Shown here: positions 1 to 64,000 of the stretch, in pieces
How positions within the stretch are numbered: the first letter of the stretch is position 1
Layout: each line of letters begins with the position of its first letter
Assembly: GCA_024123915.1 (NCBI GenBank)
Contig: CP099650.1
Location: forward strand, 5,456,001 to 5,520,000
Source: Oxalobacteraceae bacterium OTU3CAMAD1
Lineage (GTDB): Bacteria > Pseudomonadota > Gammaproteobacteria > Burkholderiales > Burkholderiaceae_D
Direction of reading: 5' to 3'
Length of the DNA: 64,000 bases
The notes under the pieces: model-generated
What the model was told of the DNA's origin: nothing
Database searches by the model: none
The model's input: the letters and a program-made list of their open reading frames with translations, nothing else
Made by a program: the position numbers and the translations under genes

Positions 1-259
1 CCTTCGCGCGCTGGCGCAGCGCGTCCAGGCCGGCCTTGGTCGTGTAGACGCGCGGATGGACGCCGCGCAGTTCGGCGCGCAAGGCCGCCGGATGCGCCTT
101 CATCAGCGTTTCCAGCGGATGCGGACCGGCGCCCGCCTTGCCCTGCATGGTGCCCAGCGATTCCAGCGCGTCCTGCGCCAGCGCGTCCGGCAACGAAAAC
201 GCCGGCAAAGAGAGGGCCGCGGCGCCGAGGAAGCGGCGCCGTGAGAAGGTGTGGTTCAT
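1..259 (-). CDS. Tat-exported heparinase-type polysaccharide lyase, N-terminus only
   Basis: The gene starts at an ATG at 257-259 and runs off the left edge, so only about 86 residues are visible. The N-terminus carries a twin-arginine signal (SRRRFLG followed by an alanine/leucine-rich stretch ending near ALAQ), so the product should be exported folded. The mature start contains HPRVYTTKAGLDALRQRAK, the kind of opening motif seen in heparinase II/III and oligo-alginate lyase proteins. It is the last visible gene of a same-strand run after an SDR (34 bp upstream), LacI regulator and TonB receptor, which fits breakdown of a uronate-containing polymer such as alginate. The catalytic part lies outside the window, so the family call is an inference from the N-terminus and the neighbours. 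Confidence 0.6.
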   Translation of the reverse strand, partial: MNHTFSRRRFLGAAALSLPAFSLPDALAQDALESLGTMQGKAGAGPHPLETLMKAHPAALRAELRGVHPRVYTTKAGLDALRQRAK

Positions 260-293
260 CGATTGCTCCGAAAGGGAATCAGGACTTCAAGAC

Positions 294-1049
294 TTAATAC
301 AGGCCGAGGCCACCGTTGACCTGGACGATCTCGCCGGCCAGGAAGGCGGCGCGCTCGGACGCCAGGAACACCACGACATTGGCCACGTCCTCGGGCGCGC
401 CTTCGCGCCGGGCCGGGGTACGCTCGGCGATCGCCTGGCGGTTGGCCGGGGTATTGAAGGTGTCGTGGAAACGCGTGGCGATCAGGCCCGGCGAGACGCC
501 GTTGACACGCACGCCCGACGGACCGACCTCCTTGGCCAGCGCGCGGGTGAAGGTGGCGACCGCCGCCTTGGACGCGGCGTAGTGCGCCGAGCCGGGACCG
601 CCGCCATCGAACGCTGCCAGCGACGACATGGTGATGATGGCGCCCCGGCCGCGCGGCTCCATGCGCTTGACCGCCGCCTGGCAGATCAGGAAGGTGCTGG
701 TCAGGTTAAGGTTCATGGCCTCGTTCCACAAGGTCAGCGGCATGTCCGCCACGCGGCAGCGCTGGATCAAGCCGCCGATGTTGGCGAACAGGATGTCGAT
801 CTCGCCGATGGCGCCTTCTGCCTCGGCGAACACCCGCTCGGCGATGGCGCCGTCGGTCAGGTCGGCCTTGATGGCCTGGGCCTGGCGGCCGAGGGCGCGG
901 ATCTGCGCCACAACTTCCTGTGCCTCGTCGGCGCTGCTCCAATAGGTCAGCACGACGTCGGCGCCGGCCTGCGCCAGCGCCAGCGAGCTGGCTTTACCAA
1001 TGCCCGAGGCGCCGCCCATGACGAGGGCGCGTTTTCCGATAAGTTCCAT
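294..1049 (-). CDS. SDR-family oxidoreductase of sugar-acid catabolism
   Basis: A 251-residue short-chain dehydrogenase, the normal length for a classical SDR. Visible motifs are the nucleotide-binding GGASGIG near residue 12, the structural ANIGG near residue 90, a serine in the TMSS strand and the catalytic YAASK. It ends in the usual SDR tail (EIVQVNGGLGLY). Within this operon it probably reduces or oxidises a keto-sugar acid released by the lyase; KduD-like and DEH-reductase SDRs of alginate/pectin pathways are the nearest functional guesses. Substrate and cofactor preference cannot be read from the sequence. The gene lies 35 bp downstream of the LacI gene and 34 bp upstream of the lyase, which suggests co-transcription. 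Confidence 0.85.
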   Translation of the reverse strand: MELIGKRALVMGGASGIGKASSLALAQAGADVVLTYWSSADEAQEVVAQIRALGRQAQAIKADLTDGAIAERVFAEAEGAIGEIDILFANIGGLIQRCRVADMPLTLWNEAMNLNLTSTFLICQAAVKRMEPRGRGAIITMSSLAAFDGGGPGSAHYAASKAAVATFTRALAKEVGPSGVRVNGVSPGLIATRFHDTFNTPANRQAIAERTPARREGAPEDVANVVVFLASERAAFLAGEIVQVNGGLGLY

Positions 1050-1084
1050 GGCGATGTTCTTTCTGTGAGTGGTTGGGGAATGAA

Positions 1085-2122
1085 TTATTGGGGTGGCGCC
1101 GCCGTCGACGCCCGAACGATCAGCTCCGGCGCGAACAATTCGCCGCCGGCGCTGGCCGCGCCCGGCGCCAGGATGCGCTGGACGGCCGCGTCGGCCATGG
1201 CCTGGATCGGCTGGCGCAACGTGGTCAATGGCGGGTCGTTGGCGGCGGAGAAGAAAATATCGTCGATGCCGATCAGCGAGAAATCCTGCGGCAGCCGCTT
1301 GCCCAGCTGCTTGAGGCCGATGCCGATGCCGATCGCCATCATGTCGTTGATGGCGATCGCCGCCGTCGGCTTGCTGCGCGCCGCCAGCAACAGCGACGCC
1401 GCGCTGCGGCCCAGCTCAAAGAGCCGGGTGTCGCCGTGCAGGTCGGCCGGGGCGTCGGTGGCGTCGGCGATCACCAGCTCGCCGCTGATACCGGCCGCCG
1501 CCACCGCCTGCTCGAAGCCTTTCACGCGGTCCTGGCGGTTCAAGGTGTATGGCGGCGGCGTCACCAGCGCGATGGCGCGGTGGCCCAGCGCCACCAGATG
1601 CTCGACCGCCATGGTGGTGGCGGCGACGTTGTCGACCGAGATCGTGGTGATGCGCTCATGGCTGTCGTCCGAGCGCTTGATATCGAACGCCACCACCGGG
1701 CAGCGCGCCGTGATGCCGACCAGGTGGCCAGTGTCGTTGAGCGCCGAGCCGGTGATGATGCCCTGCGCGCCATAGGCCAGCAGATCGGCCATGACGGCGC
1801 GCTCGCGCTCGGGATCGCGGAAGGTGCTGAAGGTCATCACGTGGCACTGGTGGCGCGCGGCGGCCGTCTCCACCGCGCAGGCCAGCGAACCGAAGAACTG
1901 ATTGGCCAGCGACGGCACCAGCAATCCAACCATGGAGGCGACTCCGGTCTTCAACTGGCGCGCGGCGTTGTTGGGCCGATAGCCCAGCTGCTCGATCGCC
2001 TGCTGGATCTTGCGCTGGGTATCGGGCCGCATCTGCCCCATACGGTTGTTCAGGAAATTCGAGACGCTGGTGGTCGATACGCCGGCCAGTCTCGCTACGT
2101 CCTGAATCTTTGATTCGCTCAT
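1085..2122 (-). CDS. LacI-family transcriptional regulator
   Basis: A 345-residue repressor. I chose the start at 2122 because the product then opens with the canonical LacI helix-turn-helix (KIQDVARLAGVSTTSVSNFL), and the 30 extra residues of the longer reading frame overlap the TonB receptor gene. The hinge-helix region (YRPNNAARQL) follows, then a periplasmic-binding-protein-like effector domain of about 280 residues with the typical VPSLANQFF and DDIFFS strands. It lies 25 bp downstream of the TonB receptor stop and upstream of the SDR, so it is probably in the operon it controls. Two palindromes resembling LacI operators lie upstream of the TonB receptor and are its likely targets. The effector is probably a sugar or sugar acid released from the polymer (inference). 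Confidence 0.93.
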   Translation of the reverse strand: MSESKIQDVARLAGVSTTSVSNFLNNRMGQMRPDTQRKIQQAIEQLGYRPNNAARQLKTGVASMVGLLVPSLANQFFGSLACAVETAAARHQCHVMTFSTFRDPERERAVMADLLAYGAQGIITGSALNDTGHLVGITARCPVVAFDIKRSDDSHERITTISVDNVAATTMAVEHLVALGHRAIALVTPPPYTLNRQDRVKGFEQAVAAAGISGELVIADATDAPADLHGDTRLFELGRSAASLLLAARSKPTAAIAINDMMAIGIGIGLKQLGKRLPQDFSLIGIDDIFFSAANDPPLTTLRQPIQAMADAAVQRILAPGAASAGGELFAPELIVRASTAAPPQ

Positions 2123-2147
2123 GATGTCCTTGTGAAGTGTTATGCGA

Positions 2148-4589
2148 TCAGAACGCCACATCCAGACGGATCGTGGCGTAGCGGAACGCGTCGCGGGCCG
2201 GCTTCCAGCCATAGGACCGGATGTCGGGGCCGCCGCCGGCCCGCTTGAAGTTGAGGAAAGACCCGCTGCTGCCGGATTCGTAATGGTGGTCGAACAGGTT
2301 TTTTACGCCGATCGACAGTTTATAGAGTCCCTTGACGTCCTTGAACGAGGCGCCAAGGTCGAAAATGCCATAGCCGGGCCGCACCAGCGACGGGTCCTGG
2401 CTGATCGCGCCCTGCACCGTCGACTGGGTGCGCCACTGGGCGTTGATCGCGGCCACCACCGGCAACCCGGCCAGGCGCGGCAGCGTGTATTCGCCGCCCA
2501 TGCTCAGCTTCCATTTGGGGGCGTTCGGCATCATGCCGCCGCTGGCGTCGCGCAGGAACGAGCCGGGCACCAGTTCATTGGGAATGGTGCAGTCGGTGGC
2601 GCCGCTGTAGCACGGTCCCTGGTTCCAGTCGCGCACCACGGCGCGCGTGTAGGCCATGCTGGCGTTGAGCAGCAGGGAGCGCGTGGCCAGCACCGTGGCG
2701 TCGACCTCGAAGCCGCGCGTTTGCAGCGAGGGAATGCTGTACAACACGCTGGCCTGGCTGCCGTCGGTGAAGCGCTCTGTGGCCGAGGTCTGGTAGTCGC
2801 GGAAGCGGGTCTGGAAGATGGCCGCGTTGAAGGTGGCGCGGTTGTTCCACAGGTTGGCCTTGAAGCCGGCCTCGAAACTGGTGGCCTTCTCCGGCGCCAG
2901 CGGCAGGCGGGAAAACACGTTGACGTTGTTGGCGCCGCTGGTCATGTCGTAGGCCACGCCCTTGTGGCCGGTGGAGGTGGTGCCGTACACCATCATCTCG
3001 TCGTTCAGATGGTAGGTGTAGCCCAGTTTTCCGGTGACAGCGTTTTCCTTGTTTTGCGGCGCGATGTACAGGTGCTCGCCGGTGTGCACGTTGTTCGGTG
3101 CGCTCGACGACAGGCTGTCGATGGTGTGGAACAGGTAGTCGTTGGCCTCACGGTTGAAGCGCAAGCCGACGCTCAGGCTTTGCTTCGGCGCGAAATCCCA
3201 GTTGGTGTTGGCGTAGAGCGCGTGCGTCAGGCTGCCCGAGTTGGTGTCGTACTCGGTGTAATTACTTTCCTTGACGAAGGCATTGCCGCGCAGGTAGGTG
3301 CGGTACAGCGAATTGCGCGCGATCCACACGCCGACCAGGTAGCGGAAGTCGCCGCCGTCCGGCGACGTCAGGCGGAATTCCTGGGTCGACGTCTTGCTGG
3401 CGATAGTGCCGTTGATCATCGGCGGCTCGGCGATGCCGGACGGCTTGCCGCTGGCGTCGAGCTGGTAGAAGGTGGAGATCAGATCGATGTTGTCGTTATC
3501 GCGGAAGTCGTTGGACAGGTTGTTGTCGACCGACGTGATCGAGGTCAGCGCGTGGCCGGCCAGCGGCGAACTGTCCGGGAAGGCATAGTTGACGCGCACG
3601 CCGATGGCGCGGTCGGTGGCGTCCAGGCCGGTCGGCGAGTCGTTGCGGATCTGGCGGTTCCAGCGGCTGACGTTGATGCCGCGCAGAATTTCGGTGTTCG
3701 ACAGCGCGGTGTACCTGCGGTTGTACAGGTAACCGACGCCCTCGCCTATCGAGGTGATGGCCTCCGTGTTGCCGGTCGCGCGGGAGTGGTCGTAGCGCGG
3801 CGTGATCAGCACGTCCAGGTCGGGCGAGATCTTCCACTGCAGCTTGGCCATGAAGGTCTTGCCGCCCGAGCCGTTTTGCATCGAATCGGTGGTCAGGTTG
3901 TGCAGCAGGCCGGGGAAGTTGGTCTTGCTGGCGTAGAGGCGCAGGCCGACCGTGTCCGACAGGCGGCCGCTGAGCGAGGCGGAGGCGCGATATTCCTGGT
4001 CGCTGGTGTGGTACAGACTCACTTTCGTCTGCATCGGCCCGGCGCCGATCGGCTTGGTGGTCATCACCACCGCGCCGGCGATCGCGCTCTTGCCGAACAA
4101 GGTGCTTTGCGGTCCCTTGAGCACCTCGACGCGGGCCATGTCGGACATGTCGCGGAACGCTTGCTGCGTCTGCGCGTAGGGGATGTCGTCGACCATGATG
4201 GCGACGTCGCCCTCGATGCCGAGGTTGTTCGAGGTGGTGCCGATGCCGCGCATGTTGATGCTGTTGGTGCCGACCTGGGTGCCGACCGAGACCGACAGCG
4301 CCGGCGACAGGTTGACGATGTCGACCAGTTCGCGCACGTTGTTGCGCTGCATGTATTCCTCGCCCAGTACCGAGATCGACGCGGGCACGTCTTCCAGTTT
4401 TTCCACCCGGCGGTTGGCGGTCACGACCACCGATTCCAGTTTGGGCTGGGCGGCGTTGTCGGCGGTGGCCTGGGCGGCCGCTTGTTGCGCCTGCGCGGGC
4501 AAGGCGCCGATCAACAGCAACGCCACGGCTGCGGCAATCGGGGTGGGCCGGCAGCGTGAAGCGCCGGGCATGGTTGGTCCAGTCATCAT
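2148..4589 (-). CDS. TonB-dependent outer-membrane receptor
   Basis: An 813-residue outer-membrane transporter. It has a signal peptide (hydrophobic AAAVALLLIGALPAQAQ, cleavage near residue 35), a TonB-box-like LESVVVTA at about residue 51, a plug domain (VPASISVLGEEYMQ, then NLSPALSVSVGTQVGTNSINMRGIG) and a long beta-barrel ending in a terminal phenylalanine (RLDVAF), as barrel proteins recognised by BamA do. A GGAG ribosome site lies just before the ATG. It is the first gene of the operon with LacI, SDR and lyase, so it most likely imports oligosaccharides of the same polymer rather than iron. The LacI operator centred at 4641 lies about 50 bp upstream of the start, where it could block transcription. 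Confidence 0.92.
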   Translation of the reverse strand: MMTGPTMPGASRCRPTPIAAAVALLLIGALPAQAQQAAAQATADNAAQPKLESVVVTANRRVEKLEDVPASISVLGEEYMQRNNVRELVDIVNLSPALSVSVGTQVGTNSINMRGIGTTSNNLGIEGDVAIMVDDIPYAQTQQAFRDMSDMARVEVLKGPQSTLFGKSAIAGAVVMTTKPIGAGPMQTKVSLYHTSDQEYRASASLSGRLSDTVGLRLYASKTNFPGLLHNLTTDSMQNGSGGKTFMAKLQWKISPDLDVLITPRYDHSRATGNTEAITSIGEGVGYLYNRRYTALSNTEILRGINVSRWNRQIRNDSPTGLDATDRAIGVRVNYAFPDSSPLAGHALTSITSVDNNLSNDFRDNDNIDLISTFYQLDASGKPSGIAEPPMINGTIASKTSTQEFRLTSPDGGDFRYLVGVWIARNSLYRTYLRGNAFVKESNYTEYDTNSGSLTHALYANTNWDFAPKQSLSVGLRFNREANDYLFHTIDSLSSSAPNNVHTGEHLYIAPQNKENAVTGKLGYTYHLNDEMMVYGTTSTGHKGVAYDMTSGANNVNVFSRLPLAPEKATSFEAGFKANLWNNRATFNAAIFQTRFRDYQTSATERFTDGSQASVLYSIPSLQTRGFEVDATVLATRSLLLNASMAYTRAVVRDWNQGPCYSGATDCTIPNELVPGSFLRDASGGMMPNAPKWKLSMGGEYTLPRLAGLPVVAAINAQWRTQSTVQGAISQDPSLVRPGYGIFDLGASFKDVKGLYKLSIGVKNLFDHHYESGSSGSFLNFKRAGGGPDIRSYGWKPARDAFRYATIRLDVAF

Positions 4590-4627
4590 TGTCTCCGTAT
4601 CTTATATTTATCTTTTGGGTACTGCAA

Positions 4628-4655
4628 CGGTTTACTGTAACGTTACAGTAAACCG
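4628..4655. promoter_or_regulatory. Perfect 28-bp palindrome, probable LacI-family operator O1
   Basis: A perfect inverted repeat whose half reads CGGTTTACTGTAAC, with the central CG typical of LacI-family operators (core TGTAACGTTACA). It lies 39 bp upstream of the TonB receptor start and just upstream of an AT-rich, TATAAG-containing stretch on the minus strand that could be the -10 box. The downstream lacI gene makes its product the obvious ligand. That the palindrome exists is seen directly; the assignment is inference. Confidence 0.8.
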
Positions 4656-4708
4656 GTTAAAAATATGGGGCGAACCCCGTTGTATGCTTGATACCGATAT
4701 TTCTAAAC

Positions 4709-4806
4709 CACGTAGGGCGGATTAGGCGGAACGCCGTAATCGGCCATGCACGCGCCGTCGGCGACTCATAAATGGCCGATTACGCTGCGCTAATCCGCCC
4801 TACGTG
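4709..4806. repeat. REP/BIME-like dispersed palindromic repeat, family 1 copy A
   Basis: A 98-bp element bounded by perfect inverted 17-mers (CACGTAGGGCGGATTAG on the left, its complement on the right). Each end contains a shorter internal hairpin built on GGCGGATTA/TAATCCGCC. The same bounded structure recurs at 61444-61533. The size, pairing of two opposed hairpins and intergenic location resemble bacterial interspersed mosaic elements made from REP sequences, which RAYT transposases are known to mobilise. No transposase is seen in the window. This copy sits between the two LacI-type operators. Confidence 0.8.
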
Positions 4807-4862
4807 TCTCCGCGTACTTCATGTTTCTGTGGCCACATGAGATCGCCTATCACTGTATCGAT

Positions 4863-4882
4863 TTACTGTAACGATGCAGTAA
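4863..4882. promoter_or_regulatory. Imperfect second operator O2 for the LacI regulator
   Basis: TTACTGTAA-CG-ATGCAGTAA matches the core of the perfect palindrome at 4628-4655 with two mismatches in the right half and keeps the central CG. Its centre is 231 bp from that of O1, close to a whole number (22) of 10.5-bp helical turns. This would allow a repression loop, as in the classical lac system. It also lies about 70 bp downstream of the alpha/beta hydrolase stop, so no other promoter obviously uses it. Confidence 0.6.
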
Positions 4883-4952
4883 GCATAAACGAACGCCCCG
4901 CGATGTCAACATTTTTTCGCCGAGCGCGTGCTCGGCGATTGTTGGTGCTCGG

Positions 4953-5945
4953 TTACTGCTTGGACAGATCGCGCGCGTACCACTCGACGATGCGCTGGTA
5001 TTCCGGCCACATGTTGCCGGCGGCCGCGCCGGCCGGCAGCAGGTTGTGGCCGGCGTTGGGGATGCGCCGCATGGTCACGTCGTGGCCGGCGCCCAGCAGT
5101 TCGGCGGCCATCGCTTCGCCCGACATGATCGGCACACTGGTGTCCTTCATGCCGCCGACGATGTAGACCCGCGCCTGCGATTTCAACAGCGATTGCGTCG
5201 ACGACGCGCGGAAGAAACTGGTCCAGCGCCTGTACGGATGGCCCCAGGCCAGGATCTTGGCGTTGTCCGGGTCGGCGGCGATTTTCTGGCGCGTCGCCTC
5301 CAGTTCGTCGAGGCGGCGCTTGATCTCTTCGTCGCCGCCGCCGGCGGCGTAGGCGCCGGCGACGAAGTCGTAATACTGCGACGGGCCGCTGCCGGAGACG
5401 ATGGCGACGTCGGTCACCCGGCCTTCCTTCTCGGCCAGGCCGGCGGCGGCGGTGGCGCCTTCCGAGACGCCCAGCACCAGCGACGAGCCGGCCTTCACCC
5501 ACGGCTGCTGCGCGGCATGGTCGTAGGCCCGCCCCAGATCGCGCACCCAGTTCTCCAGGGTGAAGTAGTCATTGAATTCGGTCGGGCAGGCGATGATGCC
5601 GCCGCCGTTCGGCGCGTCCTTGGGCGCGTATGGCTTGTTGACGACCATGACGGCGTATTTGCCCTGCTGCGCCAGATCGATGTAGCCGAACACGTTGGAC
5701 GAGCGGCGCAAAGTGTCCAAACCGCTGAACACCGGCGCGCAGCCGGAGCCCTGGATCAGCAGCACCAGCGGCGCCGGCTCCTTGGTCTTGGAGATGAAGT
5801 ATTCGACGTCGGGCGCGCCTTCCTGGCTCAATTTATAGCCCACCACCTCGGTCGCGCCGACGGTGAAGCCGCCCGTTTCCGTCACCTCGGCGGCGCCGGC
5901 CAGCGCCGATACCAACCATGCTCCCACCAATAACCCTGTCCTCAT
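4953..5945 (-). CDS. Secreted alpha/beta hydrolase
   Basis: A 330-residue protein with a short Sec signal peptide (MRTGLLVGAWLVSALAGAAE). The alpha/beta-hydrolase core is visible: an oxyanion-region strand (VLLIQGSGCAP), the nucleophile elbow GVSEG at about residues 160-164, an acid in GGMKDTSVP and the catalytic histidine in NAGHNL near the C-terminus. This is a serine esterase, lipase or peptidase-like enzyme acting in the periplasm or outside. The substrate cannot be told. It starts 9 bp after the molybdoenzyme gene stop, so the two are probably co-transcribed. Confidence 0.85.
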   Translation of the reverse strand: MRTGLLVGAWLVSALAGAAEVTETGGFTVGATEVVGYKLSQEGAPDVEYFISKTKEPAPLVLLIQGSGCAPVFSGLDTLRRSSNVFGYIDLAQQGKYAVMVVNKPYAPKDAPNGGGIIACPTEFNDYFTLENWVRDLGRAYDHAAQQPWVKAGSSLVLGVSEGATAAAGLAEKEGRVTDVAIVSGSGPSQYYDFVAGAYAAGGGDEEIKRRLDELEATRQKIAADPDNAKILAWGHPYRRWTSFFRASSTQSLLKSQARVYIVGGMKDTSVPIMSGEAMAAELLGAGHDVTMRRIPNAGHNLLPAGAAAGNMWPEYQRIVEWYARDLSKQ

Positions 5946-5954
5946 CCAGCTCTC

Positions 5955-8234
<2,280 letters not shown>

Positions 8235-8252
8235 GGAGGTCTCCGATTTTTA

Positions 8253-11200
8253 TTATGGACGCCAGCGCGCCAGCATGTCGGCGGCGGCCAGCGGCTTGCT
8301 GTAGAAGTAGCCCTGGGCCAGGTGGCAGCCGTGGCGCAGCAGGAACGCGGCCTGCTCCTCGGTCTCCACGCCCTCGGCGATGACCGACAGGTTCATGCTC
8401 TTGCCCAGCTGGATGATGGCGATGGCGATGGCCTCGTCGTTGGCGTCGGTCGAGATGTCCTTGATGAAGGAGCGGTCGATCTTGAGCGTCTGCACCGGCA
8501 GCTGCTTCAGATACGCCAGCGACGAATAGCCGGTGCCGAAATCGTCGATCGCCAGGCCGACGCCGATCGAGTGCAGGTCGTTGATGAAGACCATGGCGTC
8601 GCCGGTGTTCATGATCACCGATTCGGTCACCTCCAGCTGCAGGCGCTGGGGCTCGAGGCCCGTCTCGCGCAGGATGTCGGCCACCATGTTGACGATGCTG
8701 CCGCGCTCGAACTGCTTGGCCGACAGGTTGACGGCGATCTTGGGCACGTGCAGGCCGGCCTCCTGCCAGCGCACCATCTGGCGGCAGGCCTCCTCCAGCA
8801 CCCACTTGCCCAGCTGGTTGATGAAGCCCGTGTCCTCGGCCAACGGGATGAAGCGGATCGGCGGAATCAGGCCCAGCTCCGGATGGTTCCAGCGCACCAG
8901 CGCCTCGACCCCGATCAGGCGCCCGCTGTCGATCTCCACCTGCGGCTGGTAGTTCAGGAAGACCTCGTCCTTCTCGATCGAGCGGCGCAGGAAGGTCTCC
9001 AGGCGCAGGCGCTCGACGCCCTCGCCCGTCATCGACGGCGCGTAGAAGCTGTAGCCGTTGCGCCCGCGCGCCTTGGCCTGGTACATCGCCACGTCGGCGT
9101 TGCGGATCAGCATATTGAGGTCGGTGGCGTCCTCCGGGAACAGGCTGATGCCCACGCTGCAGGTGACGAACAATTCGTGGCCGGCCACCATGAACGGCTG
9201 GTCGAACATCTGCACCAGCTTCTCGGCCACCTGGCTGGCGCCGAACTGGCTGTCGATGTCCTCGAGCAGCACGATGAATTCGTCGCCGCCCAGGCGCGCC
9301 AAGGTGTCGCCCTCGCGCAGGCGCTCGAGCAGCGCCTTGGCGACCTGCTTGAGCAGCTCGTCGCCGATGTGGTGGCCCAGCGTGTCGTTGACGTTTTTAA
9401 ACCGGTCCAGGTCGATGAACAGCAGCGCCAGCTGCTCGCCGTCGCGCGCCGCCCGCAGCAGCGCGTGCTGCAGGCGGTCGTGGAACAGCAGCCGGTTCGG
9501 CAGCGCCGTCAACGGGTCGTGGTGGGCGAGGTGGTCGAGCTTTTCCTGCGACTCCTTGGCCTTGGTGATGTCGCTGAACACGCCCACATAATGGGTGGTC
9601 TGGCCGCGGCTGTCGCGCACTGCGCTGACCGTCAGCCATTCCAGGTACAGCTCGCCGTTCTTGCGCTGGCACCACATCTCGCCGCGCCAAAAACCGGTGT
9701 CGACCTGCTCCTGCCACATCGTGTCGTAGAACTGCTGCTCGTGGCGGCCCGAGCGCGTCAACGTGTAGTCGTGGCCCAGCGCCTCGGCTGCGGCGTAGCC
9801 GGTGATCTGCGTGAAGGCCGGGTTGATGGCGACGATGGTGCCGCGCGTGTCGAGCACCACCACGCCGTCGGCGATGTGCTCGATGACGGTGGCCGACAGC
9901 AGCAGCTTTTCCTCGGCCTCCTTGCGCGCGGTAATGTCGGCGTAGACCCAGATGCTGCCCTCGTTGGCGCGGTGCTTGTCGAGCGCGTAGCCGCTGACCA
10001 TGCACCAGAACATGCTGCCGTCGCCGCGCCGGTAGTTGCGCTCCTCGTTGAAGTAATCGCCGTCGGCCAGGGACGGGTACTGGCGCGCGCCGGCCGCCTC
10101 GAAGTCGAACGAATCGGGGAACAGGATGGCCGTCGAGGCGCCCGTCATCGCGCCCGGCTCGTAGCCGAACAGCTCCTCGCAGCGGCGGTTGACGGAGACG
10201 ATTTGCCGGTTGCGCACGAACATGACGCCGAACATGACGTTGTCGAGGATGGCGCTCTGCTCGGCCAGCAGGCCCTCGATGCGCATCTCGTTGTGCTTGC
10301 GCTGGCTGATGTCGGAGATGATGCCATCGACCCACGGCGAGTTGCCGCCGGCGCCGCGCGGCTGCGGCTGGCCGTTCTCGGACAGCCAGCGCTCGGTGCC
10401 GGCGGCGTCGACGATGCGGTATTCGACCTCGTACGGCAGGCCGTCGCCGAGCGCCTGCGAGACGACGCGGCGGTGGCGCTTGCGGTCCTGCGGCGCGATC
10501 AGGTTGGTCCAGGCGTCGGTGGTGCCGCGCATGAACTGCGCGGCCGGGTACCCGGAGATGTCCTCGATGGCGTCCGAGACGAATTCGATCGGCCCGTCCG
10601 GGCGGAAGCGGAACACCGCGCCCGGCACCTGGGTGACGATGGTGCGGAAGCGCTCCTCGCGCTGGCCGACGTCCTCGAACAGGCGCTTGATGGCCACGCG
10701 CATCTGCTCGAGCTGCTTGGCCAGACGGCCCAGCTCGTCGCTGCCGGCCAGGTCGAGCCGGGTCTCGAAGTCGCCGCGCGAGAGGCGGTCGGAAAAGCGC
10801 ATCAGCTTGCGCAGCGGCTTGATCAGGCGGGAATTGAGGAACAGCACGATCAGCAGCAAGGACACGGTCAGCTGGGCGGCCAGCACAAACACATAGGACA
10901 ATTGTTTTTCGCGCAGCTCCTGCTGGCTGCGGGCGTCGTCCATCTCGACCATGATGCGGCCGATCTTCTCGCCGCGCACCAGGATTTCGCGCTCGGCGCG
11001 GTAGACGTTGCCGGCCGCCTTGCGCGGCGAGTGCACGTGCATGAACTGGGCGTCGGCCTGGCCGACCACCTGCACCTGCAGCACCGAGCGGTCGCGCATG
11101 ACGGACTCGACCAGTGAATGGGCCGATTCGGAGTTCATGTTCCACAGCGATTCCTGCATGCCCAGCGCCAGGATGTCGGCGTTGCGCTGGAGCGACTCGT

Positions 11201-11381
11201 CGAGCGCAACGCGCGCCGATTGCCGCTCGTGCACGCCGATGAGCAGATAACTGCCGATGATGGCCGGGATCACCAGGCCGCCGAACACGACCAGCAGCAA
11301 GGCGCCGTAGATCGACAGCCCGTACAGCGCCCCCAGCCTGGTCCGCAGACGGTGAATCACGCTTGTCCTCGCGCTAGTCAT
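8253..11381 (-). CDS. Membrane-bound PAS-GGDEF-EAL c-di-GMP turnover protein
   Basis: A 1042-residue sensor. Order of parts: transmembrane helix (about residues 20-45), periplasmic segment of about 115 residues, second helix (about 161-185), HAMP linker, three PAS modules (about 243-620), GGDEF (about 625-785, intact RLGGDEFIVLLED) and EAL (about 795-1040, with EALVRW, DDFGTGYSS and AEGVE). Both catalytic motifs look complete, so it may make and degrade cyclic di-GMP, with the balance set by the periplasmic and PAS inputs. The periplasmic part contains no motif I can assign to a ligand. The gene may lead a transcript with the molybdoenzyme and hydrolase. Confidence 0.95.
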   Translation of the reverse strand: MTSARTSVIHRLRTRLGALYGLSIYGALLLVVFGGLVIPAIIGSYLLIGVHERQSARVALDESLQRNADILALGMQESLWNMNSESAHSLVESVMRDRSVLQVQVVGQADAQFMHVHSPRKAAGNVYRAEREILVRGEKIGRIMVEMDDARSQQELREKQLSYVFVLAAQLTVSLLLIVLFLNSRLIKPLRKLMRFSDRLSRGDFETRLDLAGSDELGRLAKQLEQMRVAIKRLFEDVGQREERFRTIVTQVPGAVFRFRPDGPIEFVSDAIEDISGYPAAQFMRGTTDAWTNLIAPQDRKRHRRVVSQALGDGLPYEVEYRIVDAAGTERWLSENGQPQPRGAGGNSPWVDGIISDISQRKHNEMRIEGLLAEQSAILDNVMFGVMFVRNRQIVSVNRRCEELFGYEPGAMTGASTAILFPDSFDFEAAGARQYPSLADGDYFNEERNYRRGDGSMFWCMVSGYALDKHRANEGSIWVYADITARKEAEEKLLLSATVIEHIADGVVVLDTRGTIVAINPAFTQITGYAAAEALGHDYTLTRSGRHEQQFYDTMWQEQVDTGFWRGEMWCQRKNGELYLEWLTVSAVRDSRGQTTHYVGVFSDITKAKESQEKLDHLAHHDPLTALPNRLLFHDRLQHALLRAARDGEQLALLFIDLDRFKNVNDTLGHHIGDELLKQVAKALLERLREGDTLARLGGDEFIVLLEDIDSQFGASQVAEKLVQMFDQPFMVAGHELFVTCSVGISLFPEDATDLNMLIRNADVAMYQAKARGRNGYSFYAPSMTGEGVERLRLETFLRRSIEKDEVFLNYQPQVEIDSGRLIGVEALVRWNHPELGLIPPIRFIPLAEDTGFINQLGKWVLEEACRQMVRWQEAGLHVPKIAVNLSAKQFERGSIVNMVADILRETGLEPQRLQLEVTESVIMNTGDAMVFINDLHSIGVGLAIDDFGTGYSSLAYLKQLPVQTLKIDRSFIKDISTDANDEAIAIAIIQLGKSMNLSVIAEGVETEEQAAFLLRHGCHLAQGYFYSKPLAAADMLARWRP

Positions 11382-11564
11382 CGAGGGGCGAACAAAATCG
11401 CGGCAGGGGGAAAGGTCGCATCGTCGTCGGGGTCATGTTACAAAATTACTTAGTGGAATTATGCACGGAAAATTGCCCTGCAAGTCACACGCCAAGCAAA
11501 AAACCTCGGGGCGGGCTATTATCGCGGCTCAATTTCCACATCGATCTTCAAATAGGACAACGCC

Positions 11565-12074
11565 ATGACCACTTTTTCCATGTATTCCGCCTCGATTCCC
11601 GTGTTCAAGCAGATCCTGAACAGCCTGCTGGCCATCCTGGACAAGGCCGAGGCCCACGCCACCGAGAAAAAGATCGAGCCGGCCGCGCTGCTGCAGTTCC
11701 GCCTGTTCCCCGACATGCTGCCGTTCACGCGCCAGATCCAGATCGCCTGCGACTTCGCCAAGGGCGCGGCCGCGCGCCTGGGCGGCCTGGACGTGCCGTC
11801 GTACGAGGACACCGAAGTGAGCTTCGCCGACCTGAAGGCGCGCATCGTCAAGACTCTGGCGTATATCGATAGCGTGCCGCAGACCTCGATCGAGGGCAGC
11901 GAGGACCGCGCCATCACCACCGGCAGCGGCGAGAAGACCAAGCATTTCACCGGCCAGACGTATTTGTTCCACTACGCGCTGCCGCACTTCTTCTTCCACG
12001 CCACCACCGCCTACGACATCCTGCGCCATAACGGCCTGGACATCGGCAAGAAGAACTTCATCGGCACGTATTGA
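11565..12074 (+). CDS. DUF1993 family protein
   Basis: A 169-residue cytosolic protein with no signal or membrane segment. It matches the DUF1993 family in length and in motifs such as the N-terminal SIPVFKQILNSLLAIL, the central FRLFPDMLPFTRQIQIACDF and the aromatic LFHYALPHFFFHATTAYDILRHNG near the end. The family is thought to adopt a DinB-like four-helix bundle and its function is unknown. It stands alone, with 183 bp of sequence upstream where I see no clear operator, and faces the DUF1289 gene across a palindromic repeat. Confidence 0.88.
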   Translation: MTTFSMYSASIPVFKQILNSLLAILDKAEAHATEKKIEPAALLQFRLFPDMLPFTRQIQIACDFAKGAAARLGGLDVPSYEDTEVSFADLKARIVKTLAYIDSVPQTSIEGSEDRAITTGSGEKTKHFTGQTYLFHYALPHFFFHATTAYDILRHNGLDIGKKNFIGTY

Positions 12075-12095
12075 TCGGTTGGTCGGCCGGCGTTT

Positions 12096-12184
12096 AACCC
12101 GCACGGCCACGCGGGGTCGGACCCCATACGGGGTCCGACCCCTAAGCGGTGGCGCCGGCGTATCGCCAAACGCACGCCGGGTTT
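12096..12184. repeat. Nested palindromic repeat, family 2 copy A
   Basis: Outer arms AACCCG and CGGGTT enclose an inner inverted repeat (GGGGTCGGACCCC, 4-nt gap, GGGGTCCGACCCC at 12113-12142). Similar elements lie at 31645-31710 and 57811-57894. This copy lies between the stops of two convergent genes, where its hairpins could also end transcription from both sides. Confidence 0.75.
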
Positions 12185-12188
12185 GACG

Positions 12189-12389
12189 TTATTTGTTGCG
12201 GCGCGGGTAGCCCTGCGCCAGGATGCGCTGCCAGACGAGTTCCTTCTGCTCGGCGCTCATCGATACCCAGTGCGCCACCTCCACCACGCTGCGCCCGCAG
12301 CCGCGGCAGATCTCGTCGAACGTGGTCGAACACACGGCCACGCACGGCGTGTCCGGCCGCACCGGCGGGTCGCCCTGGCCCTCGCTCAT
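12189..12389 (-). CDS. DUF1289 domain protein
   Basis: A 66-residue protein with the DUF1289 cysteine pattern (CVAVCSTTFDEICRGCGRS), four cysteines that probably bind a metal or an Fe-S cluster, followed by the family's W...M..EQK..W..I motif. Function unknown. Its ATG overlaps the stop of the DUF1415 gene by four bases (ATGA), a sign of translational coupling. Confidence 0.88.
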   Translation of the reverse strand: MSEGQGDPPVRPDTPCVAVCSTTFDEICRGCGRSVVEVAHWVSMSAEQKELVWQRILAQGYPRRNK

Positions 12390-12946
12390 CCCTTCACCTG
12401 CAGCAACTTGTCCCAGGCGTCGTGCCCGAGCGCGCGCAAGGTGGCGATGTTCTTCTCGAAAATGTCCGATGCCTCCGGGAACGCCTCCACGGCGCGCTCG
12501 ACGCTGTCCTCGCGCAGCAGGTGCAAGGTCGGGTACGGCGAACGGTTGGTGTAGTTCTCGATGTCGTTCTTGTGCGTGTCGGCGAACTGGTAGTCGGGGT
12601 GGAAGCTGGCCACCTGTAACTCGCCGTCAAGCTGCAAGTCCTCGAGCGCGGCGTCGGCCACGTCGAGGAACTCGTTGTAGTCCTCGAAGTCGGCCAGCAC
12701 GTTCGGGTGGATCAGCAAGGTCGTATCGACTTTTTCCGGGTCGGCTTCGGCCAGGTATTCCAGCTCTTCCATCAGCTTTTCCAGCAATGCCTCCGGCGTG
12801 TCGGCGTCCGACACCACGTAACGGATCTGCCCCTTGACGTGGACAGCCTTGGCGAACGGACACAGGTTCAGGCCGATGACGGCCTTTTCCAGCCAGTCGA
12901 CGGTTTTTGCGACGACGACGTCGTGATCGGTGGCGCTAGTACTCAT
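12386..12946 (-). CDS. DUF1415 family protein
   Basis: A 186-residue cytosolic protein. The start at 12946 (MSTSATDHDVVV) was chosen because a clear AAGGAA ribosome site precedes it and the upstream 59 codons do not look like protein. Family hallmarks are WLEKAVIGLNLCPFAKAVH at the start, TLLIHPNVLADFEDYNEF in the middle and the HPDYQFA...NRSPYPTLHLLRE block. Function is unknown. It is coupled to the downstream DUF1289 gene and divergent from the lytic transglycosylase gene. Confidence 0.9.
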   Translation of the reverse strand: MSTSATDHDVVVAKTVDWLEKAVIGLNLCPFAKAVHVKGQIRYVVSDADTPEALLEKLMEELEYLAEADPEKVDTTLLIHPNVLADFEDYNEFLDVADAALEDLQLDGELQVASFHPDYQFADTHKNDIENYTNRSPYPTLHLLREDSVERAVEAFPEASDIFEKNIATLRALGHDAWDKLLQVKG

Positions 12947-13090
12947 GATGCGATTCCTTGAAGACGCTCTTAAAGGCGGAATTGTACGCATTCTTTGCGC
13001 CATCTCATACTCCGCGCATTTTGCTGCGATCTTCGGCTTATCTGTCGGGAATTGTTGCATAAAATAAAGGTCACATGCCTGACATAATCC

Positions 13091-13119
13091 TTGACTCATC
13101 CAGACTACCTTCGTACACT
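13091..13119 (+). promoter_or_regulatory. Sigma-70 promoter of the lytic transglycosylase gene
   Basis: TTGACT at 13091-13096 and TACACT at 13114-13119 are separated by exactly 17 bp, close to consensus. Transcription would begin near 13126. This rules out the upstream ATG at 13075 as the translation start of the following gene. Confidence 0.75.
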
Positions 13120-13173
13120 CCACGTTTATTCATGGTCGGTTCGATGTTTCACAGTCGACAACAATGGAAAACT

Positions 13174-14598
13174 ATGCACCCTCGAATTCCTAAACGCGCC
13201 GCGCTGGTGACCACGCTGGCAGCTACCTTCGCGCTGCTGGCACCGACCGCCAGCCACGCCTACGACGAGGCGGCCAGTCTGGCCTTGTCCATGCCCCTGC
13301 CGCCCGCGCCCGCACCGGTGACGCTCACCGCCCTGCCGAAGTCCCCCGCCCTCGACCTGTCCTCCCTGAAAATCAACAAGCCGGCCAAAATGGCCGACGA
13401 CGACGCTTTCCGCGAGAAGGACGTGTGGGGCCGCATTCGCAGCGGCTACGCGATTCCTGATATCAACAACGACCTGGTGGCCAAGCACACCAAGTGGTAC
13501 ACGGCCCGTCCCGACCACATGGCCATCACCACCGGGCGCGCCTCGCGCTACCTGTTCCACGTCGTCACCGAGCTGGAAAAGCGCGGCATGCCCACCGAGC
13601 TGGCGCTGCTGCCGTTCATCGAGTCGGCCTTCAACCCGGAGGCGCTGTCGCACGCCAACGCCGCCGGCATGTGGCAGTTCGTGCCCGGCACCGGCCGCGA
13701 CTTCAACCTCAAGCAGGACGCCTTCAAGGACGACCGCCGCGGCATCCTGGCCTCGACCGACGCCGCCCTGACCTACCTGCAGCGCCTGTATGACATGTTC
13801 GGCGACTGGCAGCTGGCCCTGGCCGCCTACAACTGGGGCGAAGGCTCGGTGCAGCGCGCCATCGCCAAGAACCAGGCCGCCGGCAAGCCGACCGACTTCC
13901 AGAGCCTGTCGGCGCTGATGCCGACCGAGACGCGCGAATACGTGCCGAAATTGCAAGCCGTCAAAAACATCATCGGCAACCCGACCCAGTTCGGCGTGAC
14001 CTTGCCGCCGGTCGACAACACGCCCTATTTCACCGCCGTCGACAAGACCAGCGACATCGATTTGACCATCGCCGCCCAGTTGGCGGAGTTGTCGGTGGCC
14101 GAGTTCAAGGCGCTCAACCCCCAGTTCAAGCGCCCCGTCATCACCGGCGACGAGCAGACCAAGATCCTGTTGCCCAAGGAAAACGCCGCCAAGTTCCAGC
14201 TGAACCTGGCGCAATGGGGCAAGGATTTGTCGACCTGGACCACGCACAAGATCACCAGCGCGCGCGAGAGCATCGGCGCGCTGGCGTCGCGCTTCCACAC
14301 CACGCCGGAAGTGATCCGCCAGGCCAACAACATCCCGCAGCGCTCCATGCTCAAGGCCGGCTCGACCATCCTGGTGCCCAAGGTATCGACCTCGGCCTAC
14401 CTGGACATCGCGCCCGAGGTGGCCGACAACGCCACGATGGCGTTCGAGGCCGAGCGCGCCGTCGGCAAGGTCGCCAAGTCGGGCTACAAGCGCGCCGGCG
14501 CCACCAAGGCCACCAAGGGCGGTCCTGTCTCGCTGGTCAAGGCGCGCGTACCGCGCGACGCGGCCAAGGGCAAATCGGCCCGTAAAACCAGCAATTGA
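13174..14598 (+). CDS. mltD: Membrane-bound lytic murein transglycosylase, MltD type
   Basis: A 474-residue envelope enzyme that cleaves peptidoglycan glycan strands to 1,6-anhydro ends. With the chosen start it opens MHPRIPKRAALVTTL and has a Sec signal ending at SHA (about residue 29). The SLT goose-type domain follows with catalytic Glu150 in LLPFIESAFNPEA, then GMWQFVPGTG and AYNWGEG, the family's signature blocks. A LysM peptidoglycan-binding repeat (about 360-410) lies near the C-terminus, and the last 40 residues are Lys/Ala/Arg-rich. Starts at 13132 or 13144 are also possible given the promoter at 13091-13119. It lacks a lipobox cysteine, so it may be soluble in the periplasm. Confidence 0.92.
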   Translation: MHPRIPKRAALVTTLAATFALLAPTASHAYDEAASLALSMPLPPAPAPVTLTALPKSPALDLSSLKINKPAKMADDDAFREKDVWGRIRSGYAIPDINNDLVAKHTKWYTARPDHMAITTGRASRYLFHVVTELEKRGMPTELALLPFIESAFNPEALSHANAAGMWQFVPGTGRDFNLKQDAFKDDRRGILASTDAALTYLQRLYDMFGDWQLALAAYNWGEGSVQRAIAKNQAAGKPTDFQSLSALMPTETREYVPKLQAVKNIIGNPTQFGVTLPPVDNTPYFTAVDKTSDIDLTIAAQLAELSVAEFKALNPQFKRPVITGDEQTKILLPKENAAKFQLNLAQWGKDLSTWTTHKITSARESIGALASRFHTTPEVIRQANNIPQRSMLKAGSTILVPKVSTSAYLDIAPEVADNATMAFEAERAVGKVAKSGYKRAGATKATKGGPVSLVKARVPRDAAKGKSARKTSN

Positions 14599-14713
14599 GG
14601 ACGTGAACCCGGCCCGCCTTCGACTCGATGCCAGCTTCGCCGCTTGGGGGTCGTACCCCGGGGGGTCGACGGGGGCGCCGAGCCCCCGACTGGCTCTGCG
14701 GGTGCCGTAAAGG

Positions 14714-14742
14714 TTGCAGTCGAAGCTGACACGTCCTACAAT
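14714..14742 (+). promoter_or_regulatory. Sigma-70 promoter of fabI
   Basis: TTGCAG at 14714-14719 and TACAAT at 14737-14742 with a 17-bp spacer, about 110 bp upstream of the fabI start. The intergenic stretch before it (14599-14713) holds GC-rich inverted repeats (around 14645-14690, GGGGTCGTACCCC-like and GGGGGCGC/GAGCCCCC) that may end mltD transcription. Confidence 0.7.
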
Positions 14743-14854
14743 CTCGCACTTGCGTGGCAGGCGAACGGCCTCACACCCTAAAAACAACCCCCACTGACGT
14801 CGTCCCGCCCGCTGTCCGAGCCGGCGCCGGCGCGCAGTCGCAATCGGAGTCATC

Positions 14855-15646
14855 ATGGCGTTCTTGCAAGGCAAAAAAATCCTCATCACCGGTTTGCTGT
14901 CGAACCGTTCCATCGCCTACGGCATCGCCAAGGCTTGCCACCGCGAAGGCGCTGAACTGGCGTTCACCTACGTCGGCGAACGTTTTAAAGACCGCATCAC
15001 CGAGTTCGCCGCCGAATTCGACAGCACCCTGGTGTTCGACTGCGACGTCTCGAGCGACGAGCAGATCGCCGCCGTGTTCGCCGACCTGGGCAAGAGCTGG
15101 TCGCAGCTCGACGGCCTGGTGCACGCGATCGGCTTCGCCCCGCGCGAAGCGATCGCCGGCGATTTCCTCGACGGCCTGACGCGCGAGAACTTCCGCATCG
15201 CCCACGACATCTCGGCCTACAGCTTCCCGGCCATGGCCAAGGCGGCGCTGCCGCTGTTGAAGGAAGGCTCGTCCTTGCTGACCTTGTCGTACCTGGGCGC
15301 CGTGCGCGCCATTCCTTACTACAACACCATGGGCCTGGCCAAAGCTTCGCTGGAAGCGTCGGTGCGCTACCTGGCCGAGAACCTGGGCAAGCTGGGCATC
15401 CGCGCCAACGGCATCTCGGCCGGCCCGATCAAGACCTTGGCCGCGTCCGGCATCAAGGACTTCGGCAAGCTGCTCGGCTTCGCGTCGTCGCACGCGCCGC
15501 TGCGCCGCAACGTCACCATCGAGGAAGTGGGCAACACGGCCGCCTTCATGCTGTCGGACCTGGCCTCGGGCATCACCGGCGAGATCACCTACGTCGACGG
15601 CGGCTTCTCGCACGTGATGGGCCTGAACGCGGAAGACTACCTGTAA
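14855..15646 (+). CDS. fabI: Enoyl-[acyl-carrier-protein] reductase (NADH)
   Basis: A 263-residue enzyme of fatty-acid synthesis that reduces enoyl-ACP to acyl-ACP in each elongation cycle. It has the divergent SDR nucleotide motif of FabI ([15 protein letters not shown]), and the active-site residues align exactly with the E. coli numbering: Tyr146, Tyr156 and Lys163 ([19 protein letters not shown]). The product ends with the usual FabI tail ([16 protein letters not shown]). It has its own promoter upstream and a strong terminator after it, so it looks monocistronic. FabI is the triclosan/isoniazid-class target, and nothing in the sequence suggests an altered active site. Confidence 0.97.
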
Positions 15647-15670
15647 GCGCTCCCCGGCAGTCCCGCAGCC

Positions 15671-15694
15671 AAACGCCCCGCACGCGGGGCGTTT
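15671..15694 (+). terminator. Rho-independent terminator after fabI
   Basis: A perfect 10-bp stem (AAACGCCCCG / CGGGGCGTTT) around a CACG loop, followed by a short T run, 25 bp after the fabI stop. Confidence 0.85.
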
Positions 15695-15902
15695 TCACGT
15701 CCGCCCCAAAAATCCGGGGTCAAGTCCCGGCATTGACGTTTACGACAATATTTAGATGTCATTGCGCAACAATTGATGCAATCGGGATGCAAGCCGCTAT
15801 GGTTCGCGGCCGATTGTTGCTATTGTCTTTCCCACCAGAACAGATCATCCACCTTCATAGAACAGGCGCGGCCACGAGCCGCCCGGGATCACGGGGACCA
15901 CC

Positions 15903-17534
15903 ATGCTCGACCAGGTAAACGTCAGGACGCGTTTTCTTATCCTCATCGGCTGCTTCGTGGCCGGCTTCGCCCTCTACGGCGCGTGGTCGTTCAAGGCCCT
16001 CAACGAAATCCAGGTCAACGGCCCGATCTACCAGCGCATCGTGCAGAGCAAGGATTTGATCGCCGATATCCTGCCGCCGCCCGAATACATCATCGAGTCC
16101 TACCTGGTGTGCCTGCAGATGGCCAACCTCGGCCAGGCGGATGGCGGCGCCGCCGCCGATGCGCGCGAGGCGCTGGCCAAGCGCCTGCGCGCCCTCAAGG
16201 CCGACTACGACACCCGCCACGCCTACTGGCGCGGCCAGGACCTGCCCGGGCAGATGGGGCCGCTGATGCTGGAGCAGGCCCACGCGCCCGCGCTGGCCTT
16301 CTACGCCACCGCCTTCGACACGTTCGTCCCGGCGCTGTCCGGGGGCGACCGGGACGGCGCGGCGGCCGCGCTCAAGCGCCTGGGCGCCCTGTACGAGACG
16401 CACCGCAAGGTCATCGACCAGGTGGTCCAGCTGGCCACCGCCCAATCGGCGCTCGACGAGGCGGCCGCGCGCGAACGCATTGCCGCCGCGCAGTGGCAGT
16501 GCGCGCTGATCCTGGCCGCCGCGCTGGCCGCCAGCGTGGCGGCGGCCAACCTGATCATGCGCGGGCTGCGCCGCCAGCTCGGCGGCGAGCCGGCGCTGGC
16601 GGCCGGCATCGCCCGCCGCATCGCCGCCGGCGACCTGGCCGTCGACGTCCAGCTGGCCGCCGGCGACCGCGCCAGCCTGCTGCACGCGATGCGCGACATG
16701 CGCGACCAGCTCGGCAGCATCGTCACCCAGGTGCGCACCGGCACCGACGCGGTGGCCTCGGCGTCGGGGCAAATCGCCGCCGGCAACGAGGACCTGTCGT
16801 CGCGCACGGCGCAGCAGACCAGCTCGCTCGAGGCAACCGCCGAGGCCATCGGCGCGCTCAACGGCGCCGTGCAGCGCAACGCCGACAACGCCCGGCGCGC
16901 CAACGCGCTGGCGCTGTCGGCCTCCGACGTGGCGGCCCAGGGCGGCGCCGTCGTCACCCAGGTGGTCGATACGATGGGCGCGATCAACCGCGCCTCGCGG
17001 CGCATCGCCGACATCATCGGCGTGATCGACGGCATCGCCTTCCAGACCAACATCCTGGCCCTGAACGCGGCGGTGGAGGCGGCGCGCGCCGGCGAACAGG
17101 GGCGCGGCTTCGCCGTCGTCGCCGGCGAGGTGCGCAACCTGGCCCAGCGCAGCGCGGCGGCCGCGCGCGAAATCAAGGGGCTGATCGAGGAATCGGTCGA
17201 GCAGGTCGACACCGGCGCCGCGCTGGTGGACCGGGCCGGCGCGACGATGACCGAGATCGTCGCCAGCGTGGCGCGGGTGACCGAAATCATGGGCCAGATC
17301 GACGCGGCCAGCCTCGAGCAGACCGACGGCATCGCCCGCATCGGCGCGGCCGTCGGCGGCATGGACCAGGCCACCCAGCAGAACGCCGCGCTGGTCGAAC
17401 AGGCGGGCGCGGCCGCCGCCCTGCTGCACGAGCAGGCCAGCCACCTGGCGCGCGTGGTCGGCGTGTTTTCGCTGGCGCCGTCGCTGGCGCACGGCAGGGG
17501 TTTTGCTGCGGCGCACACTAAAACCGCCAATTAA
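15903..17534 (+). CDS. Methyl-accepting chemotaxis protein
   Basis: A 543-residue transmembrane chemoreceptor. A first helix (about residues 10-30) is followed by a periplasmic ligand-binding segment containing the proline-rich [14 protein letters not shown] motif found in many betaproteobacterial receptors, a second helix (about 199-216) and a HAMP linker. The cytoplasmic signalling hairpin is complete, with the highly conserved tip [19 protein letters not shown] and the GRGFAVVA block that contacts CheA/CheW. Methylation segments flank the tip. There is no CheR-binding pentapeptide at the end. The ligand is unknown. The stop is 26 bp upstream of the likely -10 box of the helicase gene. Confidence 0.95.
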
Positions 17535-17559
17535 CTGTACAGGCAGGCCCAAACTACTG

Positions 17560-17835
17560 TATAGTGTCGCCTGTGCGCTGCAGTGAGCGCGCCGCGACAA
17601 CCAGCGGCGCCGATTGATCAGCCAGGTATTACTAGCAGCTACGCAAGCCTTAGCGCATCATCCTGATGTCGCTTATGAAGCCCTCCCGCCTTTGGTGTCG
17701 CACCTGACACCGTCCCGGCGCAAAGCTTTTGTGCCGAAATTTCTTTCGATTTTGATTGAGTCATTTCGTTTTGGTAGGCGTTGCTATTTCGCGTTCGGCG
17801 TTTGCACGGGCGCAGGTTTTTTACGAAAGAACAGC
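17560..17835 (+). promoter_or_regulatory. Promoter -10 and long T-rich 5' leader of the helicase gene
   Basis: TATAGT at 17560-17565 is a good -10 box, without a convincing -35. If used, it gives a leader of about 265 nt before the helicase ATG. The last 100 nt are unusually T-rich for this genome (TTTCTTTCGATTTTGATTGAG and on) and no conserved protein is encoded. Long U-rich leaders are common on DEAD-box helicase and cold-shock mRNAs, where they serve autoregulation; that role here is inference. Confidence 0.45.
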
Positions 17836-19236
17836 ATGACATTTGAAGCACTAGGTCTCAACACGTCCATCATCAAAGCCCTGACCGACGCCGGCTACAC
17901 CGCGCCGACCCCGGTTCAGCAGCAGGCCATCCCTGCCGCCATCGCAGGCAAGGACTTGTTGGTTTCCTCGCAAACCGGTTCCGGCAAGACCGCCGCATTT
18001 ATGCTGCCGTCGCTGCACCGTTTGTCCGAGATCGACCCGGCCGCCGCCGGCAAGACGCCGAACCAGGAAATGCAGGCCGCCCGCGCCCGTGGCGAGCGCC
18101 CGCGTTTCAAAGCCGCACAGCCAAAAATGCTGGTGTTGACCCCGACCCGCGAACTGGCCCTGCAAGTGACCTCCAATACCGACAAATACAGTGTCAACCT
18201 GCGCCGTTTGAAGGCCGTGTCGATCCTGGGCGGTATGCCTTACCCGAAACAGATGCAACTGCTGGCCAAGAATCCTGAGATCCTGGTCGCCACCCCGGGT
18301 CGTTTGATCGACCACATGGAATCGGGCAAGATCGACTTCTCGCAACTGGAAATCCTGGTGCTGGACGAAGCCGACCGTATGCTGGACATGGGTTTCATCG
18401 ACGACATCGAAAAAATCGTCGACGCCACCCCGTCGACCCGTCAAACCATGCTGTTCTCGGCCACGCTCGACGGCGTCGTCGGCAACATGGCGCGCCGCAT
18501 CACCAAGGATCCGCAAGTGATCCAGGTGCTGAGCGCCGCCAACAAGCATGAGAACATCACCCAGCGCGTGCACTTCGTCGACGACCTGTCGCACAAGAAC
18601 CGCCTGCTGGACCACCTGCTGCGCGACGACTCGCTCGACCAGGCCGTGGTGTTCACCGCCACCAAGCGTGACGCCGACACCATCGCCGACCGCCTGAACA
18701 TCGCCGGTTTCTCGGCCGCCGCGCTGCATGGCGACATGCACCAGGGCGCCCGCAACCGCACCTTGGACAGCCTGCGCCGCGGCCAGGTCAAGATCCTGAT
18801 CGCCACCGACGTCGCCGCCCGCGGCATCGACGTGCCGACGATCACGCACGTGTTCAACTACGACCTGCCGAAGTTCCCTGAGGACTACGTCCACCGCATC
18901 GGCCGCACCGGCCGCGCCGGCCGCAACGGTCTGGCGATCTCGCTGGTGAACCACGCCGAAGGCATGAACGTCAAGCGCATCGAGCGTTTCACGAAACAGC
19001 TGATCCCGGTCAACGTCATCGAAGGCTACGAGCCGAAGAAGACCGCCTCGGCGGCCCGTTCGACCTCGCGTCCAGGCGGCTGGAAGCCGGGCGACAACCG
19101 CACCGGCGCCAAGCCGGGCCAGCGCACGTTCAGCAAGCCTAGCGCTCCGCGCAAGGAAGGCAGCACCGGCGGCGGCTACAAGGGTAGCAATCCGCGCAGC
19201 ACCGACGGCGCCCGCCGCAGCTACGGCGACCGTTAA
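17836..19236 (+). CDS. rhlE: DEAD-box ATP-dependent RNA helicase, RhlE type
   Basis: A 466-residue RNA helicase. The start at 17836 gives the standard opening (MTFEALGLNTSIIKAL) with the Q motif (PTPVQQQAIP). All core motifs are present: AQTGSGKT-type Walker A (residues 46-52, here SQTGSGKT), PTRELA, DEAD near residue 177, SAT, ARGID and HRIGRTGR. The C-terminal 75 residues are low-complexity, rich in Arg, Gly, Ser and Lys, as in RhlE proteins, and probably help bind RNA. It likely remodels ribosomal or structured mRNA, especially in the cold. A strong terminator follows the gene. Confidence 0.93.
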   Translation: MTFEALGLNTSIIKALTDAGYTAPTPVQQQAIPAAIAGKDLLVSSQTGSGKTAAFMLPSLHRLSEIDPAAAGKTPNQEMQAARARGERPRFKAAQPKMLVLTPTRELALQVTSNTDKYSVNLRRLKAVSILGGMPYPKQMQLLAKNPEILVATPGRLIDHMESGKIDFSQLEILVLDEADRMLDMGFIDDIEKIVDATPSTRQTMLFSATLDGVVGNMARRITKDPQVIQVLSAANKHENITQRVHFVDDLSHKNRLLDHLLRDDSLDQAVVFTATKRDADTIADRLNIAGFSAAALHGDMHQGARNRTLDSLRRGQVKILIATDVAARGIDVPTITHVFNYDLPKFPEDYVHRIGRTGRAGRNGLAISLVNHAEGMNVKRIERFTKQLIPVNVIEGYEPKKTASAARSTSRPGGWKPGDNRTGAKPGQRTFSKPSAPRKEGSTGGGYKGSNPRSTDGARRSYGDR

Positions 19237-19268
19237 TCGTCACCGTTAGCTTCGCGTAAGCGACAAAT

Positions 19269-19304
19269 AAAAGCGGCCACCAGAGCGATCTGGTGGCCGC
19301 TTTT
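19269..19304 (+). terminator. Rho-independent terminator after the helicase gene
   Basis: A perfect 15-bp stem (AAAAGCGGCCACCAG and its complement) with a 6-nt loop and flanking A/T runs, so it can work in both directions. Confidence 0.9.
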
Positions 19305-19441
19305 GCGTTGGGGCGCCTCACGGCTGGCGCGGCCCATGGCTTTTCAGCTAACATGGCTGTTTGCATCGGCGCGCTTGCCGCCGGTGCCGCCAAACCAAGG
19401 ATTCATTTTTGCTAGTTCGCCAGCTTATCAGCACAATCCGC

Positions 19442-21031
19442 ATGGCCTGCACCCTTCGCATGACCTGCACCATCCACGTGCTCCGCGCCGCCGCCGGCCT
19501 GTGCCTGGCCATCGCCAGCTTCCACGGCGTCGCGGCCGAAGGCGCGGCGGCGCTGCTCGCCCAGGCGCGCGAGGCGGTCGGCGGCAACGCCTGGCGGCAA
19601 GTCAAAACCCAGCACACGCAATTCGTGCGCACCTACCTCGACCACGACGAGGCGGGCAGCAGCGACCTCGATTTCGCCAGCGGCCGCTACGCGCAACGCA
19701 TCCCCACGTCGGCGGTGGCGCGCCTGATGTCGCGCTCGGACGGCCGCAACTTCTGGCGCCAGCGCATGGGCAAACTGGAAAAACAGGAAGGCCCGGCCCG
19801 CGATCCCGAGCTGCATCTGGGACGCCAATCTTACGCGTGGTGGTTCGCGCGCGGCGGCAAGGCGCGCCGGCTGGAACTGAAGGCGCCGCGCCGCCACGCC
19901 GGCGTCGACTACGCGGTCGTGCGCGTCGAGCTGGCATCGGGCATCGCCTTCGATTACTGGATCAACGACACCACGCGCCGCATCGAGCGCCGCCAGGAAG
20001 TGGTCGACGGTAAAACCTTCACCATCGACTACCGCGATTTCCGCCGCGTGGGGGCCGTCACCCTGCCCTTCGAGGAAAGCGTGCGCGACGCGAAAGACAG
20101 CGCCGACGAGGAAACGCTGCGCGTGTCCACCATCGTGCTCAACCGCCCCGCCGCGCAGATGGACTTCTCCCTGCCGCAGCCGGCCGTGATGCAGGGCTTC
20201 TCGGCCCAGCGGCCGGCCGTGACGGTGCCATTCGAGCCTTGCCAGGCGCACATCTGCGTGATGCTGACGTTGAACGGACAGGGCCCGTTCAAATTCATCC
20301 TCGACACCGGCGCCCGCAACGTCATCAGCGATAAACTATACCGGCGCCTGCGCCTGCCCGCGCAGGGCGTGGCTGTGCTATCCGGCCTCGGCCAGCAGAC
20401 CGAACGCGGCGTGCTGACCACGGTGCAGCAGATCGGCATGGCCGGCCTGACCCTGGACCGCCAGGCCTTCTTCACCAGTCCCACGCTCGACAACCTGCCG
20501 ATCGACGGCACCATCGGCTACGAATGGCTGTGGCTGACGCCGACCTTGATCGACTACGCCGCGCGCCAGCTGACCTTCCACGACCCGGACAGCTTTGTGT
20601 ATCGCGGCGCGGCCGCCGCCACGCCGCTGTCGTTCCACGACAAGACGCCGCAGATCGAAGCCGTGCTCGACGGCCTGCCCGGCAAGTTCACCATCGACAC
20701 CGGCAGCGACTTCTCGCTGACGATGAGCAAGCCGTTCGTCGACCGCTATGGGCTGGTGGAAAAATACGGCGCCGGGGACACGGTGCAGACCGCGCAAGTC
20801 ATCGGCGGCACCACCCAGGTGCTGACAACGCGCGGCAAGCTGTTCGAAATGGGCGGCGTGCGGATCGCCGACCCGACCCTGGAACTGTCGACGCGCGGCG
20901 GCGGCACGCTGAACAGCCCCACCCTCGCCGGCAACATCAGCAACGGCATTTTGCGGCAACTGAACATCCTGTTCGATTACCAGGGCGGCAAGGTCTATAT
21001 CGAGCCCAACAAGGTGATGTCAGCCGAGTAG
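19442..21031 (+). CDS. Exported aspartyl protease with two retropepsin-like DTG motifs
   Basis: A protein of about 529 residues from this start (19460 is equally possible; no clear ribosome site favours either). A signal peptide (LRAAAGLCLAIASFHGVAAE) indicates export. The first 250 residues resemble the outer-membrane-lipoprotein-sorting-like domains often joined to such proteases. The second half contains two DTG motifs, FILDTGARN (Asp288) and FTIDTGSDF (Asp419), about 130 residues apart, so one chain may supply both halves of an aspartyl active site. The gene is preceded by the helicase terminator and stands alone. Substrate unknown. Confidence 0.82.
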   Translation: MACTLRMTCTIHVLRAAAGLCLAIASFHGVAAEGAAALLAQAREAVGGNAWRQVKTQHTQFVRTYLDHDEAGSSDLDFASGRYAQRIPTSAVARLMSRSDGRNFWRQRMGKLEKQEGPARDPELHLGRQSYAWWFARGGKARRLELKAPRRHAGVDYAVVRVELASGIAFDYWINDTTRRIERRQEVVDGKTFTIDYRDFRRVGAVTLPFEESVRDAKDSADEETLRVSTIVLNRPAAQMDFSLPQPAVMQGFSAQRPAVTVPFEPCQAHICVMLTLNGQGPFKFILDTGARNVISDKLYRRLRLPAQGVAVLSGLGQQTERGVLTTVQQIGMAGLTLDRQAFFTSPTLDNLPIDGTIGYEWLWLTPTLIDYAARQLTFHDPDSFVYRGAAAATPLSFHDKTPQIEAVLDGLPGKFTIDTGSDFSLTMSKPFVDRYGLVEKYGAGDTVQTAQVIGGTTQVLTTRGKLFEMGGVRIADPTLELSTRGGGTLNSPTLAGNISNGILRQLNILFDYQGGKVYIEPNKVMSAE

Positions 21032-21032
21032 G

Positions 21033-21069
21033 AAGCAGGCACTAGTAAGCAGGCACTAGTAAGCAGGCA
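21033..21069. repeat. Short tandem repeat, 14-bp unit
   Basis: AAGCAGGCACTAGT occurs twice in tandem, followed by a partial third copy (AAGCAGGCA). It starts directly after the protease stop codon. Its length could vary between strains by slippage. Confidence 0.85.
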
Positions 21070-21134
21070 AAACAGCGCGAGGCGCGGAGTGGGTCTGCCC
21101 ACACCAGCCCTTCGGGGAACGAGTCTCTTTCGCC

Positions 21135-21217
21135 AGTCTCTTTCGGTCTCTTTTGGTCTTTTTTAAACTCCTGCGTCTTCTTGCGGTCCAAGAGACTGAA
21201 AGAGACCGAAAAAGACC
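21135..21217. other. Long imperfect hairpin upstream of the frameshifted gene
   Basis: A 24-nt arm at 21135-21158 (containing TTTCGGTCTCTTT) is complementary, with four mismatches, to 21194-21217. The 35-nt loop begins with a run of T. Several GTCTCTTT direct repeats build the left arm. The right arm ends about 20 nt before the ATG at 21239, so the structure could act as a terminator for the upstream gene or influence translation. Confidence 0.6.
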
Positions 21218-21238
21218 AAACCCTCAAGGAGAAAGAGT

Positions 21239-21648
21239 ATGGTTCCCCCACGCCCCCGTTATCTACCACCCGCCACCCTCCTCCAGCTAGAAACCTTCCT
21301 GCGCGAAACCGCCAGCCCGCTGTCGGTGACCGAGGCGGTGGTCGCCGCCGTCAAGCAGTGGATCGAGCGGACCCGCAGCGCCGCCTACCCCGCGCCCTCT
21401 GGCTGCGCTTCCCCGGTGAAAAGAACTGGAGCAACGCCGACCTGCTGCGCGCGCAACTGCAAAAGCGCGCCGCCAAGCCGGCGCCGACACCCTCTGAGGC
21501 GATGAGCGCTGCGGCCGAAACCATGAGCAATGCCTTGAACGCGGCCTTGGTACTTATCGAACACGTCGACCACCAAGCACGCAACACGCTGGAGCGCCGC
21601 GTTCCCAAGAGCAGGCGCGACTACGACGAGTTCGACGACGTTCCTTGA
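21239..21648 (+). pseudogene. Small hypothetical gene split by a frameshift
   Basis: A strong ribosome site (AAGGAGA) precedes the ATG at 21239. The first 50 codons give a convincing protein (LLQLETFLRETASPLSVTEAV..., ending near WIERTRSAAY). After about 21388 that frame turns into nonsense-like Cys/Arg/Pro residues, while the -1 frame becomes protein-like (ALWLRFPGEKNWSNADLL, then SRRDYDEFDDVP) and ends at 21648. The two parts join in a C-rich stretch at 21388-21398, so an indel there, a sequencing error or a programmed -1 shift would explain the pattern. No classical slippery heptamer is visible. The restored product would be about 136 residues. I do not recognise a family. Confidence 0.6.
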
Positions 21649-21748
21649 TCGCGGCGGCAATCCGGGCATAATGAGGGGAGCGCAACCCAGCAGGCAACAA
21701 TTTGTATCGTTCACACAATATCCGCGACGGCGGGCCGTCTACACCACC

Positions 21749-22306
21749 ATGCCGCCGCCATCCCCCACCCCCGCCGACCAGGACCAAGCCATCACCGCGA
21801 CGGTGTTGCGCGAGCGCTCGAAGCTGGGCAGCTTCATCCGCCGCCGGGTGGCCGACCAGACCGACGCCGAAGACATCCTGCAAGACGTCTTTTACGAATT
21901 CACCCAGGCCCACCGCCTGCCGGAACCGATCGAGCAGGTCAGCGCCTGGCTCTACCGCGTCGCCCGCAACCGCATCATCGACCGTTTCCGCAAGAAGAAA
22001 GAGGTGCCGCTGGACGACATGGTCGACGAGGACGGCGAAGCCTACCGCCTCGACCTGCTGGTGCCGTCCGCCGACGCCGGCCCCGAGCATGCCTACCACC
22101 GCGCCGTGCTGCTCGAACAACTGCAGGCGGCGCTCGAAGAACTACCGCCCAACCAACGCGACGTCTTCATCGCCCACGAGCTCGACGGGCTGAGCTTCAA
22201 GGACATGGCGCTCGCAAGCGGCGTGTCTGTCAACACCCTGCTGGCGCGTAAGCGCTACGCCGTGCTGCACCTGCGCGCGCGGCTGCAGGACCTGTACAAC
22301 GAATGA
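21749..22306 (+). CDS. ECF-type RNA polymerase sigma factor
   Basis: A 185-residue sigma factor with region 2 (AEDILQDVFYEFTQ...VSAWLYRVARNRIIDRFRKKK) and region 4 (LEELPPNQRDVFIAHELDGLSFKDMALASGVSVNTLLARKRYA), and no region 1 or 3, as expected for the extracytoplasmic-function class. I chose the ATG at 21749 because the upstream 26 codons are not protein-like; the ribosome site is weak. It is followed at 13 bp by a small membrane protein gene and then by an MFS pump, so the three form an operon. No recognisable zinc-type or FecR-type anti-sigma factor is next to it. Confidence 0.9.
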   Translation: MPPPSPTPADQDQAITATVLRERSKLGSFIRRRVADQTDAEDILQDVFYEFTQAHRLPEPIEQVSAWLYRVARNRIIDRFRKKKEVPLDDMVDEDGEAYRLDLLVPSADAGPEHAYHRAVLLEQLQAALEELPPNQRDVFIAHELDGLSFKDMALASGVSVNTLLARKRYAVLHLRARLQDLYNE

Positions 22307-22319
22307 AAGGAGAGTCGAA

Positions 22320-22649
22320 ATGATGAAATACAAACTGCTGCTCATCCCCAAGATGCTGGTTATCATGGCACTGTTGGGCTGGATCGTCATGTTGCTATGG
22401 AACTGGATCGTGCCCCACCTGTTCGCCGGCGGCGCGCCGCTGGACTACTGGCGCGCGCTCGGCCTGCTGGTGCTGTGCCGCATCCTGGTCGGCGGCTTCG
22501 GCGGCCGCCACCACCATGAGGCCGGCGCCCAACGCTGGCAGCGCTGGCAGGCGATGACGCCGGAGGAGCGCGAACAATTCCGCGCCGCCCACAAAGGCCG
22601 CTTCTGGGGCCACGGCCGTGACTGGACCAACGAAAACACCAAGGAATAA
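22320..22649 (+). CDS. Small two-helix membrane protein, possible partner of the ECF sigma factor
   Basis: A 109-residue protein with a good ribosome site (AAAGGAGAG). Two hydrophobic segments (about residues 5-30, LLLIPKMLVIMALLGWIVMLL, and about 42-60) place it in the membrane. The remainder is a His/Trp/Arg-rich tail with the phrase MTPEEREQFRAAHKGRFW, similar in style to Spy/CpxP-like metal- or stress-sensing proteins. It sits between the sigma factor and the MFS pump with almost no spacing (2 bp before the next gene). It may serve as the anti-sigma or sensor component, but that is inferred from position only. Confidence 0.7.
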   Translation: MMKYKLLLIPKMLVIMALLGWIVMLLWNWIVPHLFAGGAPLDYWRALGLLVLCRILVGGFGGRHHHEAGAQRWQRWQAMTPEEREQFRAAHKGRFWGHGRDWTNENTKE

Positions 22650-22651
22650 CA

Positions 22652-23893
22652 ATGACAAAAACCAACGCCGCCGTGGCGGCGAACTTCACGCCCTATCAAA
22701 AAATCGTCGTCGCGATGCTCGCCTTCCTGCAGTTCGCGGTGATCCTCGACTTCATGCTGATGTCGCCGCTGGGCGCGGTGATCATGCCGGCCCTCAACAT
22801 CGGGCCGATGGAGTTCGGCTTGGTGGTGTCGGCCTACGCCTTCAGCGCCGGCGCCTCCGGCCTGCTGACGGCCGGTTTCGCCGACCGCTACGACCGCAAG
22901 AAACTGCTGCTGTTCTTCTACACCGGCTTCATCCTCGGCACCGTCTGGTGCGGCCTGGCGCAAAGCTTCGAAAGCCTGCTGGCCGCGCGCGTGGTCACCG
23001 GCCTGTTCGGCGGCGTCATCGGCTCCATCGTGCTGGCCATCTCGACCGACCTGTTCGCGCCGCAGCTGCGCGGCCGCGTCATGGGCCTGATCCAGACCGC
23101 CTTCGCCGCCAGCCAGGTGCTCGGCATCCCGATCGGCATCTATTTATCGAACAAATGGGACTGGCATGTGCCCTTCCTCGCCATGGCCGTCTTCGGCCTG
23201 GCCGGCGGCCTGCTGGTCGCGTGGAAAATGCAGCCGGTCAACGCCCACCTGGACCAGCCGCAGCGCCACAGCCCGTGGGCGCACCTGTACCACACGGTGA
23301 CCGTGCCGCGCCACCTGCTGGCCTTCTCCATCACCGCCCTGCTCACCACCGGCGGCTTCATGCTCATGCCCTTCAGCAGCGCCTACATCGTCAACAACCT
23401 CGGCATCGACATGCACCACCTGCCCACCGTCTACCTGGTCACCGGCCTGTGCACCATCTTCGCCGGCCCGCTGATCGGCAGGGCCGCCGACCGGCGCGGC
23501 AAGTTCCCCGTGTTTGTGTTCGGCACCGCGCTGTCGATCGTGATGGTGGTGGTCTACACCCACCTGGGCACCATTCCGATGTGGGCGCTGGTGGCGGTCA
23601 ACGCGCTGATGTTCGTCGGCATCTTCTCGCGCATGATCCCCTTCCAGGCGATGGCCGCGTCGGTGCCGCCGGCCACCCAGCGCGGCGCGTTCAACGCCAT
23701 CAGCGCCTCGATCCAGCAACTGTCGGGCGGCGTGGCCTCGGTCGTGGCCGGCCACATCGTCACCCAGGCCCCGGACGGCAAATTGCAGCACTTCAGCGTG
23801 ATCGGCTATGTGGTTGTGGCCACCTCGCTGGTGGCGCTGGGGCTGGTGTGGCGGCTGCAGCGCGGCCTCGCGGCCGCCCAGCCGGCCCTGTGA
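22652..23893 (+). CDS. MFS transporter
   Basis: A 413-residue, twelve-helix major-facilitator protein. The family motif A between helices 2 and 3 is visible (GFADRYDRKKLLLF), and a second half repeats the arrangement (GRAADRRGKFP). It resembles the drug/sugar-efflux branch of MFS (DHA1-like). It lies 2 bp after the small membrane protein gene, in the ECF sigma operon. Export of a toxic compound under sigma control is likely; the substrate is unknown. Confidence 0.9.
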   Translation: MTKTNAAVAANFTPYQKIVVAMLAFLQFAVILDFMLMSPLGAVIMPALNIGPMEFGLVVSAYAFSAGASGLLTAGFADRYDRKKLLLFFYTGFILGTVWCGLAQSFESLLAARVVTGLFGGVIGSIVLAISTDLFAPQLRGRVMGLIQTAFAASQVLGIPIGIYLSNKWDWHVPFLAMAVFGLAGGLLVAWKMQPVNAHLDQPQRHSPWAHLYHTVTVPRHLLAFSITALLTTGGFMLMPFSSAYIVNNLGIDMHHLPTVYLVTGLCTIFAGPLIGRAADRRGKFPVFVFGTALSIVMVVVYTHLGTIPMWALVAVNALMFVGIFSRMIPFQAMAASVPPATQRGAFNAISASIQQLSGGVASVVAGHIVTQAPDGKLQHFSVIGYVVVATSLVALGLVWRLQRGLAAAQPAL

Positions 23894-23957
23894 CCCCGGG
23901 TTGGCGCGCCCTCAATATTGGCGAAAATTTCAATCCTATTAGTAAAATTCAATTTAA

Positions 23958-23987
23958 TTGCCACATGGAACTATTTGGAATTATAAT
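23958..23987 (+). promoter_or_regulatory. Sigma-70 promoter of the 63-residue ORF
   Basis: TTGCCA at 23958-23963 and a perfect TATAAT at 23982-23987 with 18-bp spacing, in an AT-rich patch that contrasts with the surrounding GC-rich DNA. It is one of the best matches to the sigma-70 consensus in the window. Confidence 0.75.
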
Positions 23988-24031
23988 GGGCGGAGTGATT
24001 CTCAATACTCAACTCGAAAGGGAGGAATTCC

Positions 24032-24223
24032 ATGAACGCCAGAAATATGGATGCGGCTTGCCTGCGGGCGCTGCGCCGCCGCGGACACTCCGACAACAGC
24101 ATCAACGCGATGAGCCCGGAGGAGGCGTTTTGTGAATACTGCGCTTACCACGGCATCATGAACCTGGTGCCGTCAACCCTGCAAATGCTCGACAAGCTGC
24201 GCAGCGAGCAGCCCCCGCAATAA
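24032..24223 (+). CDS. Hypothetical 63-residue protein
   Basis: A small gene with a strong ribosome site (GGGAGGAA), its own consensus promoter at 23958-23987 and a terminator directly after it, so it is very likely expressed by itself. The product contains SPEEAFCEYCAYHGIMNLVP, with two cysteines in a CEYC pair, and a helical C-terminus (TLQMLDKLRSEQ). It has no signal peptide or membrane segment. I do not recognise a family. Confidence 0.75.
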   Translation: MNARNMDAACLRALRRRGHSDNSINAMSPEEAFCEYCAYHGIMNLVPSTLQMLDKLRSEQPPQ

Positions 24224-24226
24224 AAA

Positions 24227-24262
24227 AAGGCCGCCGGTAGCAACCAGGCGGCCTTCTTCTTT
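24227..24262. terminator. Bidirectional terminator between the 63-residue ORF and the DUF3297 gene
   Basis: The stem AAGGCCGCC / GGCGGCCTT (24227-24255) has an 11-nt loop, followed by CTTCTTTT on the plus strand and preceded by seven A residues that become a T run on the minus strand. It serves both convergent genes. Confidence 0.88.
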
Positions 24263-24275
24263 TCAGAGCGATGGA

Positions 24276-24524
24276 TTAACGGTAGAACGCTTCGACCTTG
24301 CCTTTGAGCTTGATCAGCATCGGATTGCCTTTGCGGTCCAGGCTTTTGCCGGCCGGAACCTTGATCCAGCCTTCGCTGATGCAGTATTCGTCCACGTCCA
24401 GACGCTCTTTGTCGTTGAAACGGATGCCGACGTCGTGTTCGAACACGGCGGCGACATGGTGCGGGCTGCGCGGATCGATCGACAGACGATCCGGCAGCGG
24501 AGGGAGTTGAGTAGTATCGTTCAT
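24276..24524 (-). CDS. DUF3297 family protein
   Basis: An 82-residue basic cytosolic protein with strong DUF3297 signatures (PPLPDRLSIDPRSPHHV, VFEHDVGIRFN, DEYCISEGWI, DRKGNPMLIKLKGKVEAFYR). The family is small and of unknown function. It lies 12 bp downstream of the cation/proton antiporter gene on the same strand and ends at the shared terminator, so it is probably the last gene of that transcript. Confidence 0.92.
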   Translation of the reverse strand: MNDTTQLPPLPDRLSIDPRSPHHVAAVFEHDVGIRFNDKERLDVDEYCISEGWIKVPAGKSLDRKGNPMLIKLKGKVEAFYR

Positions 24525-24536
24525 TCCGCCATTATA

Positions 24537-25742
24537 TCAGCTGGTTTTGAAGATCAGCTGCGCCACGCGCTGCAATTTCGGGTACACCACCGGCACCGTC
24601 AGCATGGTGCTGCCGATGGCCATCAACAGCAGCGCCGTAAACGTGCCGTTGGTGATGATGCCCTTGTCGAGCAGGATGTTGACGAAGATGATCATGATCA
24701 AGGCCTTGGTTTGCAGCAGCCAGCCGATGATCGACGCCTCGCCCGGTCCCCATTTGAGGATTTTCCCGGCCAGGTGGACCCCCGCCAGCTTGCCGCTGAC
24801 CGACGCCACCAGCAGCACCGCCGCCGCCACGAACACGGCCGAGCCGCCCACCTCCCAGTTGGTGCGCAGGCCGGTACTGAGGAAGAACACCGGCATCACG
24901 GCCATCAGCACGTTGGCGCGCAGGAAGTCCATTTTCTCCTGGTTGAACCAGTCCGTATCCATGACCGCGCCGGCCAGGAAGGCGCCGACCATGTAATGCA
25001 GGCCGGCCCAGTCGGCCGCGAAGGCGCACACGGCCAGCCAGATGAACGCGATATACCAGCGGTCGCGCTCCTCGAGCCGCACCATCATCGCGCGGAACAG
25101 CTTGGTCGCCAGCGCGAACACCAGCAGGAAGCCGGCCTGGCGGCCGACCCGGTCCCAGTCGAGCAGGATCACGGCCAGCACGCCCCAGATGGCGATGTCG
25201 TCCAGGCTGGCGTAGCGCAGGATGCGCTGGCCGATCGGCTGGCGCAGGATTTCCAGCTTTTCCATCAGCAGGATCAGGATCGGCAACGCGGTGACCGCGC
25301 ACGCCATGCCCACGCCGAGCACGAACTGCCAGTCCTGCGCCTTCGGGCCCACCCAGCCGGCGTAGCCGAGCATGCCCAGCGCGGCGACGCAGCCGAACAC
25401 CAGCGGCATGCCCAGCGCCAGGCCGGCCGTGATCGTGCTCTCGCGCCGGTGCTCCCAGGCTTTTCTCAAATCGAGTTCAATGCCGGCGATCATCACGAAG
25501 ATCATCACCGCCCACCAGGCGATGCCGTTGAGCGACTGCACCACCTGCGGATTGAAGACGAAACTGTAGTACTCCGGATAGGCGCGGCCCATGATGCCCG
25601 GCCCGAGCAAAATGCCGGTGATGATCTGCACCACCACCAGCGGCGCGTAGTAGTCGGTGCGGCCGAAGCGCCAAATCAGATACGGCACGCTAAAGATAAT
25701 TAACATCGCGATCAAAAAGATCTCGGTGGTGCCCATGTGCAT
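24537..25742 (-). CDS. Cation:proton antiporter, CPA2 family
   Basis: A 401-residue integral membrane protein with about 12 hydrophobic helices. Recognisable parts are the early GILLGPGIMG motif, FVMIAGIELDLRK, the helix-pair motif with acidic residues RYASLDDIAIWG (the paired Asp residues expected at the ion site), HYMVGAFLAGAVM and the C-terminal helix TKALIMIIFVNILLD. There is no cytosolic TrkA/RCK domain. It probably exchanges Na+ or K+ for protons and supports pH or salt homeostasis. The DUF3297 gene follows at 12 bp. Confidence 0.9.
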   Translation of the reverse strand: MHMGTTEIFLIAMLIIFSVPYLIWRFGRTDYYAPLVVVQIITGILLGPGIMGRAYPEYYSFVFNPQVVQSLNGIAWWAVMIFVMIAGIELDLRKAWEHRRESTITAGLALGMPLVFGCVAALGMLGYAGWVGPKAQDWQFVLGVGMACAVTALPILILLMEKLEILRQPIGQRILRYASLDDIAIWGVLAVILLDWDRVGRQAGFLLVFALATKLFRAMMVRLEERDRWYIAFIWLAVCAFAADWAGLHYMVGAFLAGAVMDTDWFNQEKMDFLRANVLMAVMPVFFLSTGLRTNWEVGGSAVFVAAAVLLVASVSGKLAGVHLAGKILKWGPGEASIIGWLLQTKALIMIIFVNILLDKGIITNGTFTALLLMAIGSTMLTVPVVYPKLQRVAQLIFKTS

Positions 25743-25970
25743 AAATGTCCCCTGCTTATTGTAGTTTGAGTAAAAGCCGGGCCTCCTAGCGGAGGCGTAA
25801 CTTTAGGCAATATTGTATGGCGAAAGCAGTAATGAAAGTCATCCTAGGTTAATCTTTTCACCATCCCGCCGCGCCGCGCCCCTGTAGTACGGATCAAATA
25901 GTGTGGTATACGCCACAGCGGCGCGGGGCCGGTTGCGCCGCCGCGCTTGCTTTCTCCGGTCAGCGGTATA

Positions 25971-25988
25971 TACTTGCACACTCAAGTA
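25971..25988. promoter_or_regulatory. MarR-type operator palindrome
   Basis: TACTTG-N6-CAAGTA, a perfect inverted repeat 36 bp upstream of the marR start. MarR proteins typically bind palindromes of this size overlapping their own promoter. It lies in the 282-bp space between the divergent antiporter and MarR genes. Confidence 0.7.
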
Positions 25989-26024
25989 CTTATCAAACAT
26001 ATCTCAACGACAAAAGGATATTTT

Positions 26025-26498
26025 ATGGACAACCCCGATCACGACACGGCGCCAGCCGCCGTCAGCCCCAGCCTGGAGTTTGCGCTGCGCTTGGCGCGTG
26101 CCCAAGCCACGCTGGTGCGCAGGCTCGACCAGGTGCTGGGCGGCTACCACGGCATCAGCTTCGGCGACTTCATGCTGCTGCACTACCTCAACCGCGCGCC
26201 CGGCGGCCGCCTGCGCCGGGTCGACCTGGCCGAGCGCCAGGGCCTGACGGCGTCCGGCGTCACCCGCACCTTGCTGCCGCTGGAAAAAATCGGCCTGGTA
26301 GAACGCCAGCAGGACCCGCGCGACGCCCGCGTCGCCTACGCCGCCATCACCGCCACCGGCCGCGAACTGCTCAACAACGCCATCGTCGTCGCCGAGCAGA
26401 TCAGCAAGGACTTGCTGCGCAACTGCCCGCAAGAGCGCTTCGCCGAGTTGAGCGAGGCGCTCGGCCTGATCGCTGGCATGAACGCCTCGAACTCTTAA
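26025..26498 (+). CDS. MarR-family transcriptional regulator
   Basis: A 157-residue dimeric winged-helix repressor. The start at 26025 follows an AAAAGGA site; the upstream frame extension covers the operator and is not protein-like. The MarR core is visible: LEFALRLARAQATLVRRLDQ (dimer helix), LAERQGLTASGVTRTLLPLEKIGLVERQQDPRDARVAYAAIT (recognition helix and wing with the DPRDAR motif). It is 9 bp upstream of an MFS transporter gene, the standard layout of a MarR-controlled efflux pump. Phenolic or drug-like ligands usually relieve such repressors (known of the family). Confidence 0.93.
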   Translation: MDNPDHDTAPAAVSPSLEFALRLARAQATLVRRLDQVLGGYHGISFGDFMLLHYLNRAPGGRLRRVDLAERQGLTASGVTRTLLPLEKIGLVERQQDPRDARVAYAAITATGRELLNNAIVVAEQISKDLLRNCPQERFAELSEALGLIAGMNASNS

Positions 26499-26507
26499 GA
26501 GCTCACC

Positions 26508-27863
26508 ATGTCCGAGTCCCTTCCGCCGCGCGCCGCGCTCCTGCGCGACGCCAACTTCAAATGGCTGCTGCGCGGCGGCGTCATCTCCATGCTGGGCGAC
26601 CAGTTGACGATGATCGCCCTGCCCTGGCTGGTGTTCAAGCTGACCGGCGACACCGTCGCGCTGGGCCTCGTCATCGCGCTGATGAGCATTCCGCGCGCGG
26701 TCTTCATCCTCGTCGGCGGCGCGCTGGTGGACCGCCACTCGCCCAAGCGCGTGCTCATGCTCAGCAAGTACGCCAACGCCGCGCTGCTGGCCGTGCTGAC
26801 CTTGCTGGTGCTCGACCACCAGCCCTCGCACACGCTGGACGTGGGCGGATCGGTCTCGCTCACCGTCGTCATGACGCCGCATCTGACCTTGATGGCAATT
26901 TACGTATTGGCCTTCGGCATCGGCCTCGCGCAGGCGTTCGGCATCCCGTCGGGCACCGCTATCATGCCGCTGGCGATCGCGCCGGCGCAGCTGCAGGCGG
27001 CCAACGGCATGTTGATGGGATTGCGCCAGCTGTCGATGCTGATCGGGCCCCTGATCGCGGCGGGCCTGCTGGCGATCGGCGATGGCGGCCAAGGCCACGG
27101 CGACCAGCTTGGCGCCGGCGCGGTGGTGGCCGACGCGCGCGGCCTGGCGCTGGCGTTCGGCCTCGATTGCCTCAGCTTCCTGGCCTCGGCGTGGACTTTG
27201 TCGAAAGTGCGCCTGCTGAACGCGCCCGCAAACACCCAGGCGCCGGCCTCCGTGCTGCGCGCCGTCGGCGCCGGGCTGGCGATGGTGTGGCGCGACGTCC
27301 CGCTGCGCACCTGCTTTATCTACTGGGGCGCCGTCTCGCTGCTCATCGGCGGCACCATGCAAGTGGCGCTGCCGGTGCTGGCCGCCGCGCTGCACGGCGC
27401 CACGACCCTGGGCCTGCTGATGGGCGTGCACGGCGCCGGCACCCTGCTCGGCATGGGCGCGGCGGCCATGGGCGGCGCGCGGCTGCGCTTCGCCACCTTC
27501 GGCACCTTGATCCTGCTGATCGACGGCGCCGTCGGCCTGCTCGTCATGCCGCTCGGCGCGGTCGACGCGGTGTGGCAGGCGGCCTTGCTGATGCTGGCGA
27601 TCGGCGTGCTGGCCGGTTTCATGCAGATCAACGTCTTCACGTGGATCCAGCGCCGCGTGCCGGCGCACATGATGGGCCGCGCCATGAGCATCTTCATGTT
27701 CATCTTCATGGGCCTCGCGCCGCTGTCGGCCGGCGCCACCGGCTGGCTGCTGACGATCATCCCGCTGTCGCAATTGTTCGCCGGCGGTGGCATGATACTG
27801 GTGCTGTGCGCGGCGCTGGCGTATGTGGTCACGCCGATGCGCGGCATCACGAACCCGCAGTAG
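26508..27863 (+). CDS. MFS transporter controlled by the MarR regulator
   Basis: A 451-residue major-facilitator protein with about 12 helices. The N-terminal half shows NFKWLLRGGVISMLGDQLTMIALPWLV, similar to the EntS/MFS_3 group of exporters, and the motif-A-like GGALVDRHSPKRVL. A long loop follows the second helix pair. The gene sits 9 bp after marR and probably exports a toxic compound or a siderophore-like product. The substrate is not evident. Confidence 0.9.
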   Translation: MSESLPPRAALLRDANFKWLLRGGVISMLGDQLTMIALPWLVFKLTGDTVALGLVIALMSIPRAVFILVGGALVDRHSPKRVLMLSKYANAALLAVLTLLVLDHQPSHTLDVGGSVSLTVVMTPHLTLMAIYVLAFGIGLAQAFGIPSGTAIMPLAIAPAQLQAANGMLMGLRQLSMLIGPLIAAGLLAIGDGGQGHGDQLGAGAVVADARGLALAFGLDCLSFLASAWTLSKVRLLNAPANTQAPASVLRAVGAGLAMVWRDVPLRTCFIYWGAVSLLIGGTMQVALPVLAAALHGATTLGLLMGVHGAGTLLGMGAAAMGGARLRFATFGTLILLIDGAVGLLVMPLGAVDAVWQAALLMLAIGVLAGFMQINVFTWIQRRVPAHMMGRAMSIFMFIFMGLAPLSAGATGWLLTIIPLSQLFAGGGMILVLCAALAYVVTPMRGITNPQ

Positions 27864-27889
27864 GCAATACCTGATAAGGGATAACCCGT

Positions 27890-28852
27890 ATGGAAACCAA
27901 ATGGCTGGAAGACTTCATCTCCCTGGTCGAGACCAATAACTTCAGCCGCTCGGCGGCGCTGCGCCACGTCACGCAGCCGGCCTTCTCGCGCCGCATCCAG
28001 TCGCTGGAGAACTGGCTCGGCACCGACCTGGTCGACCGCACCTCCTACCCGACCCGCCTGACGCCGGCCGGCACCGTGTTCTACGAGCAGGCACTGGAGA
28101 TGCTCGCGCAGATCAACGGCGCGCGCGACATGCTGCGCTCCAAGCGCGCCGCGGCCCAGACCAGCATCGACCTGGCCGTGCCGCACACCTTGTCGCTGAC
28201 CTTCGTGCCCAAATGGCTGACGGCCCTGGAGCGCGACTTCGCCCCGATCAGCAGCCGCCTGATGGCGCTCAACGTGCACGACGCCGTGCTGCAACTGGTC
28301 GAAGGCGGCTGCGACCTGCTGCTGTGCTATCACCATCCCCGCCAGCCGGTGCAGCTCGACCCGGGCCGCTACGACATGCTGGTGCTGGGCCGCGAATCGC
28401 TGCGCCCCTACGCGCGCTGCGACAAGAACAAGGTGCCCGAATTCACGCTGCCGGGCACCAAGAAGGCGCCGCTGCCGTTTTTATCGTATACGAACAACGC
28501 CTACCTGGGCCGCATGGTGGAGCTGATCCTGGGCGACGCCAAAACCCCGCTCCACCTGGAGCCGCACTACGAAACCGACATGGCCGAAGGCTTGAAAATG
28601 ATGGCGCTCGAAGGCAGCGGCATCGCCTTCCTGCCCGAATCGGCCGTCACGCGCGAGCTCAAACAAAAGCTGCTCGCGCGCGCCGACAACGACAGCGCGG
28701 AATGGGAAATCGAAATGGAGATCCGCTTGTATCGCGAACGTCCATCGCCGCAGCGGCGCGGCAAGGCCATCGTCGAAAGACTGTGGGATTTCCTCGAACG
28801 GCAGCAGAACGACAGCGGCCGCAAACGCCGCGTCGCGGTCTCCGAACGTTAG
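27890..28852 (+). CDS. LysR-family regulator, HypT/YjiE-like
   Basis: A 320-residue LysR regulator. The N-terminal helix-turn-helix is very clear (WLEDFISLVETNNFSRSAA, then HVTQPAFSRRIQSLENWLG) and resembles the HypT/YjiE group, which in E. coli responds to hypochlorite through Met oxidation. That similarity is recognised by eye from the first 50 residues only. A substrate-binding-type effector domain follows. It lies 26 bp downstream of the MFS gene and 165 bp upstream of gdhA on the same strand, so it may control gdhA through the palindrome at 28876-28896. The last 25 residues are Arg/Lys-rich. Confidence 0.88.
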   Translation: METKWLEDFISLVETNNFSRSAALRHVTQPAFSRRIQSLENWLGTDLVDRTSYPTRLTPAGTVFYEQALEMLAQINGARDMLRSKRAAAQTSIDLAVPHTLSLTFVPKWLTALERDFAPISSRLMALNVHDAVLQLVEGGCDLLLCYHHPRQPVQLDPGRYDMLVLGRESLRPYARCDKNKVPEFTLPGTKKAPLPFLSYTNNAYLGRMVELILGDAKTPLHLEPHYETDMAEGLKMMALEGSGIAFLPESAVTRELKQKLLARADNDSAEWEIEMEIRLYRERPSPQRRGKAIVERLWDFLERQQNDSGRKRRVAVSER

Positions 28853-28875
28853 GAAGTTTTATTGGTATTTAAATA

Positions 28876-28896
28876 ACTATGCATGAAACGCATAGT
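28876..28896. promoter_or_regulatory. Palindrome upstream of gdhA, candidate LysR-type site
   Basis: ACTATGC-N7-GCATAGT is a perfect inverted repeat just after the LysR stop and 120 bp before gdhA. It has the size and the T-N11-A look of a LysR-box. No convincing sigma-70 boxes are visible around it, which would fit an activated promoter (inference). Confidence 0.5.
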
Positions 28897-29017
28897 CGAA
28901 TGCGCATACAGCATTGGCCCGTTGTCGCGGCTCCGACCTATGATTCGCTCCACTGATCGCCGCTATGTGCCATGAGCGCGCGGCGCTCATCAAAAACAAA
29001 TCCAACGGAGCCTGAGC

Positions 29018-30313
29018 ATGACCACCGCACACCAACAGCACGTACTGCCTTCCTACCTCAATCCCGACGACCTGGGTCCATGGGGCGTCTACCTGCAGCA
29101 GATCGACCGCGTCACGCCGCACCTGGGCAGCCTGTCGCGCTGGGTCGAAACGCTCAAGCGCCCGAAGCGCATCCTGACCGTCGACGTGCCGATCGAGCGC
29201 GATGACGGCTCGATCGCCCACTACGAAGGCTACCGCGTGCAGCACAACATGTCGCGTGGTCCGGGCAAGGGCGGCGTGCGCTTCCACCAGGACGTGACGT
29301 TGTCGGAAGTGATGGCCCTGTCGGCGTGGATGACGGTGAAAAACGCGGCGGTCAACGTGCCATACGGCGGCGCCAAGGGCGGCATCCGGGTCGACCCGAA
29401 AACCCTCTCGCGCGGCGAGCTGCAGCGCCTGACGCGCCGCTACACCAGCGAAATCAGCCTGATCATCGGACCGAACAAGGACATCCCGGCACCCGACGTC
29501 AACACCAACGAACAGGTGATGGCATGGATGATGGACTCCTACGCCATGATCGAAGGTAACCTGTCGACCGGCGTCGTCACCGGCAAACCGATCTCGCTGG
29601 GCGGCTCGCTGGGCCGGCGCGAAGCGACGGGCCGCGGCGTGTTCGTGGTCGGCCGCGAAGCCGCCATCAAGCGCGGCGTCGCCATCGAAGGCGCCCGCGT
29701 CGCCATCCAGGGCCTCGGCAATGTCGGTGGCGTGGCAGCGACCATGTTCGCCGACGCCGGCGCCAAGGTCGTCGCCGTGCAGGACCACACCGGCACCGTG
29801 GTGCACCAGGGCGGCCTCGATATCGCCCGTCTGCACCACCATGTGGCCGAATGCGGCAGCGTCACCGGTTTCGCCGGCGCCGAAGCCTTCCTCGACCGCG
29901 ACGCCTTCTGGGACATCGAAACCGAGATCCTGATTCCGGCCGCGCTGGAACAGCAAATCACGGCCGACAACGCGCAGCGCATCCGCACCAAAATCATCCT
30001 GGAAGGCGCCAACGGCCCGACCACGCCGGAAGCGGACGACATCCTCACCGACAAGGACGTGCTGATCGTGCCGGACGTGCTGGCGAACGCCGGCGGCGTA
30101 ACTGTGTCATACTTTGAGTGGGTGCAGGATTTCTCCAGCTTCTTCTGGAGCGAGGATGAGATCAATGCCCGCCTGACGCGCATCATGCAGGAGGCGTTCA
30201 ACGCCGTGTGGTCCGTGTCACAAGAGAAGAAGGTTACGCTGCGCACCGCCACCTTCATTTTGGCGTGCACGCGCGTGCTGCAAGCCCGCGAGGTTCGCGG
30301 TCTGTACCCATGA
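29018..30313 (+). CDS. gdhA: Glu/Leu/Phe/Val family dehydrogenase (glutamate dehydrogenase)
   Basis: A 431-residue amino-acid dehydrogenase that interconverts glutamate and 2-oxoglutarate plus ammonia. Visible features are the substrate-site [12 protein letters not shown] with its lysine, the catalytic region [11 protein letters not shown], the [19 protein letters not shown] block and the Rossmann nucleotide motif GLGNVGG. Length and motifs match the NAD-type hexameric enzymes of Bacillus/Burkholderia type. The adjacent LysR regulator and the following malic enzyme fit a node linking nitrogen and carbon metabolism. A hairpin terminator lies after the stop. Confidence 0.95.
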
Positions 30314-30335
30314 TTTAACGAATCCCAGCAATTTG

Positions 30336-30370
30336 CGCCTGCACCGGCCTTGGCCCGTGCGGGCGTTTTT
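30336..30370 (+). terminator. Rho-independent terminator after gdhA
   Basis: The stem CGCCTGCAC / GTGCGGGCG (one G-T pair) with a 12-nt loop is followed by five T residues. Confidence 0.8.
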
Positions 30371-30403
30371 CGCATATAGAGCGTCACCAAAAATAAGGAC
30401 AAT

Positions 30404-31636
30404 ATGAGCACCATCGAACAGAAAGCACTGGCCTATCACCGCGCCGGCAAGGCTGGCAAGATCGCCATCGAAGTGACCAAGAGCGTCGGCACCCAGGAAG
30501 ACCTGGCGCTGGCGTATTCGCCCGGCGTCGCCGCCCCTTGCGTGGAAATCCAGCGCGAGCCGGCCAAGGCCTACGAATACACCGCCAAGGGCAACCTGGT
30601 GGGCGTCATCACCAACGGCACCGCGGTGCTCGGCCTGGGCAACATCGGCGCGCTCGCCGGCAAGCCGGTGATGGAAGGTAAAGTGGTTCTGTTCAAAAAA
30701 TTCGCCGGCATCGACGCCTTCGACATCGAAATCGACGAGACCGACCCGGACAAGCTGGTCGAGATCATCGCCGCGCTGCACCCGACCTTCGGCGGCATCA
30801 ACCTCGAAGACATCAAGGCGCCGGAATGCTTCTACATCGAGCGCAAGCTGCGCGAGCGCCTGTCGATCCCGGTCTTCCATGACGACCAGCACGGCACCGC
30901 CATCGTCGTCGGCGCCGGCATGCTCAACGCGATCGAAATGACGGGCCGCGACATCGCCACCGTCAAAATCGTCTGCTCGGGCGCCGGCGCGGCCGCCATC
31001 GCCTGCCTCGACCTGCTGGTCGACCTGGGCGCGCAAAAGCACAACATCTTCGTCTGCGACAGCAAGGGCGTGCTGACCACCGCGCGCGCGCTGGACGGCG
31101 AAAAAGCCGCTTGGGCGCAGGACACCACCGCCACCAAGCTGTCGGACGTGATGGAGGGCGCCGACGTCTTCCTGGGCGTCTCCGGTCCGGGCGTGCTGTC
31201 GCAGACCGACATCACGCGCATGAACGCGCATCCGATCGTCTTCACGCTGGCCAATCCGGAGCCGGAACTGCGTCCGGAACTGGTGCGCGAAGTGGCGCCC
31301 GACGCCATCATCGCCACCGGCCGCTCGGACTATCCGAACCAGATCAACAACGCGCTGTGCTTCCCGTATCTGTTCCGCGCGGCGCTCGACTGCGGCGCCT
31401 CGACGATCAACCAGGAAATGAAGCGCGCCTGCGTGGTGGCGCTGGCCGACATGGCCCGCGCCGACGCGCGCTTCGGCAAGGACTACGTGGTGCCTGGATT
31501 GCTGGACCCGCGCCTGCTGCGCGGCGTCACGCCGAAGATCGCCACCGCCGCGTATCGCAGCGGCGTCGCGCGTAAAGAGCTGATCGAGATCGACTACGCC
31601 AACGACCTGGCCGACCTGGCCGAATCGCTGATCTAA
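30404..31636 (+). CDS. Malic enzyme, short form without phosphotransacetylase domain
   Basis: A 410-residue enzyme that decarboxylates malate to pyruvate with NAD(P) reduction. The N-terminal malic domain contains [15 protein letters not shown] and [24 protein letters not shown], followed by the metal-binding [11 protein letters not shown] and the NAD-binding [13 protein letters not shown]. It ends near [10 protein letters not shown]. Most proteobacterial MaeB proteins are about 760 residues and have a C-terminal phosphotransacetylase-like domain, which this one lacks, so it is closer in size to Bacillus-type enzymes. NAD versus NADP preference is not clear. A good AAGGA site precedes the ATG. 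Confidence 0.92.
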
Positions 31637-31644
31637 GCCCCACT

Positions 31645-31710
31645 AAACCCGCACCCCGGACACTGGGGTCGTACCCGACTGGGTACGACCCCGCCTGGCA
31701 TTGCGGGTTT
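31645..31710. repeat. Nested palindromic repeat, family 2 copy B
   Basis: Outer arms AAACCCGCA / TGCGGGTTT (perfect 9 bp) enclose an inner inverted repeat GGGGTCGTACCC-GACT-GGGTACGACCCC (31665-31692). It lies between the stops of the convergent malic enzyme and amidohydrolase genes and may double as a bidirectional terminator. It lacks the internal segment found in copies A and C. Confidence 0.8.
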
Positions 31711-31716
31711 CGCCGA

Positions 31717-33018
31717 TCACCGCCGAATCACTTCCCCGCCCTTCATCACGAACGACACCTTGGTCAACTCCGCCGCGTTCTCCGCCGGATCGCCCTTGAC
31801 CGCGATAATGTCGGCGAATTTGCCCACGCTGATCGACCCCACCCTGTCCTTCCACCCCAACAAATCCGCCGCGTTGATGGTGGCCGCCTGAATCGCCTGC
31901 ATCGACGTCATGCCGTACTTGATCATGTACGCAAACTGCTTGGCGTTGTCGCCATGCGGATAAACGCCCGAATCGCTGCCGAACGCCATCTTCGCCCCGC
32001 CGGTGAACGCCTTGCGGAAGTTATCGCGCTGCAGCTGGCCGATCACCTTCTCCTTGGCGATCGACTCCGGCAGCATGCCGGCCTTCTCGCCCTCCTGCAA
32101 AATAAAATCGTCGTTGTAAATATCCATCACCAGATAGGTGCCCTTCTCGCGCGCCAGCTTGATGCCCTCTTCGTCGATCAAACTCGAATGCTCGACCGAA
32201 TCGACGCCTGCCAGAATCGCATCGCGGATGCTGCTGGCGCCGTGCGCGTGCGCGGCCACCTTGCGGCCAAGCTTGTGCGCCTCACCGACGATGGCCTGCA
32301 TCTCCTCCAAGGTGTACTGCTGCGCGCCCGGCTCGTTCCCCTTGGAGAGCACACCGCCCGAGGCGCAAATCTTGATCACGTCGGCGCCGTACTTGGCCAT
32401 CTCGCGCACCTTGGCGCGCGCCTCCCACGGGCCGTCCGCCACGCCGCGTCCGACAACGTTCTTATCCGCCGGCAGCAAGTTCTCGTCGCAATGGCCGCCC
32501 TGGATGCCGATGGCGTAACCGGCGGTGCTCATGCGCGGCCCGATGAAGTCCCCCTCGTTGATCGCGTCGCGCAGCGCGACATCGCCGAAGCCGCCCGCGC
32601 CCACGTTGCGCACGCTGGTGAAGCCCGCCTCCAGCGTCTTGCGCGCCGAGCGCACGCCATACAGGGCAGCGCGCGTGTCGGACACACCCAGCGCGTTGTA
32701 GCCGCCCAGATAAGCGTCGCTGGTCAAATGGGTATGCATGTCGATCAAGCCTGGTAGCACAGTCTGCGACGACAGGTCGATCATCTGCGCGCCGGCCGGC
32801 ACCTTGGCCGAAGCACTCGGACCGACCGAGGTGATACGCTCGCCGGTGATGACGATGGTCTGGTCCTTGAGCACCGTGCCGGCCACCACGTCGACCAGTT
32901 TACCGGCGCGGATGACGACCACTTTGGCTTCCGCCTTGGCGTCGGCGGCGAAAGACGGCAGGGCCGCGCCCAGGGCGCAGAGGACGGCGGCGGTGACCGA
33001 AAGATGCTTGAACTTCAT
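31717..33018 (-). CDS. Exported metal-dependent amidohydrolase
   Basis: A 433-residue amidohydrolase-superfamily protein. The start at 33018 gives a Sec signal (KHLSVTAAVLCALGAALPSFA). The metal-binding HTH motif is in VLPGLIDMHTHLTSD, further ligands are the Lys in DVIKICASGG, His residues in KVAAHAHGA and SVEHSSLI and the Asp in FGSDSGVYPHGDN. This pattern fits imidazolonepropionase-like or Xaa-Pro/Xaa-Arg dipeptidase amidohydrolases of the periplasm. A C-terminal beta domain (GSISVGKFADIIAVKGDP) completes the fold. The substrate is unknown. Confidence 0.9.
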   Translation of the reverse strand: MKFKHLSVTAAVLCALGAALPSFAADAKAEAKVVVIRAGKLVDVVAGTVLKDQTIVITGERITSVGPSASAKVPAGAQMIDLSSQTVLPGLIDMHTHLTSDAYLGGYNALGVSDTRAALYGVRSARKTLEAGFTSVRNVGAGGFGDVALRDAINEGDFIGPRMSTAGYAIGIQGGHCDENLLPADKNVVGRGVADGPWEARAKVREMAKYGADVIKICASGGVLSKGNEPGAQQYTLEEMQAIVGEAHKLGRKVAAHAHGASSIRDAILAGVDSVEHSSLIDEEGIKLAREKGTYLVMDIYNDDFILQEGEKAGMLPESIAKEKVIGQLQRDNFRKAFTGGAKMAFGSDSGVYPHGDNAKQFAYMIKYGMTSMQAIQAATINAADLLGWKDRVGSISVGKFADIIAVKGDPAENAAELTKVSFVMKGGEVIRR

Positions 33019-33077
33019 GGCGTGCGCCCTTTTCAAAAAAGAGAAAAGAATAGCAGAGCAACCATGAAAACGCGTAG

Positions 33078-34277
33078 CTACTTTTGCCAGGCGCAGGTGC
33101 GCAGGCCGACGAACATGTCGTCGCGCTCGGGCATGTAGAAGTTGCGGTACTTGGCCGAGACCATGCGCGGCTGCGTGGCGAACGAAGCGCCGCGCAGCGC
33201 CTGGTGGGTGGAAAACCACGGCTGCGAATATTCGCGGTAGCGGTCCGGCGCGAAATCAGGATACGGCTCGAACGGCGTCGAGGTCCACTCCCACAGCTGC
33301 CCCCAGCGGAATGCTGGATGGCCCGACAGGGCCGCGTACTCCCACTCCGCCTCGGTCGGCAGGCGCCGGCCGGCCCAGGCGCAATAGGCCTGCGCCTCGT
33401 ACAGGGTCAGATGGCGCACCGGCTCCGCCCCGCCGAGCGTGGTCAACTCGCCGAAGCGCATCGTGCGCCACACGCCGCCGTCGCGATGCCAATGGCGCGG
33501 CGCCGAGCGCTCCTGGCGCATCAGCCATTCGGCGCCGGCGTTGCTCCAGAACTGGCGGTTGTCGTAACCGCCATCGGCGACGAAATCGGCATACTGGGTG
33601 TTGGTCACCAGGCTGCTGTCGATGGTGAACGGCGCCACCCGCACGGCATGCGCGGCGCGCTCGTTGTCGAACACGAAGCCGCCGCCGGCGCTGCCCATCT
33701 CGATGGTCCCGCCGGGGAAGCCGATCTCCGACGGCGCGAACTGCGCCTGCCCCGGCGCGGCGGCGGTCTGCGGCGCCGCCAACCCGAGCGTCTGCAAGGT
33801 GTAGAGCAGCGCCTCGCCGTGCATGTCCTCGTGCGCCAGCGCCAGCCGGTAGGGATACAGCGCCTCGTCGGTGTTGGGCTCGCGCGACAGTTTATCGAGC
33901 ACCCGGTCCAGCACCTCGTGGCAGTAGGTCTTCAGCGCGCCGGTGCCGGGAAGGTCCAAGGTCCAGCGGCTGCGGTGCGGCACCAGCGCGGAATCGAACC
34001 AGTCGTCGCCACGGCTCAGCAGGCAGTTGCCGTTGCCGTCGGCCGGATGGCTCGATGTCGCCTCGCGCAGGATGAACCACTCGGCGAACCAGGCGATGTG
34101 GCCCAGCTCCCACAGCGGCGGATTGAGGATGCGCAGTTGCGGCACACGGGCCGGCACGTCCATGCCGGCGGCGGCGAAGCAATCGAACAGCAGCAGCGTA
34201 TAATCCCGCGCATGCCGCAGCGACTGCGCCAATTGCTGTGGACTGGCGTTCCGGAACGAGGATGGGCTGGAATTCAT
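33078..34277 (-). CDS. senA: Selenoneine synthase SenA (EgtB-like)
   Basis: A 399-residue non-haem iron enzyme related to the ergothioneine synthase EgtB. An N-terminal DinB-like bundle supplies the iron ligands, His60 (WELGHIAWF) and the HEDMHGE motif (His149, His153, Glu155). The C-terminal formylglycine-generating-enzyme-like domain (about 185-397) has RHLTLYEAQAYCAWAGRRL and PTEAEWEYA. In the known pathway SenA joins a selenosugar to hercynine in an oxidative C-Se bond-forming step. I call it SenA rather than EgtB because it is divergent from a TIGR04348-type glycosyltransferase and selD, and because a separate EgtB with EgtD lies at 43522-45769. The start at 34277 leaves only 34 bp to the senB start. 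Confidence 0.85.
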   Translation of the reverse strand: MNSSPSSFRNASPQQLAQSLRHARDYTLLLFDCFAAAGMDVPARVPQLRILNPPLWELGHIAWFAEWFILREATSSHPADGNGNCLLSRGDDWFDSALVPHRSRWTLDLPGTGALKTYCHEVLDRVLDKLSREPNTDEALYPYRLALAHEDMHGEALLYTLQTLGLAAPQTAAAPGQAQFAPSEIGFPGGTIEMGSAGGGFVFDNERAAHAVRVAPFTIDSSLVTNTQYADFVADGGYDNRQFWSNAGAEWLMRQERSAPRHWHRDGGVWRTMRFGELTTLGGAEPVRHLTLYEAQAYCAWAGRRLPTEAEWEYAALSGHPAFRWGQLWEWTSTPFEPYPDFAPDRYREYSQPWFSTHQALRGASFATQPRMVSAKYRNFYMPERDDMFVGLRTCAWQK

Positions 34278-34311
34278 GGGGCGATTGTAACGACTTTTAA
34301 GCAAAACACCA

Positions 34312-35316
34312 GTGACACGACAGCATATCTGGATCGTCAGCCCGGCGTCGGCCCGCGCCAACAACGGCAACTGGCAAAGCGCCAGCCGCTGGGCGCGTTT
34401 CCTGCGCACGCGCTACCGCGTCACGGTCAGTCTGCACTGGCCCGACGCCGATGCGCCCTCGCCGGCCGCGCCTCCCGACCTGCTGATAGCTTTGCACGCG
34501 CGCCGCTCGGCGGCGTCGCTGGACGCGTGGACGCAAGCGTGGCCCGACCGCCCCTCCATCCTGCTGTTGACCGGCACCGACCTGTATCGCGACATCGACA
34601 CCGACGCCAGCGCGCGGCGCTCGCTGGACCAGACCACCGCGCTGGTGCTGTTGCAAGCGGCAGGCCTGCAAGTGCTGCCGGCGCCGTTGCACGCCAAGGC
34701 CCACGTCATCTACCAGTCCGCCGCCACCCTGCGGCCGTCGCCCCCGACAACCAGGCGGCATGTGGACATCTGCATGATCGGCCACCTGCGCGCCGAGAAA
34801 GACCCGTACACCTTCATGCGCGCCGCCACAGAGGTGACGTCGCCGACCGCGCGCCTGATCCACATCGGCGGCGCGCTGGAGCCGGCGCTGGCCACCGCCG
34901 CCCAGGTCACCGCCGGCAAGGAGCCGCGCTACCACTGGCTGGGCGCCATGCCGCACGGCGCCACGCGCCAGCGCCTCAAGCGCAGCCACGCGATGGCGCT
35001 GACGTCGCACATAGAGGGCGGCGCCAACGTCATCATCGAAGCGGTGAGCGCCGGCGTGCCGGTGCTGGCGAGCGACATCAACGGCAATCGCGGCATGCTG
35101 GGCGACGACTACGCCGGCTACTTCCCGCCCGGCGACGCCGCCGCGCTGGCGCGCCTGATCGACCGCACCATCGAAGACCCGCCCTTCCACGCGCTGCTGC
35201 GCGCCCAGTGCGACGCCCGCGCTCCGCTGTTCGCGCCGGCCGCCGAACGGGCGGCCCTGCTCGAGTTAGTGGATAATCTGCTCAATCTTCACCGAATAAG
35301 CCCAACCAAGGAATGA
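34312..35316 (+). CDS. senB: Selenosugar synthase SenB (TIGR04348-type glycosyltransferase)
   Basis: A 334-residue GT-B-fold glycosyltransferase starting with GTG. It opens with HIWIVSPASARANNGNWQSASRWARFL and has the C-terminal donor-site block HIEGGANVIIEAVSAGVPVLASDINGNRG (quoted in parts: IEGGANVIIEA, VPVLASDI). In the described pathway this enzyme uses selenophosphate and UDP-GlcNAc (or a similar UDP-sugar) to make a 1-seleno-sugar. It overlaps functionally and physically with senC: the senC ATG follows its stop by four bases and shares its ribosome site. No clear ribosome site precedes its own GTG, so it may be leaderless or start slightly downstream. Confidence 0.85.
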   Translation: MTRQHIWIVSPASARANNGNWQSASRWARFLRTRYRVTVSLHWPDADAPSPAAPPDLLIALHARRSAASLDAWTQAWPDRPSILLLTGTDLYRDIDTDASARRSLDQTTALVLLQAAGLQVLPAPLHAKAHVIYQSAATLRPSPPTTRRHVDICMIGHLRAEKDPYTFMRAATEVTSPTARLIHIGGALEPALATAAQVTAGKEPRYHWLGAMPHGATRQRLKRSHAMALTSHIEGGANVIIEAVSAGVPVLASDINGNRGMLGDDYAGYFPPGDAAALARLIDRTIEDPPFHALLRAQCDARAPLFAPAAERAALLELVDNLLNLHRISPTKE

Positions 35317-35320
35317 ACAA

Positions 35321-36367
35321 ATGAGCAACGACGCTATCAAACTGACCTCCTTCTCCCACGGCGGCGGCTGCGGCTGCAAAATCGCGCCCGGCGTGCTGTC
35401 GGAGATCCTGAAGAATTCGACCGGCTTCCCGGTGCCGAAGGAACTGATGGTCGGCATCGAGACGGCCGACGACGCCGCCGTCTACAAGCTCAATGACGAA
35501 CAGGCGCTGATCGCCACCACCGACTTCTTCATGCCCATCGTCGACGACCCGTTCGACTTCGGCCGCATCGCCGCCACCAACGCCATCTCCGACGTCTACG
35601 CCATGGGCGGCACGCCGATCATGGCCCTGGCGCTGGTGGGCATGCCGATCAACAAACTGCCGATCGAAACCATCGGCCAGATCATCAAGGGCGGCGAATC
35701 GATTTGCGCCGAAGCGGGTATTCCGATCGCCGGCGGCCACACCATCGATTCGGTCGAGCCGATCTACGGCCTGGTGGTGCTGGGCCTCGTGCACCCGTCC
35801 AAAGTCAAACGCAACGCCGACGCCAAGGCCGGCGACGTGCTGGTGCTGGGCAAACCGCTGGGCGTGGGCGTGCTGTCGGCCGCGCTGAAGAAGGACAAGC
35901 TGGACGCCGACGGCTACAAGGCCATGATCGCCAACACCACCAAGCTGAATAAGCCCGGCAAGGCGCTATCCGAAATGACCGGCGCGCATGCGCTGACCGA
36001 CGTCACCGGTTTCGGTTTGCTGGGCCACCTGCTGGAGCTGGCGCGCGGCGCCAAGCTGGAAGCGCATCTGGAGATGGCGAAGATTCCGCTGCTGCCGGGT
36101 GTGGAGCAGCTGGCGCACGACGGCTACTTCACCGGCGCCTCGGGACGCAACTGGGACGCGTACGGCAAGGACGTGACCCTGGGCGCGGGCGTCTCGCAGG
36201 CGCAGCACATGTTGCTGACCGACCCGCAAACCTCCGGCGGCCTGCTGGTCTCATGCGACGCCGGCAGCGTCGAGGAAGTCCTGGCACTATTCCGCCGCGA
36301 AGGCTTCGGCGAGGCCGCCGTCATCGGCCGCATGGCCGAAGGCGAAGCGCGCGTGCGCGTCGAATAA
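35321..36367 (+). CDS. senC: Selenide, water dikinase / selenophosphate synthetase (SenC)
   Basis: A 348-residue SelD-family enzyme that converts selenide and ATP to selenophosphate. The glycine-rich N-terminal loop FSHGGGCGCK has Cys17, Cys19 and Lys20 in the same positions as E. coli SelD, with Cys rather than selenocysteine at 17. Other hallmarks are TTDFFMPIVDDPFDFGRIAATNA (as TTDFF and DPFDFGRI) and TDVTGFGLLGHL. It is the second gene of the senB-senC operon and should supply SenB. In genomes where tRNA selenouridine (SelU) or selenocysteine is made, the same protein may serve both; no selA, selB or selU is in the window. The symbol selD would also be correct. Confidence 0.9.
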   Translation: MSNDAIKLTSFSHGGGCGCKIAPGVLSEILKNSTGFPVPKELMVGIETADDAAVYKLNDEQALIATTDFFMPIVDDPFDFGRIAATNAISDVYAMGGTPIMALALVGMPINKLPIETIGQIIKGGESICAEAGIPIAGGHTIDSVEPIYGLVVLGLVHPSKVKRNADAKAGDVLVLGKPLGVGVLSAALKKDKLDADGYKAMIANTTKLNKPGKALSEMTGAHALTDVTGFGLLGHLLELARGAKLEAHLEMAKIPLLPGVEQLAHDGYFTGASGRNWDAYGKDVTLGAGVSQAQHMLLTDPQTSGGLLVSCDAGSVEEVLALFRREGFGEAAVIGRMAEGEARVRVE

Positions 36368-36595
36368 CGACGTCCATAACGGCCGGGGCGCCCGTCCCCG
36401 GTCGCAGGTTTCACCATCCCGATTCCCGCCCCAAAGTCATTGTCGATATTTTCGAACATAGAACCGTAATTTTTCCGCTTTTACTTTTCCCTCACGTCGC
36501 GGATACTTCATTCCAGCAGCGAGCAACGCGAAACAAAAGCCGCGAAAAACGCGAACCACTCTATCGAAATTATTCACTATACTTAGGAGCTTACT

Positions 36596-37249
36596 ATGCC
36601 AACCGCCATCGCCAAACCAGGCAACACCCTGCTGAACCCAACCAACCACACCCTGATCATGATCGATCACCAGTCGCAGATGTCGTTCGCCACCAAGTCG
36701 ATCGACCCGGTCCAGCTGCGCAACAACGTCGCGCTGGTCGCCAAGGCCGCCAAAGGCTTCGCCGTCCCGACCATCCTGACCACCGTCGCCGAAAAATCGT
36801 TCTCAGGCCCGATCTTCGACGAAATCAAATCGGTTTTCCCCGACGAAGTGGCGATCGACCGCACCACCATGAACACCTGGGAAGATCCACGCATCGCCGA
36901 CCGCGTCAACGCCATCGGCAAGGACAAGATCGTGCTGGCCGGCCTGTGGACGTCGGTGTGCATCGTCGGCCCCGCCCTCTCGGCGCTCGACCAGGGCTTT
37001 GAAGTTTATGTCATCACCGACGCCAGCGGCGACGTCTCCGACGAAGCGCACGAACGCGCCGTCGAACGCATGGTGCAACTGGGCGCCCGTCCAATGACCT
37101 CGCTGCAGTACCTGCTCGAACTGCAGCGCGACTGGGCGCGCGGCGAGACCTACAACGAGACCGTGGCCACCTCGATCGCGCACGGCGGCGGCTATGGCCT
37201 GGGTCTGATCTACGCCAAAACCATGTTCAACGCCGGCGAAGGCCACTAA
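36596..37249 (+). CDS. Isochorismatase-family cysteine hydrolase, YcaC-like
   Basis: A 217-residue cysteine hydrolase with the isochorismatase fold. The catalytic triad residues are in MIDHQSQM (Asp), the central lysine region TTVAEKSFSGP, and the nucleophile in WTSVCIVGPALSAL (Cys near residue 122). The HGGGYGLGLIYAK tail is typical of YcaC-like proteins of unknown substrate. A TAGGAG ribosome site precedes the ATG, and TATACT at 36578-36583 could be its -10 box. The 228 bp between senC and this gene include GC-rich inverted sequence near 36385-36400 that may end senC transcription. Confidence 0.88.
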   Translation: MPTAIAKPGNTLLNPTNHTLIMIDHQSQMSFATKSIDPVQLRNNVALVAKAAKGFAVPTILTTVAEKSFSGPIFDEIKSVFPDEVAIDRTTMNTWEDPRIADRVNAIGKDKIVLAGLWTSVCIVGPALSALDQGFEVYVITDASGDVSDEAHERAVERMVQLGARPMTSLQYLLELQRDWARGETYNETVATSIAHGGGYGLGLIYAKTMFNAGEGH

Positions 37250-37285
37250 TCCTGTTCGGGCCGGGCGCCACGCCCGGCCCGCCGA

Positions 37286-38197
37286 TTAGTCATTCGCGCC
37301 GTCCAGCATGGCCGGCCGGGTGATTTGCATAAGCCAGTTGAACACCGCCTCCGCGCGCGGCGCGATGTGGCGCCGCTGCGGCACCATCAACGACACTTGC
37401 ATCGGCGGCGGACGAAATTCGGGCAGCACTTCAACCAACTCGCCGCTGTCGATCAGGCGGCGGTTGGTCGGCACCGCCACCTGCATGATTCCCAGCCCGT
37501 TCAGGCAGCCCGCCTGCAAGAACGTCGAACTGTTGACCGACAGCGCCGCGCGCATCGGCACGGTGAGCACCACGCCGTCCACGTCATAGCGAAACGCCGC
37601 GCCGTCGCTGCGCAGATTGGCCGCGTAATGGACGATGCGATGGTCCGCCAGGTCGGCCAGCGTGCGCGGCGTGCCGTGCCGGCGCAGATAGGCCGGACTG
37701 GCGAGGTTACACATCGCCATCGCGCCGATCGGCCGCGCCACCATATCGGAATCGGGCAGCGGCCCGATCCTCACCAGCGCGTCGAAGCCTTCGCGCACCA
37801 TGTCGATGCGGCGGTCGTTGACGCTGATCCCCAGGTCGAGCAGCGGATGCTCGGCCAGCAGCGACTGCAGATGCGGCATGACCAGCTCCTGCGCGAACAT
37901 GCCGGGCATGTCGATGCGCACCCTGCCGCGCAGCGCGCCGGCGGCGGGCCGGAACATCCCCTGCAACTGATCGGCCTCGGTCAGCAGCTCCTTGCAGCGG
38001 GCCAGGAAGGCCTCGCCGTCGGGCGTGAGCCGCACGCTGCGCGTGGTCCGCTGCAGCAGGCGCCCGCCCACCTCCGCCTCCAGCGCCTGCACCAAGGTCG
38101 AGACCCGGCCCTTGGCCATGCCCAGCTCCTCGGCCGCCTTGGTGAAGCTGGCCAGTTCAGCGACGCGGCTAAATATCCTCAACTCATTCAGGTCCAT
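37286..38197 (-). CDS. LysR-family transcriptional regulator
   Basis: A 303-residue LysR regulator of the CrgA/DntR-like branch. The start at 38197 (MDLNELRIFSRVAEL) gives the standard N-terminus; the upstream M would add ten residues. The helix-turn-helix is FTKAAEELGMAKGRVSTLVQALEAEVG, followed by the linker VRLTPDGEAFL and an effector domain. It is divergent from the SDR gene at 38301 across 103 bp, the classical arrangement for a LysR target. A second promoter sharing sequence with that of the SDR lies at 39121-39160, so both may be controlled. Confidence 0.92.
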   Translation of the reverse strand: MDLNELRIFSRVAELASFTKAAEELGMAKGRVSTLVQALEAEVGGRLLQRTTRSVRLTPDGEAFLARCKELLTEADQLQGMFRPAAGALRGRVRIDMPGMFAQELVMPHLQSLLAEHPLLDLGISVNDRRIDMVREGFDALVRIGPLPDSDMVARPIGAMAMCNLASPAYLRRHGTPRTLADLADHRIVHYAANLRSDGAAFRYDVDGVVLTVPMRAALSVNSSTFLQAGCLNGLGIMQVAVPTNRRLIDSGELVEVLPEFRPPPMQVSLMVPQRRHIAPRAEAVFNWLMQITRPAMLDGAND

Positions 38198-38300
38198 GCC
38201 ATTGTTCTTTTTGACGAAACAGTTCATTCATTTTATAACGATTTATCTCCAATAAACAGAACGGTAAAGTGGGGGCCTCTTTCATTCATTCGGAGCATCC

Positions 38301-39074
38301 ATGAACACGACCACCACATCAAACCGCATCGCCCTCATCACCGGCGCCAGCCGCGGCATCGGCCGCAGCCACGCGCTGCAACTGGCCGCCCGTGGCGTCG
38401 ATGTGATCATCACCTACCTGAACGGCGAAGCGCCGGCCGCCGCCGTCGTCAAGGAGATCGAGGCCCTGGGCCGCCGCGCCGTCGCCTTGCGCCTCGACGT
38501 TGGCGCCTCGGGCACCTTCGCAGCGTTCACCGACACACTGCGCACCACGCTGAAGGACTTTTGGCAGCGCGAGCGCCTCGACTACCTGGTCAACAACGCC
38601 GGCGGCGGCGTCCACGCCTCGCTGGCCGACACCACCGAGGAGCAATTCGACCTGATGATCAACACCCATTTGAAAGGCACGTTCTTCCTGACTCAGAAGC
38701 TGCTGCCATTGATTGAGGACGGGGGCCGCATCATCAACACCTCGTCGGGGCTGGCCCGCTTCACCTTCGGCGGCTTCGCCGCCTACGCGTCGGCCAAAGG
38801 CGGGGTCGATGTGCTGACGCGCTACATGGCGCTGGAACTGGGCCCGCGCGGCATCAGCGTCAACGTCGTCGCCCCGGGGCCGACCACGACGGACTTCGGC
38901 GGGGGCCAGGTGCGCGACGACGCCGCCATGAATGCGCAGTTGGCCAGCATGACTGCGCTGGGCCGGAACGCGGGCGCCGACGACATCGCCGGCGTGGTCG
39001 CGACACTGCTGACGGGCGACGCCGGCTGGATCACCGGCCAGCGCATCGAGGCCTCTGGCGGCCTGCTGCTCTAA
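38301..39074 (+). CDS. SDR-family NAD(P)-dependent oxidoreductase
   Basis: A 257-residue classical short-chain dehydrogenase. Motifs: TGASRGIGRSH near residue 14, NNAGGG near 98, the catalytic serine in NTSSG and YASAK. It is divergent from a LysR regulator and upstream of a DsbA-family and an NTF2-like gene on the same strand. Genes of this type are often electrophile- or quinone-responsive in LysR-SDR pairs, but the substrate is not visible. Confidence 0.9.
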   Translation: MNTTTTSNRIALITGASRGIGRSHALQLAARGVDVIITYLNGEAPAAAVVKEIEALGRRAVALRLDVGASGTFAAFTDTLRTTLKDFWQRERLDYLVNNAGGGVHASLADTTEEQFDLMINTHLKGTFFLTQKLLPLIEDGGRIINTSSGLARFTFGGFAAYASAKGGVDVLTRYMALELGPRGISVNVVAPGPTTTDFGGGQVRDDAAMNAQLASMTALGRNAGADDIAGVVATLLTGDAGWITGQRIEASGGLLL

Positions 39075-39120
39075 AAGGACCGATTCGCTCGATTCACGCA
39101 ACGATCTTTCGATCAGGACG

Positions 39121-39160
39121 GTATTTATTCGCGTAAAGCGAACAGATACAGTTGGGGCCT
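39121..39160 (+). promoter_or_regulatory. Regulatory region of the DsbA-NTF2 pair, similar to that of the upstream SDR
   Basis: A perfect inverted repeat TTCGC-GTAAA-GCGAA lies at 39128-39142, and the block ATTTAT...GAACAG...AGTTGGGGCCTC resembles ATTTAT...GAACGG...AGTGGGGGCCTC in front of the SDR gene (about 38238-38279). The shared arrangement suggests one regulator, probably the LysR protein encoded at 37286, acts at both promoters. Confidence 0.5.
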
Positions 39161-39200
39161 CACTGTCGCAAGCAGTCAACCCACAGAAAGAACGGCTACC

Positions 39201-39851
39201 ATGAGCGAATCGACCCTGCACTACATTTACGACCCGATGTGCGGCTGGTGCTACGGCGCCGCGCCGCTGATCGAGGCGGCGCGCGAAGTCACCCGCATCG
39301 AAGCCCACGCCGGCGGCATGATGATGGGCGCCCAACGGCGCCCCGTCACGCCGGAACTGCGTCGCTACGTCAACGAGGCCGACCAGCGCATCGCCCATTT
39401 GAGCGGCCAGCCGTTCGGCGCCGCCTACAAGGACGCGCTGCTCAACGACAGCGGCGCGGTGCTCGACTCCGAACCGCCGACCACCGCCATCCTGGCGGCC
39501 GAAAAGGTCGCGTCGCAAGGCCTGGCGCTGCTGGCCCGCGTGCAGACAGCACACTATGTCGAGGGCCGGCGCATAGCCGAGCGGCAGGTGCTGGCCGACC
39601 TGGCGACGGACATCGGCATCGACCGCGCCGCCTTCGAAAGCGCCTACGACGACATGGCCGGTCCTGCGACCACGGAGCACGTCGTCGCCACGCGCGCGCT
39701 GATGAACCGCCTGGGCGCGACCGGCTTTCCGTCGCTGGTGCTGGAGCGGGATGGCATCTTCACGCGCGTCGAACTGGCGCCGTATCTGGGCCGCCCCAGT
39801 GCGTGGCTGGCCTTTCTCGGACAGTACTTTCCCGCCAATCAGGAGGTTTAA
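39201..39851 (+). CDS. DsbA-family thiol oxidoreductase, cytosolic
   Basis: A 216-residue thioredoxin-fold protein with the redox motif CGWC at about residue 14 (YDPMCGWCYGA) and the cis-proline loop GFPSLVL near the end. It has no signal peptide, so it belongs with cytosolic FrnE/2-hydroxychromene isomerase-like DsbA relatives rather than with envelope DsbA. It is coupled to the NTF2-like gene (3 bp gap) and shares promoter sequence with the upstream SDR. A role in thiol or electrophile stress is plausible but inferred. Confidence 0.85.
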   Translation: MSESTLHYIYDPMCGWCYGAAPLIEAAREVTRIEAHAGGMMMGAQRRPVTPELRRYVNEADQRIAHLSGQPFGAAYKDALLNDSGAVLDSEPPTTAILAAEKVASQGLALLARVQTAHYVEGRRIAERQVLADLATDIGIDRAAFESAYDDMAGPATTEHVVATRALMNRLGATGFPSLVLERDGIFTRVELAPYLGRPSAWLAFLGQYFPANQEV

Positions 39852-39853
39852 TC

Positions 39854-40252
39854 ATGAGCACAACCAAAACTAATCTGGACATCGTCCGCGCCCACTACGA
39901 CGCCTCCACCAAGGGCGACACCACCGCCATGATGGCCGACGTCGCGCCCGATGTGCGCTGGACCGAAATGGCCGGCTTCCCCTGCGCCGGCACCTGGGTC
40001 GGTCCGCAGGCGGTGCTCGACAACGTCTTCGGCGTTCTGGGACGGGACTGGAAGGACTACCGCTTCGAACTGGAAACGCTGCTCGGCGCCGGCGACAACA
40101 TCATCGGCGTTGGCGTCTACCAGGGCGAATACCGCGCCACCAAAAAGAGCATGCGCGCCCGCGTGACGCACATCTGGACGCTGAAGGACGGCAAAGTCGT
40201 CGCCTTCGAACAGTTCACCGACACGCTGCTGGTGCACCAGGCGATGGCCTGA
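39854..40252 (+). CDS. NTF2-like (SnoaL-type) protein
   Basis: A 132-residue cone-shaped NTF2-fold protein. The start at 39854 follows an AGGAGG site located inside the end of the preceding gene. Typical features are NLDIVRAHYDASTKGD at the start, the conserved WTEMAGFPCAGTWVG and the FEQFTDTLLVHQAM end. Such proteins are small isomerases or hydrolases or simply bind small molecules. The neighbours suggest a shared job with the SDR and the DsbA-like protein. Confidence 0.85.
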   Translation: MSTTKTNLDIVRAHYDASTKGDTTAMMADVAPDVRWTEMAGFPCAGTWVGPQAVLDNVFGVLGRDWKDYRFELETLLGAGDNIIGVGVYQGEYRATKKSMRARVTHIWTLKDGKVVAFEQFTDTLLVHQAMA

Positions 40253-40321
40253 ATCGGTGCGAAATCAATCCTGCGCGGGCCGGATTGCAACGATGCCAGA
40301 TACACCATTACCAACATTCCC

Positions 40322-40351
40322 TTGACAGCCATGCAGGCGATCTCGTACATT
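40322..40351 (+). promoter_or_regulatory. Consensus promoter of the leuA transcript
   Basis: A perfect -35 TTGACA (40322-40327), an 18-bp spacer and TACATT (40346-40351). Transcription would start near 40358, more than 390 nt before leuA and almost at the ATG of the first leucine-rich mini-ORF. Confidence 0.8.
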
Positions 40352-40358
40352 AAGGCCT

Positions 40359-40442
40359 ATGACTTCGCATCTGCACCTATCCGCTTTCCTGCTGCCGTCT
40401 GCTAGCCTATCGCTAGCAGCGCGCCTACTAGCACGCGCTTAA
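40359..40442 (+). CDS. leuL: Leucine-rich leader peptide 1 of leuA
   Basis: A 27-codon ORF beginning at or within a few bases of the predicted transcription start, with AAGG just before the ATG. It has eight leucines, five of them encoded by CTA (positions 40377, 40407, 40413, 40425, 40428). leuA itself, by my reading, has no in-frame CTA, so this codon is rare here. Leu-rich peptides using rare Leu codons are the sensor part of attenuation leaders of leucine genes (known in enteric bacteria). Slow translation of the CTA codons when Leu-tRNA is scarce would change the folding of the following RNA. Confidence 0.75.
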   Translation: MTSHLHLSAFLLPSASLSLAARLLARA

Positions 40443-40525
40443 TCCGCGTTCCAGCCGCGTTTTCAACGCACCCCGTGCAGGCCACAAGCCGCACCCGTCT
40501 TCAAAACCCAGGAAAGTCTGCACCG

Positions 40526-40648
40526 ATGCTCACCCCGGCCACCCATGCTCCATCCCGCACCGGCGATTCGATCGCGCTGCTGGCTGACGCGCGTGCGTTT
40601 GGCCCAGCGCCGCTACCGCTAAAACTACCGATCGGTTGCCTGGCCTAG
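40526..40648 (+). CDS. Leucine-rich mini-ORF 2 in the leuA leader
   Basis: A 40-codon ORF with an AGGAAA ribosome site about 10 nt upstream. It has seven leucines, and three CTA codons are spaced one codon apart near its end (CTA CCG CTA AAA CTA). The stop overlaps the hairpin at 40634-40671. The arrangement, with rare Leu codons just before a hairpin, repeats the logic of an attenuation leader. A second leader ORF in one leuA transcript is unusual. No homologue is known to me, so coding is inferred from the codon pattern and ribosome site. Confidence 0.55.
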   Translation: MLTPATHAPSRTGDSIALLADARAFGPAPLPLKLPIGCLA

Positions 40649-40674
40649 CGTTCCGTGGCCGCCCGGCAGCCTTT
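40634..40674 (+). terminator. Terminator-like hairpin in the leuA leader
   Basis: GGTTGCC pairs with GGCAGCC (one wobble) and an inner GGCC with GGCC across an 11-nt loop, followed by TTT. It overlaps the last codons of mini-ORF 2. The short T run makes it a weak intrinsic terminator; it is the best candidate for the attenuator. Confidence 0.4.
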
Positions 40675-40756
40675 CGCCACACGCAGCGTCGGCGCAAGCA
40701 GCGCATCGCAGCACTCTTTCAAGCACTTCCCAATTTAAAAGACCCAGGAGCACCCC

Positions 40757-42451
40757 ATGATGTTGCAGAACCCAGCAGCGAAGTACCGCGCCTTCCCACC
40801 AGTTCAATTGTCCGACCGCCAGTGGCCCAATAACATCATCTCCAAGCCGCCGATCTGGATGAGCACCGATCTGCGCGACGGCAACCAGGCGCTGATCGAG
40901 CCGATGAGCCCCGAGAAAAAACTGCGCTTCTTCGAACTGCTGGTCAAGATCGGCCTCAAGGAAATCGAAGTGGGCTTCCCTTCGGCCTCGCAGACCGACT
41001 TCGACTTCGTGCGCAAGCTGGTGGAGGAAAACCGCATCCCCGACGACGTCACCATCATCGTGCTGACCCAGTCGCGCGATGAACTGATCCGCCGCACCGT
41101 GGAAGCGGCGGCCGGCGCCAAGCGCGCCATCGTCCACCTGTATAACTCGGTCGCGCCGGTGTTCCGCAAGGTTGTCTTCGGCATGTCGCGCGAAGAGATC
41201 ACCAACATCGCCACCACCGGCACCACCCTGGTCAAAGAGTTGATCAAGCAGCACCCGCAAACCGACTGGGGCTTCGAATACACGCCGGAGTCGTTCTCCA
41301 CCACCGAACTCGATTTCTCCAAGCATATCTGCGACGCCGTCACCGCGATCTGGGAGCCGACGCCGAACAAGAAGATGATCATCAACCTGCCGTCGACGGT
41401 CGAATGCAGCACGCCGAACGTCTACGCCGACCAGATCGAATGGATGTCGCGCAAGCTGGCGCGCCGCGATTCGCTGATCATCAGCGTCCACCCGCACAAC
41501 GATCGCGGCACCGCCGTCGCCTCCGCCGAGATGGCCGTGATGGCCGGCGCCGACCGCGTCGAGGGCTGCCTGTTCGGCAACGGCGAACGCACCGGCAACG
41601 TCGACCTGGTCACCCTGGCGTTGAACCTCTACACCCAGGGCGTGCACCCTGGCCTGGACTTCTCCGACATCGACGAAGTGCGCAAGTGCGTCGAGGAGTG
41701 CAACCAGCTGCCGGTGCATCCGCGTCATCCGTACGTGGGCGACCTGGTATTCACCGCCTTCTCCGGCTCGCACCAGGACGCGATCAAGAAGGGCTTCGCG
41801 CAGCAGAAGGAAGGCGCGATCTGGGAAATTCCGTACTTGCCTATCGATCCGGCCGATCTGGGTCGCAGCTACGACGCCGTCATCCGCGTCAACAGCCAGT
41901 CCGGCAAAGGCGGCATGGCCTACTTGCTGGAACAGGATTACGGCCTGGTGCTCCCACGCCGCCTGCAGATTGAGTTCAGCCGCGCGGTGCAGGCGGTGGC
42001 CGACGCCACCGGCCTGGAAATCACCGCCGAAGGCATCTACGACATCTTCAGCAAGGAGTACTTCGAACAGAACGCGCCATACGCCTACAACTCGCACAAG
42101 ATGGCGGAAGACACCACCAGCGACGAGCCGGTGCAGATCGACATCAACCTGACCCACCGCCAGGCGCCGATGGCGCTGCAAGGCGGCGGCAACGGCCCGA
42201 TCGACGCCTTCGTCGACGCGCTCGGCCTGGACATCAAACTGATGGACTACCACGAGCACTCGATCGGCTCGGGCGCCAACGCCAAGGCGGCCTGCTATGT
42301 CGAACTGCGTCTGGCCAACGGCCCGACGCTGTTCGGCGCGGCCACCGACAGCAACATCCTGACCGCCTCGTTCAAGGCGGTGCTTAGCGCCGTCAACCGC
42401 CAGCTGAACACCATCGAAGCGGCACAAGCCAAAGGCGCGGTAGCGGCCTAA
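40757..42451 (+). CDS. leuA: 2-isopropylmalate synthase
   Basis: A 564-residue enzyme that condenses acetyl-CoA and 2-oxoisovalerate, the committed step of leucine synthesis. It is the long LeuA2 form. The TIM-barrel shows [11 protein letters not shown] (metal/substrate site), [24 protein letters not shown] and [10 protein letters not shown]. The C-terminal regulatory dimer domain (about residues 430-560) is present, so the enzyme is probably feedback-inhibited by leucine. A CCAGGAG ribosome site precedes the ATG. Transcription appears to be controlled by the leader with two leucine-rich mini-ORFs. leuB, leuC and leuD are not in the window. Confidence 0.97.
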
Positions 42452-42468
42452 GCGCTTTTCAATGCGGC

Positions 42469-42497
42469 GCCGGCGGGAACAACGCGTTCCCGCCGGC
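42469..42497 (+). terminator. Strong hairpin after leuA
   Basis: A perfect 12-bp GC-rich stem (GCCGGCGGGAAC / GTTCCCGCCGGC) with a 5-nt loop, 18 bp after the leuA stop. No T run follows on the plus strand, so it may be a terminator helped by Rho or an mRNA-stabilising hairpin. Confidence 0.6.
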
Positions 42498-42596
42498 CGC
42501 CCACAGCACCAGCCAGCACTCAAGCCAGCCGTCGGAGGCGTCATAGATCGATTTGACCTGTTCGGAATGGAGGGATGTGGCCAACTTCAGACGTCA

Positions 42597-42620
42597 TTGA
42601 TGAGAATTACTCTCAATAAC
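42597..42620. promoter_or_regulatory. Fur-box-like palindrome without an obvious target gene
   Basis: TTGATGAGAATTACTCTCAATAA contains the 7-1-7 arrangement TGAGAAT-T-ACTCTCA, one mismatch from symmetry and close to Fur-box style sites. It lies between the ends of leuA and the GNAT gene, where no promoter is expected. It may be a relic or chance match. I see nothing else in 42498-42688. Confidence 0.35.
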
Positions 42621-42688
42621 AGCCTGACTTTCATCCCGCTCGCAAGAATACGTCTCTGGCGTTGACAGTGTTGGGTGGTGACCTGCGC

Positions 42689-43195
42689 TTACAGCTGGAT
42701 ATCCATCAGCACATCGTCGTACGGCACGCCGTCGACGATCAACGCGCAATGTTCGCGTCCATAGACTTTGAAGCCGATCGATTCGTACAAGGTGATCGCC
42801 GCCGCGTTGCCGACGGTGACGGCCAGGGTGACCTTGGTCACGCCTTCCATGGTCGAGATGAATTCCATCGCGTGCTCCATCAGCTGGCGGCCAACGCCGG
42901 TGCCTCGATAGGCGACATCGACCTGCATGCCGCGGATGTAGGCTTTGTGACGCAGCTTGATCTGCGATTCGCGGCCGACACCGACCATGCCGACCAGGCG
43001 ATCGCCGTCAAAGGCGCCGAAACGGTTGCGGCCCGCCTCCGATTCGAAGTAAGCCTCGGTCACGGGGATCGGCGTATTGCACTCCTCTTCATAGCTGGAG
43101 GTGAAAGCGGTTGGGGTTTCACGAAGGCCGGAAAGGCGCAATGACTGGAAAGCTGCGGCGTCTGCGGGAGTTAATCGGCGTATGAGGATAGGCAT
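42689..43195 (-). CDS. GNAT-family N-acetyltransferase
   Basis: A 168-residue acetyltransferase. The start at 43195 (MPILIRRLTPADAAAF) is supported by a promoter whose predicted start site (about 43230) lies downstream of the alternative ATG at 43234. GNAT motif A with the acetyl-CoA pyrophosphate loop is VDVAYRGTGVGRQLM, and motif B follows as NAAAITLYESIGFKVYGRE. The substrate could be an amine, antibiotic or protein N-terminus. It stands alone. Confidence 0.9.
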   Translation of the reverse strand: MPILIRRLTPADAAAFQSLRLSGLRETPTAFTSSYEEECNTPIPVTEAYFESEAGRNRFGAFDGDRLVGMVGVGRESQIKLRHKAYIRGMQVDVAYRGTGVGRQLMEHAMEFISTMEGVTKVTLAVTVGNAAAITLYESIGFKVYGREHCALIVDGVPYDDVLMDIQL

Positions 43196-43236
43196 AATAA
43201 GAGAAAGATAAAAAAGTGGAATCGAACGATGCATAA

Positions 43237-43265
43237 ATTATCATTTACCTCACTACCAATAGCAA
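43237..43265 (-). promoter_or_regulatory. Promoter of the GNAT gene in the 326-bp gap 43196-43521
   Basis: On the minus strand TTGCTA (43260-43265) and GATAAT (43237-43242) are 17 bp apart. The rest of the gap holds no gene that I can support. It does contain repeated TTATG/TATGAC words (43300-43355) and two related motifs, TGTCCAGATTTTGGCCGGAC (near 43356) and GGACAAAAATCGGGACAAAA (near 43421, opposite orientation), which may be regulator sites of unknown identity. Confidence 0.55.
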
Positions 43266-43521
43266 GCGAATAGGGGCGCCCGGATGAAACTTAACCGGCT
43301 TATGGTAATTAAGATCGTTCGTATGACATTTATGACAGGCCTTATGCCGCTTATGTGTCCAGATTTTGGCCGGACCAAACCGTTATGGCGACTGGCGCCC
43401 CGCCGTCGCCGCGCCGCGCGCGGACAAAAATCGGGACAAAATAGCCATCACCGGGATGAATTTCTAGACTGGCAGTCGAGCGCCGCGCGGTTGGGCGGCG
43501 ACTGCGACGGCGGCGTCACAT

Positions 43522-44805
43522 TCAGGCTTGCCGCGCCAGCCGGATGCCGGTGAACTGCCAGCGGGCGCCGGCCGGGAAGAAGTTGCGGTAGCTGGCGCGC
43601 GCGTGCCCGGCGGGCGTGGCGCATGAGGAACCACGCAGCACATACTGATTCAACATGAATTTGCCGTTGTATTCGCCCAGCGCGCCCGGCGCGGTCCGAT
43701 AGCCCGGATAAGGCGAGTAGCTGCTGCTGGTCCACTGCCAGCAATGGCCGAACATCTGCAGCAGCCCAGGATCGGTGACGGCGGCAGCGCCGGCGCCGGC
43801 GGGATGCAGCTCGCCGGTGTCGATTGCCGCCCGCGCGGCGGCGACCTCCCACTCCGCCTCGGTGGGCAGGCGGGCGCCGGCCCAATGGGCATAGGCGTCC
43901 GCCTCGAACAGCGAAAGATGCGTCACCGGCAGGTTCGGGTCCAACGCCTGCGCGCCGCGCAGCGTGAATTCCTGCCAGTCGCCGTTATCGTCCTGTCGCC
44001 AATAGATCGGGCACTTCAAATTCTGGCTGCGCACCCAATCCCAGCCCTCGGCCAACCACAGCGCCGCATTGAAGTAGCCGCCGGCGGCGATGAACGCCTG
44101 GTACTCCCCATTGGTCACGAGGCGTGACGCCAGCTGGAACGGCGCCACATACTGCTTGTGGCGGGGCAGCTCGTTGTCGAAGCAAAAGCCGTCGCCGTCA
44201 TAGCCTATCTCTGTCAGGCCGCCGTCGAAGCCCACCCACGACAATTGCGACGCCACGGGAGCCGCAGGCATGGCCGCCTCCATATAAGCGGGCAGCAAGG
44301 CGCTTTGCGCCAGCAGGTGTTTGACGTCGGTGAGCATCAGTTCCTGGTGCTGCTGCTCGTGCTCCAGCCCCAGCGTGATCAGCGTCTCGAGCTGTTCGCG
44401 TTGCGGCGCATCGAGTTCGGATGCCACGCCGGCCAACAAGCGGGCCACGCGCGCGTCGACATCGGCGCGGTAGGCACGCACCTGCGCCATCGCCGGCCGC
44501 GTCAACAGCCCGCGCTGGGCGCGCGGATGCTTTTCGCCGACGCCGTTGTAATAGGAGTTGAACAGCACCCGGAACGCCGGATGGAAAGGCTGGAACCCGG
44601 CCTCCATGCGCTCGAGGATGAAGGTCTCGAAGAACCAGGTGGTGTGCGCCAGGTGCCACTTGATCGGACTGGCGTCCGGCATCGACTGCGCGCCGCAATC
44701 CTCGTCGGTCAGTGGCTCGGCCAGCAGCAGCGAGCGCTGACGCACGGTGTAAAAGCGGGCGCTGAGTTGGGCGAAAAGTGGCTGCTGCGGCAAACGCATG
44801 TCCAT
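43522..44805 (-). CDS. egtB: Ergothioneine biosynthesis protein EgtB (hercynylcysteine sulfoxide synthase)
   Basis: A 427-residue non-haem iron sulfoxide synthase. The DinB-like N-terminal domain has the iron ligands in WHLAHTTWFFE (His51/His54) and HEQQHQE (His149, His153, Glu155); the C-terminal FGE-like domain has VTHLSLFEADAYAHWAGARL, PTEAEWEVA and GHCWQWTSSSYSPYPGY. It couples hercynine with cysteine or gamma-glutamylcysteine using O2. The start at 44805 follows an AGGAAGAG site. It lies 16 bp after egtD on the same strand, forming an egtD-egtB operon. No egtA, egtC or egtE is nearby, so direct use of cysteine and a general PLP lyase are likely (inference). Confidence 0.93.
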   Translation of the reverse strand: MDMRLPQQPLFAQLSARFYTVRQRSLLLAEPLTDEDCGAQSMPDASPIKWHLAHTTWFFETFILERMEAGFQPFHPAFRVLFNSYYNGVGEKHPRAQRGLLTRPAMAQVRAYRADVDARVARLLAGVASELDAPQREQLETLITLGLEHEQQHQELMLTDVKHLLAQSALLPAYMEAAMPAAPVASQLSWVGFDGGLTEIGYDGDGFCFDNELPRHKQYVAPFQLASRLVTNGEYQAFIAAGGYFNAALWLAEGWDWVRSQNLKCPIYWRQDDNGDWQEFTLRGAQALDPNLPVTHLSLFEADAYAHWAGARLPTEAEWEVAAARAAIDTGELHPAGAGAAAVTDPGLLQMFGHCWQWTSSSYSPYPGYRTAPGALGEYNGKFMLNQYVLRGSSCATPAGHARASYRNFFPAGARWQFTGIRLARQA

Positions 44806-44821
44806 ATCGTGTCTCTTCCTG

Positions 44822-45769
44822 TCAGTCGCGGATAACGCGGGCGTGAATGACGGCGAACCAGCCCGCCGGATCGGTCCAGACACGGGTGGTGGCAAACCCG
44901 GACTGCTCCAGCAGGCCGACGAAGGACTGCCGCGTATATTTATAACTGTCCTCGGTGTGTATGCGCTCACCCTGCGCGAAGCGGCGCTCGCCGCCCTGCC
45001 AGCGCACAGTCAACGCGCTGCGCGCCTCCAGGTGCATTTCGATGCGGCTTTCCTCCTGGTTGAAGAAAGCGATGTGCCGCCACTGGCGCACGTCGAAGTC
45101 GGCGCCGATCAAATGATTGACGTGCCGCAGCATGTTCAGGTTGAAGGCCGCCGTCACGCCGATCGCGTCGTCATACGCCGCATCGAGCACCGCGCTGTCC
45201 TTGATCAGGTCCACGCCGATCAACAGGCCGCCGTCGTCGCCGGCGTTGGCGTGCAGGCCGCGCAGGAAAACCTTGGCCTGTTCGGGCGAAAAGTTACCGA
45301 TCGACGAGCCGGGATAGAAAAACAGGCGGCGCCGATGGCGCACACTGTCCGGAAGCGCGAAGCCGCTGGAAAAATCGAGTCCCAGCGGCGTCATTTCAAT
45401 TTGCGGGAAGCGCTGTTGCAGGCGCGAGACGGAATCGAGCAGGAAATCGCGCGAGATATCGACCGGCACGTACTGCGCCGGTTGCAGCAGCGGGAACAGG
45501 CCGGCGGCCTTGGCGCAATTGCCGGCGCCCAGATCGATCAGCGAGGTGCCGGTGCCGATGTCGCGCGCCATATCCGCGCCGTGCGCGGCGAAGATGCCGG
45601 CCTCGGTGCGGGTGGGATAGTACTCCGGCAGTTCGCAAATCGCCTCGAACAGCTTGGAGCCCAGGCCGTCGTACAGATATTTGGGCGAAGTATTCGCGTC
45701 GGAAGCCAGCAGGCCGGCGCTGATTTCGGCGATGACCGCATCGCTGCCGTGAGGGCGGGACATTTGCAT
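44822..45769 (-). CDS. egtD: L-histidine N(alpha)-methyltransferase EgtD
   Basis: A 315-residue SAM-dependent enzyme that trimethylates histidine to hercynine, the precursor of ergothioneine and selenoneine. It begins with SPKYLYDGLGSKLFEAICELPEYYPTRTE (here in part), the typical EgtD opening. The SAM site is LIDLGAGNCAKA, with VPVDIS next. FFPGSSIGN (here FFYPGSSIGNF) and the C-terminal EDSYKYTRQSF complete the family pattern. It is the first gene of egtD-egtB and divergent from the ABC importer across 190 bp. Because no second egtD is seen, it probably feeds both EgtB and SenA. Confidence 0.94.
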   Translation of the reverse strand: MQMSRPHGSDAVIAEISAGLLASDANTSPKYLYDGLGSKLFEAICELPEYYPTRTEAGIFAAHGADMARDIGTGTSLIDLGAGNCAKAAGLFPLLQPAQYVPVDISRDFLLDSVSRLQQRFPQIEMTPLGLDFSSGFALPDSVRHRRRLFFYPGSSIGNFSPEQAKVFLRGLHANAGDDGGLLIGVDLIKDSAVLDAAYDDAIGVTAAFNLNMLRHVNHLIGADFDVRQWRHIAFFNQEESRIEMHLEARSALTVRWQGGERRFAQGERIHTEDSYKYTRQSFVGLLEQSGFATTRVWTDPAGWFAVIHARVIRD

Positions 45770-45959
45770 GGTGACTCTGCCTTTGACTGAAGGTGCATGT
45801 CCCGCCAGCGGTCTCCCCTGCCGTAGACAAACTTTTTGTTATGATAGCTGAATATCCATTTTGAAGCGCCGCGTGGCAGAGGACCGTGCGGCTTTTCACT
45901 TTCGGCCGAGTTACAAGCATATAAATAGAAACATAAATCCTTCACATAGGGCACCGACA

Positions 45960-46835
45960 ATGAAATTTTCCCCGATGAACACGCTCAAATCCCTGCTGGC
46001 CGCCGGCCTGCTGCTGGCCGCCGCCCATTCCCAGGCGCAATCCGCCGACCGCGTGCTGCGCGTGTCCGCCATCCCGGACGAGGCGCCGACGGAATTGCAG
46101 CGCAAGTTCAAGCCGCTGGGCGAGTACCTGGAGAAGAAGACCGGCATGAAGGTCGAATTCACTCCGGTCACCGATTACGCGGCGTCGGTCGAAGCGCTGA
46201 TCAATAAAAAAGTGGACATGGTCTGGTTTGGCGGCTTCACCTTCGTGCAGGCCAAGGACCGCAGCAAGAACCAGGTCACGCCGCTGGTGCAGCGCGCCGA
46301 AGACGAAAAATTCCGCTCCGTGTTCATCACCACCAACAAGGACATCAACAAGCTGGAAGACCTGAAAGGCCGCACCCTGAGCTTCGGTTCCGAGTCGTCG
46401 ACCTCCGGCCACCTGATGCCGCGCTCCTTCCTGCTGGCCGCTAAAATCGATCCGGACAGCGATCTGAAACGCATCGCCTTCTCCGGTGCGCATGACGCCA
46501 CCGTCGCCGCTGTCGCCGGCGGCAAGGTCGATGCCGGCGCGTTGAATATCTCGGTCTGGGAAAAACTGGTCGCCGAGAAGAAGGTCGATCCTGCCGTGGT
46601 GCGCGTGTTCTACACCACCCCTGGCTACTACGACTACAACTGGACCGTGCGCACCGACATGAGCGCGGATCTGAAGAAAAAGATCACCGACGCCTTCCTG
46701 GCCCTCGATGCGAAGAACCCGCAGGACAAGATCATCATGGATCTGCAACGCGCCTCGAAGTTCGTTCCGACCAAGGCCGAGAACTACACCGCCATCGAAG
46801 CGGCCGCCCAGAACGCCGGCCTGCTGAAGAAGTAA
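45960..46835 (+). CDS. PhnD-type ABC substrate-binding protein, putative selenate/selenium oxyanion binder
   Basis: A 291-residue periplasmic binding protein. The start at 45960 gives a Sec signal (NTLKSLLAAGLLLAAAHSQAQS). The fold matches the phosphate/phosphonate-binding PhnD family (RVSAIPDEAPTELQRKFKPLGEYLEKKTGM, in part; VDMVWFGGFTFVQA; SESSTSGHLMPRSF; SGAHDATVAAVAGGKVDAGAL). From memory, a close subfamily is labelled in databases as putative selenate ABC transporter binding protein; I cannot check that here. Position next to egtD and about 10 kb from senABC supports a selenium role, but phosphonate or another oxyanion is still possible. Confidence 0.8.
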   Translation: MKFSPMNTLKSLLAAGLLLAAAHSQAQSADRVLRVSAIPDEAPTELQRKFKPLGEYLEKKTGMKVEFTPVTDYAASVEALINKKVDMVWFGGFTFVQAKDRSKNQVTPLVQRAEDEKFRSVFITTNKDINKLEDLKGRTLSFGSESSTSGHLMPRSFLLAAKIDPDSDLKRIAFSGAHDATVAAVAGGKVDAGALNISVWEKLVAEKKVDPAVVRVFYTTPGYYDYNWTVRTDMSADLKKKITDAFLALDAKNPQDKIIMDLQRASKFVPTKAENYTAIEAAAQNAGLLKK

Positions 46836-46851
46836 GGTTTAAAAGTATTTC

Positions 46852-47685
46852 ATGCCGACCTACCAATTGCGGAACCTGACGGTGCGCCACCCGGGCACAT
46901 CGGCATCGGCTTCCGCTGCGGCTCCGGCCCTGCAAGCGATCTCGTTGACGGTACAACAGGGCGAGCAACTGGCGCTGATCGGCCCCTCCGGCGCCGGCAA
47001 GACCACGTTGCTGGCGACCCTGGCATGCGCCCAGCGGCCGGCCGAAGGCGGATTCAAAGCCTTCGGCGCCGATCCCTGGGCGCTGGGCGAAGCCGCGCGC
47101 CATCGCCTGCGCGCGCAATTGTTCCTGGCGCCGCAAACACCGCCGCTGCCGCCACGCCAACGCGTGGTGACGGCGGTGCTGGCCGCGCGCCTGCCGCAGT
47201 GGAGCGTGTGGCGCGCCCTCGTTTCACTCTTTAAGCCCGCCGACCCGCAAGCCGCGTGGCAGGCGCTGTCGCGCTTCAACCTGGGCGACAAACTGTATTC
47301 GCGCGTCGACCGCCTCTCCGGCGGCGAGCGCCAACGCTGCGGCCTGGCGCGCCTGCTGCTGTCGCCGGCCAAGGCCCTGCTGGTGGACGAGCCGCTGTCC
47401 GCGCTCGATCCCGCGCTGTCCGAGCTGACCCTGGCCACCTTGCGCGAGGAAGCCGCCTCGCGCGGCGCCACCCTGATTTGCAGCCTGCACCAGGTCGACC
47501 TGGCGCTGCGCCACTTCCCGCGCATCGTCGCGCTGCGCAACGGCCGCGTCGAATTCGACCTGCCGCGCGCGCAGGTCACGCAACAGATGATCGACGAGCT
47601 GTATCAAGGCGAACAAACCGTCAGCGCGCCGCAGCCCGACCACGAGGCGCTGGCCGTCAAACTGGGCATCGGCGCTTGTCTGTAA
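46852..47685 (+). CDS. PhnC-type ABC transporter ATP-binding protein
   Basis: A 277-residue ATPase of the importer. Walker A is GPSGAGKT (residues 44-51), the signature LSGGERQRCGLAR, and Walker B ALLVDEPLSALDP. It follows the binding-protein gene by 16 bp, and its stop overlaps the ATG of the first permease (TAATG), so the genes are translated together. Best seen as the energy unit of the putative selenium oxyanion importer. Confidence 0.92.
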   Translation: MPTYQLRNLTVRHPGTSASASAAAPALQAISLTVQQGEQLALIGPSGAGKTTLLATLACAQRPAEGGFKAFGADPWALGEAARHRLRAQLFLAPQTPPLPPRQRVVTAVLAARLPQWSVWRALVSLFKPADPQAAWQALSRFNLGDKLYSRVDRLSGGERQRCGLARLLLSPAKALLVDEPLSALDPALSELTLATLREEAASRGATLICSLHQVDLALRHFPRIVALRNGRVEFDLPRAQVTQQMIDELYQGEQTVSAPQPDHEALAVKLGIGACL

Positions 47686-48530
47686 TGGCTGTTTTTCCAC
47701 ACAATTTTCCACCCCATCTGCACGCCGATCCGGCCTGGCGCGGCCGCTTGATCGCCTGCGCGGCCGCCGTCATCGTCCTGTGGCCGATGCTGGTCGTCAG
47801 CGAATTCAAGCCGTGGATACTGTGGGACTGGCAAAGCCTGTCGGCCACCGGGCGCTTTCTGTCGGACTTCCTGGTGCCCGCGCACGGCGCCGAATTCCTG
47901 CAAATGCTGCTGCGCGAAACCTGGCAGACCGTTGCCATCGCCACCGCCGGGCTGACCCTGGCGCTGCTGGGGGCCGTCCCCGCCACCTTGATCATCAACG
48001 AAAAGCTGTCGATATCCGCGCTGGGCACGGGGCGCATGCGCCTTCCGGCCAGGCTGCTGCGCCAGGGCGTGCGCTGGCTGCTGGTGCTGCTGCGCAGCGT
48101 GCCGGAACTGGTATGGGCGCTGCTGTTCGTGCGCATCATCGGCCTCGGTCCCACCGCCGGCGTGCTGGCCATCGCCCTCACCTACTGCGGCATGCTGGGC
48201 AAGGTCTACGCCGAGATCCTGGAATCTTCCGACTCCCACGCCACCGACACCCTGATGGCCAACGGCAGCGGCAGGCTGGGCGCGCTGCTGTACGGCGCGC
48301 TGCCGGAATCGGCGTCGGAACTGATGTCGTACACGGTCTACCGCTGGGAATGCGCGATACGCGGCTCGGTGGTGATGGGCTTTGTCGGCGCCGGCGGCCT
48401 CGGTCAGCGCATGGATGAATCGATGAAAATGCTGGCCGGCGCCGAGGTGTCCTCGATGTTGCTGGTGTTCGTGGCGCTGGTCGCGCTGGCGGACCTGTTC
48501 TCCAAGATCCTGCGGGGGCGGCTCGGATGA
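47685..48530 (+). CDS. PhnE-type ABC permease 1
   Basis: A 281-residue inner-membrane permease with about six helices. The ATG at 47685 overlaps the ATPase stop. The EAA-type cytoplasmic loop that contacts the ATPase is around ALPESASELMSYTVYRWE, followed by GFVGAGGLGQRMDESMKML. It ends with a 4-bp overlap into the second permease. Two separate permeases suggest a heterodimeric channel. Confidence 0.92.
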   Translation: MAVFPHNFPPHLHADPAWRGRLIACAAAVIVLWPMLVVSEFKPWILWDWQSLSATGRFLSDFLVPAHGAEFLQMLLRETWQTVAIATAGLTLALLGAVPATLIINEKLSISALGTGRMRLPARLLRQGVRWLLVLLRSVPELVWALLFVRIIGLGPTAGVLAIALTYCGMLGKVYAEILESSDSHATDTLMANGSGRLGALLYGALPESASELMSYTVYRWECAIRGSVVMGFVGAGGLGQRMDESMKMLAGAEVSSMLLVFVALVALADLFSKILRGRLG

Positions 48531-49333
48531 ACGACGTCAAACCGCATACCGGCATGCCCCAACCGCCGGCCCGGGACTGGACCGTGCTGGCGCTGATGGC
48601 GCTGGTGGCGGTGCTGATCGTGGCCAGCTTCGCCGCGCTGCCGTTGAAATGGCGCGAGTTCTTCACCATCGACGCGGTCAACAGCGTGCTCGAACTGCTG
48701 GCCGGCTTCGCGCCGCCGGACATCTCGCCGCGCTTCCTGACCAAGACCGCGTGGGCCACGATAGAAACGATGTCGATGTCGGCGCTCGGCACCTTGCTGG
48801 CGGTGGTCGCCGGGCTGGCGCTGTCGCTGCCGGCGTCGGGCCGCTTCGGCCGGGCGCCGCGCGCGGCGGTGCGCGCCGCGCTCAATGTGCTGCGCTCGAT
48901 CCCGGAACTGGTGTGGGCCTCGATCCTGCTGATCGCCGCCGGCCTGGGTCCGTTCGCCGGCACGCTGGCGCTGGCCGCGCACACCGCCGGCGTGCTGGGG
49001 CGCCTGTTCGCCGACGCGCTGGAAAACGCCGCGCCGCTGCCGGAGCAAAGCCTGCGCACCAACGGCGCCTCCGCCACCGCCGCCTTCTTCTACGCGACCT
49101 TGCCGCAAACGCTGCCGCAGATGCTGTCCTATACCTTGTACCGCTGGGAGAACAATATCCGCGCCGCCGCCATCCTCGGCGTGGTGGGCGCCGGCGGTTT
49201 GGGGCAGATGCTCAAATATCACCTGTCGCTGTTCCAGATGCAGAAGGCCGCCACCGTCATCATCGCCATGCTGCTGCTGGTCGCGCTGGTGGACGCCATC
49301 AGCTTCGCGATGCGCCGCGCGCTCACGCGCTGA
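48527..49333 (+). CDS. PhnE-type ABC permease 2
   Basis: A 268-residue permease homologous to the previous one, with the loop TLPQTLPQMLSYTLYRWENN and GVVGAGGLGQMLKYHL. The start overlaps the preceding stop by four bases (ATGA). With permease 1 it would form the membrane channel of the importer. The next gene starts 42 bp later and encodes a different kind of ATPase. Confidence 0.92.
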   Translation: MNDVKPHTGMPQPPARDWTVLALMALVAVLIVASFAALPLKWREFFTIDAVNSVLELLAGFAPPDISPRFLTKTAWATIETMSMSALGTLLAVVAGLALSLPASGRFGRAPRAAVRAALNVLRSIPELVWASILLIAAGLGPFAGTLALAAHTAGVLGRLFADALENAAPLPEQSLRTNGASATAAFFYATLPQTLPQMLSYTLYRWENNIRAAAILGVVGAGGLGQMLKYHLSLFQMQKAATVIIAMLLLVALVDAISFAMRRALTR

Positions 49334-49375
49334 CCCGATAATCCGCCAATCGCTTCCTTACAGGAGCTCTGCCCC

Positions 49376-50071
49376 ATGCTCGAACTGCGCAACCTGTCCA
49401 AATCCTATGCCAGCGGCCGTCCGGTGCTGTCCAATCTCTCGTGGACCTTCAAGGCGGGCGAATTCGTCTCCATCATGGGCGACTCCGGCGTCGGCAAATC
49501 GACGCTGCTCAACCTCATCGCCGGCCTCGATACCCCAGATGCCTCCCCCAACGCCGCGCCGGGCGACTCGCCGATCATCGTCGACGGCGTGCCGATGTCG
49601 GGGCTCGACGACGACGCCGCCACCAAGTTGCGGCGCGCGCGCATGGGCTTTATTTTCCAGGCCTTCCACGTGCTGCCGCATCTGACCTTGCTGCAAAACG
49701 TCGCGCTGCCGCTGCTGCTCAACGGCCTGCCGACCGCGCGCGCGGCGGAGATGCTGGACGCCGTCGGCCTGGGCGGGCGCGGCGACGACTTCCCGCACCA
49801 GCTCTCCGGCGGCGAAATGCAGCGCGTGGCGATCGCCCGCGCGCTGGTGCACCGTCCGGCGCTGGTGCTGGCCGACGAGCCGACCGGCAACCTCGATCCG
49901 GACACCGCGCACAGCATCCTCACCTTGTTACGGAGGGAAATTAAATCGACCGGCGCGTGCGCCATTATGGTGACCCACTCCCGCGTTGCGGCCGAAATGA
50001 CAGACAAAGTCCTACAACTATCGAAAAGCTGCATACAAGAAACAACAAACGTCAACCCGTTTAAGCAATAA
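49376..50071 (+). CDS. LolD/MacB-like ABC ATPase without a permease
   Basis: A 231-residue ABC ATPase of the LolD/FtsE/MacB group. It has Walker A GDSGVGKST, the extended Q-loop region MGFIFQAFHVLPHLT, the signature LSGGEMQRVAIARAL and Walker B LVLADEPTGNLDP, all typical of that group. Such ATPases normally pair with an FtsX-like permease, which is absent here. It follows the importer operon by 42 bp but is not of the PhnC kind, so it may be an orphan or serve a permease elsewhere. Its last 20 codons are AT-richer than the rest. Confidence 0.88.
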   Translation: MLELRNLSKSYASGRPVLSNLSWTFKAGEFVSIMGDSGVGKSTLLNLIAGLDTPDASPNAAPGDSPIIVDGVPMSGLDDDAATKLRRARMGFIFQAFHVLPHLTLLQNVALPLLLNGLPTARAAEMLDAVGLGGRGDDFPHQLSGGEMQRVAIARALVHRPALVLADEPTGNLDPDTAHSILTLLRREIKSTGACAIMVTHSRVAAEMTDKVLQLSKSCIQETTNVNPFKQ

Positions 50072-50247
50072 ACAAGATAATTCATTTGTTAAACCCAGCA
50101 ATTTTCCGCGCAAAGTAGTATTATTTAAATTAACTTGCATGGTTATCAAGAATGTTGAGTCGCGTACCACATTCGGATCAAAAATGTGGGCGCTAGCCTT
50201 GCTGGGAAACGTCTTTATTGACACGTTTGAGCAAAGGAGGAGCAATC

Positions 50248-50535
50248 ATGAACGTACGGCAAAAAAAGCTGGAACTGATCGAGGCCATGAATCGTGCTCG
50301 GGCGCTGGAACCATCCAGCTTCGTCCCGAACAAGTTGCTTGATACCTTGATCGAAAAAATGAACTTAAAAAACGACGCGGAGTTGTGCCGAGTTTTAGAA
50401 GTGCAGCCTCCCATCATCAGCAAAATCCGACACCGCAAGCTGGCAGTTGGAGCCACGATTTTGCTGCGTATGCATGAAAAGTCAGAGATCAGCATACGGG
50501 AATTGAAAGATCTGTCGACCGCTTCGATGCATTGA
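50248..50535 (+). CDS. Small HTH-like DNA-binding protein
   Basis: A 95-residue protein with an excellent ribosome site (AAAGGAGGAG). The middle (AELCRVLEVQPPIISKIRHRKLAVG) looks like a Cro/XRE-type helix-turn-helix. Codon use and base composition are clearly lower in GC than the neighbours, as is the 170 bp upstream. That upstream stretch holds a 7-bp hairpin (CCACATT / AATGTGG at 50167-50189). The gene may have been acquired by transfer. The target is unknown. Confidence 0.7.
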   Translation: MNVRQKKLELIEAMNRARALEPSSFVPNKLLDTLIEKMNLKNDAELCRVLEVQPPIISKIRHRKLAVGATILLRMHEKSEISIRELKDLSTASMH

Positions 50536-50675
50536 GCAGCCTAGCTGATCTTGCCATGCCAGGCGCCGGTATGCGGTAGCGGCGCCCCCTTAATGCACCA
50601 AAGCGTCAGCCCAAACCCCGCTGAACGCCGCATTAAGTCCCCACAGAGCTCCACCTGCTCCATCAACAAAATCCA

Positions 50676-52019
50676 TCAGAAGAATTCAGGATGCCGCTTT
50701 AACAGCTGCGCCTCGAAGTCATTGACGGCCGTGAAGTTCGGCACCTTCGGCGCGATGCCGCGTCCTATGTCCCAGCTGCGCCACGCGCGCGGGCTATCGC
50801 CGGTCAACAGCAGCAAGTCCCCCAGATCCTTGTACGCGCCGCCCAACACCGGATTGGCTTCCAGCACCTCGCCGAACAGCTGCAGGCTTTCCTTGCGCTG
50901 GCCCAGCCGCAGGCGGTTGTTCGCCTCCAGCAGCTTGAGGACATAGGCCTTGCGCGGCGCCTGCTTGCGCAGCTGCTCCAGCGTCTTGACCGCGCCCTCG
51001 TACTCCTCCTTGCTCTTCGGGCTCACGGAAGCGAGCATCAGCGCCACCGCCGGGTCCTCGCGCATCTTCTCCAGCTGCGCCGGCGTAAACGGCAGCATCG
51101 GCTCGCCGGTGGCCAGCACGCACTCGGTACGGCCCAGCATCGTGTCGAGCGGCTGGTCTTCGCGGTAGTCGGCGGCCGTGTCGCAGGGATGGGCGGCGCG
51201 CAGCGCCGCCAGCCGTTCCGGCGTGAGCGCCGCCATGCGGTCGAGCATGATATCGAGTTCCCCCGCCAGTTCCCCCGTCTGCGCCGCTCGGGGCGCGTAG
51301 CCTTTCAGATCGTAGGCCGGCGGCCGCGCGCTCTTCACTTCGGCGACGCTGATGCTGACGGTGCGCACGCCCACGCCGGTGTTGACGGTGAACGTCAACT
51401 GCCCGGGAATGACGCCATCCCTGGCCAGTCTGGCCAGCAGCTGCGGATGTCCCGCCTGCGTGTAGCGCAGGAACTGCGCGAAGCGCGCCGCGTCGGCCGC
51501 GCCTACCTTGGCGCCGGCCTTGCTCCACGAGGCCAGCTTGCGGCCCTCGCTGGAAAACTCCAGTGTGCCGTCGCCGGCGCTTTCGTCGATCTTCACCGCG
51601 TCGTCGTCCGCCACCGCCAGCTCCTGTTCGCGGTCCACCTGGCGGCTGAGGGGCGTATCGATCTTCGCCTTGGCCAGCATGGCGTTGATGTTTTCGCGGT
51701 TCTTCAGCTCCATCGTGCGGAAGCCGGCGATGCTGTACAGCGAGTAGTCGACATAGACCTTGTTGACGGTATCGAGCACGTAGTAGCGCCGCGACTTGAA
51801 GTCGTAGATCAATTCGACCTTGGGCATTTTCACGGCGGTGTAGCCGTCGGACAGCGTCACGTCCATCACCTGGCGTGTATCGGCCGGCGGATTGCTCACG
51901 CCTTTGACCGATTCGGTATGCACCGAGGAGGTGACCTGCAAGGTGACGGCGGCGAAAGCGGAGTGGCCGGCCAGCAGCGCGGCGCACAGCGACAGAAGGC
52001 GAAGCGGGTGTCGGACCAT
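50676..52019 (-). CDS. Exported protein with TPR-like C-terminus
   Basis: A 447-residue protein with a Sec signal (RLLSLCAALLAGHSAFA). The first 250 residues are rich in beta strands and not a family that I recognise. The C-terminal third contains tetratricopeptide-like helices (EEYEGAVKTLEQLRKQAPRKAYVLKLLEANNRLRLGQRKESLQLFGEVLEANP, here in summary) that probably bind partner proteins. It is divergent from the DUF1800 gene across 123 bp. Function unknown. Confidence 0.75.
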   Translation of the reverse strand: MVRHPLRLLSLCAALLAGHSAFAAVTLQVTSSVHTESVKGVSNPPADTRQVMDVTLSDGYTAVKMPKVELIYDFKSRRYYVLDTVNKVYVDYSLYSIAGFRTMELKNRENINAMLAKAKIDTPLSRQVDREQELAVADDDAVKIDESAGDGTLEFSSEGRKLASWSKAGAKVGAADAARFAQFLRYTQAGHPQLLARLARDGVIPGQLTFTVNTGVGVRTVSISVAEVKSARPPAYDLKGYAPRAAQTGELAGELDIMLDRMAALTPERLAALRAAHPCDTAADYREDQPLDTMLGRTECVLATGEPMLPFTPAQLEKMREDPAVALMLASVSPKSKEEYEGAVKTLEQLRKQAPRKAYVLKLLEANNRLRLGQRKESLQLFGEVLEANPVLGGAYKDLGDLLLLTGDSPRAWRSWDIGRGIAPKVPNFTAVNDFEAQLLKRHPEFF

Positions 52020-52142
52020 GGGTTTCTCTATCGCCTAGTCGATTAATGATTGAGGAGGGAGCGCGCGCCACGGTAACATGTTGTAGCACACGATACATAG
52101 CAAATATAGCAGTTCGCCGGGATTGGCGTACTCTGGAGCCTT

Positions 52143-53699
52143 ATGATGATAACCATGCCCACACTGTCCATGCGCATCGGATCCCTGGCCGCCTGCGCCG
52201 CGCTGCTGATCCTCGGCGGCTGCACCACGCCCTACCAGGCCCCCGCCACCTCGGCGGTCAAGCCGGACCAATTGGCCGGCGCCTTGAACCGCGTCAGCTG
52301 GGGCGTCAACCAGAGCACCTGGCAGCAGGCCGAAAAAGTCGGCTACGACACCTGGCTCGATCGGCAGCTGCATCCCTCCCCGGCCGTGCTGCCGCCGGCC
52401 GCGCAGGCACAGATCGACGCCATGACGATTACCCAAAAGCCGTTGCAGCAACTGATCCAGGAACTGGACCAGCAACGCAAGGACATCGACAAGATCACCG
52501 TCGACGACGACAAGAAGTCGGCCCAGCAGGCCTACCAGCAGGAGCTGAACCGCGTCGCCAAGGAAGCGGCGGCGCGCTCGCTGCTGCGCGACCTGTACTC
52601 GCCCAACCAGCTGCAGGAGCAGATGACGTGGTTCTGGATGAACCACTTCAGCGTCCACCAGGGCAAGAGCAATTTGCGCGTGCTGGTCGGCGACTACGAG
52701 GACAAGGCGGTGCGCCCGCACGCGCTGGGCAAGTTCCGCGACCTGCTGGCCGCCACCTTGCGCCATCCGGCCATGATCCGCTATCTGGACAACGAACAGA
52801 ACGCCGCCAACCGCATCAACGAGAATTACGCGCGCGAGCTGATGGAACTGCACACCTTGGGCGTGGACGGCGGCTACAGCCAGCGCGACGTGCAGGAACT
52901 GGCGCGCATCCTCACCGGCGTCGGCGTCAACCTGGGCACGGGCGAACCGAAGGTGAAGAAGGAGCTGCAGGCGCAGTACGTGCGGCAAGGCCTGTTCGAG
53001 TTCAATCCCAACCGCCACGATTACGGCGACAAGGAATTCCTCGGCCAGGCCGTCAAGGGGCGGGGCCTGGCGGAGGTCGACGAGGCGATCGACCGCCTGA
53101 GCCGCCACCCGGCCACGGCGCGCTTCATCAGCCGCAAGCTGGCGGTGTACTTCGTCGCCGACGAACCGCCGCCGGCGCTGGTCGAGCGCATGGCCGCGAC
53201 CTTCGCTTCCAGCGACGGCGACATCGCGGCGGTGCTGCGCACCATGTTCACCTCCGACGACTTCGCGCAGTCGCTGGGCCGAAAATTCAAGGACCCGGTG
53301 CACTATGTGGTGTCCGCGGTGCGCCTGACCTACGACGACAAGGTGATCCTCAACACCGGCCCGATGCTGTCGTGGCTCAACCGGATGGCCGAGCCGCTGT
53401 ACGGGCGCCAGACGCCGGACGGCTACCCGCTCACCGAATCCGGCTGGGCCAGTCCGGGCCAGATGACGACGCGCTTTGAAATCGCCAAGGCCATCGGCTC
53501 CGGCAACGCGGGCCTGTTCAAGACGGACGGCCCGCAGCCGACGGAGCGCGCCGCCTTCCCGCAGCTGGCCAACGCGCTGTACTACCACACCTTGCAAAAA
53601 AACCTGGGCCAGCCCACGCGCCAGGTGCTCGAACAGGCCACGTCGCCGCAGGAATGGAACACCTTCCTGTTGTCGTCGCCGGAGCTGATGCACCGCTGA
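52143..53699 (+). CDS. DUF1800 family lipoprotein
   Basis: A 518-residue protein. Starts at 52143, 52146 or 52155 are all possible; each gives a signal with the lipobox LILGGC, so the mature protein is a lipoprotein. DUF1800 hallmarks include LNRVSWGVN, EQMTWFWMNHFSVHQGK, the block INENYARELMELHTLGVDGGYSQRDVQELARILTG (in part) and SRKLAVYFVAD. The family is exported and almost always paired with a DUF1501 protein, as here. Biochemical function is unknown. Confidence 0.92.
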   Translation: MMITMPTLSMRIGSLAACAALLILGGCTTPYQAPATSAVKPDQLAGALNRVSWGVNQSTWQQAEKVGYDTWLDRQLHPSPAVLPPAAQAQIDAMTITQKPLQQLIQELDQQRKDIDKITVDDDKKSAQQAYQQELNRVAKEAAARSLLRDLYSPNQLQEQMTWFWMNHFSVHQGKSNLRVLVGDYEDKAVRPHALGKFRDLLAATLRHPAMIRYLDNEQNAANRINENYARELMELHTLGVDGGYSQRDVQELARILTGVGVNLGTGEPKVKKELQAQYVRQGLFEFNPNRHDYGDKEFLGQAVKGRGLAEVDEAIDRLSRHPATARFISRKLAVYFVADEPPPALVERMAATFASSDGDIAAVLRTMFTSDDFAQSLGRKFKDPVHYVVSAVRLTYDDKVILNTGPMLSWLNRMAEPLYGRQTPDGYPLTESGWASPGQMTTRFEIAKAIGSGNAGLFKTDGPQPTERAAFPQLANALYYHTLQKNLGQPTRQVLEQATSPQEWNTFLLSSPELMHR

Positions 53700-53713
53700 A
53701 GAGGAGACCCACG

Positions 53714-54901
53714 ATGAAACGCCGCACCCTGCTCCAGTCACTGGCCGCCCTGCCCGTCGCCACGATGGCCGGCAAGCTGTGGGCCGCGCCGGCTAGCAAG
53801 ACGCGGCTGCTGTTCGTCTTCATGCGCGGCGGCTACGACGCCACCAACCTGCTGGTGCCGATCTCCAGCCAGTTTTACTACCAGGCGCGGCCCAACATCG
53901 CGGTGCCCAAACCGGGCGACGACCTCAATGCGGCGCTGCCGGTCAACGCCGACTGGGGCCTGCACCCGGCGCTGCGCGAGACCATCCATCCGCTGTTCAC
54001 CATCGGCCAGGTGGCCTTCGTGCCGTTCGCCGGCACCGAGGACATCTCGCGCAGCCATTTCGAGACGCAGGACAGCATAGAACTGGGCCAGGCGCTGGAC
54101 GGCACGCGCGACTACCGCTCCGGCTTCCTGAACCGGCTGGCGACGACCCTGAACGCCGACCGGGCCAACGCCATCTCCTTCACCGACCAGCTGCCGCTGA
54201 TCATGCAGGGCGGCGCCCAGCTGCCCAACATGGCGCTTCGTTCGATCGGCAAACCCGGCGTGGACGCGCGCCAGGCGAAGATGATCGCCTCGATGTACGG
54301 CGACACCGCGCTGGCGCGGCAGGTGCGCGACGGCTTCGTGGTGCGCGAGGATGTGATGAAGGAGATGATCGGCGAGATGGACGCGGCCAACCGCAACGCC
54401 ATCACCGCCAAGGGCTTCGAGCTGGAGGCGCGCCGCATCGCCAAGCTGATGAAGGAGAAATACAATATCGGCTTTGTCGATGTCGGCGGCTGGGACACCC
54501 ACGTCGGCCAGGGCGGCGCCACCGGCTATCTGGCGCGCCGATTCGAGGAGCTGGGACGCGGCCTGGCCGCCTATGCGAAGGAAATGGGACCGGACTGGAA
54601 GGACACGGTGGTGGTCGTCGTCAGCGAATTCGGCCGCACCTTCCGCGAAAACGGCAACCGTGGCACCGACCATGGACACGGCAGCGTCTACTGGGTGCTG
54701 GGCGGCGGCGTCGCCGGCGGGCGGGTGCGCGGCGAACAGATACGGCTGGAGCAAAACACCTTGTTCCAGAACCGCGACTACCCGGTGCTCAACGAATACC
54801 GCGCCATGTTCGGCGGCCTGTTCGCGCGCATGTATGGCCTCGACGCGGGACAGGTGGAACGCATTTTCGGTACCAAAGGCCAGGACCTAGGCTTGATCTG
54901 A
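53714..54901 (+). CDS. DUF1501 family protein
   Basis: A 395-residue exported protein of the alkaline-phosphatase-like/sulfatase-like superfamily fold. The start at 53714 follows a GAGGAG site and gives a Tat-like or Sec signal (KRRTLLQSLAALPVATMAGKLWA). Conserved parts are LLFVFMRGGYDATNLLVP, RSHFETQDSIELG, VDVGGWDTHVGQGG and VVVVSEFGRTFRENGNRGTDHGHG (in part), with His/Asp residues suited to metal binding. It is 14 bp after the DUF1800 gene, and its 3' end overlaps the convergent GGDEF-EAL gene by 15 bp. Confidence 0.92.
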   Translation: MKRRTLLQSLAALPVATMAGKLWAAPASKTRLLFVFMRGGYDATNLLVPISSQFYYQARPNIAVPKPGDDLNAALPVNADWGLHPALRETIHPLFTIGQVAFVPFAGTEDISRSHFETQDSIELGQALDGTRDYRSGFLNRLATTLNADRANAISFTDQLPLIMQGGAQLPNMALRSIGKPGVDARQAKMIASMYGDTALARQVRDGFVVREDVMKEMIGEMDAANRNAITAKGFELEARRIAKLMKEKYNIGFVDVGGWDTHVGQGGATGYLARRFEELGRGLAAYAKEMGPDWKDTVVVVVSEFGRTFRENGNRGTDHGHGSVYWVLGGGVAGGRVRGEQIRLEQNTLFQNRDYPVLNEYRAMFGGLFARMYGLDAGQVERIFGTKGQDLGLI

Positions 54902-56623
54902 AGCGTCGGCGGCCAGCCACTCCGTCGCCTCGTCCGCCGACAGCGCGGGCGAATACAAATGTCCCTGGAACGCCCCGCAACCCAGCTGCTGAAGAAAGCC
55001 GGCCTGCTCCGGACTCTCCACGCCTTCGGCGATCACCCGCAAACGCAGGTCCTGCGCCAACTGGATGACGGTCCTGGCGACCGCGTTGGCGTCGGCGTTT
55101 TCCGGCACGCCGTGCAAAAAGCTCTTATCGAGCTTGATAGTCGTCACCGGCAGGATGCGCAGGTAACTGAGCGACGAATAACCGGTGCCGAAATCGTCGA
55201 GCGACAGCGGGAAGCCGCGCTCGCGCAAGCGGAAAATGATATTGCTGCCGCTGCGTTCGAGCTCGATCGCGTCGCGCTCGGTCAGCTCGATTTCGATATC
55301 CTGCGGCGCCAGCCGGGATTCGGCCAGCACCGCATCCAGATGTTGTTGATAGTCGGCGTCGCGCAGCTCCTCGGCGCAGGTGTTGACGCACACGCGCAGC
55401 TGCGTCGATCCCCCGTCGCGCCATTGCCGCAACTGCGCGCACGCTTGCCGCAGCACCCACGCGCCCAGGTCCGGCAGCAGGCCGATCTCCTGCGCCAGCC
55501 CGATCACATAGTCGACCGAATGCTGCGACAACTGGCCAGGCAGCCGCAGTAGCGCCTCCATCGCCACCGTGCGGCCGCTGGCCGCATCGACGATGGGCTG
55601 GTACGCCAGCCAGAACAACCTGCCGCTGACGACGCGTTTGAGTTCGCTGTGATCGGCGTTTTTGCGGTGCGCGATCTCGTCGAGCTCCCGCGTGTAATAG
55701 TGGAAGCAGTTGCGGCCGTCGTTCTTGGCGTGGTACATGGCCAGGTCGGCCTTCTTGAGCAGATGGTCCGGCGTGGTGGCGTCGACCGGACACACGGCGA
55801 TGCCGATGCTGGCGCTGATGCGGATGTCGCGCTCGTCGATCAGGAAGGGCTGCCTTAGCGACTCGAGCAGCTTTTCCGCCAGCGCCCCGCCCGAGGCCGG
55901 CGACGGCGCGTGCAGCTGCAGCATCGCGAACTCGTCGCCGCCGATACGGGCGATGAAATCGCTCTCGCGGCTGACGGCGCGGATGCGCTGCGCCACCTGC
56001 TGCAGCAAGTGGTCGCCGGCATGGTGGCCCATCAGGTCGTTGACCTCCTTGAACTGGTCGAGATCGATCATCAGCAACAGCAGCAGCTGGCCGGTGCGCC
56101 CGGCCAGCGCCACCATCTCGGCCCGGTGCGCGTCGAAGGCGGCGCGGTTGGCCAGGCCGGTCAGCACGTCGATCGACGCCAGCCGGTGGATCTCGTCCTG
56201 CGCCAGCTTGCGGTCGGTCACGTCGCGCAGGATCTTGAGGAAGCCGATGGGCGGGGCCTGCTCGGTGGCGCCCGGGATCGGCGTCAGGATGCCGTCGGCC
56301 CAGAATTGCGAGCGGTCCTTGCGCACGTGCCAGCGGTAATCGGTGGCGCGGCCGCACTCGGCCGCCGTGCGCCGCTCGAACTCCGGCTGGCCCAGCGCGA
56401 GGTCCTCGAAGGTGTAGATGGCGTCGAGGCTCTTGCCGATGATTTCCTCCGGCGCGAAGCCGAAGACCAGCTGCGCGCCGATATTCCAGCTCGTGACCAG
56501 CCCGCGCGGATCGACCGTGAAGATCGCGAAGTCGCGCACGTTCAGATAAATCTGCCGCAGCAGGATATCGGGAGCAAGCTCGGGTGCCAGGACGGCGGTC
56601 AGCGGAGGATTCATGGCGGGCAC
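54887..56623 (-). CDS. PAS-GGDEF-EAL c-di-GMP turnover protein, soluble
   Basis: A 578-residue cytosolic protein (start may be the second Met at 56614). A single PAS domain (about residues 20-145, IFTVDPRGLVTSWN) is followed by GGDEF (about 150-305, intact RIGGDEFAM) and EAL (about 330-575, with EALLRLPG, DDFGTGYSSLSYL, KLDKSF and AEGVE). Both enzyme motifs look complete. Unlike the membrane protein at 8253 it has no helices, so it senses a cytosolic signal. Its 3' end overlaps DUF1501. Confidence 0.93.
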   Translation of the reverse strand: MPAMNPPLTAVLAPELAPDILLRQIYLNVRDFAIFTVDPRGLVTSWNIGAQLVFGFAPEEIIGKSLDAIYTFEDLALGQPEFERRTAAECGRATDYRWHVRKDRSQFWADGILTPIPGATEQAPPIGFLKILRDVTDRKLAQDEIHRLASIDVLTGLANRAAFDAHRAEMVALAGRTGQLLLLLMIDLDQFKEVNDLMGHHAGDHLLQQVAQRIRAVSRESDFIARIGGDEFAMLQLHAPSPASGGALAEKLLESLRQPFLIDERDIRISASIGIAVCPVDATTPDHLLKKADLAMYHAKNDGRNCFHYYTRELDEIAHRKNADHSELKRVVSGRLFWLAYQPIVDAASGRTVAMEALLRLPGQLSQHSVDYVIGLAQEIGLLPDLGAWVLRQACAQLRQWRDGGSTQLRVCVNTCAEELRDADYQQHLDAVLAESRLAPQDIEIELTERDAIELERSGSNIIFRLRERGFPLSLDDFGTGYSSLSYLRILPVTTIKLDKSFLHGVPENADANAVARTVIQLAQDLRLRVIAEGVESPEQAGFLQQLGCGAFQGHLYSPALSADEATEWLAADASDQA

Positions 56624-56716
56624 CCGTCAAAACAGGTTTGACCGGCGGCAGGCGATTCGGTTCGGCGCCCGGTTTCGCCGCGTCGTTTCACCGTGTCGCC
56701 GCCGCTATCCCAGCCG

Positions 56717-57259
56717 CTATCCCAGCCGCACCCGCATCCGCTCCAGCGCCCGCATGAACAGCTCCGGCTCATCGGCCGCGCGCGCCAGCACCAGCGCGCC
56801 CTGGATGCCGCCGACGGCGTCCTCGGCCAGCTCGCGCGCCACCGCCGGCGTGCGCCCGCCCCGCTCCAGCGCCGACGCCAGCGCGTCGATCCACTCGGCG
56901 AAATATGCCTGCACCTTGACGGCGAAGCGGTCGCGTTCATGGCCGAGCGCGAACACGCCCACCAGGCACACCTTGCGGCCGGACAGGAAATAGCGCCCGA
57001 CCGCCGTGAACATGTCGGCCACGCCCCGCCCCGCGTCGTGGCGCTCGCGCAGCGGCTGGAACACCTGGTCGCGGAACCAGCCGTCGATGTTGGCCAGCAC
57101 CGCCTCGGCCATTTCCTCTTTACCGCCGGGGAAGAAATTGTAGATGCTGCCCTTGCCCAGCCCCGTGCCCTCGCTGATGCGCGCCAGGCTGGCGCCCTCG
57201 AAGCCATAGGTGCGGAATACTTCGGCCAGCTGCGGCACCATGTCGCCGCGCTCGCCCAT
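56717..57259 (-). CDS. TetR-family transcriptional regulator
   Basis: A 180-residue TetR repressor. The ATG at 57259 or a GTG at 57271 can serve as start; the longer frame overlaps the DUF1348 gene. The helix-turn-helix is FEGASLARISEGTGLGKGSIYNFFPGGKEEM (in part), the usual TetR form. It belongs with the TetR_C_33-like regulators of NTF2/efflux operons. It lies right after the DUF1348 gene, and the palindrome at 57756-57777 in front of that gene is the probable operator, giving autoregulation. Confidence 0.9.
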   Translation of the reverse strand: MGERGDMVPQLAEVFRTYGFEGASLARISEGTGLGKGSIYNFFPGGKEEMAEAVLANIDGWFRDQVFQPLRERHDAGRGVADMFTAVGRYFLSGRKVCLVGVFALGHERDRFAVKVQAYFAEWIDALASALERGGRTPAVARELAEDAVGGIQGALVLARAADEPELFMRALERMRVRLG

Positions 57260-57273
57260 TACGCGTGCCACGG

Positions 57274-57741
57274 TCAGAAACCCAGCTCGCTCAGGCTGGC
57301 GTGATCGGCCGGGCGCGGGCCGCTGGCGTCCCAGTGGAACTTGCGGTCGGCGGCCGCGATCGGCGCCTCGTTGATGCTTGCCAGGCGCAGTTGCATCAGG
57401 CCGTCGGGCGCGAATTCCCAGTTCTCGTTGCCGTAGGCGCGGTACCACTGGCCGGAATCGTCATGGTATTCGTAGGCGAAGCGCACCGCGATGCGGTTGC
57501 CTTCGAACGCCCACAGCTCCTTGATCAGGCGGTACTCCAGCTCGCGCGTCCACTTGCGCGTGAGCAGGCCGACGATGTCGGCGCGGCCGGTGACGAATTC
57601 GGCGCGGTTGCGCCATTGGCAATCTTCCGTGTAAGCCAGCGAAACTTTTTCCGGGTTGCGGGTGTTCCAGCCGTCTTCGGCCATGCGGACTTTCTGGATC
57701 GCGGTGTCGCGGGTGAAGGGAGGGAGCGGCGGACGTGTCAT
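57274..57741 (-). CDS. DUF1348/NTF2-like protein
   Basis: A 155-residue NTF2-fold protein of the DUF1348 family ([30 protein letters not shown], in part; [33 protein letters not shown]). Members are about this length and often occur next to TetR regulators, as here. Function is unknown; they may handle small reactive compounds. It leads the operon, behind the TetR-type palindrome. Confidence 0.9.
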
Positions 57742-57755
57742 GATGGGCTTTCGAT

Positions 57756-57777
57756 GGTTGTACCAAACGGTACAACC
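57756..57777. promoter_or_regulatory. TetR-type operator palindrome
   Basis: GGTTGTACC-AAAC-GGTACAACC is a perfect inverted repeat ending 14 bp upstream of the DUF1348 start, in the position of a promoter. The TetR gene in the same operon is the likely source of the ligand protein. Confidence 0.75.
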
Positions 57778-57810
57778 AGTCTACGACGTTGCCGATGTGA
57801 ATGCAAGCGA

Positions 57811-57894
57811 AACCCGCACGGCCCAGCGGGGTCGTACCCGTCGGGTACGACCCCTAAGTGGTATCGCGCGCGTCTCGTTGAACGCATGCGGGTT
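57811..57894. repeat. Nested palindromic repeat, family 2 copy C
   Basis: Outer arms AACCCGCA / TGCGGGTT enclose GGGGTCGTACCC-GTC-GGGTACGACCCC (57828-57854) and then a segment (CCCTAAGTGGTATCGCGCG and on) homologous to that of copy A at 12140-12170. It lies between the HTH gene stop and the DUF1348 promoter. Confidence 0.8.
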
Positions 57895-57899
57895 GGAAC

Positions 57900-58157
57900 T
57901 TAAGTAAACAGTTCGTTCGACAGTTGCAGGCCGTCGACGCTCAGCCGCACGGTGCCGGTGATGCCGCCCTCGTCCAGCCGCAGCTCGATCCAGCCCGCCT
58001 CCACCAGCATCAGCAATTGGCGCCGCAGCACGCTCATCGGGCGCTGGGCTTGCTTGCTCAGCTTGGCCAGCGAGCAGGGTTTGCCGGGGTGCTCCGCTTC
58101 GATCCGCCACAACGCTTCGAGCACGCCGATCAGGGCCGCCATCACTTCATCATCCAT
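57900..58157 (-). CDS. Small winged-helix protein next to the YdeP-type molybdoenzyme
   Basis: An 85-residue protein whose core (CSLAKLSKQAQRPMSVLRRQLLMLVEAGWIELRL) looks like a helix-turn-helix of the ArsR/MarR winged-helix kind, followed by a beta wing. It is divergent from the FdhF/YdeP oxidoreductase gene across 85 bp, so it is a good candidate for its regulator. The family is not one that I can name with certainty. Confidence 0.75.
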   Translation of the reverse strand: MDDEVMAALIGVLEALWRIEAEHPGKPCSLAKLSKQAQRPMSVLRRQLLMLVEAGWIELRLDEGGITGTVRLSVDGLQLSNELFT

Positions 58158-58242
58158 TTACCGCTATCCTTGATCTGTTCTCTGCCGATAATGTGATTCT
58201 GCACTATACTCTCGGAAATAAGCTATATTACCGGAAAGCAAC

Positions 58243-60564
58243 ATGCAAAAAGATAAACCCGAAGGCCACGTCGAACCGTACCACCACGCCGCAGGCGGCT
58301 GGGGCGCGCTGAAACAAGTGGCAATCAACCTGGTGCGCGAGAAGGTCAGCGGCGGCAACTACAAGACGCTGCTCAAGCAAAACCAGCCTGACGGGTTCGA
58401 CTGCCCCGGCTGCGCCTGGCCCGACCGCGAACACGCGTCGACCTTCGAGTTCTGCGAGAACGGCGTCAAGGCCGTCGCCGCCGAAGCCACCAGCAAGCGC
58501 GTCAAGCCGGCGTTCTTCGCCGCGCACACGGTCGCGGACCTGCTGCGCCAGTCCGACTACGAACTTGAACAGCATGGCCGCCTGACCGATCCGATGGTCT
58601 ACGACCGCGCCAGCGACAAATACCTGCCGATCGCCTGGGACGACGCCTTCGCGCTGATCGCCCGCCACCTGAAGGCCCTGCCCGATCCGAACCAGGCCGC
58701 GTTCTACACGTCCGGCCGCACCGGCAACGAGGCGGCCTTCCTGTTCCAGCTGTTCGTGCGCATGTACGGCACCAACAACTTCCCGGACTGCTCCAATATG
58801 TGCCACGAGCCGACCAGCCGGGGACTGCCGGGCACCGTCGGCATCGGCAAGGGCACGGTCACGCTGGAGGATTTCGAACACGCCGATACCTTGCTGATCT
58901 TCGGCCAGAATCCGGCCACCAACCACCCGCGCATGCTCGGTGAATTGCGCGACTGCGCCAAGCGCGGCGCACGCATCGTCTCCATCAATCCGCTGCGCGA
59001 GCGCGGGCTGGAACGCTTCACCAGCCCGGCCCACGCGCTGGAGATGCTGACCAATTCGAGCACCACCATCAGCACCATGTTCATCCAGCCGACATTGGGC
59101 GGCGACTTCGCGCTGATCAAGGCGCTGGCCAAGCGCCTGGTCGAACGCGACGACGAGGCCCTGGCCGCCGGCCAGGCCGGCCTGCTGGACCGTGACTTCA
59201 TCGCCGAACACACCAGCGGCTTCGAGGCGTTCGCGCAGGACCTGCGCGCCCAGGACTGGGACGAGCTGGTGGCCGAGTCGGGCGTGCCGCGCGCGCAGAT
59301 CGAGGAGCTGAGCGAGGTATACATCAACGGCAAGAACGTCATCTGCACCTGGGGCATGGGCCTGACCCAGCACAAGGGCGCGGTGGCGACGATCCAGATG
59401 CTGTCCAACCTGATGATGATGCGCGGGAATATCGGCCGCAAGGGCGCGGGCCTGTGCCCGGTGCGCGGCCACTCCAACGTGCAGGGCGACCGCACCATGG
59501 GCATCGAGGAAAAGCCGACCAAAGCCTTCCTCGACCGCATGCAAAAGGTCTTCGATTTCGAGCCGCCGCGCGAGCATGGCTACGACGTGGTCGAAAGCAT
59601 CCAGGCCATGCTTGACGGGAAAGTGAAAGTCTTCTTCGGCATGGGCGGCAATTTCGCCATGGCGACGCCGGACACGCCCCTCACCTTCGACGCGCTGCGC
59701 GCCTGCGACCTGACGGTGCACGTGGCCACCAAACTGAATCGCAGCCATCTGATCCTCGGCAAGGAAGCGTTGATCCTGCCGACCCTGGGCCGCACCGAGA
59801 TCGACATGCAAAACGGCGTGCCGCAGGGCGTGACGGTGGAGGACTCGATGAGCATGGTCCATCTGTCGTACGGCATGAACCAGCCGGCATCGGACAACCT
59901 GCTGTCGGAGACGGCGATCGTCGCGCGCATGGCGCACGCCACGCTGGGTAGCGACAAGATCGACTGGAACGCCTATGGCAGCGACTACGCCAGCATCCGC
60001 GACGCCGTCGCCAAGGTGTTCGACGACTTTTACGACTTCAATGCGCGCGTGGCCAAGCCGGGCGGATTCCATCTGAAGGTGGCCTCGCGCGAGCGCGAAT
60101 GGCGCACCGCCAGCGGCAAGGCGCAATTCGTGGTGCACGCGGTCGATACCGACACGCCGATCCACCGCGCCCGCGCCCTGCACGGCGAGCGTTTGATGGT
60201 CTTGATGACGGCGCGCTCGCACGACCAGTACAACACGACGATCTACGGCATGGACGACCGTTATCGCGGCGTGTTCGGATTGCGTCGGGTGTTGTTCATC
60301 AACAAGGAAGATCTGGCGATGCTGGGCATGAAGAATGGCCAGTACGTGGACATGGTCAGCGTGTGGGACGATGCAGTCGAACGCCGCGCCGAGCGTTTCG
60401 TGCTGGTGGAATATGACATCCCGCGCGGCTGCCTGGGCGCCTACTTCCCGGAGACGAACGGCTTGATCCCGCTGCACAGCACCGCCGACGGCGCCGGCAC
60501 GCCGACATCGAAATCGATACCGGTGTTGTTGTCGCTATCGGCGGACCAAACGCCTGCGGAGTAA
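58243..60564 (+). CDS. ydeP: FdhF/YdeP-family molybdopterin oxidoreductase
   Basis: A 773-residue cytosolic oxidoreductase related to formate dehydrogenase H. The N-terminal cysteines (DCPGCAWPDRE, then FEFCENG) suit one [4Fe-4S] cluster. The molybdenum-site region reads NMCHEPTSRGLPGTVGIGKGTV, where FdhF has selenocysteine; here no in-frame TGA is used. Further markers are DTLLIFGQNPATNHPRM and CPVRGHSNVQGDRTMGI. YdeP proteins are linked to acid tolerance in E. coli. The gene is convergent with fdhD (5 bp apart), which encodes the sulfur carrier needed to activate such enzymes. Confidence 0.92.
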   Translation: MQKDKPEGHVEPYHHAAGGWGALKQVAINLVREKVSGGNYKTLLKQNQPDGFDCPGCAWPDREHASTFEFCENGVKAVAAEATSKRVKPAFFAAHTVADLLRQSDYELEQHGRLTDPMVYDRASDKYLPIAWDDAFALIARHLKALPDPNQAAFYTSGRTGNEAAFLFQLFVRMYGTNNFPDCSNMCHEPTSRGLPGTVGIGKGTVTLEDFEHADTLLIFGQNPATNHPRMLGELRDCAKRGARIVSINPLRERGLERFTSPAHALEMLTNSSTTISTMFIQPTLGGDFALIKALAKRLVERDDEALAAGQAGLLDRDFIAEHTSGFEAFAQDLRAQDWDELVAESGVPRAQIEELSEVYINGKNVICTWGMGLTQHKGAVATIQMLSNLMMMRGNIGRKGAGLCPVRGHSNVQGDRTMGIEEKPTKAFLDRMQKVFDFEPPREHGYDVVESIQAMLDGKVKVFFGMGGNFAMATPDTPLTFDALRACDLTVHVATKLNRSHLILGKEALILPTLGRTEIDMQNGVPQGVTVEDSMSMVHLSYGMNQPASDNLLSETAIVARMAHATLGSDKIDWNAYGSDYASIRDAVAKVFDDFYDFNARVAKPGGFHLKVASREREWRTASGKAQFVVHAVDTDTPIHRARALHGERLMVLMTARSHDQYNTTIYGMDDRYRGVFGLRRVLFINKEDLAMLGMKNGQYVDMVSVWDDAVERRAERFVLVEYDIPRGCLGAYFPETNGLIPLHSTADGAGTPTSKSIPVLLSLSADQTPAE

Positions 60565-60569
60565 GCGCT

Positions 60570-61388
60570 TCAGGTGTACCCCACGCACCCATCCTGGCGG
60601 CAAAAACTCACCAATTTGATCCCGGCCTCGCTGGCGATATCGATCGCCAGCGTGCTGGGTGCGGAGATGGTCGCCAGCATCGGAATATTCATGCGCGCCG
60701 CCTTGCGCACCAGCTCATAGCTCGCGCGGCTCGACATGAAGACGAACCCACACCGCATGTCCACCCCGTCCAGCGCCAGATGGCCGATCAGTTTATCGAG
60801 CGCGTTGTGGCGTCCCACGTCCTCGCACACCTTCATCACCGCGCCATCGGCGTCGCACCACGCGGCGGCATGCACACCCCCGGTAGCCTTCATCAACTGC
60901 TGATGCGCGCCCAGCTCCGACGCCGCGCGCGCAATCGCGGGCGGCAGCGACACATCATCATGCAGCGCCGGCGCCGTGATGCGGGCCGGATTAAGGTCCA
61001 GCAGCTCCAGGCTCTCGATGCCGCAAACGCCGCAGCCGCTGCGGCCCGCCATGGAGCGGCGCTGCTGCTTGAGCTGAACGAAATTTTCCTGGGCGATGGT
61101 GATTTCAACTTCGAAGCTGCGCGCATGTTCGCGTAGTTCGATATCGTAGACGTGGGACGCTTGGGCGACCAGGCCCTCGGTGAGCGCGAAGCCTACGGCG
61201 AAAGACTGCAATTCGCGCGGCGTGACCATCATGACGGCATGCGAAATGCCATTGACGACCAGCGCCACCGGCAGTTCTTCGGCGACGCGGTCGGTGGTGC
61301 TGGAGGCGTCCTGCGGCGCGGTGCCGCGACGGCGCACCGCTGGGCGCAGCTGAAAGCCCGCGCGTTCTACTTCATCGTCCAATATCAT
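60570..61388 (-). CDS. fdhD: Formate dehydrogenase accessory sulfurtransferase FdhD
   Basis: A 272-residue protein that moves sulfur from a cysteine desulfurase to the molybdenum cofactor of formate-dehydrogenase-type enzymes. The catalytic CxxC is Cys119/Cys122 in RSGCGVCGIE. Other markers are EELPVALVVNGISHAVMM, CEDVGRHNALDKLIG and SSRASYELVRKAARM, all standard for FdhD. It faces the YdeP-like oxidoreductase end to end, and this pairing supports a shared function. Confidence 0.95.
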   Translation of the reverse strand: MILDDEVERAGFQLRPAVRRRGTAPQDASSTTDRVAEELPVALVVNGISHAVMMVTPRELQSFAVGFALTEGLVAQASHVYDIELREHARSFEVEITIAQENFVQLKQQRRSMAGRSGCGVCGIESLELLDLNPARITAPALHDDVSLPPAIARAASELGAHQQLMKATGGVHAAAWCDADGAVMKVCEDVGRHNALDKLIGHLALDGVDMRCGFVFMSSRASYELVRKAARMNIPMLATISAPSTLAIDIASEAGIKLVSFCRQDGCVGYT

Positions 61389-61443
61389 CGCCGCCGCCCC
61401 GCAAATAAACCATTTTACACGGGGCAGCGAGCTACCGTGGAGA

Positions 61444-61533
61444 CACGTAGGGCGGATTAGCGCGCAGCGCGTAATCCGCCATGAGCCGCCGACGGAGCTT
61501 GGCGGATTACGCTGCGCTAATCCGCCCTACGTG
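61444..61533. repeat. REP/BIME-like dispersed palindromic repeat, family 1 copy B
   Basis: A 90-bp element with the same terminal inverted 17-mers as copy A (CACGTAGGGCGGATTAG and complement) and two internal hairpins (GGCGGATTAGCGCG and its partner). It lies in the short space between fdhD and olsB. Confidence 0.85.
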
Positions 61534-61557
61534 TTTTAGATGAACGCCAGCGTCGCG

Positions 61558-62331
61558 TTACGCCGCCAGGGGTTCGTTAGCCACCCCATAGTGACGCGCA
61601 TAGCGGCCATCCAGATTCGCCAGCGGCAGCAGCAGGAACAAATCGGCGCTTTCGAAATCAGGGTCCCATGCCGGTTCGCCGCAAATCCACGCGCCCGAAC
61701 GCAGGTAGCCCTTGAGCAGCGGCGGCACTTGCGGTTTTTGCGCGGCTTCCAGCTTCGAGAACGGGAACGGCAGATGCGGGGTGACGCGGTATTCGGAAGG
61801 AGCCATGTGCTGGCCAATCAGCGACTGGAACACGGCGACGGCATTGTGGCCGCCATCGGCAAGGCTGATACTGGCGCAACCGGCCAGATAGTCGCAGTTC
61901 TCGCGGCGCATGTACTCGGCCAGGCCGGACCACAGCAGCATGATGACGCTGCCGCCACGATAGTCGGGATGGATGCAGGCGCGGCCCGCTTCAACCATGC
62001 GGTTGCGCAGGTTGTTCAGGCGGCCCAGATCGAACTCGCCTTCGGAATAGACACGGCCGATTTTGCGGGCGCGCGATGCGCTCAGCAGGCGGTAGGTGCC
62101 CACCACCTTGAGCGTGTTCGCGTCGCGCACGATCAGATGATCGCAATGCTCGTCGAATTCGTCGCTGTCGAGGCCATCCTCGCGCACCAGCGAACTCAGT
62201 CCCATCGTTTCGATGAACACCTTGTAGCGCAGGCGCTGCACTTCACGCAGTTCTTCGGGCGTGCTTGCCATACTGAGCACCAGCTTGCCGGAGGTCGCTC
62301 GGACGTCCGCTTGTATGATCGAGGTTTGCAT
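61558..62331 (-). CDS. olsB: L-ornithine N(alpha)-acyltransferase OlsB (GNAT-type)
   Basis: A 257-residue acyl-ACP-dependent acyltransferase that makes lyso-ornithine lipid, the first step to phosphorus-free ornithine lipids of the outer membrane. Family motifs include EELREVQRLRYKVFIETMG, DEHCDHLIVRD, VGTYRLLS and the ACIHPDYRGGSVIMLLWSGLAEYM block (in part). The same family is sometimes called hemolysin-like. olsA, the second acyltransferase, is not next to it. The REP element lies just downstream. Confidence 0.88.
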   Translation of the reverse strand: MQTSIIQADVRATSGKLVLSMASTPEELREVQRLRYKVFIETMGLSSLVREDGLDSDEFDEHCDHLIVRDANTLKVVGTYRLLSASRARKIGRVYSEGEFDLGRLNNLRNRMVEAGRACIHPDYRGGSVIMLLWSGLAEYMRRENCDYLAGCASISLADGGHNAVAVFQSLIGQHMAPSEYRVTPHLPFPFSKLEAAQKPQVPPLLKGYLRSGAWICGEPAWDPDFESADLFLLLPLANLDGRYARHYGVANEPLAA

Positions 62332-62438
62332 GCTTCATCCTTTCTGTGGAAGACGAAGCAAGCGTACCGGTCGAATACTTCAAGGAAATGACATCTAAAT
62401 GTCAATTCCGTGACATGCGCACAAGTGTTGTTTTTAAA

Positions 62439-63107
62439 TCAGCCTTTTTTCGGGCGGCCGGTCTTGAGCTGCGGCAGGCTGGCCAGCACTTTTTGCAAGG
62501 TCGCCATGTCGATCTGGCTGATCAGCGCAACGCCGATACGCAACAATTCGCTCTTTTTGATCTCGAAACCGGCTTTCAGGCAGGCTTTCTTGACCTGGCT
62601 TAGCACCGCGTACTCCTGTTCAGGCATCGTGAAGCTGTCGCGCACCAGCTTTTCCTTTGGCAGTTTTTGCTTGGCGGCATCCGGCGCGGCCGGCTTGGCG
62701 GCTGCCGTTTTGGAAGTTTCGACAGGCGATTTCACGGCGGCTTTCGGGGCGGCTTTTGGCGCGGCGGCCTTAGGGGCGGCGGCTTTTGGAGCTGGCTTGG
62801 CAGCGGCTTTCGGCGCCGGCTTGGCGGCTGCTTTAGGAGCCGGCTTGGCGGCTGCTTTAGGAGCCGGTTTAGCGGCAGCTTTTGGCGCTGGCTTGGCGGC
62901 TGGCTTGGCGGCTGGCTTGGCGGCGGCCTTGACTGCCGGTTTGGCGGCCGGTTTCACCGCTGCGGGTTTTGCGGCGGCCGGCTTGGTAGCTGGTTTCGCG
63001 GCTGGCTTGGCGGCCGGGGTGACGGCGATTTTCGCGGCGGCTGGCTTGGCGGCGGCTTTGGTCGTTGGCGCTTTTCCGTTGGCCAGACCGTTAACAGGCT
63101 TGTTCAT
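62439..63107 (-). CDS. Histone H1-like Lys/Ala/Pro repeat protein with ribbon-helix-helix-like C-terminus
   Basis: A 222-residue, highly basic protein. Residues 10-145 are almost only Ala, Lys and Pro, including five tandem KPAPKAAA octapeptides (residues 72-111), like AlgP/Hc1-type bacterial H1 homologues. Residues 155-205 form a non-repetitive domain (RDSFTMPEQEYAVLSQVKK, KSELLRIGVALISQ) with the strand-helix-helix look of ribbon-helix-helix DNA-binding proteins, and the end GRPKKG resembles an AT-hook. Such proteins coat or compact DNA. The repeat number may vary. It is monocistronic. Confidence 0.82.
   Translation of the reverse strand: MNKPVNGLANGKAPTTKAAAKPAAAKIAVTPAAKPAAKPATKPAAAKPAAVKPAAKPAVKAAAKPAAKPAAKPAPKAAAKPAPKAAAKPAPKAAAKPAPKAAAKPAPKAAAPKAAAPKAAPKAAVKSPVETSKTAAAKPAAPDAAKQKLPKEKLVRDSFTMPEQEYAVLSQVKKACLKAGFEIKKSELLRIGVALISQIDMATLQKVLASLPQLKTGRPKKG
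62775..62894. repeat. 24-bp tandem repeat inside the H1-like gene
   Basis: Five near-identical 24-bp units encode the KPAPKAAA octapeptides. Third-base differences between units (for example CCGGCTCC/CCGGCGCC) show that they are not all identical. Slippage could change the copy number without breaking the frame. Confidence 0.8.
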
Positions 63108-63169
63108 ACTTACTCCAATTTAATCAACAATATAAACAATATATATCATTTACGTAAATTTTGCTTGCG

Positions 63170-63550
63170 TTACCGCAAATGTGCGGCGACCCGGGCGAAC
63201 AGCAACTGCGGGCTGACCGGCTTGCGCAGGAAATCCACGCCGCCCGCTTTGTGGCCCATCACCTCGTCCTCGGCCTGCCCTTTCGCTGTCAGGAACAACA
63301 CGGGAATGGCGCTGCTTGCGGGATCGGCCTTCAGCCGGCGGCAGGTTTCGAAGCCGTCCATGTCGGGCATCATGATATCGAGCAGAATCAAGTCCACCTT
63401 GGCCGATGCGACGATCTGCAGCGCGGTCGCGCCGCTGGTCGCGACCTTGGTGTTGTAGCGGTCTTTTAACAAACCGGCAATCAAGGTCAGATTGTCCGGC
63501 GTATCGTCAACGATCAACACCGTTGCGCGGTCATCGGCTTTCGTGTTCAT
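63170..63550 (-). CDS. Stand-alone response-regulator receiver protein
   Basis: A 126-residue receiver domain without an output domain. The acidic pair Asp15/Asp16 (VLIVDDTPDN), phospho-acceptor Asp58 (LILLDIMMPDMDG), Thr in FLTAKG and Lys in FLRKPVS are all present. It starts 9 bp downstream of the hybrid kinase gene on the same strand, so it probably acts in the same phosphorelay, as a CheY-like or adaptor protein. Confidence 0.93.
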   Translation of the reverse strand: MNTKADDRATVLIVDDTPDNLTLIAGLLKDRYNTKVATSGATALQIVASAKVDLILLDIMMPDMDGFETCRRLKADPASSAIPVLFLTAKGQAEDEVMGHKAGGVDFLRKPVSPQLLFARVAAHLR

Positions 63551-63559
63551 GGCACCTCC

Positions 63560-64000
63560 TCATTCGTCTTCATCAGCTACGGCGGCCAGCAACTTGCCCG
63601 CCGCTTCAAACTCATACTGCTCCATGTGATGCTTGAGGCGTCCCATGGTCTGCGGCGACAATATCGTCGCCAGGCTCGCGCGCACGCTCTCGAAGTAATC
63701 CAGGCTCTCGCCGCTGAATTCCGCCAGCAGCACGCGCAGCTCGGCGATCGCCCGGCGCGCATCCTCTTCGCTGACGTCTTGGACTTCCGCGCGCGGCGGC
63801 AGCGGCGGCACTACCTTCATCGACATCCCAAGCCAGCGCGAAAGCACCCGGTACAGCCGCTGCGGATCGATAGGCTTGGTGACATAGTCCTGCATGCCGT
63901 TTGCCAGGCAGCGCGCGCGCACGTCGGCCAGCGCATGCGAGGTCACCGCGATCACCGGCAGCTCGTTGAAGCGGCCGTCCTTGCGCAGCTGCTGCGTGGC
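63560..64000 (-). CDS. C-terminal part of a hybrid histidine kinase/response regulator
   Basis: The reading frame is open to the right edge and ends at 63560, so only the last 146 residues are seen. They begin within a receiver domain (LPVIAVTSHALADVR, then the conserved lysine region DYVTKPIDPQRLYRVL). After it comes a 70-residue helical tail (VSEEDARRAIAELRVLLAEFSGESLDYFESVRA) that resembles an Hpt-like or linker region but without a clear phospho-His motif. The sensor and kinase domains lie outside the window. Confidence 0.8.
   Translation of the reverse strand, partial: ATQQLRKDGRFNELPVIAVTSHALADVRARCLANGMQDYVTKPIDPQRLYRVLSRWLGMSMKVVPPLPPRAEVQDVSEEDARRAIAELRVLLAEFSGESLDYFESVRASLATILSPQTMGRLKHHMEQYEFEAAGKLLAAVADEDE

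Follow-up and report, generated by a model that had tools for sequence, protein, structure and literature searches.

A very probable selenoneine pathway with nearby hercynine supply and a candidate selenium importer in a bacterium of the Duganella/Rugamonas group

The senABC pathway for selenoneine was reportedly described by Kayrouz et al. in 2022 in Variovorax paradoxus DSM 30034. The steps of the pathway are outlined in PMC9814287 and in excerpts of PMC10702425, PMC10891094 and PMC10903977. Its core is already described, and the locus presented here, which lies in a 64,000-nucleotide stretch of DNA (the window), is another betaproteobacterial case recognised by curated models, with an added value that lies in the genomic setting and not in the core pathway. 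The genes very probably make up a complete selenoneine pathway with a nearby hercynine supply and probable selenium import and, as judged by named relatives, the host is a member of the Duganella/Rugamonas group. By analogy with the homologues studied in the literature, SenC would convert selenide and ATP to selenophosphate, SenB would combine selenophosphate with a UDP-sugar to give a 1-seleno-sugar, and the iron enzyme SenA would couple this selenosugar oxidatively to hercynine from the nearby EgtD, after which selenoxide breakdown and subsequent reduction would yield selenoneine. A nearby EgtB would draw on the same hercynine for ergothioneine, while the selenophosphate from SenC would also feed selenouridine synthesis through MnmH and probably selenocysteine synthesis through SelA. 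We infer that selenium is probably imported by a TIGR04553 ABC importer encoded divergently from egtD. The features of the core locus are as follows.

33078..34277, minus strand: senA, predicted selenoneine synthase of 399 aa, an iron enzyme of the 3-His type; from NF041186, solved SenA chains, the tree and the intact triad
34278..34311, no strand: gap of 34 bp that separates the start codons of senA and senB, which diverge; read from the sequence
34312..35316, plus strand: senB, predicted selenosugar synthase, GTG start, 334 aa; from TIGR04348 and solved SenB structures
35321..36367, plus strand: senC (selD), predicted selenophosphate synthetase; from TIGR00476 and the genome search

The frames of senA, senB and senC are all open, with the senA ATG at 34277 (minus strand) and the senB GTG at 34312 (plus strand) separated by the 34-bp gap and senB separated from senC by 4 bp. 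In searches with NCBIfam models, the 34312-35316 product scored 408.2 bits against TIGR04348 (cut-off 300, 1.9e-122) and the 35321-36367 product 437.4 bits against the SelD model TIGR00476 (cut-off 125, 6.4e-164); the best solved relatives of the former are the SenB structures 8jjn (5.4e-81) and 8fbx (7.4e-81). The original prediction of a TIGR04348-type glycosyltransferase next to a SelD with catalytic Cys17 and Lys20 was borne out, both residues being found, and so was the layout of a complete set in which senA diverges from senB-senC, as judged by the open frames, the two spacings and the three profile matches. Profile, tree, active-site and gene-order tests agreed in identifying the set as senABC, with EgtD encoded in the same window. 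An alignment by eye indicated that the window SenB keeps the V. paradoxus residues N20, H58, R61, T83, T85, R155, K158, E231 and E239, and hence equivalents of the catalytic Lys K158 and the sugar-donor residue E231, while three other studied positions differ (T23 is Ser, V157 Glu and H235 Asn); the roles of the kept residues are given in excerpts of PMC10891094. An excerpt of PMC11929427 has SenB reducing selenate, in conflict with the structural papers, and was therefore set aside. No sigma-70-like site was found in 33000-36700, terminator-like sites in the same interval numbered three compared to 3.1 in shuffles, and a scan of the window at the gathering thresholds of Rfam found no RNA element.

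The 33078-34277 product reached 529.9 bits against the SenA model NF041186 (NCBIfam; cut-off 420, 4.4e-159) and 296.1 bits against the EgtB model, below the cut-off of 360, and its best solved relative is the selenoneine synthase SenA 8ryz/8k5i (3.3e-95). A quick tree was built from 69 proteins, comprising 37 SenA of SenB-bearing loci (including the window SenA and one typed PDB chain), 14 variant SenA-like rows and 18 EgtB, evenly sampled from the linked SenA and EgtB rows so that about half of those available were taken. All SenA rows were split from all EgtB rows at an SH-aLRT of 100, and the window SenA grouped at 98 with the Rugamonas aquatica and Duganella sp. 1224 proteins. The phylogeny thereby sided with the predicted assignment of the protein to SenA as opposed to true EgtB. 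His60, His149, His153 and Glu155, all four of which had been proposed as iron ligands, are present, and the histidines align with histidines of EgtB 4x8b. The iron ligands of the EgtB family are three histidines, corresponding to His60, His149 and His153 of the window SenA. Glu155 is invariant in 73/73 SenAs from SenB-bearing loci or genomes (the window's included, some rows being near-copies), yet we would not call it an iron ligand, so that the proposal holds for the histidines and not for the glutamate.

The triad also separates SenA proteins by the company they keep. It is intact in 74/74 SenAs of SenB-bearing loci or genomes, i.e. the 73 above and a divergent, SenB-linked protein of genome G004 (locus L150), and complete in 0/10 SenA-like proteins that lack a SenB partner in the genome survey described below, nine of them from SenB-less genomes and one a second copy in G058. 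In these ten, position 153 is always Cys, Arg or Gln, position 60 has Gln or Asn in four and position 149 has Tyr in three. The copies at L142, L143 and L144 show dN/dS of 0.12-0.14 among themselves, from which it follows that these triad-less proteins are maintained. A single origin of the triad-less proteins was rejected (p-AU 0.005), though the group was picked after viewing the tree, which weakens the test. Neighbours shared by the SenB-less genes come mostly from one group, with pstB/phoU/phoB-like genes at L142-L144 and L148. No selenium partner was seen near the SenB-less genes, except for SelD beside the L141 gene and near the L149 gene. The retention of the iron site with SenB and its loss without SenB fit SenA and SenB acting together, and the pattern supports a selenoneine pathway in the window. 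Nine of the ten triad-less proteins exceed the NF041186 cut-off, and a search with the L143 protein returned at least 23 triad-less proteins among the 120 listed of 1239 matches, several of which, mostly from Janthinobacterium, are named 'selenoneine synthase SenA' by NCBI. Judging from their residues, a role as selenoneine synthase is unlikely for some of the 'SenA' entries in databases, and annotation under that name requires a check of the iron ligands.

The original reading overlooked egtD-egtB and a TIGR04553 importer located a few kb away, beyond a leuA gene that lies between the sen and egt genes. These features are listed below.

43522..44805, minus strand: egtB, ergothioneine-type sulfoxide synthase (start by eye); from TIGR03440
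44822..45769, minus strand: egtD, hercynine synthase, upstream of egtB; from TIGR03438, the only match in the genome
45960..46835, plus strand: binding protein of a putative selenate ABC importer (start by eye); from TIGR04553
46852..47685, plus strand: ATPase of the TIGR04553 importer, PhnC-like; from TIGR02315 and position
47685..48530, plus strand: permease of the TIGR04553 importer, PhnE-like (start by eye); from TIGR01097
48527..49333, plus strand: probable second permease of the TIGR04553 importer; from position and sequence by eye

EgtD scored 385.6 bits against TIGR03438 (cut-off 290.9), and EgtB, encoded directly downstream, 564.4 bits against TIGR03440 (cut-off 360) and 389.7 bits against the SenA model, below the SenA cut-off. 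Divergent from egtD, the 45960-46835 gene encodes a product with 405.1 bits against TIGR04553 (cut-off 250), whose relatives of solved structure bind phosphonate or phosphite or are binding proteins of the ArrX/AioX type. The ATPase gene starts 16 bp after it and its product, like that of the 47685-48530 gene, falls below the cut-off of the respective phosphonate-transport model (184.8 bits against TIGR02315, cut-off 266.1, and 182.3 bits against TIGR01097, cut-off 216.7). A binding protein over its cut-off with an adjacent PhnC-like ATPase and PhnE-like permease was thus found in the gene-set test for an importer. A specific selenium importer in prokaryotes is described as unidentified in an excerpt of PMC13188914, and the importer beside egtD is, by gene neighbourhood, a concrete candidate selenium transporter.

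The genome (7.48 Mb, one contig) was searched by profile for the remaining supply and use of selenium and hercynine. The single EgtD match is the one at 44822-45769, which, being over the cut-off, provides the hercynine source that selenoneine synthesis requires, and this one enzyme must share out its hercynine to both ergothioneine and selenoneine. No SelD of the genome other than SenC exceeds the cut-off and MnmH and SelA are encoded elsewhere, so SenC would be a common source of selenophosphate and not a dedicated enzyme, with one SelD having to split selenophosphate among at least two uses and probably three. A tRNA scan of the window and of the 4.4-kb selA locus found no tRNA, so that SelA is the one sign of selenocysteine use. 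Since most of the selenium and sulfur antioxidant genes lie in one window, their split is testable by single deletions.

The surroundings of the sen genes were surveyed in 97 genomes of the same family, with distances measured between profile matches. SenB exceeded the curated cut-off in 42/97, and the selenium trait, called rare in the original prediction, is thus not so within this family. An egtD match at 1e-50 was obtained in 42/42 senB genomes and 37/55 others (P 9e-6; here and below the genomes are interrelated and many are drafts, so that P values overstate the evidence), the match in G086 being partial and below the cut-off. All 42 senB genomes also had a selD match, 41 of them a single one; the match in G088 is cut by a contig end, and G021 has one whole selD and one fragment at a contig end. 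MnmH matches at 1e-40 were seen by eye in 42/42, that of G088 fragmented and below the cut-off. senB and selD were at most 0.2 kb apart in 38/38 genomes with both on the same contig, and a whole selD lay on a different contig from senB in G004, G021, G064 and G077. With senB and egtD on one contig in 30 genomes, the two were within 20 kb in 24 and within 60 kb in 29, the exception being G033 (1.9 Mb apart), and the linked cases, at distances of 50 bp to 56 kb, came from 14 of the 21 senB genera. Among senB-less genomes with selD and egtD on the same contig, these were within 60 kb in 3/10 (P 5e-5, overstated likewise); the three (G040, G065 and G076) likewise carry the importer next to egtD and resemble islands from which senAB is missing. 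G040, from the same genus as the host, has selD, egtBD and the importer and lacks both senA and senB.

The TIGR04553 gene occurred in 26/42 senB genomes and 24/55 others (P 0.1, subject to the same interrelatedness), being absent from 16/42 senB genomes, and no clear association with senB emerges from presence or absence alone. It accompanied selD in 48/50 cases, the exceptions G009 and G087 being 80% and 68% complete. Its position differed between the two sets of genomes: the importer was within 0.5 kb of egtD in 23/23 same-contig senB genomes (11 genera) compared to 5/9 senB-less ones, and within 0.4 kb of selD in 3/24 compared to 11/17.

Gene order was also read in the best 80 of 562 confirmed SenB loci. 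A divergent senA and downstream senC were found in 61/80 of these (38/48 in Oxalobacteraceae and 23/32 in others or unassigned). Ten Massilia/Telluria loci among the 80 had no senA beside senB; at two of the ten, L178 and L195, this is due to a contig end. In the genomes G056 and G079, which have a Massilia/Telluria-like arrangement, senA lies at another place and keeps its triad. Besides the ten, L235 has senA 2.3 kb away and L237 shows none. The fetched DNA held egtD in 28/80 and the importer in 24/80. Where both flanks of about 10 kb were covered, egtD and the importer were present in 21/41 and 18/41 of the Oxalobacteraceae loci, and each in 3/18 of the non-Oxalobacteraceae loci, so that close linkage of sen with egtD or the importer is not general beyond the family. 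Outside Oxalobacteraceae, egtD lies beside senA (L189, L209, L228 and L231), beyond senC (L236 and L238) or upstream of senB (L237), as if the linkage arose more than once.

It is very improbable that the 33078-34277 product is an additional EgtB and that the SenB-like enzyme makes a thiosugar, which would make this a sulfur and not a selenium locus. SenA and EgtB do share a fold family, hence the 296.1 bits, and SenB takes thiophosphate weakly, discriminating 10-20-fold, according to an excerpt of PMC10702425; however, the product is over the SenA cut-off, under that of EgtB and in the SenA clade, a true EgtB (564 bits) is encoded 9 kb from senA, and selD directly follows senB, as close as in the 38 same-contig genomes. 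A second-EgtB identity was rejected on the cut-offs, the tree and the true EgtB elsewhere in the window. It is also very unlikely that the sen locus is decaying or silent and that no selenoneine is made: relatives have lost parts, as seen in G040 and the ten triad-less SenA-like proteins, but in the window the sen frames are open, the active sites intact and the dN/dS of senA 0.21 against L163 and 0.20 against L161. The open frames and these ratios likewise exclude a chance match or a pseudogene.

Beyond the selenoneine pathway itself, the window could tentatively be read from its gene content as an import-to-product selenium module made up of the PhnD-type TIGR04553 importer, egtD, egtB and senA/senBC. 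If so, TIGR04553 would be a specific selenium importer and selenoneine a main sink here. It is also possible, if short of probable, that the closeness of the sen, egt and importer genes reflects an inherited neighbour order, e.g. around leuA, with no functional module; leuA stands between sen and egt in many Oxalobacteraceae loci as in the window, the genomes are related, and the senB-egtD distance ranges from 50 bp to 56 kb. Against this order being merely inherited, linkage is seen in 14/21 senB genera compared to selD-egtD linkage in only 3/10 senB-less genomes, those three resemble senAB-less islands with the importer beside egtD, and gene order differs outside Oxalobacteraceae.

A literature search on the accession TIGR04553 found no paper, nor did one combining selenate, ABC transporter, selD and phosphonate. 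One paper carries the putative-selenate-transporter annotation alone, taking it as export. For the sen-egt-importer neighbourhood and for triad-less SenA, no paper was found in a search of the selenoneine literature, outside which the original 2022 and ovoselenol reports fell. The importer resembles the TIGR04553 putative selenate transporter family in exceeding its cut-off and having ATPase and permease genes next to it, the selenate in the family name being itself putative. Like the ergothioneine EgtB/EgtD system, the window has a true EgtB and EgtD, and its SenA belongs to the fold family of EgtB; unlike EgtB, this SenA does not reach the EgtB cut-off and branches apart from EgtB in the tree. 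The selenoxide synthase OvsA (ovoselenol; PDB 8ux5), so named in the PDB, is a related enzyme, against which the window SenA scores 215.8 bits compared to 322.9 against solved SenA. The locus differs from senABC of V. paradoxus DSM 30034 in its taxon and in that the genome's only SelD over the cut-off would act as SenC; egtD, egtB and the importer lie within 10 kb of senC in the window. The two are alike in their three enzymes, in the studied residues and in the need for hercynine.

The triad of histidines taken as iron ligands in the window SenA (His60, His149 and His153) is intact in none of the ten SenA-like proteins without a SenB partner (L140-L149), nine of which are named SenA by the profile model NF041186. 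The genes evolve slowly, with a dN/dS of 0.12-0.14 among three copies, and the proteins may have been retained in a binding or regulatory role. At one of these loci, L141, the triad-less gene adjoins a divergent selD with no senB between them, and egtD had no match in that genome, which is 93% complete.

L142, 6164-7360: SenA-like protein, no SenB partner, triad lost
L143, 6419-7615: SenA-like protein, no SenB partner, triad lost
L141, 4477-6856: selD and triad-less SenA-like gene, adjoining and divergent

The gene next to senA in the window encodes an amidohydrolase, as it does in several Duganella and Rugamonas loci; no selenium link was seen for it.

Window, 31717-33024, minus strand: amidohydrolase, Xaa-Pro dipeptidase model NF051886 (604.8 bits, above cut-off)

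At L150 (genome G004) a divergent SenA-like gene shares a single 3-kb block with senB and egtD; selD lies on another contig. The Massilia-type loci L153, L154, L171 and L183-L186 carry egtB-egtD and the importer close to senB-senC, with senA not adjoining senB; two genomes with this arrangement (G056 and G079) have senA elsewhere. Finally, approximately 7 kb of L155, from a genome of the same genus as the window (G040), holds egtD-egtB, selD and the TIGR04553 importer, and neither senA nor senB was found in the locus or the genome, as if the selenoneine pathway had been lost naturally from this island.
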